41,402 bases of DNA, from assembly GCA_014859465.1 (NCBI GenBank), contig JACUUF010000023.1, positions 1-41,402 on the forward strand, read 5' to 3'. The notes beneath the pieces are model-generated. The model made no database searches, was not told where the DNA came from, and saw only the letters and a list, made by a program, of their open reading frames with translations. The stretch's first letter is position 1, and every line of letters starts with the position of its first letter. The stretch is from Methyloprofundus sp. (GTDB lineage: Bacteria; Pseudomonadota; Gammaproteobacteria; Methylococcales; Methylomonadaceae). This document shows, one piece after another, positions 1-41,402 of the stretch. A program made the translations under genes and the position numbers.

Positions 1-10
1 AAAAAATGCT

Positions 11-31
11 TATAATGGCGCTGAATATAAT
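11..31 (+). promoter_or_regulatory. Possible -10 elements of the first gene
   Basis: Two TATAAT hexamers at 11-16 and 26-31 lie upstream of the ribosome site at 41-45. The -35 region of the first would fall outside the window, so the promoter cannot be judged fully. Confidence 0.35.
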
Positions 32-52
32 AGTTATTTAAGGAGCTAACAA

Positions 53-460
53 GTGCAGAAGCTTATTGTAATCCCAGTATTAAGCTTAGTTTTATCTTTA
101 ATGGCAACGCCGGTATTTTCAGCGGGTGGGCATGATGGTCATGGGAGTGGTGGTAAAGGTCGGGGGGCTAGCGCCTGTAAAACTACGATAATTTCGCATA
201 CTAAACCAGAGCATTTGGCAACAGTTGCGCCGCAATCAGCATTCTCTTTTTGGGTAAAAGGTATTAAAGATCCTGATGCCGTTTCTGTAACGGCAAAAAA
301 AATACCTGTGGCACTGGAAGTTGAAGATAAAGAGCATTTTTTCTTGTTTACAGGGATATTGCCAGAATCACTTAAAGGCACTGCGGCTCGCATTCAAGTA
401 AACGTTGATTATAAAAAATGTCCAGCCGCAAAAGGCTGGCTAGTAAAAATTACTGATTAA
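53..460 (+). CDS. Small secreted protein of unknown function
   Basis: 135 aa. It has a clear Sec signal peptide (basic N-terminus, hydrophobic residues 4-20, cleavage near VFSA-GG), so it is probably periplasmic. A short Gly/His-rich stretch (GGHDGHGSGGKG) follows and might bind metal, but that is only inference. Two cysteines remain in the mature part (about 42 and 123) and could form a disulfide. I do not recognise a family. The start is GTG at 53, chosen because an AGGAG ribosome site lies at 41-45 with a 7-nt gap. Two TATAAT-like boxes (11-16 and 26-31) lie just upstream. The gene ends before a rho-independent terminator, so it looks monocistronic. Confidence 0.8.
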   Translation: MQKLIVIPVLSLVLSLMATPVFSAGGHDGHGSGGKGRGASACKTTIISHTKPEHLATVAPQSAFSFWVKGIKDPDAVSVTAKKIPVALEVEDKEHFFLFTGILPESLKGTAARIQVNVDYKKCPAAKGWLVKITD

Positions 461-511
461 GATTTTAGCTTAAGAGTTGAGCTGTTAAGCTCTACTCTGA
501 TGCAATATGTT

Positions 512-541
512 AAGCCTTGTTATAAATAATAAGGCTTTTTT
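512..541 (+). terminator. Rho-independent terminator
   Basis: AAGCCTT (512-518) pairs with AAGGCTT (531-537) around a 12-nt AT-rich loop, followed by a T run. It lies 50 nt after the stop of the small secreted protein. Confidence 0.75.
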
Positions 542-597
542 ATTGTCCTGCGTGTGAGTAATTTGTTATTAATACTGTGTTAAGGGGCATACTCGAA

Positions 598-680
598 ATA
601 ATTTGAACACAAACGGGGCGCAGAATTTCAGCCCACTTGGTAAAATTCGCCTGCCATTTTAAGGCGGGACAATTAGTAGG
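598..680. repeat. Decayed REP-like inverted repeats
   Basis: The gap between the first gene and the diguanylate cyclase holds two imperfect GC-rich hairpins in an AT-rich setting: one with GGGC/GCCC-type arms around 615-637, and one pairing CGCCT with AGGCG around 649-667. They resemble the REP-type repeats seen elsewhere in the window, but much decayed. No gene is visible in 461-753. Confidence 0.3.
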
Positions 681-753
681 AATGATGCACTTTAGTCAAT
701 AAAGTTATCTATACCTAGGCCAGATGGCATTAAGTTTTGGTGCTTGTTTTGTG

Positions 754-2238
754 TTAAGGAGAGGGTTGTTGTGTCGTTTTGTTTAGCTGATTTGACGCTA
801 GTGCATAGCGATTTTTGCCTGATTTTTTGGCTTCGTACATGGCATTGTCTGCGTATTTGATTAGTAAATCAGCCTCATAATGATCTTTAGGGTATAGGCT
901 GATGCCAATGCTGGCAGTGATATGGATGATTTGATTCTGTATTAAAAAGCTATTACTCAGTTGCTGTAATATTGTGCTAGCTATTCTTTCTGCGGCTTTT
1001 ATGTTTGTAATAGAAGAAAGTATTAGGGTGAATTCATCGCCGCCCATTCGGGCGACGGTATCCTCTTCACGGCAACATTGGATAAGACGTTGACTGACCA
1101 GTTTGAGTAGTTGATCGCCAGCATCATGACCTAATTCGTCGTTGACTGCTTTGAAGCCATCTAAGTCTATAAAAAGTACCGCTAAAGCTTTGAGGTGACG
1201 TTTATTGTGCAGAATCTCTTGTGTTAATCGCTCGTGAAAAAGTAGGCGATTAGCGAGTCCAGTAAGGGGATCGTGAAAGGCTATTTTTCTCAGATTTTCT
1301 TCTTTTTTTATTTGTTTGGTTGCATCGTCAATGGTGCAAATGACGCAGGGTATTCCTCTGAATGCATTTTTTTGGCATTCAATTTTTACTGGAAAAGCTG
1401 TGCCTGATCTAGTGTGGCCTATCGGGAATGATTTATGAAAAGTCAGTAGGTTGTTAACTAATAAGTTTTTAGGTATGCCATCTGGGTATTGAAAAAGTTG
1501 GTTGGCCGCTTGATTGCTAAAGATGATTTTTCTCGATTTACTATAAATAATAATGCTTGTTTCTATGGAGTTGAAGATGGTATTTAGTGTTTGATTATTT
1601 TTAGAGGCTAAACGTCTGTCTTTCACTAAACGCTGGGTAATATAAAAAAAATTAACTAAGGCCATAATAATCAACAAGGATTGAAGTACGCGTAATAATC
1701 GAATTTGTTTGTTTGCTTCTTGTTCGAGCGTTAAGGTTAGCTGGTTCATCTTTTGTAATAAAGCAAGATTTTTCCGACTTGTGTTTTCAATGGCTTGATT
1801 AAGCAATGCAGGTGTTGCTGTCGGCGAGTCTAAGCTAAGTAAAATTGAGGGCTTAAGGGTTGTCCAAAGCTGAAGTCCTTGTTCAAGGTGTTGGCGAGCT
1901 TGTGAGGATTCGATCGCGGTAATAAAAACAGGCTTATAATCACCATCTAAGGTATTGCCTCCTTCCTTAAAAGCTTTAAGTGTGCTGTCAAATAGGTGTA
2001 GCGCAGCTTTTAGTTCGTCCTGAGCTGTTTGTTTTTCTGTATCAGTTGGACTTAGTTTTACGAGTAATAAAGATTTACTAATGCGTTGCGTTAACATGCG
2101 TTGACGCCCAGCTAAGTTGATGGCAAGTGCACTTTTGCTTAGACTGTCAGATATCCAATAGTTTAATGAGAGCGCAGAAATATCAAACACTATAAAAAGA
2201 ATAATAGGCAAGAAGATGGCGTATTTTGAGTTGCCCAT
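754..2238 (-). CDS. Sensor diguanylate cyclase (PilJ-type sensor, PAS, GGDEF)
   Basis: About 494 aa; it should make cyclic di-GMP at the inner membrane. In order: a TM helix near the N-terminus, a periplasmic helical region opening with NLAGRQRMLTQRISKS (typical of the PilJ/NarX-type N-terminal domain), a second TM helix near residue 190, a PAS-like segment (about 215-320) and a C-terminal GGDEF domain. The active-site loop is intact (MGGDEF) and an RxxD product-inhibition site (REED) sits five residues before it, so it should be active and feedback-inhibited. The ATG at 2238 has a GGA 7 nt upstream; an in-frame TTG at 2250 would add four residues. It lies downstream of fliK on the same strand, so c-di-GMP control of motility is a reasonable guess. 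Confidence 0.9.
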   Translation of the reverse strand: MGNSKYAIFLPIILFIVFDISALSLNYWISDSLSKSALAINLAGRQRMLTQRISKSLLLVKLSPTDTEKQTAQDELKAALHLFDSTLKAFKEGGNTLDGDYKPVFITAIESSQARQHLEQGLQLWTTLKPSILLSLDSPTATPALLNQAIENTSRKNLALLQKMNQLTLTLEQEANKQIRLLRVLQSLLIIMALVNFFYITQRLVKDRRLASKNNQTLNTIFNSIETSIIIYSKSRKIIFSNQAANQLFQYPDGIPKNLLVNNLLTFHKSFPIGHTRSGTAFPVKIECQKNAFRGIPCVICTIDDATKQIKKEENLRKIAFHDPLTGLANRLLFHERLTQEILHNKRHLKALAVLFIDLDGFKAVNDELGHDAGDQLLKLVSQRLIQCCREEDTVARMGGDEFTLILSSITNIKAAERIASTILQQLSNSFLIQNQIIHITASIGISLYPKDHYEADLLIKYADNAMYEAKKSGKNRYALASNQLNKTTQQPSP

Positions 2239-2284
2239 AAACTGATCCAATTAAAAGGGAGGTGATATTGGATATTTTAGCTAA

Positions 2285-2316
2285 GCAATGTGCTCAAGTC
2301 ATTTGGTGCACATCGC
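2285..2316 (-). terminator. Hairpin after fliK, weak terminator
   Basis: GCAATGTGC (2285-2293) pairs with GCACATCGC (2308-2316) with one G-T pair. It sits between the fliK stop and the cyclase start. It lacks a good T run on the minus strand, so termination would be partial at best. Confidence 0.3.
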
Positions 2317-2329
2317 TAAAGAGAATGAT

Positions 2330-4144
2330 TTAAGCATTATCATCAAATAAAGTTCGTTTATCAATATTTAATGGTGTTTGTGGTTTATTTGTTGATTGTT
2401 GTGCGGCATTCATATTGCCAGGGGTTAAGCCCTCGGCTTCAAAGCGGGCTGTTAAATAGTCTAAATTATCTTGTATCAGTTTTGTGGTTTTAGTATCTTC
2501 ACTCCAAAAGTTGGTATGCACTGCATTATTAAAATAAGAAATCTTACAGTGTAGGGTGTTTAAATGAGGCGGTGATAGAGTTATGCTCGCTGACCAGGTT
2601 TTTTGCTCGGTTTTGTTGAATTTTTTATGATTTTTTTCAATCTCAATTTTGATTGAGGTGGTTTGTTTTTTTTCAGTAAACGGTAAATCCATTACCCAAA
2701 CTTGTTTATTTTGATCTTCCTGAGGTAATGACTTGAGTTGATTGAGAATAAGCCTTGCTAAGGCGCCTTCTGATTTGCTTTGTAGGTCTTTTAATAGATT
2801 GCTCAATTGATCATCACGGACTAAATTGTTTTTTTCTGCCTGAGATTCATGTTGTAGTGCTTGGGTGAATTTCAATAATAGTGCTTTGAAATCTGAATTC
2901 AGTAACTGTTCTGTTTTTTCTCCTGTGTTAGCCGCTAGCTTAGCCTCTAGATAAAGGCCGCTATTATCCAATGATTTTTTCAGCTGCGCTGCTTCTGTTA
3001 GCTGCTGTGACTTAGGTAAATCGCGGAGTATTTGTTGTGCTAAGCGTTTGAGTGTTTCCGAGACCTTTTCATGACTGATTATCTGCGGGACATCGCGGCT
3101 TAATTGATTAACTAATTCGGGTGTAGCGATTTCTTTAGGCAGGAGCTGTCTGAGTACAGACGAGATGGTTTGTTCCGGGCTTTTTGGCGGAAGAATTTGA
3201 AACTGGAGTTGGGCGCCTGTTTTGCTGACTTGTAATACAATCGCTTGTTGTGGGCTGAGTGTAGGCAGGGGTATTGATTTGGATGCAGGAAAATCAATGA
3301 TCAGTGCTTTTGGTGTTGCAGCCGTGTTGATTAAGGCAGAAGTTTGTTGTGTTGTCGTTGTTGTGGATAAAACAATTGCTGGCTGTGTGCTGGTTGGTTT
3401 GGGTGTAATAAAAGCTGGTGTTTTTATGGACTCAATAATGCCTTGAGTCGTTGTATTCGGCTGGATAGTTGTTGCTTGTGATTGAGCTGTTATTGGTAAA
3501 GCCGTTGTTGTTTTAGGGGGAGAGGTCACTTGCTGGCTGAATTGAGTGTTACTAAATGAGTTAGATGCTGGAATAAAAAGACGTAGTTTAAGGTTTTTAG
3601 GGTCACTAGAAATGACTGTTGCGCTAAGTAATTGGTGTGCTTTAAGTGTCGATAAAAGTACCTTATCAGCTGTGTTTGCTGCGGGTAGTATTTGAGGGCC
3701 AGTGCGTGCCGTGGCTAGTTGTGTGTTAGCAGTGCTAAGCGTAGTTTGTGCATTATTCAGGTCGGTTTTTAAAATCAGGGTTGGCGCATTGCGTTGAATA
3801 TCTGTGGCAACTGTGTTGCTTGTTGTTTTGTTGGCTTGTAAGAGTTGCTCGGGGAGTAATATTTTTACTTCTGTTTGGGGCGCTAATTTGATCACTATCA
3901 ATGTTACGGTTTGTCCAGATTGTAATAGCGCTGTGTGTTGTTTGCTTGCGGGCGTATCATTTTTTAGTAAAGCGGCAATTTTCTTATGGTCGATACTGAG
4001 TTGAATAGTTTTTGTGTCTTGGCTAATCTGTATGACGCGGGCATCAATTTGTTGACCTATTTTTAGATTTTCCGTGCTGCTCTTTGTTGCGCTGAGGGTG
4101 TTGAGTAGATGCTGAGCTTGTGCAGGGATAGCTAGGTTAATCAT
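2330..4144 (-). CDS. fliK: Flagellar hook-length control protein FliK-like
   Basis: 604 aa. FliK is the secreted molecular ruler that sets hook length and, through FlhB, switches the export apparatus from hook to filament substrates. The protein shows FliK architecture: a low-complexity Thr/Gln/Ala/Ser-rich first two-thirds with almost no cysteine, then a conserved-looking C-terminal region (about 470-580, with WVMDLPFTEKKQTTSIKIEIE and later NAVHTNFWSED) that matches the Flg_hook domain pattern. It starts 2 nt after the HDOD stop codon, so the two are co-transcribed. It lies about 29 kb from the fli cluster in this window. Its FliK identity rests on composition plus the C-terminal domain, as the N-terminal part is too variable to help. 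Confidence 0.75.
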   Translation of the reverse strand: MINLAIPAQAQHLLNTLSATKSSTENLKIGQQIDARVIQISQDTKTIQLSIDHKKIAALLKNDTPASKQHTALLQSGQTVTLIVIKLAPQTEVKILLPEQLLQANKTTSNTVATDIQRNAPTLILKTDLNNAQTTLSTANTQLATARTGPQILPAANTADKVLLSTLKAHQLLSATVISSDPKNLKLRLFIPASNSFSNTQFSQQVTSPPKTTTALPITAQSQATTIQPNTTTQGIIESIKTPAFITPKPTSTQPAIVLSTTTTTQQTSALINTAATPKALIIDFPASKSIPLPTLSPQQAIVLQVSKTGAQLQFQILPPKSPEQTISSVLRQLLPKEIATPELVNQLSRDVPQIISHEKVSETLKRLAQQILRDLPKSQQLTEAAQLKKSLDNSGLYLEAKLAANTGEKTEQLLNSDFKALLLKFTQALQHESQAEKNNLVRDDQLSNLLKDLQSKSEGALARLILNQLKSLPQEDQNKQVWVMDLPFTEKKQTTSIKIEIEKNHKKFNKTEQKTWSASITLSPPHLNTLHCKISYFNNAVHTNFWSEDTKTTKLIQDNLDYLTARFEAEGLTPGNMNAAQQSTNKPQTPLNIDKRTLFDDNA

Positions 4145-4146
4145 GA

Positions 4147-5037
4147 TTAAAGCAACAGCTTTTGAATGTCGTTGATTTCATCTTTGGCTTGATCCAATAT
4201 ATTGATACTGAGATCGACATCTAAGTTCCCTGAGACTAGCTTTTTGTAGGCAGGCAGTTCATCCAATTTAGGCATTTTTCGCGGATCAATTTTACCAATA
4301 TAACTATGTAATTGAGAAATCATTACGATATCTGCATAATCAGCTTTTTCATTGTCGTTTCTATACCAGTTTTCTGAATTGATAATCACGGATTCGAAGT
4401 CTTCGTGGAAATCCCATTTACGTAAAATCTGCACGCCAATTTCGACGCGTAATTTACGCACAGTTTCAGTTAAATCTTTTGGGCTAGCTAAAATATCTGG
4501 CTGTTTGTCGGCATAAGCGAGAATAGGCACAATGCCAATATCATGAATTAATCCGGCTAACATGGCTTTGTCGGGATCAAAGCCAGGGGTTTTATGCGCT
4601 AATACAGCGGAAATGGCGGCAACATAGCTACTGTGTTGCCAGAGTTCGTGCATTTTTTTACGAATGACTGGCGAGCTGGCATTAAAAACACCTTTTAAGG
4701 CAAAGGTAGTAATGATTTGTTGGGAGCTTTGTAGGCCTAAGCGAGTGAGAGCCTCAGGGCAGCTTTCAATTTTACGCCGGCCACGGTACAGCGGACTATT
4801 AGATATTTTTATTAGTCGTGCAGTAATCGATGGATCAATTTGGACCACGCGAGCAATTTTATTATTATTAGCTGAGCTGTCATTAATCGCTTTTTTGATT
4901 TTAAACGAGACATCAGGAATAGTAGGTAAATCAAGTGAATCTGATTGCATGAATTTATAGCAGTCAGCATAGAGTCGATTTTTTGCTAAACTTGAGCGCG
5001 TTTCTTCGGGTGAGGCGGCGGTGTTTTTTTGATCCAT
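4147..5037 (-). CDS. HDOD domain signalling protein
   Basis: 296 aa, cytoplasmic. Residues about 35-235 form an HDOD domain: the opening LPTIPDVSFKIKKAIND, then the segment ITARLIKISNSPLYRG, and the HD-like LAGLIHDIGIVPILAY near residue 162. HDOD proteins are non-catalytic relatives of HD phosphohydrolases and often act in c-di-GMP, chemotaxis or motility regulation. No receiver or other output domain is attached. It is the first gene of a two-gene unit with fliK (2-nt gap), which points to a flagellar or motility role. The precise function cannot be told from sequence. Confidence 0.85.
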   Translation of the reverse strand: MDQKNTAASPEETRSSLAKNRLYADCYKFMQSDSLDLPTIPDVSFKIKKAINDSSANNNKIARVVQIDPSITARLIKISNSPLYRGRRKIESCPEALTRLGLQSSQQIITTFALKGVFNASSPVIRKKMHELWQHSSYVAAISAVLAHKTPGFDPDKAMLAGLIHDIGIVPILAYADKQPDILASPKDLTETVRKLRVEIGVQILRKWDFHEDFESVIINSENWYRNDNEKADYADIVMISQLHSYIGKIDPRKMPKLDELPAYKKLVSGNLDVDLSINILDQAKDEINDIQKLLL

Positions 5038-5128
5038 AACGACTATTTTACTGAATGTTATCCAGATACACGCATAATTAGTTTAAAATTAGTATCTTTA
5101 CGCGTTATTCTTACATTATTCCTATTTT

Positions 5129-6061
5129 ATGCAACAAACATCTGCAGAAACAATTCAAACGCTAATCACTGTAAGGGATTATATTCGTTGGGCCGCTAGT
5201 CGGTTTGCCAAAGCAAAACTTTTTCATGGTCATGGTACTGCAACCGCGTTGGATGATGCTGCGGCTTTGATTTTACACACTCTGCATTTGCCTTATAATT
5301 TGTCTGAGAGTTATTTTAGCGCCCGCTTAACCGAAGCTGAACGGCATAGGATTGTTGATTTGGTTAATCGGCGTATTAGCACACGAATGCCTTCGGCTTA
5401 TTTAATGCATGAGGCTATTTTTGCTGGTTTGCCTTTTTATGTCGATGAACGCGTTTTAGTGCCACGTTCACCGATCGCTGAGTTAATTCAAGAGCAGTTT
5501 ACACCTTGGGTTGATCCAGACACTATTGAACGTGTCTTAGATTTATGTACCGGCAGTGCCTGTATTGCTATTGCTTGTGCTTACGCCTTTCCTGATGCTT
5601 TGGTAGATGCGGTTGAGTTGTCAGAAGATGCTCTGGAAGTTGCTAAAATTAACCTAGCTAAGCATCAACTGGAAGCGCAGTTAACCTTATATCATTCTGA
5701 TTTGTTTAGTGCTTTGCCTGCCCAGAAATATGATTTGATCGTATCTAATCCACCGTATGTAGCTATTGCTGAGTGGGAGCAATTACCTGCTGAATTTCAC
5801 GCAGAGCCAGAAATGGGCTTTACCGGCGGTGAGTCAGGATTGGATTTGGTGTTTAAAATTTTAGTGGATGCCGCTGATTACTTGTCTGATCAAGGTGTTT
5901 TGGTTGTTGAAGTGGGTAGTAGCGCGGAAACATTGCAGGAAAAATTTGCGGAGATACCCTTTTATTGGTTGAATTTTGAAAAGGGTGGCGACGGGGTATT
6001 TTTACTGACCGCAGAGCAAGTTTTTGCATTTAATGAACAATTTAAAGAAGCATTGGGGTAA
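5129..6061 (+). CDS. prmB: Ribosomal protein L3 glutamine methyltransferase
   Basis: 310 aa. PrmB uses S-adenosylmethionine to N5-methylate a glutamine of ribosomal protein L3 in the cytoplasm. Visible are the PrmB/HemK N-terminal helical domain (1-90), the segment [12 protein letters not shown] (about 109-120), the SAM loop [14 protein letters not shown] (about 136-149) and the glutamine-binding NPPY motif at 207-210. Length and the RSPIAE variant (PrmC usually has R-x-E/D-T-E) favour PrmB over PrmC. The chorismate synthase gene follows after 2 nt, the common prmB-aroC arrangement in gammaproteobacteria. Confidence 0.93.
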
Positions 6062-6063
6062 GT

Positions 6064-7152
6064 ATGTCGGGTAATAGCATAGGAAAATTATTTACAGTGA
6101 CGACCTTTGGCGAAAGTCACGGTATTGCATTAGGCGCTACAGTTGATGGATGTCCTCCTGGACTGGAATTGACTGAAGCAGATTTACAAGACGATTTAGA
6201 GCGCCGGCGCCCTGGCAAATCAAGACATACCACGCAACGACGTGAAGCTGATCAGGTGGAAATTTTATCGGGTGTATTTGAAGGTAAAACCACAGGCACG
6301 CCGATTGGTTTATTGATTAAAAATACCGATCAGCGTTCAAAAGATTATGCCAATATAGCCGAGACTTATCGTCCCGGTCATGCTGATTATGTTTATGATC
6401 ATAAATATGGTTTTAGGGATTATCGTGGCGGTGGCCGCTCTTCGGCGCGTGAAACGGCCATGCGCGTTGCTGCTGGCGGCATTGCTAAGAAATATTTAAA
6501 ACAGCAGTATGGTATAGAAATTCGCGGTTATCTTTCGCAATTAGGCCCTATTAAAATCGAAACGATTGATTGGGTGGCAATGGATAACAGCGAATTTTTC
6601 TGTCCAGATGCGAGTAAAGAAGCGGAATTAGTCGCCTATATGGATGCTTTGCGTAAACAAGGTAATTCCATCGGTGCCAGAGTTAATGTGATGGCGACCA
6701 ATGTACCGCCAGGCCTAGGTGAACCTATTTTTGATCGTTTAGATGCCGAATTAGCGCATGCTTTAATGAGTATTAATGCGGTTAAAGGTGTCGAGATTGG
6801 CGATGGCTTTGATTGTGTGAATAGCAAAGGCACAGATTTTAGGGATGAAATGACTCCAGAAGGTTTTTTAAGTAATCATGCCGGTGGTATTTTAGGGGGT
6901 ATTTCCAGTGGGCAGGATATTGTCGCTAGCATTGCTTTAAAACCAACCTCTAGTTTACATTTGCCGGGACGTAGTATTAATCGAGAGGGTCAAGCCATTG
7001 AAGTCGTGACCAAGGGAAGGCATGATCCTTGTGTTGGTATTCGTGCGACACCGATTGCTGAGGCGATGATGGCGATTGTCTTAATGGATCATATGTTGCG
7101 TCATAGAGGACAGAATTATGATGTGCATGCCACTTTGCCAGTCTTGCGTTAA
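6064..7152 (+). CDS. aroC: Chorismate synthase
   Basis: 362 aa. It catalyses the last step of the shikimate pathway, 5-enolpyruvylshikimate-3-phosphate to chorismate, using reduced FMN. Family signatures are all present: FGESHG near residue 15, [14 protein letters not shown] near 49-62, YRPGHADY and the segment [20 protein letters not shown] near 118-138, and [17 protein letters not shown] near the C-terminus. Length is normal and no key residue appears missing. It sits 2 nt after prmB and 4 nt before the MFS gene, so the three form one transcription unit. Confidence 0.98.
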
Positions 7153-7156
7153 TTAG

Positions 7157-8326
7157 ATGGTGCAAACTAAAGTTCCTTATTGGCGTTTATCGGGGTTTTA
7201 TTTTTTTTATTTTGCAACCTTAGGCGGATTTTTACCTTATTGGAGTTTGTATCTTAAAGACTGTGGATTTAATGCGCCTGAAATTGGTGAATTAACCGCC
7301 TTATTGGTTGGCACTAAAATTATTGCACCGAATTTATGGGGCTGGATGGCTGATCATACCGGCAAAAGTTTACGCGTGATTCGCATGGCCTCTTTTTTTG
7401 CTATGCTTTTGTTTGCTGGATTTTTATATCAGCGATCGTATCAGTGGTTTGCTTTGGTAACCATTGGCTTTAGTTTTTTTTGGAATGCCGCGTTACCGCA
7501 ATTTGAAGCAGCAACGCTACATCATTTAAAAAAAGAGTCACACCGATACAGTCATATACGCTTATGGGGGTCGATAGGTTTTATTGTCACAGTTCTGGGG
7601 GTAGGGTATCTGCTGGATGTATACCCTATCAATTTATTGCCTTTGTTTATTGTTGTTTTACTGGCTTTGATTTGGCTGATTTCTTTAGTAACACCAGAGG
7701 TTAGCGTTGCTAAAGCGAGCCAAGCCTTGATGGGTATCGGACAAATTATTAAGCAGCCGGAAGTGATTGCTTTCTTGGTTGTCTATATGTTGTTACAGGC
7801 ATCACATGGCCCTTACTATGTATTTTTTTCTATCTATTTAAAACAATATGATTATCTAGCAACGACCATAGGTTTACTTTGGTCGCTAGGCGCGTGTGCA
7901 GAAATTGTAGTTTTTGTGTTTATGCGGCAGTTACTCAAATTTAATTCACTGCGCGATATATTGTTAATTAGTTGCTTGTTAGCGGTCTTAAGGTGGTTAT
8001 TAATTGCTTGGTATACGGATAATATTTGGTTTTTATTGAGTGCTCAATTATTGCATGCAGCGACTTTTGGTTCGGCGCATGTGGCGGCAATGCATTTAGT
8101 GCAAAACTATTTTGGTCAACATCATCAAGGTAAAGGTCAGGCGTTTTATAGTAGTTTGAGCTTTGGTTTAGGTGGTATGGTCGGCGGTTTGTATAGTGGC
8201 TATGGCTGGGATCTTTATGGCGCGCAATGGGTGTTTAGTTTTGCCGCCGTTTTAAGTTTTTTAGCTTATATTATTGCCGCTATTTGGGTGGGTAAAGGTC
8301 AGGCTGTTGTGCATCAGGGCGTTTGA
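7157..8326 (+). CDS. MFS transporter, phenylpropionate permease (HcaT)-like family
   Basis: 389 aa inner-membrane protein with about 12 hydrophobic segments. The opening LSGFYFFYFATLGGFLPYWSLYLKDCGFNAPEIG and the loop around LWGWMADHTGKSLRV match the MFS_1-like (PPP / HcaT) family, usually annotated as 3-phenylpropionate or nucleoside:proton symporters. The real substrate cannot be inferred. It starts 4 nt after aroC, and this gene order is common in gammaproteobacteria. The start ATG lies almost directly at the aroC stop with no strong ribosome site, which suggests translational coupling. Confidence 0.85.
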   Translation: MVQTKVPYWRLSGFYFFYFATLGGFLPYWSLYLKDCGFNAPEIGELTALLVGTKIIAPNLWGWMADHTGKSLRVIRMASFFAMLLFAGFLYQRSYQWFALVTIGFSFFWNAALPQFEAATLHHLKKESHRYSHIRLWGSIGFIVTVLGVGYLLDVYPINLLPLFIVVLLALIWLISLVTPEVSVAKASQALMGIGQIIKQPEVIAFLVVYMLLQASHGPYYVFFSIYLKQYDYLATTIGLLWSLGACAEIVVFVFMRQLLKFNSLRDILLISCLLAVLRWLLIAWYTDNIWFLLSAQLLHAATFGSAHVAAMHLVQNYFGQHHQGKGQAFYSSLSFGLGGMVGGLYSGYGWDLYGAQWVFSFAAVLSFLAYIIAAIWVGKGQAVVHQGV

Positions 8327-8398
8327 TTTGCAGGTCTAGGTGATAAGCCACGGCCTGCCGCTAAGTATTAATGTGTTATTTTAAAAAAGGAAAAATCG

Positions 8399-9016
8399 GT
8401 GTTTGAGTTAATTCAAAGTGGTGGATTGTTAATGATCCCAATTTTATTTTGTTCTGTTTTAGCCATGGGCATTATTGGCGAGCGTTTTTTTACTTTACAA
8501 AAAAAGAAAATTTTACCGCCTGAGATGGTGTCTCAAGTTTGGGCATTGGCTAAGGCGAGAAAATTAGATGCCAAAACTATCAAGCATTTAAAAGACAGCT
8601 CCCCGTTAGGAGCGATTTTAGCGACAGGTCTAATGAGTCGTAGCTTAGGTCGCGATGTCATGAAGGAGTCGATTGCTGAGTCTGGAAGACAAGTGGCGCA
8701 TAAATTAGAGCGATTTTTAAATACCTTGGGCACTATCGCCACCATTACACCTTTACTCGGTTTACTGGGTACGGTTTTAGGTATGATTAAGGTTTTTGCT
8801 GCTATTGTGAGTCATGGCGTTGGTGATCCAACGGTTTTAGCCGGTGGCATTTCTGAGGCCTTAATTACTACGGCAGCGGGTTTAGCTGTCGCTATTCCTT
8901 GTGTTATTTTTCATCGTTATTTTGATGGTTTAGTGGATGCCTATGTTCTAAATATGGAAGAGGAATCTTTGAAATTAATTGAAGTAATTCATGGTACACA
9001 TGAAGGCCTAGAATGA
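8399..9016 (+). CDS. exbB: ExbB/TolQ/MotA-type proton channel subunit
   Basis: 205 aa inner-membrane protein with three hydrophobic segments (about 8-27, 110-132 and 150-175). The region with [18 protein letters not shown] and the later [18 protein letters not shown] is the MotA/TolQ/ExbB signature. With ExbD it converts the proton gradient into mechanical work on TonB-like partners. The start is GTG at 8399, supported by an AAGGA site ending 7 nt upstream. It overlaps exbD by 4 nt. No tonB gene is nearby, so the pair may serve a distant TonB or a TolQR-like role. Confidence 0.92.
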
Positions 9017-9420
9017 ATTTTCGTAATAAAAAAAATAATCCTTTAGAAGTTTCTTTGACACCGATGATTGATGTAGTGTTTTTGCTCTTGATCTTTTTTA
9101 TGGTGACCACGACCTTCAGTAAAGAGACGTCAATCAAAATTCAATTACCACAAGCTGAAGGTCAGGAAGTGGAGCAGCATAAGCAAGTTGTCTTGTTGAT
9201 GATCGATAAGTCTGGACAGTTTTTTATTGATGGTCGTGCATTACAGGATAAAAGTCTAGCGACTTTGACCAAAGAGCTAACCACTGTTGCTGCTAATAAA
9301 CAAATACCTTTAGTCATTAATGCTGATGCGAATGCGCCAGTACAGGCAGCTATTTCCGTATTGGATGTTGCTAAAAATATCGGTTTTAAAAATATTAGTT
9401 TTACCACACAAAAAGAGTGA
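9013..9420 (+). CDS. exbD: ExbD/TolR family protein
   Basis: 135 aa with one N-terminal TM helix. The segment [21 protein letters not shown] (about 15-36) carries the conserved channel aspartate of ExbD/TolR at the start of the helix. The rest is a periplasmic domain of normal size. ATG overlaps the exbB stop, indicating coupled translation, and lpxK follows directly. The order exbB-exbD-lpxK is common in proteobacteria. Confidence 0.93.
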
Positions 9421-9425
9421 AGAAT

Positions 9426-10415
9426 ATGAAAAAAATATTAGCAAAATGGCTGGATGAAATTTGGTATAACGATCATTTTATCGGGACTTGGTTTTCTGGT
9501 TTCGCATTCCTTTATATTGATATAGTCAAATTTAGGCGCAAGTTGTATCAAAAAGGCTATAAAAAAGTGACTAGACTACCTGTTCCCGTCATTATTGTCG
9601 GTAATATTACTGCCGGCGGTACAGGTAAAACTCCGCTAGTGATTTACTTGGTGGAAAAACTAAAAGCTGCAGGCTTTAAGCCAGGCGTGATTAGTCGCGG
9701 ATACGGTGGTCAAGCGGAAACATGGCCACAGATAGTGACAGCAAATAGTGAGGTAAGTTTAATAGGTGATGAGCCTTTATTGATTGCTCAGCAAGCGGCT
9801 TGCCCCGTGGTGGTTGGGCCAGAGAGAGTCGAGTCAGCTAAGTTATTATTAGATAACAATGATTGTGATGTTATTGTTTCCGATGATGGTCTGCAACATT
9901 ATGCTTTGCACCGTGATATTGAGATTTGTGTGATTGATGGCATGCGCCGTTTTGGCAATAATTTTTATCTACCTGCCGGGCCATTACGCGAGCCACAAGA
10001 ACGCTTGAAGGAAGTGGATTTTGTTGTTTGTAATGGCGGCGAGCCTGAGCAGGGTGAGATTTTAATGCGCCTAGAAGGGGGGGTTGCTATTAATATGCAA
10101 ACTAAAGCGCGTAAATCTTTAGCTGAATTTAAAGCTCAAGAAGCGATTCATGCACTGGCGGGAATTGGTCATCCTCAGCGTTTTTTTGATTTATTAGCAC
10201 AAGCCGGTATTGAGTGCGTCACGCATAGCTTTCCTGATCATTATGCTTATGTAGCAAAAGATATACAGTTTAAAGGCGCGCAAGCGATATTAATGACTGA
10301 AAAAGACGCGGTTAAGTGCGGCGCTTTTGCAACGGATAAGCATTGGTATGTGCCGGTACAAGCAAAATTGGAATCTGGATTCACTCATAAACTGATTACT
10401 TTATTGCGTAATTAG
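9426..10415 (+). CDS. lpxK: Tetraacyldisaccharide 4'-kinase
   Basis: About 329 aa. LpxK phosphorylates the 4' position of the lipid A disaccharide at the cytoplasmic face of the inner membrane, so the cell makes lipopolysaccharide. A Walker A (P-loop) sits near residues 60-70 (VGNITAGGTGKTP), after an N-terminal hydrophobic segment, and the later segments ISRGYGG, VIVSDDGLQHYAL and LPAGPLREP are typical of the family. ATG at 9426 is preferred; a GTG at 9417 overlapping the exbD stop would add three residues. Its 3' end overlaps the end of tusB on the opposite strand by 4 nt. Confidence 0.95.
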   Translation: MKKILAKWLDEIWYNDHFIGTWFSGFAFLYIDIVKFRRKLYQKGYKKVTRLPVPVIIVGNITAGGTGKTPLVIYLVEKLKAAGFKPGVISRGYGGQAETWPQIVTANSEVSLIGDEPLLIAQQAACPVVVGPERVESAKLLLDNNDCDVIVSDDGLQHYALHRDIEICVIDGMRRFGNNFYLPAGPLREPQERLKEVDFVVCNGGEPEQGEILMRLEGGVAINMQTKARKSLAEFKAQEAIHALAGIGHPQRFFDLLAQAGIECVTHSFPDHYAYVAKDIQFKGAQAILMTEKDAVKCGAFATDKHWYVPVQAKLESGFTHKLITLLRN

Positions 10416-10705
10416 TTATAAGACCGACAAGCAATATCATCTAGCAGAATATCTTGGTAATCATTTATATTGTCAAGAATAACTACGCCGCGTAATAGTT
10501 CATGATTAGAAATATTACGCAGCAATAAATCAGCTTGACTAACACAAAGATTCAGGTGGGCAAGTGTCTTTGTGGTAAGCGATTCTTTGCTGTTTTCCTG
10601 TTTTGCAGCATAAACCGCATTATCTTTTAGAATGACGGTATCACCTGAGTGAATATTTTCTAAAAAAGAGCGCTGCAGAGGGAAGTTATCGATGATATGT
10701 AACAT
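10412..10705 (-). CDS. tusB: TusB/DsrH family sulfur-relay protein
   Basis: 97 aa cytoplasmic protein. The opening MLHIIDNFPLQRSFLENI and the segment GDTVILKDNAVYAA are typical of DsrH/TusB, a subunit of the heterohexameric TusBCD complex that passes persulfide sulfur on for tRNA 2-thiouridine synthesis (E. coli) or in sulfur oxidation (DsrEFH). Cysteines lie at about 54 and 93. It stands alone: no tusC or tusD lies beside it, and it is convergent with lpxK. The assignment rests on the N-terminal pattern and length; the partners must be elsewhere or absent. Confidence 0.8.
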   Translation of the reverse strand: MLHIIDNFPLQRSFLENIHSGDTVILKDNAVYAAKQENSKESLTTKTLAHLNLCVSQADLLLRNISNHELLRGVVILDNINDYQDILLDDIACRSYN

Positions 10706-10897
10706 AGGATTGCCTAGGTCGTTTACTTATAAGAATATTTACATTAAGTAGTCTTTGTAAGGCTATAAAATATAAAGAATTTTATTTATAGTAATACACT
10801 TTAAAAGTGATGCCAAATAGTTTTTGAAAAATCTCATGTAATAGATGAGGTTTCCTGAGGTAATTAATTGAATTTATTTATATAAAAGAGATTTGAA

Positions 10898-11773
10898 GTG
10901 AATAGAGAGATTATTTTTGATAGGTTGCAACAGTATTGGTTATTGGCTCGATTTGATAAACCGATAGGTATTTTAATTTTATTATGGCCCGCTTTGTGGG
11001 CGCTTTGGTTAGCGAGTTCAGGGTCACCTGATTTATTGGTATTAAGCGTCATTTGTTTTGGCGTAGTGCTAATGCGAGCTGCTGGATGCGTGATCAATGA
11101 TTATGCAGACAGAGATTTTGATCCACATGTTGAGCGTACTAAGCTAAGGCCTATGGCGGCAGGCAAAGTGCAAGCTAAAGAGGCACTGATTATCTTTGTT
11201 GTTTTATGTCTGATGGCTTTTTCCCTGGTTTTGTTGCTTAATACTTACACCATTCTCTTGTCTTTTGGCGGTGCTTTTTTAGCGGCAAGCTATCCCTTTA
11301 TGAAGCGCTATACGCAGCTACCACAAGCTTATTTGGGGATTGCTTTTGGCTGGGCAGTCCCTATGTCTTTTGCTGCACAAAGTAATGAAATTCCTTTGGT
11401 AGCTTGGCTAATGTATTTAGCGACAGCACTTTGGGCGTTGGTCTACGATACTATGTATGCGATGGTGGATAAAGACGATGATTTGAAAATCGGTATAAAA
11501 TCAACAGCTATTTTATTTGGTGATAAAGAGCGTGAAATTATGGCGATTTTGCAAATCATCATTATATTGTTAATGGTTCAGGTAGGGCGTTTACAAGATT
11601 TGTCATGGATTTATTATGTGGCTTTAGCCGGGGCTAGTTTATTCTTTGTTTATCAGCAAAAACTAATTTTTTATCGCAATAAAAAAGATTGTTTTACAGC
11701 ATTTTTAAACAGCAACTGGTTTGGCCTGACTATTTTTATCGGTCTGGTATTGGAATTTGCTCTGAAGCTTTAG
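10898..11773 (+). CDS. ubiA: 4-hydroxybenzoate polyprenyltransferase
   Basis: 291 aa integral inner-membrane enzyme. UbiA attaches the polyprenyl tail to 4-hydroxybenzoate in ubiquinone synthesis. Both Asp-rich, Mg-diphosphate-binding motifs are visible: [16 protein letters not shown] (about residues 67-82) and [20 protein letters not shown] (about 186-205). Around eight hydrophobic helices surround them. The start is GTG at 10898 ([13 protein letters not shown]); the ribosome site is weak. No ubiC is adjacent, so the gene appears monocistronic. Confidence 0.96.
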
Positions 11774-11808
11774 CTGTTCACCGCAATTTTAAAATAGCAA
11801 TAATTTTA

Positions 11809-12396
11809 TTAATGAGCATGCGGTATTTGACAGCCATCAGGATAAATAACTAAAGAATCGGTATCAGGTATCAGATTAATTGTTAGTCGCGTTTTAGCTT
11901 CAAATGCTTGAATATCATTAGCCACTAGATCAGTAAATAATAAAGTCAAGGATGTTACTTGTTGTTCTTGGTTATGATTTTTGTTCTGACTATTTTTTGC
12001 TAGTTTAAAATCTAAACGGTTTACCGCTTGTTGCCAGGCAAGCATGGCAAAATCTTGAATACTTAACTCAAAATCTGCAAAAATTTCGGCTCCTTGAGTT
12101 TGTTTAATGCGTTCAATATCATCTAAATTCGCGTAAAGCTTAAATAAGCCGAAAGCGCCTTGTTGCTTGTTTTTACAGGCTCCTCCTTCCATGATTCTAA
12201 CCAGTTGTAAGGCTTTGCCCATTTTCCATGCTGATAAATTATTTGTGCCAAGTAGCTCTTGTTTTATCAAAGGATCAATCGCTACTTTTGCAGCGATAGG
12301 TTCATTATAGGGAGTAATCGGCTGAGTTATTGGGGCTGTGCAAGCGGAGAGTAAAGGCAATAAAATGCCGATAATGAGTTGTGCTTTATGCAGCAT
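11809..12396 (-). CDS. Putative lipoprotein of unknown function
   Basis: 195 aa from the start I prefer. MLHKAQLIIGILLPLLSAC is a textbook lipoprotein signal peptide with an LLSAC lipobox, so the ATG at 12396 is taken and the 35 extra upstream residues of the open frame are rejected. The mature part is mostly polar and probably helical, with segments such as ELSIQDFAMLAWQQAVNRLDFKLA. I recognise no family. It is likely membrane-anchored, facing the periplasm. It is convergent with ubiA (35-nt gap) and its 5' region is the long gap before sbcC. Confidence 0.7.
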   Translation of the reverse strand: MLHKAQLIIGILLPLLSACTAPITQPITPYNEPIAAKVAIDPLIKQELLGTNNLSAWKMGKALQLVRIMEGGACKNKQQGAFGLFKLYANLDDIERIKQTQGAEIFADFELSIQDFAMLAWQQAVNRLDFKLAKNSQNKNHNQEQQVTSLTLLFTDLVANDIQAFEAKTRLTINLIPDTDSLVIYPDGCQIPHAH

Positions 12397-12873
12397 AAGC
12401 TTATTTTCAATATATCCTGTGTTAATAATGAGCTCACAATAACTCACTGTGTTTTTATTTTTACTTTGTTTGTTTTGTAATCGCGTATTTGTGCGATACA
12501 AATAGCCTTATAGTTTAATCGTAAACAGCTAATGCGCGAAAATCTTTTGGCAATATATACAAAAAACTTAAATAAAGAGCAAGAGAGCACAGACCTTTAG
12601 CCAGTTGATTATCAAAGTAGACTATCAAGGTTTGGTTTGATGGTAGGTGTTGATGGATATTGTGTGCAAAATAGTTTGTTTATTCAGACATTACGGAATA
12701 TTAGTTGATGAAAAAGCAGGCATCTGCTTGCCGATAATAACGGGAATTATGGCTTTTTCATTTATAATATTGAGATGTGTCATAGAGGCGCAAGAAAGTA
12801 AAATATTATGCTGTGCCAAGGGGTGCACCTAATGCACTGCTTAATTGTTTTTTTGCATATAAATCAATAAGAT
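12397..12873. other. Gap without a convincing gene
   Basis: This AT-rich stretch of about 480 nt holds the promoter regions of the lipoprotein (minus) and sbcC (plus). I see short hairpins, for example AAGCAG/CTGCTT at 12713-12728 and GTGCA/TGCAC near 12824-12838 followed by a T run at 12847-12853, which may be a weak terminator. A 61-codon open frame at 12647-12832 does not look like a real protein. Confidence 0.4.
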
Positions 12874-15800
12874 ATGAGAATACTGAACGTTTATTTTAAA
12901 AATATTAACTCGCTTGAAGGTGAAAATCGGATTGATTTTGATAAAGCGCCAATTGTTGATGCGGGCGTGTTTGCTATTACCGGGCCTAATGGTTCAGGGA
13001 AATCCAGTATTTTAGATGCGATTACTTTAGCTTTGTATGGGCAAACGTTCCGTTTTCCTAAGCCATCTGAAAACGTGATGACAAATAATACAGCCGGCTG
13101 CTTTGCGCAGGTCGAGTTTGTTATTGATGGCGAGAAATATCGTTCAAGTTGGCAGCTAAAGCGGGCTAATGCTCAAGCTGATGGTGAGTTAATGGCGGTG
13201 GAAATGCGTTTAACTCGAGTTAGTGGTGAGGAGCAGATATTAGCCAGTGAAGCGCATAAAGTGTTGGCTCGGAATACTGAATTGACAGGTATGGATTTTC
13301 GTCGTTTCACGCGGTCTATTATGCTGGCACAAGGTGATTTTGCGGCTTTTTTAAAGGCTTTAGATGTTGAGCGCTTGGATATTTTAGAACGCATTATTAA
13401 TAAAGATATTTATGCCGATTATAAGCAGGACGCTCAGGCAGCAACAGAACAAGCACAAAGAAAATTAGTTGAATTACAAGCGCGTTTAGCTGATATTGCG
13501 CTGATGAATGATGAGCAGTTGCAAGTAGCTGAATTGGATTTAGCCGATCAAAAACTGTCATTTGCTGAATTAAAACAAGAAAAAACCAGCTTATTGCAAT
13601 TACAGGCGAGCTTGCAAAATTTACAGGCGCTTGAGCAACGTATTGCTCAGTTAGAAAAAACGCAAGCTAATGAGCAGCAGCAGATGGCTTCGGCTAGGGC
13701 TGATTTGGCAACCATTGCTAATTCGCAGGATGTTTTGGCATTTGCGGGTGCGTTACATGAGGTGGCTGAAAAGAAAGCGGCTATTAAGCAATTAGAGAAG
13801 CAAAGTGCCGAAAAACAAGCGACGCTACAGCAAGTGCAAGAGCAGTTGGCACAAGCCGATGTCGATGTAAATTATTTGGCCGGTTTGCCTCGTCAAGATG
13901 CGCAGCTTCAACAACAAGCGTTGGAGACATTGCAAAATCAAGTAACGCACACAGCAACAGAAAAACATTCTGAAGCAGCACTCAAAAGTATTTTAGAGGC
14001 ACAACTGCCAGAAAAGCAGCAAGCTTTAGCGGAGGTTGATGCATGGTTAGCTGAGCACGAAAAAGATCATTTTCTTGTGGAAAATATGCCTGAATTGGGG
14101 CGCTTAAGAACTTTACGTCAGCGCAGCCAAGATATGCAAAAGGCGATGAAAAGCTTTGAGAAAAGCCATAAAAATGCTTCAGCGGCCTCGACTAAGAATC
14201 AAGCAAGCATGCGCGGGCTGGAAAAAGAAATTGATCATGCTAAAAAGGCCTTAGAGGTCTTAAATGAAGAATTGAAATTGATTGCCAGTGGTCATAGCCT
14301 TGATGAAATGTTGGCGTTACGGATCGAACAAAAACAACGCGTAGCAGACTTTATTGAGTTATTAAATTTAGCCAAGGTGTATAAGCGTTTCGTTAATCAA
14401 GGTTTTTCTAAACGCTTTGCGGATTTAGATAAGAGGCAATTGGATGATCAGTTGCGGACTAAAAATGCTCAAATTGAATCGGCATACATTATTCATAGAA
14501 TTCTGGAAAAAGCGGTTTATCGAGAGGATTTAACGTTACGTCTTGCCGCTGATAGAGTGAAGCTAGAGGATAATGTTCCTTGTCCTTTGTGTGGCTCTGA
14601 AGATCACCCTTACACCAGAAAAATGCCTATTGTCAATGATTCTAAAAGTGCATTGGCCGAGCAAGCTAGATTGCTGCGTTCATTGCAAGCCGAAGAGAAA
14701 AAAATCAATCAACAATTGACTGCTTATAATAAAGTGGTGGATGGTAATACTGAGCATGCCGAGCGAATTAATAGAATTCGCGCAGAATGGTTGACTTTGT
14801 GTACGCGTCTTAATGCCGTGAGCAATGAGTTAGAAATCGATAGTTTTCGAGTGATGCGTCTGCGTATAAAAGCGGAAAAGAAAGAATTAAAAGAAATTAG
14901 TGTGTTAATAAAGCGCTTTCAGTCGAAACAGAAAGATATTGTTAAAATGGAAGTTTTTGCAATTAAAAAGCAAGTTGTACTTGATAAGCTAAAAACCAAG
15001 CAACAGGTACTGGATGAGAGTGGCCAAGGGCGTCCGCATGAGATGGTGGTGCTGGAAACTGAGTTGACTGAAAATATGCAAGAGGAAAGCGCGCTGACCA
15101 AGTTGATTAGCACGCAATTACAGGAAGTCGGTGAAAAATTACCCAGCATGGGTAAAGAAAATGCTTTGTATGATGTGCTCAGTAAACGTAGACAGGATTA
15201 TCAAGGCTACAGTCTGCGCCAGAATTCTATGACTGCGGAAATAAGGCAGATTATTGATAAAGTCAGCGTGTGCCAGCAAAATATTCAGGAGCACGATAAA
15301 AAATTACAGGCGTTGGATGCGCAAATTAATGAGTTACAATTGTCGCAGTTATATTTTTCTGTGCAAGACCTGCAGGCGGAGTTAGCGAAATTAAAGGCGG
15401 CTAATAGTTTGCTGCTCAGGGAGCTAAATGTGCACAGTGATGCGTTAGCATTGCAGTTGCAGAGTTCTCCTTATGAGTCTTTGGAGCAAGTGCAAGTGTT
15501 GCTTGATTTATTTGAGCGTCAGGGTGAAATTCAAGCTTTATTTGATCGTTTGCAGCAAAACTTAGTTAAATATCCGATTGAGCTTGAGGCGCTTGATAAG
15601 CAGCGCAGTGCAGAGCGGGTGCATATTCCTGCCACAGAGACGTTGGAAGGCACTGTTATACAATTAAGGGATAAGACGGTAAAAATGGAAATCGTTGCTC
15701 AAGAAATTGCGACTTTGGAAAGGCAGCTAGCTGAACAGCAGCAATTAAAGCAAAATAATGCGCAATTATTGAAAACTATTGAGCAGCAGGAAATAGCATT

Positions 15801-16347
15801 AAAACAAAGGCAAGAAGATTTAGAGGTGATGAATGCTGAACCAGAAAATATTTTCAGGCGACGTGTACAGGCAGGTGTCGCAGATAAATTACTGGTTTCT
15901 GCCAATAGTTTTCTGGATAAAATTGGTGGGCGATATCAAGTATCCAGTATGAACAGTGATGCCGGATTAGCATTAGAAATTGTTGATACTAAGCAGCAAA
16001 ACACTAAACGTGCGGTGAGTTCTTTGTCCGGTGGTGAGGCGTTTGTAGTCAGCTTGGCCATGGCTTTGGGCTTATCTGAAATTGCCAATAATGGGCGGGC
16101 GATTGATTCTTTATTTATTGATGAAGGATTTGGTAATTTAGATGCGAAAACCCTTTATACCGTGGTTACGACATTAAAAAGCTTAAAAGCACATGGTAAA
16201 ACGGTGGGCATTATTTCTCATATTGATGGCATAAAACAGCAAATTCCAATACAGGCAGAATTGATTAGGCAAGAGAGCGGCGTATATAAGGTAGTAGTCC
16301 ACGGTGCAGTGGTTGAAGCCGTCGAGTTGGCTGGAGATGTGGCTTAA
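12874..16347 (+). CDS. sbcC: SbcC/Rad50-type exonuclease ATPase subunit
   Basis: 1157 aa SMC-like ATPase. With the SbcD nuclease it cleaves hairpins and processes DNA ends. Visible are an N-terminal Walker A (GPNGSGKSS, about 37-45), the Q-loop region MLAQGDFAAFLKA (about 150-162), two long coiled-coil arms, a central CPLC zinc hook (C570 and C573, with a following GSEDHP), the ABC signature SSLSGGEAF near 1049 and Walker B LFIDEGFGNLD near 1080-1090 (D1083, E1084). All functional motifs are intact. Oddly, sbcD, which normally lies directly upstream, is absent: the 480 nt before it hold no nuclease gene. Confidence 0.93.
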   Translation: MRILNVYFKNINSLEGENRIDFDKAPIVDAGVFAITGPNGSGKSSILDAITLALYGQTFRFPKPSENVMTNNTAGCFAQVEFVIDGEKYRSSWQLKRANAQADGELMAVEMRLTRVSGEEQILASEAHKVLARNTELTGMDFRRFTRSIMLAQGDFAAFLKALDVERLDILERIINKDIYADYKQDAQAATEQAQRKLVELQARLADIALMNDEQLQVAELDLADQKLSFAELKQEKTSLLQLQASLQNLQALEQRIAQLEKTQANEQQQMASARADLATIANSQDVLAFAGALHEVAEKKAAIKQLEKQSAEKQATLQQVQEQLAQADVDVNYLAGLPRQDAQLQQQALETLQNQVTHTATEKHSEAALKSILEAQLPEKQQALAEVDAWLAEHEKDHFLVENMPELGRLRTLRQRSQDMQKAMKSFEKSHKNASAASTKNQASMRGLEKEIDHAKKALEVLNEELKLIASGHSLDEMLALRIEQKQRVADFIELLNLAKVYKRFVNQGFSKRFADLDKRQLDDQLRTKNAQIESAYIIHRILEKAVYREDLTLRLAADRVKLEDNVPCPLCGSEDHPYTRKMPIVNDSKSALAEQARLLRSLQAEEKKINQQLTAYNKVVDGNTEHAERINRIRAEWLTLCTRLNAVSNELEIDSFRVMRLRIKAEKKELKEISVLIKRFQSKQKDIVKMEVFAIKKQVVLDKLKTKQQVLDESGQGRPHEMVVLETELTENMQEESALTKLISTQLQEVGEKLPSMGKENALYDVLSKRRQDYQGYSLRQNSMTAEIRQIIDKVSVCQQNIQEHDKKLQALDAQINELQLSQLYFSVQDLQAELAKLKAANSLLLRELNVHSDALALQLQSSPYESLEQVQVLLDLFERQGEIQALFDRLQQNLVKYPIELEALDKQRSAERVHIPATETLEGTVIQLRDKTVKMEIVAQEIATLERQLAEQQQLKQNNAQLLKTIEQQEIALKQRQEDLEVMNAEPENIFRRRVQAGVADKLLVSANSFLDKIGGRYQVSSMNSDAGLALEIVDTKQQNTKRAVSSLSGGEAFVVSLAMALGLSEIANNGRAIDSLFIDEGFGNLDAKTLYTVVTTLKSLKAHGKTVGIISHIDGIKQQIPIQAELIRQESGVYKVVVHGAVVEAVELAGDVA

Positions 16348-16366
16348 GGTATAGAGAGGTTATTTG

Positions 16367-16400
16367 AAACCCGCCCTTGTATCGATAAAAGGGCGGGTTT
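16367..16400. terminator. Bidirectional rho-independent terminator
   Basis: AAACCCGCCCTT (16367-16378) pairs perfectly with AAGGGCGGGTTT (16389-16400) around a 10-nt loop. It lies between the convergent sbcC and TIGR04073 genes and can serve both strands. Confidence 0.85.
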
Positions 16401-16424
16401 AGCTGATTGCGAGCTTTTCAACGA

Positions 16425-16802
16425 TTAAAAGTCAGTAGCGAAAAGGTCGCCATAAGCAGTGTTAACTTCTAAGTAGTTATCCCACGGATGGATGGGCTGA
16501 GCGATAGGTTTAGTTGGCAAAGGAAAAGTAACGAGGTCTAGCGTTCCGATACTTAAGCGCCCTAGTGTATTCAGTACTCCAAGTCCTATGCCACCGGTTA
16601 GGCCATAAATTACATTCGTATCATTGGTCACTATGATCATATTTTTAGGGATTTCTAAAAAGCTAAGAGAAAAGTTTGTCAGGCCTCTTAGTGCTTTGTC
16701 GCCTATTTTTTTGCCATAGGATTCTTCTGCTATGCTTAAAGAAGAAAAGGATAAGAACGTACTGGCTAATAAAGCTAATAGTATTGTTTTATTGAATTTC
16801 AT
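16425..16802 (-). CDS. Exosortase system-associated protein, TIGR04073 family
   Basis: 125 aa with a Sec signal peptide (hydrophobic 7-24, cleavage near SIAEES). The mature part, with KIGDKALRGLTNFSLSFLEIPKNM, then two Gly-rich hydrophobic stretches (YGLTGGIGLGVLNTLGRLSIGTLDLVTFPLP) and the closing PWDNYLEVNTAYG, matches the TIGR04073 family. That family is found in genomes carrying an exosortase/PEP-CTERM system; its own function is unknown. No exosortase or PEP-CTERM protein is seen in this window. The gene stands alone, divergent from the kinase gene. Confidence 0.8.
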   Translation of the reverse strand: MKFNKTILLALLASTFLSFSSLSIAEESYGKKIGDKALRGLTNFSLSFLEIPKNMIIVTNDTNVIYGLTGGIGLGVLNTLGRLSIGTLDLVTFPLPTKPIAQPIHPWDNYLEVNTAYGDLFATDF

Positions 16803-16968
16803 CAGATGACCTTAAGTATGTTTTTTGTTATAAGATTTAGTATAGCAGAACTTTTTAAGAACCAGAGTTGAGAATAACAATTAAGCGCTGTGATTTTTCA
16901 GTATGTGATTTGCTTCTTGGTGAAAGTTGGGTATAGCTTGGCATTCTCCTGGTATTTTTAATGTTATA

Positions 16969-16991
16969 TTAACTTATTTTTATTAAGTTAA
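16969..16991. promoter_or_regulatory. Inverted repeat in a divergent promoter region
   Basis: TTAACTT (16969-16975) and AAGTTAA (16985-16991) form a 7-bp dyad in the 246-nt region between the divergent TIGR04073 and kinase genes. It could be an operator or part of a promoter. No specific regulator is implied. Confidence 0.3.
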
Positions 16992-17048
16992 TTTATCAAT
17001 TCTTGTTAAGATTATAAGAAGAACTAGGCTTTAATCAATAGGGTTTTT

Positions 17049-17948
17049 ATGTCTGAATATTACGATCCAAAAACCTACCCAACGCAGTGGAATTATTTGC
17101 AAACGGGGACTATTGTTGATGATTATATGATTGAGCGTGAATTGGCTCACGGTGGATTTAGTTCAGTGTACTTGGCAAGGCAGCGTTCTGACCAAGTTCA
17201 AGTCGCTATTAAAGAATATTTGCCGCGTAAATTAGCCCACCGCACTTGGAATAATGAAATTGTTGCTAATGATGAAGAATCCAAAAGATTATTTGCTCAT
17301 GGTAGAGCGCTATTTATAGAAGAAGCTAAAGTACTGGCAACGCTTAAACATCCTAATATCGTTGAGGTAATTAATTTCTTTCAGGCTAATTCGACTGTTT
17401 ATTTAGTGATGACTTACGATTATGGAGTAACCTTAGATAAGTTATTAAAAAACAAAGAGATTAAAATCACTGAGCAATGGTTAATGGCTGTGTTTGGCTC
17501 TTTATTGACAGGTTTGAAGTTAATTCATGAGCATAATATTTTACACTTAGATATAAAACCCGCTAATTTGTTGATTCGTCCCGATAATGACACTTTGTTA
17601 TTGGATTTTGGCGCAATACAGTCTTACCCCCTAGATAAGAGCAAGCATAAAGCGCATATCTTAACCAAAGGTTTTTCACCTATTGAGCAGTATTCAGCTA
17701 CTGGGATTTTAGGGCCTTATTCAGATATTTATGCAGTCGGCGTTTGCATGCGCGCTTGTTTGGATTTGAGTGTCCCACCGCAAGCGCCTGATCGAATTGG
17801 TAATAATGACTTCCCACTGGCGCAAAAAGCGCATGCTAGGAAGTTAAGTAAGCATTTTTTGGAAATCATTGATTGGGCTATGGAAATAATGCCCGCAAAT
17901 CGTCCTCAAACCGTGCAAGAACTACAAGATGCATTGGCAAGTGTGTAG
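17049..17948 (+). CDS. Hanks-type serine/threonine protein kinase
   Basis: 299 aa, almost nothing but a kinase domain. Key residues are present: Gly loop ELAHGGFSSVYLA (about 31-43), the ATP lysine in VAIKEYLP (K55), the alpha-C glutamate in EEAKVL, the catalytic loop HLDIKPANLL (166-175, Asp168 and Asn173) and DFG at 186-188. The catalytic loop reads HLD rather than HRD, so it is a non-RD kinase. The activation segment GFSPIEQYSATGILGPYSDIYAVG (about 208-231) is typical of the bacterial family seen beside PP2C phosphatases and FHA proteins, but none of these is adjacent. No TM helix or sensor domain, so it is cytoplasmic. Substrate unknown. Confidence 0.92.
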   Translation: MSEYYDPKTYPTQWNYLQTGTIVDDYMIERELAHGGFSSVYLARQRSDQVQVAIKEYLPRKLAHRTWNNEIVANDEESKRLFAHGRALFIEEAKVLATLKHPNIVEVINFFQANSTVYLVMTYDYGVTLDKLLKNKEIKITEQWLMAVFGSLLTGLKLIHEHNILHLDIKPANLLIRPDNDTLLLDFGAIQSYPLDKSKHKAHILTKGFSPIEQYSATGILGPYSDIYAVGVCMRACLDLSVPPQAPDRIGNNDFPLAQKAHARKLSKHFLEIIDWAMEIMPANRPQTVQELQDALASV

Positions 17949-18040
17949 TATTTATCGCTAAATGTTGTATATACTTTGCTATACGACTGCGCTCAGTGTT
18001 TATAAATGATAATATAGAGTTTTTGCTTAATAACAATTGA

Positions 18041-18970
18041 ATGCAACTAATTCGCGGAATTAATCACTTACAGTCCTTTGCTCAAGGCTGTGTGCTGACT
18101 ATTGGGAACTTCGATGGCGTACATATAGGCCATCGTATTGTTATTAATAAATTAGCTGAAAAAGGGCGATTGTTAGGCTTGCCTGTTGTAGTCATGGTTT
18201 TTGAACCACAACCATTAGAATTTTTTCTTAAAGATAATGCACCCTCACGATTAACTCGCCTAAGAGAAAAAATAATACATTTTGAGCATTTGCCTGTTGA
18301 TAATTTGTTGATTGTTAATTTTAATCAGCGACTTGCCAATATGGATCCTGATTATTTTATTGAGCAAGTATTGGTTGAACGTTTAAATGTAAAATATTTA
18401 GTTGTCGGCGATGACTTTCATTTTGGTAAAGGGCGACGTGGCAATTTTTCTTTATTACAAGAAGCGGGCAAACAGTACGGATTTAATGTGACCGATACGG
18501 TTTCTTATTTAATAAAAGGAAGTCGGGTCAGTAGTACTTTAATTCGCGATGCTTTAAATGAAGGGGATTTGGTGGCTGCACAGTCTATGTTAGGGCGCGA
18601 CTATTCTGTTTGTGGCAGAGTGGTGCATGGCGAAAAATTAGGTAGGAAAATTGGTTTTCCGACGGCTAATATACAAATGTTACGTAAAAATACACCGATA
18701 GCAGGTGTGTTTGCTGTGACCATGACAGGCATTGCTAATCGGCCCGTCAATGGTGTGGCAAATGTAGGCACAAGGCCAACGGTTGATGGCGGATCAAAGG
18801 TGTTATTGGAAACACATTTGTTTAATTTTGACCAAGATATTTATGGAAAGTATGTAGAAGTGCATTTTAAACACAAAATAAGAAGTGAAATGCGTTTCCA
18901 ATCAGTGGAAGATTTAAAACGGCAGATTCAATTGGATACTGCTCAAGCGAAGACTTTATTGCAGATTTAA
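18041..18970 (+). CDS. ribF: Bifunctional riboflavin kinase / FMN adenylyltransferase
   Basis: 309 aa. RibF makes FMN from riboflavin and then FAD. The N-terminal adenylyltransferase half carries TIGNFDGVHIGHR (about 20-32) and the later RVSSTLIRDAL. The C-terminal riboflavin kinase half has GRVVHGEKLGRKIGFPTANI (about 190-210) and VANVGTRPTVDGG (about 235-247). It is followed after 6 nt by ileS and then lspA, the classic ribF-ileS-lspA order. No FMN riboswitch-like leader is visible upstream. Confidence 0.96.
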   Translation: MQLIRGINHLQSFAQGCVLTIGNFDGVHIGHRIVINKLAEKGRLLGLPVVVMVFEPQPLEFFLKDNAPSRLTRLREKIIHFEHLPVDNLLIVNFNQRLANMDPDYFIEQVLVERLNVKYLVVGDDFHFGKGRRGNFSLLQEAGKQYGFNVTDTVSYLIKGSRVSSTLIRDALNEGDLVAAQSMLGRDYSVCGRVVHGEKLGRKIGFPTANIQMLRKNTPIAGVFAVTMTGIANRPVNGVANVGTRPTVDGGSKVLLETHLFNFDQDIYGKYVEVHFKHKIRSEMRFQSVEDLKRQIQLDTAQAKTLLQI

Positions 18971-18976
18971 TACAAC

Positions 18977-21808
18977 ATGACCATCGACTATAAAAGTACA
19001 CTAAATTTACCAAAAACGGCCTTTCCTATGAAAGGTAACTTGGCGCAGCGCGAACCTGAACGTTTAAAAAAATGGACAGAAGCCGATTTATACCAAAAGA
19101 TTCGTACTGAATTTGCCGGCAAGCCTCAGTTTATTTTGCATGATGGCCCGCCGTATGCGAATGGTGCGATCCATATTGGCCATGCGGTGAATAAAGTCCT
19201 AAAAGATATTATTCTTAAATCTAAAACCTTAGCCGGTTTTGATGCGCCATACGTTCCTGGCTGGGATTGTCACGGTTTGCCAATTGAGTTAATGGTCGAA
19301 AAGAAAGTCGGTAAAGCGGGCGGTAAGGTGTCGGCTGAAGTGTTTCGTAAAGCGTGTCGTGAGTACGCAACGAAACAAGTCAAAATGCAAAAAGATGAGT
19401 TTATTCGTCTGGGTGTTTTAGGGGATTGGAGTCACCCTTATCTCACTATGGATTATACGTTTGAGGCGAATATTATTCGTTCCTTGGGCAAAATAAATAC
19501 TAAAGGCCATTTAAGTAAAGGTTCTAAGCCAGTACATTGGTGTACAGATTGCGGTTCTGCTTTGGCTGAAGCGGAAGTCGAGTATGAAGATAAGCATTCG
19601 CCAGCAATTGATGTACGTTTTGCAGTTTTAGATGAAGAGCGCTTGTTTGCGAGTTGTGAGCGTATGCCTGAGCATAAAGGCGAAGGTCCTTTATCTGTGG
19701 TTATTTGGACAACAACACCGTGGACATTGCCGGCTAACCAAGGGGTAAGCTTAAACCCTAAATATGAATATGTGATTGTCCAATGTGAAAAAGACGGTCA
19801 AAAAGAGCGTTTAGTTTTAGTTAACCAGTTATGGGTCGATGCGACTGAACGCTATGGCATGGAAAATTGCCGTGTTTTAGCGCATTGCTTGGGGAGCGCT
19901 CTGGAAAATCAACTATTGATGCACCCTTTTTATCATCGCAAAGTGCCCATTATTTTAGGTGATCATGTGACGGCTGAGGCTGGAACAGGGGCTGTGCATA
20001 CTGCTCCAGGCCATGGTCAAGATGATTATGTTGTCGGTCACCGTTATGGTTTACCGATAGATAATCCGGTTGGCGATAATGGCGTATTTTTACCTAATAC
20101 TGAGTTATTTGCGGGCGAGCATGTTTTTTCGGCGAATGATCATGTGATCGACGTTTTAACGAGCAAACATAAGCTTTTACATCATGAGGCTTTATTCCAT
20201 AGCTATCCACATTGCTGGCGTCATAAAACGCCGATTATTTTTCGCGCCACACCGCAGTGGTTTATTTCTATGGAACAAGCTGAACTGCGCAACAAAGCAT
20301 TGGCAGAAATTAAAAAAGTGCAGTGGCTACCTGAATGGGGTCAAGCACGAATTGAAGGAATGATTGAAAATCGACCGGATTGGTGTATTTCTAGGCAACG
20401 CACTTGGGGCGTACCCATTCCTTTCTTTATCCATAAAGAAACCGGCGCATTACATCCAGAAACAGAGAAATTGGTTGAAGATATTGCTTTGCATGTCGAG
20501 CAAAAAGGCATTGAAGCTTGGTTTGCTCTGGATAAATCAGAGTGGTTAGGCGCTGAAGCTGAGCATTATGAAAAAATGCAAGATACCTTGGATGTTTGGT
20601 TTGATTCGGGGGTAACACATGAGGCAGTGTTAAACCAGCGCGAGCAATTAAGATTTCCGGCAGATTTATATTTAGAAGGCTCCGATCAACATCGCGGTTG
20701 GTTTCAATCCTCATTATTATCCTCAGTGGCAATGAATGGCGTTGCGCCTTATAAAACTGTGTTAACACATGGTTTTACCGTGGATGCTGAAGGCAAGAAA
20801 ATGTCTAAATCACGTGGTAATGTGGTTGCTCCGCAAACAGTGATGAATTCGTTAGGCGCTGATGTTTTGCGTCTGTGGGTTTCGGGTACCGATTACCGTG
20901 GTGAAATGACGGTTTCCGATGAAATTCTAACGCGTACTTCTGATGTGTATCGTCGTTTAAGAAATACTTCGCGCTTTTTATTATCTAATTTAGATGGGTT
21001 TGATCCTGCCCAGCACAGTGTTGATGCCAAAGATATGCTCGCTTTAGATCGTTGGATTGTAGCTCGTGCGTTTAGTTTGCAAGAAGAAGTTAAGCAAGCT
21101 TATGACCAATATCAATTTCATGTAATCAACCAAAAAGTGCATCATTTTTGTGCGATGGACTTAGGCGGTTTTTATTTGGATATTATTAAAGATCGTCAAT
21201 ATACGGCTAAAGCAGATGGCTTGGCGCGTCGTTCCGCACAAACAGCTATGTATCATGTGATGGAGGCGATGGTTCGCTGGTTAGCGCCGATCATCAGTTA
21301 TACGGCTGATGAGATTTGGCAATATATGCCGGGTGAGCGTAGCGAGTCGGTATTATTAGCAACCTGGTATCAAGGTTTGTTTGCTTTAGATGATGATGCG
21401 CTTATGTCTAATACCGATTGGGAGTGTGTGATGTCGGTACGCGAAGCCGTGAGTAAAGAGTTGGAGCGAATGCGTAAATCAGGCGTGATAGGCGCTTCGT
21501 TAAATGCAGAAGTTACTTTATATTGTGATACTGAATACGCGACTGTTTTGCATAAAATAGCGCAAGAGTTACATTTTGTCTTTATTACTTCACATGCTGT
21601 TGTTTTACCGATGCAAGAGGCGGGTAGTGATGCCGCAATAACTGAGCTAGAAGGGCTGAAAGTCAAAGTGTTTGCTTCAGAGCATGAGAAATGTGTGCGT
21701 TGCTGGCATTATAAAGAAGATATTGGGCGTCATGCTGAGCACCCAGAATTATGTGGTCGTTGCGTGGAAAACATTGCAGGTGAGGGTGAAGTTAGACAAT
21801 TTGCATAA
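18977..21808 (+). CDS. ileS: Isoleucyl-tRNA synthetase
   Basis: 943 aa class I aminoacyl-tRNA synthetase. It charges tRNA-Ile with isoleucine and edits misactivated valine. The HIGH motif is in [16 protein letters not shown] (about 58-73), KMSKS in [11 protein letters not shown] (about 604-614), the editing (CP1) domain lies between them ([12 protein letters not shown] near 246-257), and a C-terminal zinc finger has CVRCWHY ... CGRC. Full length and intact, bacterial type. It is translated from ATG 6 nt after ribF. A REP-like repeat separates it from lspA. Confidence 0.98.
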
Positions 21809-21822
21809 TAAAATATAGCGTG

Positions 21823-21879
21823 CTTTTGTGGAAGTGGTTTTAGTCGCGATTGATCAAGGCTAAAGTCACTCCCACAAGT
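21823..21879. repeat. REPIN-like inverted repeat
   Basis: Two imperfect copies of a roughly 22-nt unit of the type GTGGGAGTGACTTTAGTCGCGA stand in opposite directions (left arm 21823-21848, right arm 21858-21879) around a short TGATCA-containing centre. That is the layout of a REP doublet (REPIN). It lies between ileS and lspA, and the strong RNA hairpin may dampen read-through. Confidence 0.65.
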
Positions 21880-21920
21880 TTATCAAGGTTTTAGTGCGTA
21901 TTTCTTAAGAGTCAATATTT

Positions 21921-22385
21921 ATGATGAAATGGCTATGGCTATCAGGGTTAGTCTTAATACTCGATCAGATCAGTAAAATATGGATTGATACTAGCATGAG
22001 CTTATATCAATCTATTCCGATGTTTCCTGGCTTTAGTATGACTTATGCGCATAATTATGGTGCGGCATTTAGTTTTTTAAGTGATGCAGGTGGTTGGCAG
22101 CGTTGGTTTTTTGCTGCCCTCGCTACAGGAATAAGTATAGGGCTGGTGATTTATTTAAAAAACCTTAAAAAAGATGAAACCTTACTGGCTATTGCTTTGA
22201 GTTTGATTCTCGGTGGTGCGCTAGGCAATTTAATTGATCGCGTTATCTATGGTTATGTGATCGATTTTTTTGATGTTTATTATCAGAGCTATCATTGGCC
22301 TGTTTTTAATATTGCTGATTGCGCGATTACTGTCGGTGTAGTTTTTATGGTGTATGAATCTTTTGTAAAAGAGAAGCATGAGTGA
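21921..22385 (+). CDS. lspA: Lipoprotein signal peptidase (signal peptidase II)
   Basis: 154 aa inner-membrane aspartyl protease with four TM helices. It cleaves signal peptides of diacylglyceryl-modified prolipoproteins; several lipoproteins in this window would be its substrates. Conserved motifs: LDQISKIWID near 14-23, the NYGAAFSFLSDAGGWQRWFF stretch near 45-64, GGALGNLIDR near 93-102 and FNIADCAITVG near 129-139. The two catalytic aspartates lie in NLIDR and NIADC. It ends the ribF-ileS-lspA group. Confidence 0.97.
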   Translation: MMKWLWLSGLVLILDQISKIWIDTSMSLYQSIPMFPGFSMTYAHNYGAAFSFLSDAGGWQRWFFAALATGISIGLVIYLKNLKKDETLLAIALSLILGGALGNLIDRVIYGYVIDFFDVYYQSYHWPVFNIADCAITVGVVFMVYESFVKEKHE

Positions 22386-22500
22386 GTTATGTGATGTATT
22401 TAGACTTTGATTTTAAAAATTACTTGAATAGTTCACAGATTTAGTTTGCTAGCCCACTTATCCTCAATATAAACATAAACATCACAAAAGGAATATGATA

Positions 22501-22686
22501 ATGCCTGATTTAGCCCAACAACGTATTAGATTTATTGCCGAATTGCATGAGGTCTTTTTGGTAAACAAGGGCTTTGGTGCCTTTGCTTATGTCTCGATTA
22601 ATGATGTATTAGCATTATTTGATCTCTATTTAGCTTCGGGTGAGCCTGCGAAGCACATCATTAATCGTTATGTGCACTCTATTTAA
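22501..22686 (+). CDS. Very small protein, unknown function
   Basis: 61 aa from the ATG at 22501; an ATG at 22495 also exists, but the AAGGA at 22488-22492 is at good distance (8 nt) only from 22501. The sequence is balanced, soluble-looking and partly helical (AQQRIRFIAELHEVFLV, then INDVLALFDLYLASGEPAKHIINRYV). A perfect terminator hairpin follows. A good ribosome site, sensible composition and a terminator make it likely a real gene. I recognise no family. Confidence 0.6.
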   Translation: MPDLAQQRIRFIAELHEVFLVNKGFGAFAYVSINDVLALFDLYLASGEPAKHIINRYVHSI

Positions 22687-22731
22687 TAGTCTGCATCGAC
22701 TGATTGGTGAAAATGGCTCGGTGTTTTATTG

Positions 22732-22766
22732 ACAGGGAAAACTTAAGCCAAGTTTTCCCTGTATTG
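22732..22766 (+). terminator. Rho-independent terminator
   Basis: ACAGGGAAAACTT (22732-22744) pairs perfectly with AAGTTTTCCCTGT (22750-22762) across a 5-nt loop. The T run is weak. It closes the lspA / small-protein region before the chemoreceptor. Confidence 0.75.
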
Positions 22767-22912
22767 TTATAAATATTAGTTTAGCGCTAAATACCCCTCG
22801 CTGTGCATATTCATGCAGATATCCCCCCGCTCTTAATCGCTCTTTTATCCATGTTTTTATCGTGATAAATAGACTTTGTAAGTTATGATTCACTTGCGCA
22901 TACTCAGTTTAT

Positions 22913-22938
22913 TAAACTTTATCGTGTATTACCGATAT
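22913..22938 (+). promoter_or_regulatory. Candidate sigma-28 (FliA) promoter of the chemoreceptor
   Basis: TAAACTTT (22913-22920), a 10-nt spacer and ACCGATAT (22931-22938) closely resemble the sigma-28 consensus TAAAGTTT-N11-GCCGATAA, with the spacer one nt short. It lies 33 nt before the ATG of a chemoreceptor, a typical FliA-regulated class of gene. Confidence 0.6.
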
Positions 22939-22971
22939 ATTAATTACCTACTCTAAAATTTGATTAAATTG

Positions 22972-24579
22972 ATGAATAAACAATCTTCCTTACAAACTAA
23001 AGTTCTTTTCAGTATTGCGCTGGTATTTCTAGGTATTATTTTGTTTAGCACTTGGTATACAGCGCAAAATCAAAAGCAAATGATTCTGGACTTGGCAACT
23101 GAAAAATCAAAAGATATAGCGAGAACTTATTTTGATGGTTTAAATACGATGATGCTAACCGCAACAATGCATCAAAGTTCAGTGTTAAAAGAGAAAACTT
23201 TAGCGCATGATGGTGTTTTGGATATTCGCTCTCTTCGAGGTGAGGGAGTAACGCAATTTTTTGGTGCAGGAAGTGATGAGCAGAAAATTATTGATCAATT
23301 AGATCAACGAGCTATCTCAGGTGAAGAAATTATCGTGCATGCAAACACGAGTAAGGGGCGAGAGGTTACCGTTATCGAGCCAATTAAAGCCAGTGCAGAT
23401 TTTAGAGGAACAAATTGTTTGAGTTGTCATCCGGTATCCGAAGGGGAGGTCTTGGGAGCAATACGAGTTACTTATTCATTGGCGAGCTTAGACGCAAAAA
23501 TTGATAATGATTTAATGGTTACCTTAGGCATTAATACGGTGTTGTTTTTATTGGGTATGGGACTTATCTTTACTTTAATGAAAAAAATTGTTGTTCAGCC
23601 ATTAACTGCCATTCGTGACACAATGACAAAAGTTGAGAAAAACAGTGACTTAAGTTTACGCCTGGAAGTGCGCGGTAATGATGAAATAGCACAACTTAGT
23701 AGCACATTTAATAATATGCTGGAGAAATTTTCAGCTAGCTTGACTCATGTTGCTCATGCTAATGCGCAACTAAGCGTAGCAACGACTAAAATTTCAGAAG
23801 TAGCTAAACAAACTACCAGCGCAGCAGTACAGCAAAATAAAGAAACAGCGGCAGTCAGCTCGGCAATTCAAGCGTTGGAGCAGTCTGTCCAAGATGTCTA
23901 TCTTGGTGCAAAGACAGCAGCAGAAGCATCAGTGATAGCGGACCAAGCCGCTTCAAATGGGGCGGCAACGACAAAAAATGCAATTGATGGTATTTTTGAG
24001 TTAGTCACTGAAATTGAGCGCGCCGCTGAGGTAATTAAGCGTTTAGATGACAAGAGTAATGGTGTAAGTTCTGTTTTAGATGTCATTAAAGGGATTGCAG
24101 AACAAACTAATTTACTGGCATTAAACGCAGCGATTGAAGCTGCGCGTGCTGGCGAGCAAGGTCGAGGCTTTGCTGTGGTAGCCGATGAAGTGCGTACGCT
24201 TGCTACTCGCTCTCATCAAGCAACAGAAGAAATTGAACGTATCGTAGAGCAACTACAACATGAAGCAAAAGATGCTGTGTCGGTGATGCAAAGTGCCAAA
24301 GACAGCGCAGAACATCGACGTGAGCAAGTTAAAAGTGCCGATGAAGGATTGGTTTTAATTGCTGATCGAGTAACGCATATACGTGAACTGAATAAAAATA
24401 TGCAGCAATCAGCCGACAATCAAAGCGGTGTGGCGCAACGCGTTAGCCAAAATATCCAGACCATTAGTCAGCTTGCAGATAGAACCACTCAGGATGCAGA
24501 ACAAACCAATATTGCTAGTAGTGATTTGGTGCGTTTAGCGAAAGAATTAACTGATTTAGTTAACCAGTTTAAACTATAA
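22972..24579 (+). CDS. Methyl-accepting chemotaxis protein with CxxCH haem motif
   Basis: About 535 aa inner-membrane receptor. A TM helix near 8-28, a periplasmic domain of about 150 residues, a second TM near 180-200, a HAMP domain, then a long signalling helix hairpin with the hairpin-tip motif [38 protein letters not shown]. The periplasmic domain contains NCLSCH (CxxCH at about 149-153), a c-type haem attachment site, in a Tll0287/DUF3365-like context ([25 protein letters not shown]). It may sense redox state, oxygen or NO through haem; this is inference. No CheR-binding pentapeptide is seen at the C-terminus. ATG at 22972 is preferred to the TTG at 22960. Confidence 0.92.
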
Positions 24580-24591
24580 AGATATTTAGCC

Positions 24592-24621
24592 GACTCACAG
24601 TCCATTAAAAGGTTGTGAGTC
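24592..24621. terminator. Hairpin between convergent genes
   Basis: GACTCACA (24592-24599) pairs with TGTGAGTC (24614-24621). It lies between the 3' ends of the chemoreceptor and bfr and probably ends both transcripts. Confidence 0.65.
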
Positions 24622-24631
24622 AGCTGATTGA

Positions 24632-25096
24632 TTACATTTGCGCTTGTAGGTAATTTTCAATACCCACTTTTTCTATCAATTCCAGTTGAGTTTCTAGCCA
24701 GTCTACGTGATCTTCTTCACTTTCTAATATATGCGTAAATAGATCGCGCGAAACGAAATCTTTGACGCTTTCGCAATATTCAATCGCTTCGCGTAGCAGT
24801 GGAATAGCAATTAACTCGAGTTGCAAATCACAGCTGAGCATTTCCTTTGGCTTTTCCCCAATAAGAATCTTGCCAATGTTTTGTAAATTGGGCAGGCCTT
24901 CAAGAAATAAAATACGCTCAATTAATAAATCAGCATGCTTCATTTCATCAATAGACTCGTGATATTCTTTTTCATTGAGCTTAGTAAATCCCCAGTTTTT
25001 ATACATTCGAGCATGTAAAAAATACTGATTAATCGCAGTTAACTCGTTTTCTAATGCTTGATTTAGATATTGGATGACTTTGCTATCGCCTTTCAT
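24632..25096 (-). CDS. bfr: Bacterioferritin
   Basis: 154 aa. It forms a 24-subunit haem-containing cage that oxidises ferrous iron and stores it as mineral. All ferroxidase ligands are at standard positions: Glu18, Glu51, His54, Glu94, Glu127 and His130. Met52, which binds the inter-subunit haem, is also present (EMKH at 51-54), so this is a true bacterioferritin rather than a plain ferritin. It follows bfd after 26 nt on the same strand; both are probably expressed from the Fur-box promoter upstream of bfd. Confidence 0.97.
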
Positions 25097-25122
25097 AATA
25101 GAATCCAGAGAGGGTTGTAAAG

Positions 25123-25314
25123 CTAAATGATAGCTTGGATTGCACCCGTTGGCACGTTGTTTTTGTTGACTAACTCACGAACATGGCGATTGCATTTACC
25201 GCAATCTGAGCCTATACCAAGGCATTGATGTAAAGCTTTACGCGTATTGATGCCATCATTAATGGCTGTTTGAATTTGTGAGTCGGTGACAGCTTTGCAA
25301 ATACAGATATACAT
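25123..25314 (-). CDS. bfd: Bacterioferritin-associated ferredoxin
   Basis: 63 aa. Bfd carries a [2Fe-2S] cluster and reduces bacterioferritin so that stored iron is released. The motif [18 protein letters not shown] gives the first two ligands (Cys4, Cys6) and SDCGKC the other two. The ATG at 25314 (MYICIC) has a GAGG ribosome site 6 nt upstream. An open frame extends 13 codons further, but it would run through the Fur box and is rejected. It is the first gene of the bfd-bfr pair. Confidence 0.93.
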
Positions 25315-25339
25315 ACGAGCCTCTTTTTTTGTTATATAT

Positions 25340-25358
25340 GCTAATGATAACAATTCTT
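25340..25358 (-). promoter_or_regulatory. Fur box upstream of bfd-bfr
   Basis: GCTAATGATAACAATTCTT matches the 19-bp Fur consensus GATAATGATAATCATTATC at 14 of 19 positions. It lies 25 nt before the bfd start, overlapping where a promoter must be. Iron-repressed bfd expression is the natural reading. Confidence 0.7.
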
Positions 25359-25401
25359 ATTTGTATGTAAAGTGTTTTTTACAGCTACCTAGCCATAAAC
25401 G

Positions 25402-25421
25402 TTTGCTCGAACTACGAGTCG
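25402..25421. repeat. Short GC-rich hairpin
   Basis: GCTCGAACTACGAGTCGAGC folds into a hairpin with GCTCGA/TCGAGC arms. It is in the gap between bfd and the barrel gene and may be a terminator or repeat relic. Confidence 0.35.
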
Positions 25422-25466
25422 AGCGCATGGCTTGAAGTTCTGGGACTTGTTAACGTATAAGTTTAC

Positions 25467-27026
25467 TTAAAAACTGAAGCGTACTGAGCCATAAACATTG
25501 TTATTTTTCTCAAACTGACCAAAGAAGGAGCTTTGATTTTTACCAACAAAGAAATTACCGCCTGCGGTAACAGTCCAAAAGTCATTTACTTTATAGCTGA
25601 CATCCGGCCTAAAGTAAGCATCAACATCAGAAGGTGAGAAGAAAGTGAATAATGACCAAGTCACATTTTGTTGATGAGTCATTAGGCTCAGGCGATTAGT
25701 TAATAAGTGCCTAACTTCATCTCGGGTTGCTGGCGCGGCTATTTGTTCTTGGCTAGCGGCATAGTGGTGATAGTCTTGCATCCATTCAATATAATATTGC
25801 ATGCCGATAGAGAAATTTTTGACTATTTCTTGCTCGTAACCGATTAAAAAACGGGCTTCACTATTTGGCACAAAGGGGTTGTTGCTACTGTTTTTTTCAT
25901 AGGAATCATAATAGCCTGCTTCGATATTGGCGATCCCTTGCCAAAAAGGTCGACGTATACTGACGCCTAATGAGCGCATTTTGGGATAATAGGCTTGGCC
26001 TGAATTGGTCTGGGTAGTTGGTGGTATAAAACCCATGGGGCTTTTCCAAAAGCCGTGATAAGCATATAACGCTAGCTCATTAACACCGATATTTTTATAC
26101 AAACGTAAGGCGAATTCACCAGCAGAAGGAGTTTTCGGATCAATTATTGCGTTTTGGCCTGCTAAAGAGCCTGTCATTGGATTATGGTAAGAAAGTTTTG
26201 CTCCAGTAATACCGCGATCTGCATCAAACCAAGGCGTATAGATAAAATCTAAATTGACGTAGTCGGTGAAAAAAGAGGTTTTTAGTGCATCAGAAGGCGC
26301 TTTTAAATACTCTAAATCTCGACCTATAAAAAAAGCCTGCCAATCTTTAGGAAATAAGTCATTAATAAAGATTAAATCCGCCGTTCCCCAAGTCAATATC
26401 TGGCGCCCAACTTTGATATCCATAAAAGATAACGGACTAAACGTAATGTTGGCTTCTCTTAAGTCAATCCAGCCTTTGCCGGTATTTAAATTAATATCAT
26501 AAGTATCAACAACCGCATCATAAAGAAAATCATTGACTAACTTTAATGAAAAAGGTCCGATTTCTTTTTGTAGGTCAAGGTGTAGACGTACTTCCCCTAA
26601 AGACATTTGGTCTTCATAAGGATCATTTTGTGTGCGTATGCCACCACGCGCATCTAGGAAGCCGCTAACATTGATAAAAGGCTCGCTCTTATCAAATAGA
26701 TTGAATGATTCTGAGGTCGGCTCTGTGTTTTTCGCTGGTTCTATGCCTGTGGGTAACGTGGGGGATTGCCCCAAGCCTGAGGGTAAACTTGGTGTCAGGC
26801 CGTTAGGTAATGACGGTGCTGTGTTTAAGCCGGGCGGGAGAGCCGGCGTGTTTGATTTTGGGCTGGCAAGTCCAGCAGGCAAGCTAGGGGAAGAGCTCAA
26901 GCCTGCTGGTAGTGTGGGCGTATTTGTTGCAGGTGCGCGCTCAGAGGGTAGCGGTGGTGGTGCTGCTTGAGCTATTGCGCTGCATGAAATAACCGCGATG
27001 CTAAGTGATAAGGAAGATAAACGCAT
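25467..27026 (-). CDS. Outer-membrane beta-barrel protein (DUF1302-like) with LPxGL repeats
   Basis: 519 aa with a signal peptide (about 1-21, cleaved near AQA-AP). Residues about 38-100 are Pro/Gly/Ser-rich with six LPxG(L/I) units (LPAGL twice, LPPGL, LPNGL, LPSGL, LPTGI). From about 115 on, the alternating pattern of a beta barrel follows, opening with NVSGFLDARGGIRTQNDPYEDQ and ending in GSVRFSF with a terminal Phe, the usual outer-membrane signal. The stretch WIDLREANITFSPLSFMDIKVGRQILTWGTADLIFINDLF resembles DUF1302-type proteins. With the LolA-like and MMPL genes downstream of each other on the same strand, it may form the outer-membrane part of an export route. Confidence 0.8.
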   Translation of the reverse strand: MRLSSLSLSIAVISCSAIAQAAPPPLPSERAPATNTPTLPAGLSSSPSLPAGLASPKSNTPALPPGLNTAPSLPNGLTPSLPSGLGQSPTLPTGIEPAKNTEPTSESFNLFDKSEPFINVSGFLDARGGIRTQNDPYEDQMSLGEVRLHLDLQKEIGPFSLKLVNDFLYDAVVDTYDINLNTGKGWIDLREANITFSPLSFMDIKVGRQILTWGTADLIFINDLFPKDWQAFFIGRDLEYLKAPSDALKTSFFTDYVNLDFIYTPWFDADRGITGAKLSYHNPMTGSLAGQNAIIDPKTPSAGEFALRLYKNIGVNELALYAYHGFWKSPMGFIPPTTQTNSGQAYYPKMRSLGVSIRRPFWQGIANIEAGYYDSYEKNSSNNPFVPNSEARFLIGYEQEIVKNFSIGMQYYIEWMQDYHHYAASQEQIAAPATRDEVRHLLTNRLSLMTHQQNVTWSLFTFFSPSDVDAYFRPDVSYKVNDFWTVTAGGNFFVGKNQSSFFGQFEKNNNVYGSVRFSF

Positions 27027-27100
27027 GATTGTTATGTTTTATGTGAAAAGGCTTATTTTCGATATGACGGTTAAATTAAGGATATCTGTGTCTGAGATGA

Positions 27101-27122
27101 GCTTTTAGCCGCGACTAAAAGC
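27101..27122. repeat. REP-like palindrome
   Basis: GCTTTTAG (27101-27108) and CTAAAAGC (27115-27122) form a perfect 8-bp stem round CCGCGA. The TTTAG...CGCGA core is shared with the repeats after ileS and after the CheZ-like gene. It sits between the LolA-like and barrel genes. Confidence 0.6.
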
Positions 27123-27142
27123 CCTTTATACAGAATTTAAAG

Positions 27143-27958
27143 CTAACGCAAATACTTTCTAGGGGGCTTTCTTAAATAACGCTCACTAAAAATATCATCA
27201 GGTAAGCCAATATCGTACTCTACGGTGCTATATTCCATGACCGTATTACCCCCAGTTTGCAGGTTTTTTGCTTCTGATTTGGTGATCGTTGGATGACCGT
27301 TAATCGTCTCGACGGCTAAGGCGGTATAGGTTTTATATTTCTCACCTTGTTTATCGTAGTATTCGGTTGAAATCGGCAAGAAGCTACTTTTGTGAATATA
27401 CATAATATATTTGGAAAATTCGACGTCAGCAGGCGAAACTGGCGTATTTTCAACAATATAATAATTATCATCGGTACCAATTAATTCGTGTTTGTCTGCG
27501 TTCAAGCTGCGCCCTGAAACATCTTCGTAAAGAAAATCAGAGCCAACAAAGCTGGTGCGCTTATCAGAAGCGGCAATACGTTTAACTAAATCTAAGGCGG
27601 GTAAATATAGCCAACGATCATCATCAGCCGTGATTTTTTTTAACACCATAAACACCATATTGTTTACATCCGCAGGACGGTTAAAGTAAACATACATTTT
27701 TTGCTCACCTTCATAAGTGCGCTTAGCGACATCGTCAGACGTCGGTACATCTTTACGTAAAATAATAAATTCACGTTCGCGCGTGCGATTTTGTGCATCG
27801 CTGATAGTCATTTTGACTTTGGCTCTACCATCTTGACCTTGATAATAGCTGGTGTAGTTGGTGTGATGAATAATATCTTCAATATTCGGCGTTTCTGCAA
27901 AAGCAATAGTACATGCAAGGGCTGTGCTAATGCTTAAAAAAAGTTGTTTAAATATCAT
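27143..27958 (-). CDS. Outer membrane lipoprotein-sorting (LolA-like) protein
   Basis: 271 aa with a signal peptide (1-21, AFA-ET), so periplasmic. The body matches the LolA-like family found next to MMPL transporters: GRAKVKMTISDAQNRTREREFIILRK (about 43-68), MYVYFNRPADVNNMVFMVLKK (about 88-108), then DDRWLYLPALDLVKRIAASDKRTSFVGSDFLYEDVSGR (about 112-149). This fold binds lipids or lipoprotein acyl chains. It lies between the MMPL transporter upstream and the barrel downstream, as expected for a periplasmic carrier in a lipid or lipoprotein export route. Cargo unknown. Confidence 0.85.
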   Translation of the reverse strand: MIFKQLFLSISTALACTIAFAETPNIEDIIHHTNYTSYYQGQDGRAKVKMTISDAQNRTREREFIILRKDVPTSDDVAKRTYEGEQKMYVYFNRPADVNNMVFMVLKKITADDDRWLYLPALDLVKRIAASDKRTSFVGSDFLYEDVSGRSLNADKHELIGTDDNYYIVENTPVSPADVEFSKYIMYIHKSSFLPISTEYYDKQGEKYKTYTALAVETINGHPTITKSEAKNLQTGGNTVMEYSTVEYDIGLPDDIFSERYLRKPPRKYLR

Positions 27959-28008
27959 AGGTATCTCCTGAGTTAATTCTCAAATCTTAAACTAAAATAG
28001 TAGGTCAC

Positions 28009-28082
28009 TCTGTAGTGCGGACTAAAGTCCGCTAATGCAGAGCTTATGCTAAAGAGCGGACTCATACCCGCCCTACAAACAA
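28009..28082. repeat. REPIN-like inverted repeat doublet
   Basis: TGTAGTGCGGACTAAAGTCC begins one unit (about 28010-28033) that holds a perfect GCGGACT-AA-AGTCCGC palindrome. A second, inverted unit (about 28054-28079) reads GCGGACTCATACCCGCCCTA. Opposite orientation around about 20 nt is the REPIN layout. It lies between the MMPL and LolA-like genes. Confidence 0.7.
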
Positions 28083-28100
28083 GAAATTAATACAGCGTTT

Positions 28101-30809
28101 TTAAGCTGTTTTAGATAAATTTTTAAAAAATAGTTTAGGCATCAGTGTAATCAGTGCCGGCAATATTAATAATGAACTAACGCCAGCTACAAATAGAATG
28201 CTGGCAATAAACACGCCGACGGTTTGGTAAGGGACTAAAGGGGCGGCGAGTAAAGGTAAAAAGCCCACACCGACGACAATCGCATTGCGTGAAATCGCCA
28301 TTGCAGGTTCGCTAAATAAGGGGGCAATGGCCGCTTCCCATGAGCCATAACGGGCTGTATATTCACGTGCGCGACTTAAGAAGTGAATGGCATAATCTAC
28401 CGCTAAACCAATACTGAGTGAACTTAATACCGCGACAGGCATGTCGTAATCTTTACCGATTAAGCCGATGATACCGTAGATTAAGCCTACCGTAACAGTT
28501 AAAGGAATCATGGATAATAAGCCCCAGGCAAATGATCTGAATAATAACGCCATCATAATCAGTACTACGATAAAGCTGCCGGCAAAAGATTCCAGCATGC
28601 CTGATACCATTTTGTCTTGCCAGACCACATTAATATGCGTCAATCCAAACCAATTTGTTTGTAAATTATAAGGTAGAGGATGGCTTGCAATGTATTGTGC
28701 GACTTGTTGTTCGACCAATACCATGTCTTGATTATCGCCACTTTTTAGCTGCACCCAAAGGCTCGATTTACGGAAGTCTGGTGTAACAAAATGCCATAAA
28801 TCATGCGGTCTATGACTATTTTGATAGGTAATGAGCGTTTGTGCGATGGCGTTAGAAGAGTCGGGAATTCTGAATTCTTCTGCTTTGCCTAGCAATAACT
28901 CTCGGTGTACTGTTTTTACCACATCCGAAAGGCTATTGGATTTACCCACCACGTCAAGGCTGTTAATAAAGTTTTGTAAGTCGGCTAAATACGTTAAGGC
29001 ATCCGGTTGTTTGAAAATTTCGTTCAGTTGACGTTCTCTATCAATAAATAACTGAACTTGATCCCAAGCATCAAACTCATCATCTGCCGCCTTATCCAGA
29101 CCCTTGTTAATGACATCGCTTACAGCAAGCTCAAGGCTGGCTTTATCGCCGGTATAGTCGGATATCATGATTTGCACGAGGCCAAAAATTTGCTCGCTAT
29201 TGGCATGTTTATTATTGATAGAATCTTGTTTTGCTTGGTTTAAGCGTGTTAATAGTGCAGGTTTAAAATCAGCATTAATAACAGCTTCTGGATTTACCTC
29301 TAAAGCAAGATAAGCCATATACGTACCACCAAAATGTTCATTTAACACACGATCAGCGACGCGGATAATATGCGAAGGCGCAAACCATTTAATCGGATTG
29401 TCGTTGACGTTAATTTTACTGATTCCGTAGCCCGCTATAGCTATTGAGCTTAAAGTAAACAGTAAGATAAATAAGGCGTGGTTATAGGTAAATTGGCCTG
29501 TTTTAGCTAATAATTTCGCCATCAGTGTTTTATTATCATCTGTATGCAGATGATTGCTAGTTATAAAGCTAGCTAATTTTTCATCGGAAAGAGAGACAAT
29601 AAAAGCGGGGATAAAAGTGATGGTCCAAAGCCAAGCTAAAAATACCCCGATAGCAATAAAAATACCAAATACTTGTACAGGTGGAATCGGTGTCAATGCT
29701 AAGGAAGAAAAACCAGCAATGGTGGTTAAAGTGGTAATTAGCATCGGCGTAAATAATTCGCTCATAACGTGAATGATTGTGATACGTTTGTCCCGAAGCG
29801 TATTATAGCGGTCGAAAAAATCCGACAAAATATGCACGGCGTCCAAAATGGCGATGGGCATGATGAAGATAGGAATCATCGAGCTCATTATATGAATAGT
29901 ATTACCGGTAATAATCAATAAGCCCATAGTCGATAACGCACAGACCATCGCCACAATCATGGGTGAGGTAACAAAAATTAAACGCTTAAAAAACCACCAG
30001 AGTAGTAAAAAAATCACTAACATGGCTAAAGGTGCAGAAATAGCCATTTGCTTAAACATTTCTACGCCAAAGGTATCTTGGGCAACGGGTAAACCAGTAA
30101 TATAGTATGCTTCTTCGGTCACGCCAAATTCAGCAATTTTGGCTAACAATTGCTCGCGCACTTGATAGCTGACATTTTTATTACTAATCGGTAAATATAA
30201 AGCAATTGCTTTGCCATCATCACTGACTAAAGTGCCATTTAAAAAAGGAATGTTCATCGCGCGATCACGCACAGCGATGGCTTCTGCTTCTGATTTCGGT
30301 GGTTCTGGCATTAGCCAGTTAAAATTAACCGTTCCTAATCCGCCTTGCTCAATATTGTCAACAGTCGAGGGTGCTAAGATATCAACGGCTATCACGCCCG
30401 CTGTTTTGCCAGGATTTTTCTCATCGGCCCATTTAATGCCATGCGAGAATTGTGTTAAGGCATAGATATTCGCCAACGATTTGCTGTTAAAAACGCCGTT
30501 CACATTTTGCTTATTAGTAATCCCGACGACGACTATATCGCTTAAGCTGAATTCGCTTTTCATCTGATGATTGTAAACGCGCACAGGTTCATCATCAGCG
30601 AGCATATTCTCAGGATCGGTATCAACTTTTATCGTTGGTAAAAATGATAATTGTTCGGGAAAAAAGTTAGGTAATGCCGCCATGGAAATAATAAGGACGG
30701 TAAACAAGGTCATTATCCAGCTGATAATTTTCGGGTGGTTAATGGAGAACAGTACAATCGGGTTGACTGTTTCGGTATCATGATTTTTTTGAGTCATTGA
30801 CGGATCCAT
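28101..30809 (-). CDS. MMPL / RND-superfamily transporter
   Basis: About 902 aa inner-membrane protein. Two repeats of one TM plus a large periplasmic loop plus five TMs, the RND layout. The first TM is near the N-terminus (IISWIMTLFTVLIISMAALPNF). Sterol-sensing-like regions show MIPIFIMPIAILDAVHILSDFF in the first half and LSSLSIGLAVDYAIHFLSRARE in the second, typical of the MMPL branch and not of the multidrug AcrB branch. Such transporters usually move lipids. The start is uncertain: ATG at 30809 or 30797 or TTG at 30851, none with a good ribosome site. First gene of the trio with the LolA-like and barrel genes. Confidence 0.88.
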   Translation of the reverse strand: MDPSMTQKNHDTETVNPIVLFSINHPKIISWIMTLFTVLIISMAALPNFFPEQLSFLPTIKVDTDPENMLADDEPVRVYNHQMKSEFSLSDIVVVGITNKQNVNGVFNSKSLANIYALTQFSHGIKWADEKNPGKTAGVIAVDILAPSTVDNIEQGGLGTVNFNWLMPEPPKSEAEAIAVRDRAMNIPFLNGTLVSDDGKAIALYLPISNKNVSYQVREQLLAKIAEFGVTEEAYYITGLPVAQDTFGVEMFKQMAISAPLAMLVIFLLLWWFFKRLIFVTSPMIVAMVCALSTMGLLIITGNTIHIMSSMIPIFIMPIAILDAVHILSDFFDRYNTLRDKRITIIHVMSELFTPMLITTLTTIAGFSSLALTPIPPVQVFGIFIAIGVFLAWLWTITFIPAFIVSLSDEKLASFITSNHLHTDDNKTLMAKLLAKTGQFTYNHALFILLFTLSSIAIAGYGISKINVNDNPIKWFAPSHIIRVADRVLNEHFGGTYMAYLALEVNPEAVINADFKPALLTRLNQAKQDSINNKHANSEQIFGLVQIMISDYTGDKASLELAVSDVINKGLDKAADDEFDAWDQVQLFIDRERQLNEIFKQPDALTYLADLQNFINSLDVVGKSNSLSDVVKTVHRELLLGKAEEFRIPDSSNAIAQTLITYQNSHRPHDLWHFVTPDFRKSSLWVQLKSGDNQDMVLVEQQVAQYIASHPLPYNLQTNWFGLTHINVVWQDKMVSGMLESFAGSFIVVLIMMALLFRSFAWGLLSMIPLTVTVGLIYGIIGLIGKDYDMPVAVLSSLSIGLAVDYAIHFLSRAREYTARYGSWEAAIAPLFSEPAMAISRNAIVVGVGFLPLLAAPLVPYQTVGVFIASILFVAGVSSLLILPALITLMPKLFFKNLSKTA

Positions 30810-30887
30810 GGAAACAAAGGCAAGCGCACTTAATATTGGTATTTTAGACAATACTAATATTAATGCAAGTAAATGCTATTAAATAAT

Positions 30888-31089
30888 CACAGGTTGGCGC
30901 TAATTTCTAGCTGGAAATTGGTGAGGCCTTGTGGATTTTTGATATTGCCCGTCTCGCTAGATTAAACATCACGCTGAGCGATGTTGTATCTAAGGCAGTC
31001 TGCTTATCTTCTGCGATGATCTTGATTGAATATGTAGAAAACGCAAAACAGAGGATGGAGGTTATAAGTGAGCCTGTTTTGTGTTGCAT
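30888..31089 (-). pseudogene. Possible gene remnant, exported protein with frameshift
   Basis: An ATG at 31089 opens a signal-peptide-like sequence (MQHKTGSLITSILCFAFSTYSI...). Its frame stops at 30907. A +1 shift near 30953 continues instead into GNIKNPQGLTNFQLEISANL-type sequence that ends in a proper stop at about 30888. That tail resembles the end of an exported or outer-membrane protein. It may be an internally deleted, frameshifted relic of a barrel or transporter protein. Parent family not identified. Confidence 0.35.
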
Positions 31090-31446
31090 ACTTTGTCCCG
31101 ATAGTTGATTAAAAGGGTTGCCCGATTAAAGCAGATTATTGGCAAATTCTGGATTTTGTCGGGATGGTGTGGGTGTTTATTTTGGCTTTAAAGAACAGGA
31201 AAAATAAAAGCAGTAAATAAGTTGATTACTATTTTAGTGAATGCTAATATGTGGCCGGGTGATATTTGTTAGCTGCTAACTTGCAATATTGGTTTAGTAT
31301 CAAACTGGTTTAGTTTCTCATATCAGGTGACTAAGTTGAAATTTTATTGATGTATAAACTATATTGCTAGGCTCAAAGGTATGCCAAAGAAAAATAATAA
31401 TAGATAGATTTGATGTATTATTTTATAAATAAACGGGGAGATTGTT
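31090..31446. other. Long sqr leader region, no gene seen
   Basis: AT-rich, no ribosome-bound ORF. It contains the candidate sqr promoter at 31336-31365 and no convincing hairpin terminator or riboswitch. Confidence 0.4.
31336..31365 (+). promoter_or_regulatory. Candidate sigma-70 promoter of sqr
   Basis: TTGAAA (31336-31341) and TATATT (31360-31365) with 18-nt spacing, about 80 nt before the sqr ATG. In an AT-rich region such matches are common, so support is modest. Confidence 0.35.
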
Positions 31447-32721
31447 ATGGCTAGAATAGTTGTTTTAGGTGCAGGAATTGGCGGCGTGCCAATGGCGTAT
31501 GAAATGAAAGAAAGTGTTAGTAATGAGCATGAAGTATTAGTGATTTCAGATTCACCTACTTTTCATTTTGTTCCTTCCAATCCATGGGTGCCACCTAAAT
31601 GGCGTACACCTGAAGAACTTAAAATTGAGCTGGCTCCCGTTTTTAAGAAAAAAGGTATCACCTTTATTCAAAAAGCAGCCACATTAGTTGATCCAGAAAA
31701 TAACCAAGTCCAGTTAGAGGATGGTTCTACTGTTGATTACGATTATTTGGTTATTGCTACAGGTCCGCGTTTAGCTTTTGATGAAGTTGAAGGTTTAGGG
31801 CCAGAAGGGTTCACAACCTCTGTTTGTCATGTTGACCATGCAGCGTTAGCCGCTCATGATTGGGAAAAATTCATGGAAAACCCAGGGCCAATTATTATTG
31901 GGGCAGTGCAAGGTGCTTCTTGTTTTGGGCCTGCGTATGAATATTTAATGATTTTAGAAGCTGAATTACGTAAACGTAAAGTGCGCGACCAGGTACCAAT
32001 GACTTTTGTCACCTCTGAGCCTTATATTGGCCACTTAGGTTTGGGTGGGGTTGGCGATACTAAAGGCTTGATGGAAAGTGCGTTACGCGATAAAACCATT
32101 AAATGGGTAACCAATGCTCAAGTCGATAAAATTGAAGAAGGCATGATGTTTGTTACCGAAGTGGATGAGGATGGACAAGAAAAGAAAAAGCATGAATTGC
32201 CGTTTAAGCACGCAATGATGCTGCCTGCGTTTACTGGTATTGATGCCGTACGTCATGTTAAAGCAGCTGGGTTAATTAATCCGCGCGGTTTTATTATTGT
32301 TGATGAGCACCAACGTAATCCAACGTTTAAAAATATTTACTCTGTCGGTGTCTGTGTTGCTTTGCCGCCAGTAGAAAAAACACCTGTGCCCGTCGGCACA
32401 CCCAAAACAGGCTATATGATTGAGTCGATGGTGACAGCAACTGCACATAATATTGCCGATGAATTGGCAGGTAAAGAGCCGTCTTCTAGACCTAGTTTGA
32501 ACGCATTATGTTTGGCTGATATGGGTGATAGTGGTATTGCTTTTTTAGCTGTGCCGCAAATTCCGCCACGTAACACAACATGGGCGCAGCAAGGAAAATG
32601 GGTGCATTTAGCGAAAATTGGCTTTGAAAAATACTTTATGCGCAAAATCGCTAAAGGCATTAGTGAGCCATATTATGAAAAAATGATTCTTAAATTTATG
32701 GGCGTAGTCCGCTTAAAATAG
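31447..32721 (+). CDS. sqr: Sulfide:quinone oxidoreductase
   Basis: 424 aa flavoprotein. SQR oxidises sulfide to polysulfide or sulfur and passes electrons to quinone at the membrane. FAD-binding motif VVLGAGIGGVPMAYEM (5-20) opens the protein. The three catalytic cysteines of the characterised Acidithiobacillus ferrooxidans enzyme (Cys128, 160, 356) are matched by Cys127 (SVCHVDH), Cys159 (GASCFGPAYEY) and Cys355 (LNALCLADMG); from memory the sequences align closely over their length. C-terminal amphipathic region (WVHLAKIGFEKYFMRK) may bind the membrane. A GGGGAG-like ribosome site lies just before the ATG. It is followed after 9 nt by a DUF2892 membrane protein. Confidence 0.92.
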   Translation: MARIVVLGAGIGGVPMAYEMKESVSNEHEVLVISDSPTFHFVPSNPWVPPKWRTPEELKIELAPVFKKKGITFIQKAATLVDPENNQVQLEDGSTVDYDYLVIATGPRLAFDEVEGLGPEGFTTSVCHVDHAALAAHDWEKFMENPGPIIIGAVQGASCFGPAYEYLMILEAELRKRKVRDQVPMTFVTSEPYIGHLGLGGVGDTKGLMESALRDKTIKWVTNAQVDKIEEGMMFVTEVDEDGQEKKKHELPFKHAMMLPAFTGIDAVRHVKAAGLINPRGFIIVDEHQRNPTFKNIYSVGVCVALPPVEKTPVPVGTPKTGYMIESMVTATAHNIADELAGKEPSSRPSLNALCLADMGDSGIAFLAVPQIPPRNTTWAQQGKWVHLAKIGFEKYFMRKIAKGISEPYYEKMILKFMGVVRLK

Positions 32722-32730
32722 GTAAAAAAA

Positions 32731-32931
32731 ATGAGTATAGATCGTATTGTGTTTGCTGTTGCAGGTGCCTTTATTTTAATGAGTTTGGCATTGTCGCAGT
32801 ACCATTCCATTAACTGGTTATGGTTCACTGCTTTTGTCGGTGCTAATTTATTTCAATCGGCGTTTACAGGCTTTTGTCCTATGGCGATTGTTTTGAAGAA
32901 ACTTGGTGTTAAGCCAGGTTGTGCATTCTAA
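32731..32931 (+). CDS. DUF2892 family small membrane protein
   Basis: 66 aa with two TM helices (about 6-22 and 28-48) and a cysteine-bearing C-terminal part ([20 protein letters not shown]). The pattern is that of DUF2892, the membrane part found in YgaP-type rhodaneses and as separate proteins near sulfide-handling genes. Cys49 and Cys64 might accept sulfane sulfur or anchor persulfide chemistry, but this is inference. It is 9 nt after sqr and ends before a strong terminator, so sqr and this gene form a two-gene operon. Confidence 0.85.
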
Positions 32932-32967
32932 ATGACCTAGTTTCTGCTGCGTAGCTGTTGACTAATG

Positions 32968-33004
32968 AAGGGGCTTTTACTTACAGGTAAAAGCCCCTTT
33001 TTTT
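32968..33004 (+). terminator. Strong rho-independent terminator
   Basis: AAGGGGCTTTTAC (32968-32980) pairs perfectly with GTAAAAGCCCCTT (32987-32999) round a 6-nt loop and is followed by a T run. It ends the sqr-DUF2892 operon. Confidence 0.95.
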
Positions 33005-33140
33005 ATTTCTGCGTTAATATTTCTACATTTTATGTTCTTATCTTTATAATAGCAGGATGTTGGTGTGGGCAGAAAAGAGTCACTTTAGTGTGCTAAATTA
33101 CTCCTAGCAAAAAAATATTAATTTTGAGTTAGTTGATGAG

Positions 33141-33157
33141 TGGCAAGTTATTTGCTT
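33141..33157 (+). promoter_or_regulatory. Sigma-54 (RpoN) promoter before fliL
   Basis: TGGCAAGTTATTTGCTT fits the -24/-12 consensus TGGCAC-N5-TTGCW, with the invariant GG and GC exactly 10 nt apart. It lies 22 nt before the fliL ATG at 33180, giving a very short leader. Sigma-54 control with an enhancer-binding regulator such as FleQ is usual for polar-flagellum genes. Confidence 0.75.
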
Positions 33158-33179
33158 GGTTTTAATAAAGGATAAAATA

Positions 33180-33701
33180 ATGGCGGAAGTTGAACAAGGT
33201 ACTGAGAAAAAATCCTCAAAAATGATGATGATGATTGTCGCGCTGGTAGTGCTACTCGCTGGTGGGGGCGGGGCTTATTATTTTATGTTTATGGGGGATG
33301 AGGCTGCTGTAGAAGAAGGTGCGGAAGCTACTAAGGAAAACGAGGCTGAGCCTGAAGAAGAGGAAGTTGAGGGCGTTGATACTGCTTTGACTTATTTCGA
33401 AATGGATAAACCTTTTGTGGTGAATTTCCCTAAAAGCTCGGGAATCAGTTTGTTGCAAATTTCGATTGCTTTAAGCGTTGAAGGTGTCACTGCCGTTGAA
33501 TTATTAAACAAACATCAACCGATGATACGTAATAATTTTTTAATGTTGATGAGTGGACAGATTCCTCAAGATTTAAAAACAGAAGAGGGTAAAGAAAAGC
33601 TCATAGAACTTATGCACGAGGAAGTCGATAAAGTTATGAAAAAAATGGGTGCTAAAAATAAAGTACAAGATGTTTTTTTTACTTCGTTTGTTATGCAATA
33701 G
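33180..33701 (+). CDS. fliL: Flagellar basal-body protein FliL
   Basis: 173 aa. FliL sits around the stator in the inner membrane and supports motor torque. One TM helix (about 15-37, MMMIVALVVLLAGGGGAYYFMF) follows a short basic cytoplasmic start; then an acidic linker (about 42-66) and a periplasmic FliL domain (about 75-173). The ATG at 33180 has an AAAGGA site at 33167-33172; the longer open frame (from 33156) would begin within the sigma-54 promoter and is rejected. First gene of fliLMNOPQR-flhB. Confidence 0.93.
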   Translation: MAEVEQGTEKKSSKMMMMIVALVVLLAGGGGAYYFMFMGDEAAVEEGAEATKENEAEPEEEEVEGVDTALTYFEMDKPFVVNFPKSSGISLLQISIALSVEGVTAVELLNKHQPMIRNNFLMLMSGQIPQDLKTEEGKEKLIELMHEEVDKVMKKMGAKNKVQDVFFTSFVMQ

Positions 33702-33703
33702 CC

Positions 33704-34693
33704 ATGTCAACAGCTGATTTACTTTCCCAAGATGAAATTGATGCGCTTTTACATGGCGTAGATGATGGCGATGTCGAAACGGATGTCGAGGTTGATGGCT
33801 ATGTTGCCGGTGATGCGCGGCAGTATGATTTTAATAGCCAAGAACGAATTGTTCGTGGCAGGATGCCAACACTGGAAATGGTTAATGAGCGTTTTGCGCG
33901 TTATTTCCGCATTTCTTTGTTTAACTTTTTGCGTCGCTCAGCAGAAATTTCCATTTCCGGTATTCAAATTCAGAAATTTTCCGAATATGTACAGAGTCTT
34001 TTTGTGCCTACCAATTTAAATATTGTCCGCTTTGCGCCTTTGCGTGGCCGTGCTTTAATCGTTATGGAGCCTAGGCTGGTTTTTACCGCTGTGGATAACT
34101 TTTTTGGTGGTGGAGGTCAGTTTTACAATAAAGTAGAAGGTCGCGAATTTACGCCTACTGAAATGCGGATTATTCGATTAATTATTGATTTGATTTTTAA
34201 AGACTTGAAAGAAGCTTGGAAACCCGTTTTGGAGCTGGATTTTGAGTATATGAATTCGGAAGTTAATCCAGCTTTCGCTAATATTGTCAGTCCTGCTGAA
34301 ATTGTTGTTGTTTCTACGTTACATATCGAGCTAGAGGGCGGTGGTGGCGATATTAATATTGCTATGCCTTATTCTATGATTGAGCCGATTAGAGATTTAT
34401 TGGATGCTGGTATTTCAAGTGATCACGGGGAATCAGATAATAATCGTTGGCAGGCTTCATTGCGTAATGAAGTGATGCGCTCAAAAGTTAATATGAATAG
34501 TATGTTGGTCGAAAAGAAAATGAAGTTGAGTGATGTTTTGCATTTTAAAAAAGGTGATGTGATTCCGATTGATTTGCCTGAAGAGGTTATGTTGCGTGCC
34601 GAATCTATTCCTATTTTTAGGGGTGAGGTGGGTTTGTCTGATGGCAATTATGCAGTAAAAATAACTGAAAAAATATCACCTGATAGTTTGTGA
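33704..34693 (+). CDS. fliM: Flagellar motor switch protein FliM
   Basis: 329 aa cytoplasmic ring protein that binds CheY-P and sets rotation direction. The N-terminal CheY-binding peptide is visible (LLSQDEIDALLHGV, residues about 6-19), then the CheC-like middle domain with the FGGGG loop (about 140-145) and the C-terminal FliN-like domain (about 245-325). Full length. It starts 2 nt after fliL. Confidence 0.98.
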   Translation: MSTADLLSQDEIDALLHGVDDGDVETDVEVDGYVAGDARQYDFNSQERIVRGRMPTLEMVNERFARYFRISLFNFLRRSAEISISGIQIQKFSEYVQSLFVPTNLNIVRFAPLRGRALIVMEPRLVFTAVDNFFGGGGQFYNKVEGREFTPTEMRIIRLIIDLIFKDLKEAWKPVLELDFEYMNSEVNPAFANIVSPAEIVVVSTLHIELEGGGGDINIAMPYSMIEPIRDLLDAGISSDHGESDNNRWQASLRNEVMRSKVNMNSMLVEKKMKLSDVLHFKKGDVIPIDLPEEVMLRAESIPIFRGEVGLSDGNYAVKITEKISPDSL

Positions 34694-34782
34694 TTTTTTA
34701 AATTGATAGAAATAAAGCGCTGCACAATGAAGCATAATGATGCAGTGTATTAGTATGAGTGATTTAAGGTGAGGATGGCAAA

Positions 34783-35241
34783 ATGAGTGAAGACGAAAAC
34801 GGCGAGTTAGGCGACGATTGGGCAGCAGCAATGAATGAGCAAGGCGCTGGCAGTGCTGATGATGCTTCTGCTGATTGGGGCGATGCTATGGAAGAGCAAA
34901 GCAAGGCAGAAAGCAAGGGAAAAGCCGAGGCAATGTCGTTCCAAGAGCTTGAAGATGATGCCAATAGTTCTGATGGCGAAGATATTAATTTAGATGTTAT
35001 TTTAGATGTCCCGGTTACGATTTCTATGGAAATTGGCCGTACCCAAATCAATATTCGTAATTTATTACAGTTAAATCAAGGTTCGGTAGTGGAGCTAGAT
35101 CGTTTAGCCGGAGAGCCTATGGATGTGCTGGTTAATGGTACTTTGGTGGCTCACGGTGAAGTTGTCGTTGTTAATGATAAATTCGGCATACGCTTAACCG
35201 ATGTTATTAGTGCTTCAGAAAGAATTAAGCGACTCGCGTGA
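34783..35241 (+). CDS. fliN: Flagellar motor switch protein FliN
   Basis: 152 aa. The C-terminal 80 residues are a normal FliN/SpoA domain (LDVILDVPVTISMEIGRTQI, then LAGEPMDVLVNGTLVAHGEVVVVNDKFGIRLTDVIS). The first 65 residues are acidic and Ala/Asp/Ser-rich, a disordered extension usual in gammaproteobacteria. FliN builds the lower C-ring and contacts FliH for export. It is separated from fliM by about 90 nt with a small hairpin (34723-34747). Start ATG at 34783 has AGGTGAGG upstream. Confidence 0.96.
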   Translation: MSEDENGELGDDWAAAMNEQGAGSADDASADWGDAMEEQSKAESKGKAEAMSFQELEDDANSSDGEDINLDVILDVPVTISMEIGRTQINIRNLLQLNQGSVVELDRLAGEPMDVLVNGTLVAHGEVVVVNDKFGIRLTDVISASERIKRLA

Positions 35242-35678
35242 TGCGATTATTTGCGCTACTTGCTTGTTTAAGCATTTATAGTGATGCTATTTTCGCGGCA
35301 GTATTGGAGCCTAGCGCACCTAGAACTTTAATGACCGCGGATTTTATGCGTTGGGGCGGCGGCTTAATTTTGGTTTTAGGGATTTTTTTCTTATGTGTTT
35401 GGGCTGTGCATAAAGCAGGCGGATTAACTTCGCCTACCGCCGGCCAAATGCGCGTATTGGCGGGGCTTTCGCTGGGTGCAAAGGAACGAGTGGTATTATT
35501 GCAATTAGGTAATAAGCAATTATTGCTCGGCGTAAGTCCAGGCCGAGTTGAGGCTTTGCATACCTTGGAAGGAGAGGACTGTTTGATTTTTGAGGATGCA
35601 CACTTAAAGGGCGTTGGCGAAAGTCAATTTGCACAAAAACTAAGGCAAGTGATTAAGAAAGGACAGATCAGTGATTAA
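35241..35678 (+). CDS. fliO: Flagellar export protein FliO
   Basis: 145 aa with a signal-like N-terminus (removing about 18 residues, ending IFA-AV), then one TM helix (about 34-53, [23 protein letters not shown]) and a C-terminal FliO cytoplasmic domain ([39 protein letters not shown]). FliO helps assemble FliP in the type III export gate. ATG at 35241 overlaps the fliN stop by 1 nt; GTG at 35238 would add one Met. Fits fliN-fliO-fliP order. Confidence 0.93.
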
Positions 35679-36414
35679 ACGCAGTGTATGTGGCGTATTA
35701 TTGGCGCTAAGTTTGCTGCACCCGGCTATTGCCGCACAAGGCATCGAAGCTATGAGTGTGACTACCAATGCCGAAGGGGGGCAGACCTATACCGTCACGA
35801 TTCAGATCTTAGCTTTGATGACAATAATGACCTTATTGCCCTCTATTTTGCTAACGATGACATCGTTCACCCGGATTATGATTGTTTTGGGGTTACTGCG
35901 GCAGGCATTGGGGACTGCTCAGGCTCCGAGTAACCAAGTGCTATTGGGTTTGTCTTTGTTTTTGACGGTATTCATCATGATGCCTGTTTTTGACAAAGTG
36001 AATACTGAGGCAGTGCAACCTTATCTGGAAGAAAAAATCGATGCGGTCACGGCCATAGAAAAAGCTTCCGGCCCATTTCGTACGTTTATGTTAAAGCAGA
36101 CACGAGAGGCCGATTTAGAGCTATTTATGCGTATTGCAAACCGGGATGATATTGCCAGTCCTGAAGCAGTGCCATTTTCTTTATTATTACCTGCTTATGT
36201 CACCAGTGAATTAAAAACAGCCTTTCAAATTGGCTTTTTAATTTTCCTGCCATTCTTAGTGATTGATCTGGTGGTTGCCAGTGTCTTAATGTCTATGGGG
36301 ATGATGATGTTATCCCCGATGATTATTTCTTTGCCTTTCAAATTAATGCTCTTTGTATTAGCAGATGGTTGGGCATTAGTTTTAGAAATGTTAGCCGCTA
36401 GTTTCTACGTATAG
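35671..36414 (+). CDS. fliP: Flagellar biosynthesis protein FliP
   Basis: 247 aa with a cleavable signal peptide (about 1-21) and four TM helices. FliP is the main pore subunit of the flagellar export gate. Typical segments: [40 protein letters not shown] (about 66-105), [11 protein letters not shown] and [33 protein letters not shown]. The start is GTG overlapping the fliO end by 8 nt, indicating coupling. Confidence 0.97.
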
Positions 36415-36426
36415 GAATGATCCGTT

Positions 36427-36696
36427 ATGACGCCTGATGTTATTTCCATGATTGCCCAAGAAACGGTCGTTGTCGCGGTTAAATTAGTGGCTCCTATTTT
36501 ATTGTCTTCACTGGTCGTAGGTTTGATTATTTCTATGTTTCAAGCAGCGACTTCTATTAATGAGCAAACCCTTACTTTTATTCCTAAGCTAGCGACTATT
36601 ATTATTGTTTTGATGATTTTGGGGCCTTGGATGTTGCAAGTGATTGTCGATTTCTTTCAAGATCTTATGTTACGTATTCCTCTGCTAATAGGCTAA
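36427..36696 (+). CDS. fliQ: Flagellar biosynthesis protein FliQ
   Basis: 89 aa with two TM hairpins, standard length. Four copies surround the FliP-FliR pore. It has the usual MSTPDVISMIAQETVVVAVKLVAPILLS-like start (actual: TPDVISMIAQETV), then VGLIISMFQAATSINEQTLTFIPK. Gap of 12 nt from fliP and 3 nt to fliR. Confidence 0.97.
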   Translation: MTPDVISMIAQETVVVAVKLVAPILLSSLVVGLIISMFQAATSINEQTLTFIPKLATIIIVLMILGPWMLQVIVDFFQDLMLRIPLLIG

Positions 36697-36699
36697 GTT

Positions 36700-37473
36700 T
36701 TGAACTTTACTGAGCAGGAATTGTTGGCAAAAATAGCCTTGTTTTTCTGGCCTTTTGTGCGTATTAGTTCTTTGTTTATGGCGGTTCCGATTTTTAGTGC
36801 CAAAACGACCCCCGTTAAATTTCGGTTGCTAATTTCTTTTCTGATCACTTGGGTGGTTATGCCCTTTATTCCTCCGCTACCTCCTGTTCCTTTGATGAGT
36901 TATGAGGGGGTTATGGTGACTATTCAGCAAATGGCGATAGGTTTGGCGACTGCTTTTATTTTGCAAATGGTCTTTGCTGTTATGCTGGTTGCTGGCCAAT
37001 CCATCGCTTATAGTATGGGTTTAGGTTTTGCTTCTATGGTTGATCCTGCTTCGGGCGTTCAAGTGCCTGTTGTCGCGCAAATTTTAGTGATTTCGGGCAG
37101 TTTATTTTTTCTGAGTGTTAATGGTCACCTATTGTTGATCGAGTTACTCGTAGAGAGCTTTAAGACCTTGCCTATTGAGGTTATTGGTTTAAGTAGAGCT
37201 GATTTATGGGTTATTATTATTTGGAGCGGGCAAATGTTTGCGGGTGGGGTGTTGTTGTCCCTGCCTATTATGGCTGCCGTTTTATTTGTTAATGTCAGTT
37301 TTGGGGTGGCATCAAAAGCAGCGCCACAATTACAGATTTTTGGTGTAGGTTTCCCTATTACTATTATGATGGGACTGGTTTTGATTTGGATTCTAATGCC
37401 CAATGTGATTGATGCCTTCTCGCTGGTCCTTGCTGAGGGCTTTCAATTAATTAAACAAGTTTTACGCGTTTAA
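36700..37473 (+). CDS. fliR: Flagellar biosynthesis protein FliR
   Basis: 257 aa inner-membrane protein with six to seven hydrophobic segments, the single FliR subunit of the export gate. Conserved stretches include FWPFVRISSLFMAVPIFSAK, GLGFASMVDPASGVQVPVVAQ (about 108-128) and GVASKAAPQLQIFGVGFPITI (about 204-224). The start is TTG at 36700, 3 nt after fliQ, as no nearer ATG keeps the conserved N-terminus. flhB begins directly after its stop. Confidence 0.96.
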   Translation: MNFTEQELLAKIALFFWPFVRISSLFMAVPIFSAKTTPVKFRLLISFLITWVVMPFIPPLPPVPLMSYEGVMVTIQQMAIGLATAFILQMVFAVMLVAGQSIAYSMGLGFASMVDPASGVQVPVVAQILVISGSLFFLSVNGHLLLIELLVESFKTLPIEVIGLSRADLWVIIIWSGQMFAGGVLLSLPIMAAVLFVNVSFGVASKAAPQLQIFGVGFPITIMMGLVLIWILMPNVIDAFSLVLAEGFQLIKQVLRV

Positions 37474-38604
37474 ATGGCTGAAGATTCAGGACAAGATAAA
37501 AGCGAAGAACCTACCGGCAAGCGCATTACTGATGCGCGTAAAAAAGGCCAAATTCCTCGCTCTAAAGAATTAGATACCTTTGTTTCCTTAATGACGGGTG
37601 TCATTATGCTGATGTTTTTAGGCAATGGCATAGTCGAAGGCTTGATGGTATTAATGAAACAGCAATTCCAAATAAGTCGAGAGCTTATTTTTGATCCCAA
37701 CAGTACGGTGTTGCTTTTTGATCAGGTATTATTGGATGGCATATTACTCATTTTCCCTTTTGGCATAGTCATGATGGTTATGGCTTTAATGCGACCGATG
37801 ATGATGGGCGGCTGGAATGTCAGTATGGAGGCGATGCAGCCTAAGTGGTCTAAATTTAATCCTATCAAGGGCTTTAAGCGCATGTTCGGTATGCAAGGAG
37901 TGATCGAATTACTTAAAGCGCTATTGAAAACCAGTTTGATTTTATTTGTCGCTAAAATTTTATACGATATTTATTTACCTGAATTTATGGGTTTAAGCAA
38001 TGAATCGGTTAACAGTGCTATTTATCATAGTGCGGATATTTTGATGTATTGTTTGTTGATTTTAAGTGCCACTTTAATTTTATTAGTTGTGATAGATGTT
38101 CCCTATCAGCTATGGAAATATAAAAAAGACATGATGATGACCAAGCAAGAGGTCAAGGATGAACATAAAGACTCCGATGGAAATCCTCAGGTAAAAGGGC
38201 GTATTCGGCAATTACAAATGGCTATGGCACAAGGTCGGATGATGAATGATGTACCTAATGCTGATGTTATCGTTACTAATCCCACACATTTTGCTGTGGC
38301 ATTAAAATATGATCCTAATAGCTCGGGAGCGCCTGTTGTGCTGGCAAAAGGAACAGATTTAATCGCTGCGCAAATACGTAATATCGCCACGGGCGCCGAT
38401 GTGCCCTTAGTCGCTGTACCACCTCTGGCGCGGGCTTTGTATTACTCGACAGAAATAGGCGAAGAGATTCCGGCAGGTTTATTTTTGGTGGTTGCCCAGG
38501 TTTTAGCGTATATTTTTCAATTAAAAGCCGCTAAAACAGGTTTTGGAGAAAAGCCAAGTATGCCAACTGATTTAAAAGTGCCCGAGGAATTTAGGCAGAG
38601 TTAA
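37474..38604 (+). CDS. flhB: Flagellar export switch protein FlhB
   Basis: 376 aa. N-terminal cytoplasmic EEPTGKRITDARKKGQIPRSKEL, four TM helices (about 36-52, 88-108, 145-165, 187-210) and a cytoplasmic autocleaved domain with the NPTH motif at exactly 269-272. FlhB switches export specificity from hook to filament with FliK. Full length and intact. It starts immediately after fliR. It ends the fli unit; the usual next gene, flhA, is not here and three envelope-type genes follow instead. Confidence 0.98.
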   Translation: MAEDSGQDKSEEPTGKRITDARKKGQIPRSKELDTFVSLMTGVIMLMFLGNGIVEGLMVLMKQQFQISRELIFDPNSTVLLFDQVLLDGILLIFPFGIVMMVMALMRPMMMGGWNVSMEAMQPKWSKFNPIKGFKRMFGMQGVIELLKALLKTSLILFVAKILYDIYLPEFMGLSNESVNSAIYHSADILMYCLLILSATLILLVVIDVPYQLWKYKKDMMMTKQEVKDEHKDSDGNPQVKGRIRQLQMAMAQGRMMNDVPNADVIVTNPTHFAVALKYDPNSSGAPVVLAKGTDLIAAQIRNIATGADVPLVAVPPLARALYYSTEIGEEIPAGLFLVVAQVLAYIFQLKAAKTGFGEKPSMPTDLKVPEEFRQS

Positions 38605-38675
38605 AGGTGCTGCAATTAAGTTAAGGGCTATTTCAATAAGCAACCTAGCAAAACCATTGTAAAATATTGAGTTCA

Positions 38676-39239
38676 ATGAAATTATTAAAAGTTATCGTTA
38701 TTATCTTGGTCGCTAATTTATTGGCTTGTACGCAGCCAAAAGTAGTTAACAAAGCTTGCTTGTTTGCTTCTCAGAAAAAAGCGCCAAACTGGATTTGTGA
38801 TGAGCCTTATTCTGATTTAGCTATTCAGGCAGTGGGTAAGTTTGAACTGTCATTCGGGGGGCGTAACTATATGCTAGATATGGCTGAAATTGCTGCAAGA
38901 AAGCAGTTAATCGAGAGATTTAAGCTTAAAGTTGCGCGCAAAATTAGCCTGTATGCCGAGAAATCTGAGTTAAGCAGTAAAGTCATTGATGCGTTAATTG
39001 TTAGCGCGAATAAACATATCGATAATGAAAGTTTAGCTGATGCTAAAGTTTATCAAATTGAGACAGGCCCAGAAAATGAAGTTTATGTTTTGCTCGGATT
39101 GGATCATGCTAAAACGAAAGTTTTAATAGAGGAGGTGCTTGTTACTAGTATGCAGAATGAAAAAAATCTATGGCAGGTATTTAAAACACAAAACGTAGAG
39201 CCACAATTAGCCGCTGCTATAGCGGCGATTAAAGATTAA
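38676..39239 (+). CDS. LPP20-type lipoprotein
   Basis: About 187 aa with an LLAC lipobox (signal peptide MKLLKVIVIILVANLLAC). The mature part begins with a Cys-bearing segment (KKAPNWICDEPYSDLAIQAVGKF) and an amphipathic helix with AARKQLIERFKLKV, as in LPP20 family lipoproteins (from memory). Members of this family are known in the outer membrane and in some bacteria near flagellar genes. The ATG at 38676 is preferred to a TTG at 38667. It lies 71 nt after flhB; function not established. Confidence 0.7.
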   Translation: MKLLKVIVIILVANLLACTQPKVVNKACLFASQKKAPNWICDEPYSDLAIQAVGKFELSFGGRNYMLDMAEIAARKQLIERFKLKVARKISLYAEKSELSSKVIDALIVSANKHIDNESLADAKVYQIETGPENEVYVLLGLDHAKTKVLIEEVLVTSMQNEKNLWQVFKTQNVEPQLAAAIAAIKD

Positions 39240-39260
39240 TTACTTAAAAGATATCCATTG

Positions 39261-39809
39261 ATGAATATTCCAAATTCAAACTCTCAGCAGCCTGATTTAG
39301 ATTGGAGTCAAGTTCGAGAGACGGTTAAATTACTAACACTATCGGCTACGCAAGTGCAATCTAGTATACGCGAAGGTGAGCAGTCTGTGACGACACTAAC
39401 AGAGTCGTTTACTAGCATGGTTGATAGCTTATCGGAAATAAATAAGGCTCTTGAAGCGATAGAAGATAGCCCTGCAAAAGATAAAATTTTACAGCACTAT
39501 AGGCTGACTAATGAAAAGGTACAATCATCTATCATTGCCTTTCAATTTTATGATCGCATGCAGCAGTGCTTGCAGCATGTCACTGACAATTTGAGTAATT
39601 TATCGAAAATTATTGATAGCCCACAATTGCTTTATAACCCGATAGAATGGAGTAAGTTACAAGATAAGATCCGTAAAGGCTATACGATGGAATCTGAAAA
39701 AATCATGTTTGATGCGATTTTACAGGGAAAAACGCTAGAACAGGCTATGCAATTAGCCGCTGAGCAGGCTAATAGTCATCAAGATGACGATGATATTGAG
39801 CTATTTTAA
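39261..39809 (+). CDS. CheZ-like helical protein (putative CheY-P phosphatase)
   Basis: 182 aa, cytoplasmic, almost all alpha-helical, no TM. A long helix region is followed by IIAFQFYDRMQQCLQHVTDNL (about 91-111), where Asp98 and Gln102 are four residues apart as are the catalytic Asp143 and Gln147 of E. coli CheZ (AQDFQDLTGQ). The C-terminus is an acidic tail ending in a hydrophobic pair (DDDDIELF), much like the CheY-binding tail of CheZ (DLLDSLGF). Overall identity is low and no che gene is adjacent, so it is a candidate and not a firm call. Similar motifs also occur in other chemotaxis-related helical proteins. It lies 21 nt after the LPP20-type lipoprotein, likely in one unit. Confidence 0.5.
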   Translation: MNIPNSNSQQPDLDWSQVRETVKLLTLSATQVQSSIREGEQSVTTLTESFTSMVDSLSEINKALEAIEDSPAKDKILQHYRLTNEKVQSSIIAFQFYDRMQQCLQHVTDNLSNLSKIIDSPQLLYNPIEWSKLQDKIRKGYTMESEKIMFDAILQGKTLEQAMQLAAEQANSHQDDDDIELF

Positions 39810-39851
39810 TTTCAATGCCATGTTTTTTGATGATCAAGGTATTTGTAGACG

Positions 39852-39914
39852 GCGTTTTTAGTCCCGAATTTAGTCCCGAATTCATACAAGTCACGACTAA
39901 AACCCCTCCCCACA
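39852..39914. repeat. REP-like repeat with 12-nt tandem duplication
   Basis: TTTAGTCCCGAA occurs twice in tandem (about 39858-39881). It is followed by an inverted arm CACGACTAAAACCCCTCCC (about 39892-39910) that is the partner of the TTTTTAGTCCCGAA arm. The TTTAGTC core matches the repeats near ileS and the export trio. Confidence 0.55.
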
Positions 39915-39962
39915 GCACATTATTTTTAAATGACCATTTGTTAACTATTACATGATAAAAAA

Positions 39963-40517
39963 ATGATAAAAAAAACCGGAATATTACTTTGTAGCACAAG
40001 CTTATTAGTGGGTTGCAGTGGTTTTACTAGCAAGCAAAAGCCTGCCCCTGTTTATGGTCAGGTTGACTCATCTGGCAGGCCTTTAAGCAGGGATAATAAT
40101 GCGGTTATAAGTGCGCCAGTTACTACCAAGCCAATAACGGTACAAGACTCTACTATTCTAAATCAGCAGGATGTCGAAGTTAAGCCTCAAGCAAAATCAT
40201 CTAATGTCGTCGTTGCTCTGCTTGCTGGTGCTGATAACTTGTATCAGCAGGGTAATATAGATGAATCTGTTACTACTATTGAGCGCGCCTTACGTATAGA
40301 ACCAAGAAATGCACTATTATTATATAAGTTAGCTGTTTTAAAATTGGCGCAAGAGGAGCTTGAACTGGCAATTAATTTGGCCAAAAAATCTGCTTTATTA
40401 GCTGAAGGTAATGGTGGATTAAAAAAGAAAAACTGGTTATTGATTGCAGATATCTATGCTCAGCAAGGTGATCTTGCAAATGCCAATGCAGCAAGACGCA
40501 AAGCTGAGCAGTTTTGA
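39963..40517 (+). CDS. TPR-containing lipoprotein
   Basis: 184 aa. Lipoprotein signal peptide with lipobox LLVGC (residues about 14-18). A disordered linker (about 20-75) leads to two or three TPR-like helical pairs (LLAGADNLYQQGNIDESVTTIERALRIEPRNALLLYKLAVLKLAQEELELAINLAKKSALLAE and following NWLLIADIYAQQGDLANANAARRKAEQF). TPR units mediate protein-protein contacts, so it may be an envelope scaffold. It precedes the fructosamine kinase gene by 19 nt. Confidence 0.78.
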   Translation: MIKKTGILLCSTSLLVGCSGFTSKQKPAPVYGQVDSSGRPLSRDNNAVISAPVTTKPITVQDSTILNQQDVEVKPQAKSSNVVVALLAGADNLYQQGNIDESVTTIERALRIEPRNALLLYKLAVLKLAQEELELAINLAKKSALLAEGNGGLKKKNWLLIADIYAQQGDLANANAARRKAEQF

Positions 40518-40536
40518 GCTGCGAGTGAGTTGATGA

Positions 40537-41402
40537 ATGAAGTTTTGGACAGCAGTTGTTGATAATATAGAGCAAGCAACCGGTCAATCTTTTCAATTGC
40601 AAAAAGTTGCAGCGATGCAAGGTGGTGATATTAATCGTGTCTATCGTATGCAAGGGCTAACAATAACTTATTTTGTAAAGTTAAATAAGGCCAACTTATT
40701 AGCTATGTTTGAAGTTGAGGCTTTAGGCCTACATGACTTGGCGAGCACTCATACCTTGCGTATCCCAAAGCCGATTTGTTCCGGTATAGCCGGTGAAAAT
40801 GCATTTCTAGTATTGGAATATGTGGCTTTGCAGTCTTTATCTAATCGTTCCCAACTGCAATTAGGTGAGCAATTAGCTCGCTTACATCAAGTTCAGCAAG
40901 ATTATTTTGGCTGGCACCATGATAATTATATAGGCAGTAGTTTACAAAAAAATTCTCGTGAAAATGACTGGATACATTTTTGGCAAGAGCAGCGCTTAGC
41001 TGTGCAACTTAATCTAGCTGCGCAAAATGGATACACAGGAAAACTTCAGGCTTTAGGTGCCAAATTATATGCGTTAGTGCCGCAGTTTTTCTCCAGCTAT
41101 CAGCCACAAGCATCTTTGTTACATGGCGATTTATGGTCTGGTAATGCGGCAGCAGATGAATGCGGACAGGCAATTATTTATGACCCAGCTTGTTATTATG
41201 GTGATCGGGAGGCTGATCTAGCGATGACTGAATTATTTGGCGGTTATAGCCATGATTTTTATGTCGCTTATGAAGAGGTTTGGCCTTTAGATTCAGGCTA
41301 TAAAACGCGAAAAAATTTGTACAACCTATACCATATTCTTAATCATTTGAATTTGTTTGGTAGTGGTTATTTGCATCAGGCTGAGGCCATGATGCAAAAA
41401 TT
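40537..41402 (+). CDS. Fructosamine kinase family protein, truncated by the window end
   Basis: About 288 aa visible, still open at the window edge and close to the usual family length (about 290). Motifs: GGDINRVYRMQ (Gly loop and first beta strand), the VKLNK lysine, the catalytic loop LLHGDLWSGNAA near residues 194-205 and YDPACYYGDREADLAMTELFGG with the metal-binding Asp near 213-234. These are characteristic of FN3K/fructosamine kinase homologues, which phosphorylate ketosamine-modified proteins or small amines. The ATG at 40537 was chosen because it opens MKFWTAVVDNIEQ; an ATG at 40533 is out of frame. It may be co-transcribed with the TPR lipoprotein. Confidence 0.88.
   Translation, partial: MKFWTAVVDNIEQATGQSFQLQKVAAMQGGDINRVYRMQGLTITYFVKLNKANLLAMFEVEALGLHDLASTHTLRIPKPICSGIAGENAFLVLEYVALQSLSNRSQLQLGEQLARLHQVQQDYFGWHHDNYIGSSLQKNSRENDWIHFWQEQRLAVQLNLAAQNGYTGKLQALGAKLYALVPQFFSSYQPQASLLHGDLWSGNAAADECGQAIIYDPACYYGDREADLAMTELFGGYSHDFYVAYEEVWPLDSGYKTRKNLYNLYHILNHLNLFGSGYLHQAEAMMQK

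Follow-up and report, generated by a model that had tools for sequence, protein, structure and literature searches.

Helicobacter HP0170 is known as a 'remote CheZ', and the CheC/CheX/FliY group of CheY phosphatases has an ExxN motif and an alpha/beta fold. In the excerpt of PMC3035606 that bears on mechanism, CheZ and CheC/CheX/FliY share a chemistry in which an inserted amide residue orients a water molecule and an acidic residue pairs with the lysine of the receiver. CheZ is described with an AXXF(Y)Q motif beside DXXXQ in an excerpt of PMC7750401, and R. sphaeroides CheA3 carries a CheY6-phosphatase domain, as described in an excerpt of PMC2829493. On gammaproteobacterial chemosensory evolution, an excerpt of PMC7184735 states that F7 clusters of stages 1 and 2 have cheY and that only F6 systems include cheZ. 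The present study analyzes a small gene, here called CZL, in the genome of a methane-eating bacterium; we found no description of its family in the open-licence literature, which is weak evidence of absence. HP0170 and the CheA3 domain are examples of CheY phosphatases outside typical CheZ. As in CheC/CheX/FliY, the chemistry proposed for CZL would insert an amide together with an acidic residue into the site of the receiver; unlike that group, CZL had no Pfam match to it, neither to CheC (PF04509) nor to CheX (PF13690), at E up to 10. We consider it likely that CZL is a stand-alone CheZ-type phosphatase of a CheY-like regulator, whose most probable identity is the CheY of a second chemosensory system and not the partner of the ordinary CheZ.

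The CZL gene, its site and its tail

The window, i.e. the whole stretch of DNA analysed (41,402 nucleotides), is contig C252 of an assembly of 4.77 Mb in 418 contigs (completeness 99.4, contamination 7). Those of its close relatives that have names are Methylococcaceae methanotrophs, Methyloprofundus and a methanotrophic endosymbiont of Bathymodiolus among them. CZL is a 182-aa ORF on the + strand, with its ATG at 39261 and a stop that ends at 39809.

37474..38604, + strand: flhB, last in the flagellar run fliL-fliM-fliN-...-flhB (PF01312 match at 37492-38514)
38667..39239, + strand: putative lipoprotein gene upstream of CZL (lipobox-like LLACT by eye; no Pfam family)
39261..39809, + strand: CZL, small CheZ-like protein (182 aa), predicted helical hairpin with additional short helices and an acidic, disordered tail
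39537..39569, + strand: active-site-like motif A93-F-Q-F96-Y97-D98-R-M-Q-Q102-C103, from sequence, on the second long helix (model residues 71-119)
39783..39806, + strand: acidic-hydrophobic C-terminal DDDDIELF, proposed CheY-binding peptide (tail conservation; predicted disordered)
39963..40517, + strand: putative TPR lipoprotein downstream of CZL (Pfam TPR families)

CZL lies near flhB on the same strand with a single ORF (38667-39239) between them, and 21 bases separate the stop of that ORF from the CZL ATG; the two are perhaps co-transcribed. Flagellar genes of the window were recognized by Pfam (fliL, fliM, fliN), by profile search (flhB) or by eye (fliP, fliQ, fliR), and a chemoreceptor with HAMP and MCPsignal is positioned upstream of them at 22960-24576. 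In a 67-locus homologue set, 51 loci had a homologue of the TPR lipoprotein and 6 had one of the upstream lipoprotein. A plasmid search with CZL returned no match.

Asp98 and Gln102 sit in AFQFYDRMQQC, and the protein ends in DDDDIELF. DxxxQ by itself was rejected as evidence, since there are three copies in CZL and at least one in 79.5% of shuffles; the extended pattern AxxF[YQH]DxxxQ was present in 0.035% of shuffles. The pair gains meaning because it is conserved in homologues: D98 and Q102 were both kept in all 116 homologues covering the site (104/104 and 12/12), members that were selected by whole-profile score and not by motif. The first-pass annotation had pointed to a CheZ-like DxxxQ context at Asp98 and Gln102, which is thus real, and the poor conservation of these residues that might have spoken against it was not found. 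The 104 are the distinct short homologues that extend to the site at a profile E of at most 1e-6, gathered from the loci of the 67-locus set, of 61 relatives and of a draw of 276 Gammaproteobacteria, a 105th being a fragment that ends before it; among them position 93 was A in 97 and position 96 was F in 103. In the 12 further members, which are mostly more distant, D, Q and F96 were present in 12/12 and A93 in only 6/12. An acidic tail with a hydrophobic end had also been claimed for CZL and proved equally genuine and nearly invariant, with [ED][LF]F in 111/114 complete homologues overall; the tails of the 102 complete short homologues read ELF (95), EFF (4), DLF (2) and GSG (1), and 10/12 of the further members had the [ED][LF]F form. 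The profile came from alignment A1, 45 rows taken from 67 rows chosen by motif pattern, and because the rows were picked in this way its invariant columns (F94, F96, D98, E180 and F182) are so partly by construction. Mean column identity in this closer set was 59%.

The ELF-type tail was missing in two diverged members, L169 and L170. L169 (G208) is in a che operon, where its ORF overlaps cheR and ends AGDD, and L170 (G220:C252) is very diverged, with the tail PVLF, a branch length of about 8 and doubtful membership. In a third case, L118 (G086), also in a che operon, there were approximately 13 extra residues after VIDLF.

Comparison with CheZ and with chemoreceptor-like proteins

A search for a classical cheZ elsewhere in the genome, which had been suggested as a check, found an ordinary one: it adjoins cheY (by eye and BLAST) and a fliA-like gene (by eye), and its product matches PF04344 with 239 bits and 1kmi at 4e-32. 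The site of this CheZ reads AQGFQDITGQ, and the A-x-x-F-Y-D-x-x-x-Q of CZL has the same layout as the CheZ motif AXXF(Y)Q with DXXXQ in the excerpt of PMC7750401. CZL shares with CheZ (PF04344; E. coli CheZ, 1KMI) the motif AxxF-[QY]-DxxxQ, located on one long helix of what is predicted to be a hairpin, an acidic-hydrophobic C-terminal peptide, a similar distance from Asp to C-terminus and a genetic link to chemotaxis. Median Asp-to-C-terminus distances were 84 residues in the short CZL family (80-98, n=101), 78 in CheZ (72-89, n=27) and 75.5 in chemoreceptor-like relatives (72-94, n=14). Unlike CheZ, however, CZL has no significant direct sequence homology to that family and is shorter, it has helices within residues 127-175 where the CheZ model of the same genome has a low-confidence linker, its tail is IELF as opposed to VDDLLSSLGF, and in che operons it adjoins STAS and cheR, not cheY.

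Direct searches were uniformly negative for CheZ. PF04344 was matched neither by CZL (E up to 10) nor by any of five further short members (E up to 0.1), NCBIfam and PDB searches with CZL gave no CheZ match, and a PDB sequence search by profile returned coiled coils and other unrelated chains with a best E of 0.0036. BLASTP of CZL against CheZ gave E 1.4. The comparison of profiles that the first-pass annotation had recommended yielded no significant match: A1 against alignment A2 of 27 CheZ proteins (hhalign) gave E 0.42, not significant, although the one stretch that aligned was in register at the site, and wider CZL and CheZ profiles gave P 0.04-0.06 out of site register. Neither a divergent CheZ paralogue, rejected for want of a profile or pairwise match to CheZ, nor a divergent cheZ that had merely been relocated is borne out; CZL is not a moved divergent cheZ, because a normal cheZ lies beside cheY and no CheZ profile matches CZL. 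On sequence grounds CZL is a CheZ-like analogue family outside PF04344 and not CheZ itself.

The AF2 monomer of CZL is all-helical (pLDDT 81.9) with a disordered tail, and its helices span residues 16-38, 40-65, 71-119 (with D98 and Q102), 121-124, 127-140, 144-154 and 159-175. The model of the CheZ from the same genome has long helices at 65-125 and 131-198, followed by a linker modelled at low confidence and by a terminal helix, and in both models the site is on the second helix of the hairpin. Foldseek with the CZL model gave no match below E 0.38 and no CheZ among the 50 best, a result that does not decide the CheZ fold, a dimer of long hairpins packed into a four-helix bundle, because helical hairpins are too common; as a control, Foldseek with the CheZ model matched 1kmi at 1.2e-6. 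VIA with the CZL model returned generic unrelated hairpins (top Z 9.6), also with no CheZ among the 50 best.

The CZL profile also matched chemoreceptor-like proteins of approximately 360-430 aa (e.g. L092, L094, L096, L207 and L220). These short chemoreceptor-like proteins resemble CZL in being homologous over most of its length, with the same site and type of tail, but differ in that they carry the MCP signalling domain PF00015, which Pfam does not find in CZL; the domain was present in the three scanned (L092, L094 and L096) and was their sole Pfam annotation above cut-off. Their C-terminal sites are of FQDRxxQ type and they end in -TFF, -AFF, -VFF, -NFF, -EFF or -ELF. Alignment of CZL with their C-terminal part by hhalign had a probability of 98.7% and P 4e-16 (columns 15-180 against 6-154), compared with P 0.017-0.25 for reversed decoys. 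The alignment of the group took in 14/20 candidates; of the six left out, three lacked the site, and the other three, which fell outside the motif pattern, read QFED, keep the x3-Q and terminate in IELF or VELF. The chemoreceptor-like tails in turn aligned with CheZ around the site, in register, at P 8e-4 and probability 25%, and L207 was matched by the CheZ profile (E 5.6e-9 in a 20-sequence search), a match that is not independent, L207 having been chosen after an earlier weak CheZ-profile match. The link from CZL to CheZ through these tails thus appears indirect and weak. It is possible that the chemoreceptor-like proteins with the CheZ-like FQDxxxQ site and -FF/-LF tail are receptor-phosphatase fusions.

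Distribution and genomic neighbourhoods

A draw of 276 Gammaproteobacteria contained 48 genomes that matched the CZL profile: the short gene was present in 36, and the remaining 12 had the chemoreceptor-like form only; the 36 were sorted by hand from the 48, and one of them, G220, was weak (22.5 bits, tail PVLF). Among relatives the short gene was present in 23/61, with four more having chemoreceptor-like matches only, and several genomes of the same genus were without it. A draw across the phylum (n=397) gave 25 matches, in which the short form, judged by ORF length and tail, occurred in the genome of the window, in five others of the class and in one outside the class (G436). FlhB was matched in 34/36 carriers versus 122/240 others (Fisher p 1.3e-7), and a CheA-type dimerisation domain in 36/36 carriers versus 147/240 other genomes, membership being read from a list. 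CheZ was matched in 27/36 carriers. Among FlhB-positive genomes, 25 had CZL and CheZ, 9 CZL only, 89 CheZ only and 33 neither (p 1.0), and because the two are present independently CZL does not simply take the place of CheZ.

Nine of the 36 carriers had no CheZ match (G067, G120, G174, G187, G205, G208, G237, G265 and G300). All nine have FlhB, and in seven, the exceptions being G120 and G237, CZL precedes cheR within a che operon. By profile, CheX and CheC were both absent from eight of the nine and both present in G265. For those eight, these profile searches gave no candidate CheY phosphatase other than CZL, with the proviso that assemblies may be incomplete.

Loci from the 276-genome draw were those of the 30 best matches, and six weaker members were checked afterwards. 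In 12 of the 35 gammaproteobacterial genomes other than that of the window, CZL immediately precedes cheR in a che operon (loci L163-L169, L173, L176 and L184-L186), and in 11/12 its own upstream neighbour is a STAS gene. The contig of L198 stops just past cheA-cheW-MCP-ParA-STAS-CZL, in L179 CZL is right after cheA, in L177 it is next to cheY, and in 20 of the 35 genomes no che gene was adjacent to it. Pfam confirmed CheY, CheA, CheW, MCP, STAS, CheR, CheD and CheB in the neighbourhoods checked, which covered some genes of L163, L164, L165, L173, L176, L177 and L179, with others assigned by BLAST to those. In L173 a single run, cheY-cheA-cheW-MCP-ParA-STAS-CZL-cheR-cheD-cheB, is followed by fliL to flhB. 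Within the 67-locus set (63 usable), cheA, cheB, cheD or cheR was found within 3 kb of CZL in seven loci, for example in Methylobacter sp. KS41, with the order CheA-CheW-CheD-CheB-CZL-CheW-MCP-CheR-fliM. A 72-row tree, which took in 63/67 loci of that set, requires eight changes of che linkage, at least three of them forced by supported branches, but with long branches and unsettled bootstrap it does not tell the ancestral state of the che-operon position.

In the 67-locus set, flhB was beside CZL only in L002 and L003, the closest relatives, and the flhB neighbourhood was rejected as a clue to function. The location near flhB to which the first-pass annotation drew attention is therefore true of the window but carries little meaning, since elsewhere CZL is linked to cheR-cheD-cheB or has no che gene beside it.

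The genome of the window has parts of a further che system on other contigs. The end of contig C25 (L183) carries cheY-cheA-cheW-MCP, and contig C97 (L202) carries CheW-ParA-STAS-cheR-cheD-cheB, in which STAS is directly followed by cheR with no CZL between; gene order in other genomes suggests that the two parts are one second che system. A CZL profile search of this genome gave one match, behind flhB, and the simplest reading is that this CZL belongs functionally to the second che system even though it is located elsewhere. Gene order, together with an Aer2-like receptor of globin-PAS-HAMP-MCP architecture, suggests that these second che systems are F7-like.

Proposed function and alternative explanations

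The CheZ-like catalytic pair, the tail and the che-operon location in several other bacteria together indicate that CZL, an uncharacterised small protein of methane-eating bacteria, is probably an unrecognised second type of swimming-signal off-switch. A CheZ-type mechanism fits the acidic-hydrophobic peptide at the terminus, the similar spacing and an invariant Asp-Gln pair separated by about one helical turn, and the initial reading of CZL as a CheY phosphatase may well be right. If CZL works as CheZ does, its disordered C-terminal peptide, DDDDIELF, would tether CheY and the helix with Asp98 and Gln102 would enter the active site of the receiver; Asp98 would then pair with the active-site lysine, and the amide of Gln102 would position a water molecule to attack the phospho-aspartate, which would end the signal. 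CheY binding, catalysis and the choice of CheY by CZL are all steps that we infer. For the wider proposition that CZL represents an unrecognised CheY-phosphatase family, present in 36/276 sampled Gammaproteobacteria, occurring both stand-alone and fused to chemoreceptor-like proteins and serving second (F7-like) systems of a kind reported to have cheY but no cheZ, we see an even chance.

An alternative explanation could be that CZL works by the same mechanism on another substrate, as a second phosphatase for the flagellar CheY that is partnered by CheZ, placed with the export genes and made with the motor. The CZL of the window is co-directional with and close behind fliL-flhB, FlhB was matched in nearly all carriers (34/36), and CZL may serve the motor CheY in carriers without CheZ because 8/9 of these are without CheX and CheC and 9/9 have FlhB. 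However, among the loci examined adjacency to flhB was limited to the window, L002 and L003, besides the che-fli run of L173, CheZ is already present in 27/36 carriers, and two carriers with no FlhB match (G086 and G215) keep CZL in a che operon, and we regard this explanation as possible but unlikely. A more doubtful suggestion is that CZL is a non-catalytic adaptor or CheY sink derived from a chemoreceptor C-terminus, binding CheY-P or the receptor array by its tail and helices; the homology to chemoreceptor-like tails, the position between STAS and cheR and the helical hairpin model are all consistent with such a role, but it is not obvious why a pure binder should keep Asp and Gln four residues apart in 116/116 homologues when mean column identity, even within the closer set, is as low as 59%. 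That CZL is a flagellar export or assembly factor with an unrelated DxxxQ, as its position behind flhB and very weak NCBIfam matches to FliH (E 0.035 for the CZL of the window and E 0.012 for L173) could be taken to suggest, is highly improbable given the che-operon linkage elsewhere, the invariant site, the two carriers without an FlhB match and flhB linkage mainly in near relatives.

A CheZ-type phosphatase acting on the CheY of a second system would have several implications. First is that annotation by the PF04344 profile, these data suggest, can miss functional analogues of CheZ, and therefore the activity may still be present in genomes labelled 'cheZ-less'. Secondly, if the reading is true, carriers that have none of CheZ, CheC and CheX could depend on CZL as the pathway's sole off-switch, and the fused form could build termination of the signal into a receptor-like molecule. 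How the CheY of an F7 cluster gets switched off is a natural question, and CZL, lying between STAS and cheR in similarly ordered clusters and fused to receptor-like proteins elsewhere, would be a direct candidate for that off-switch.
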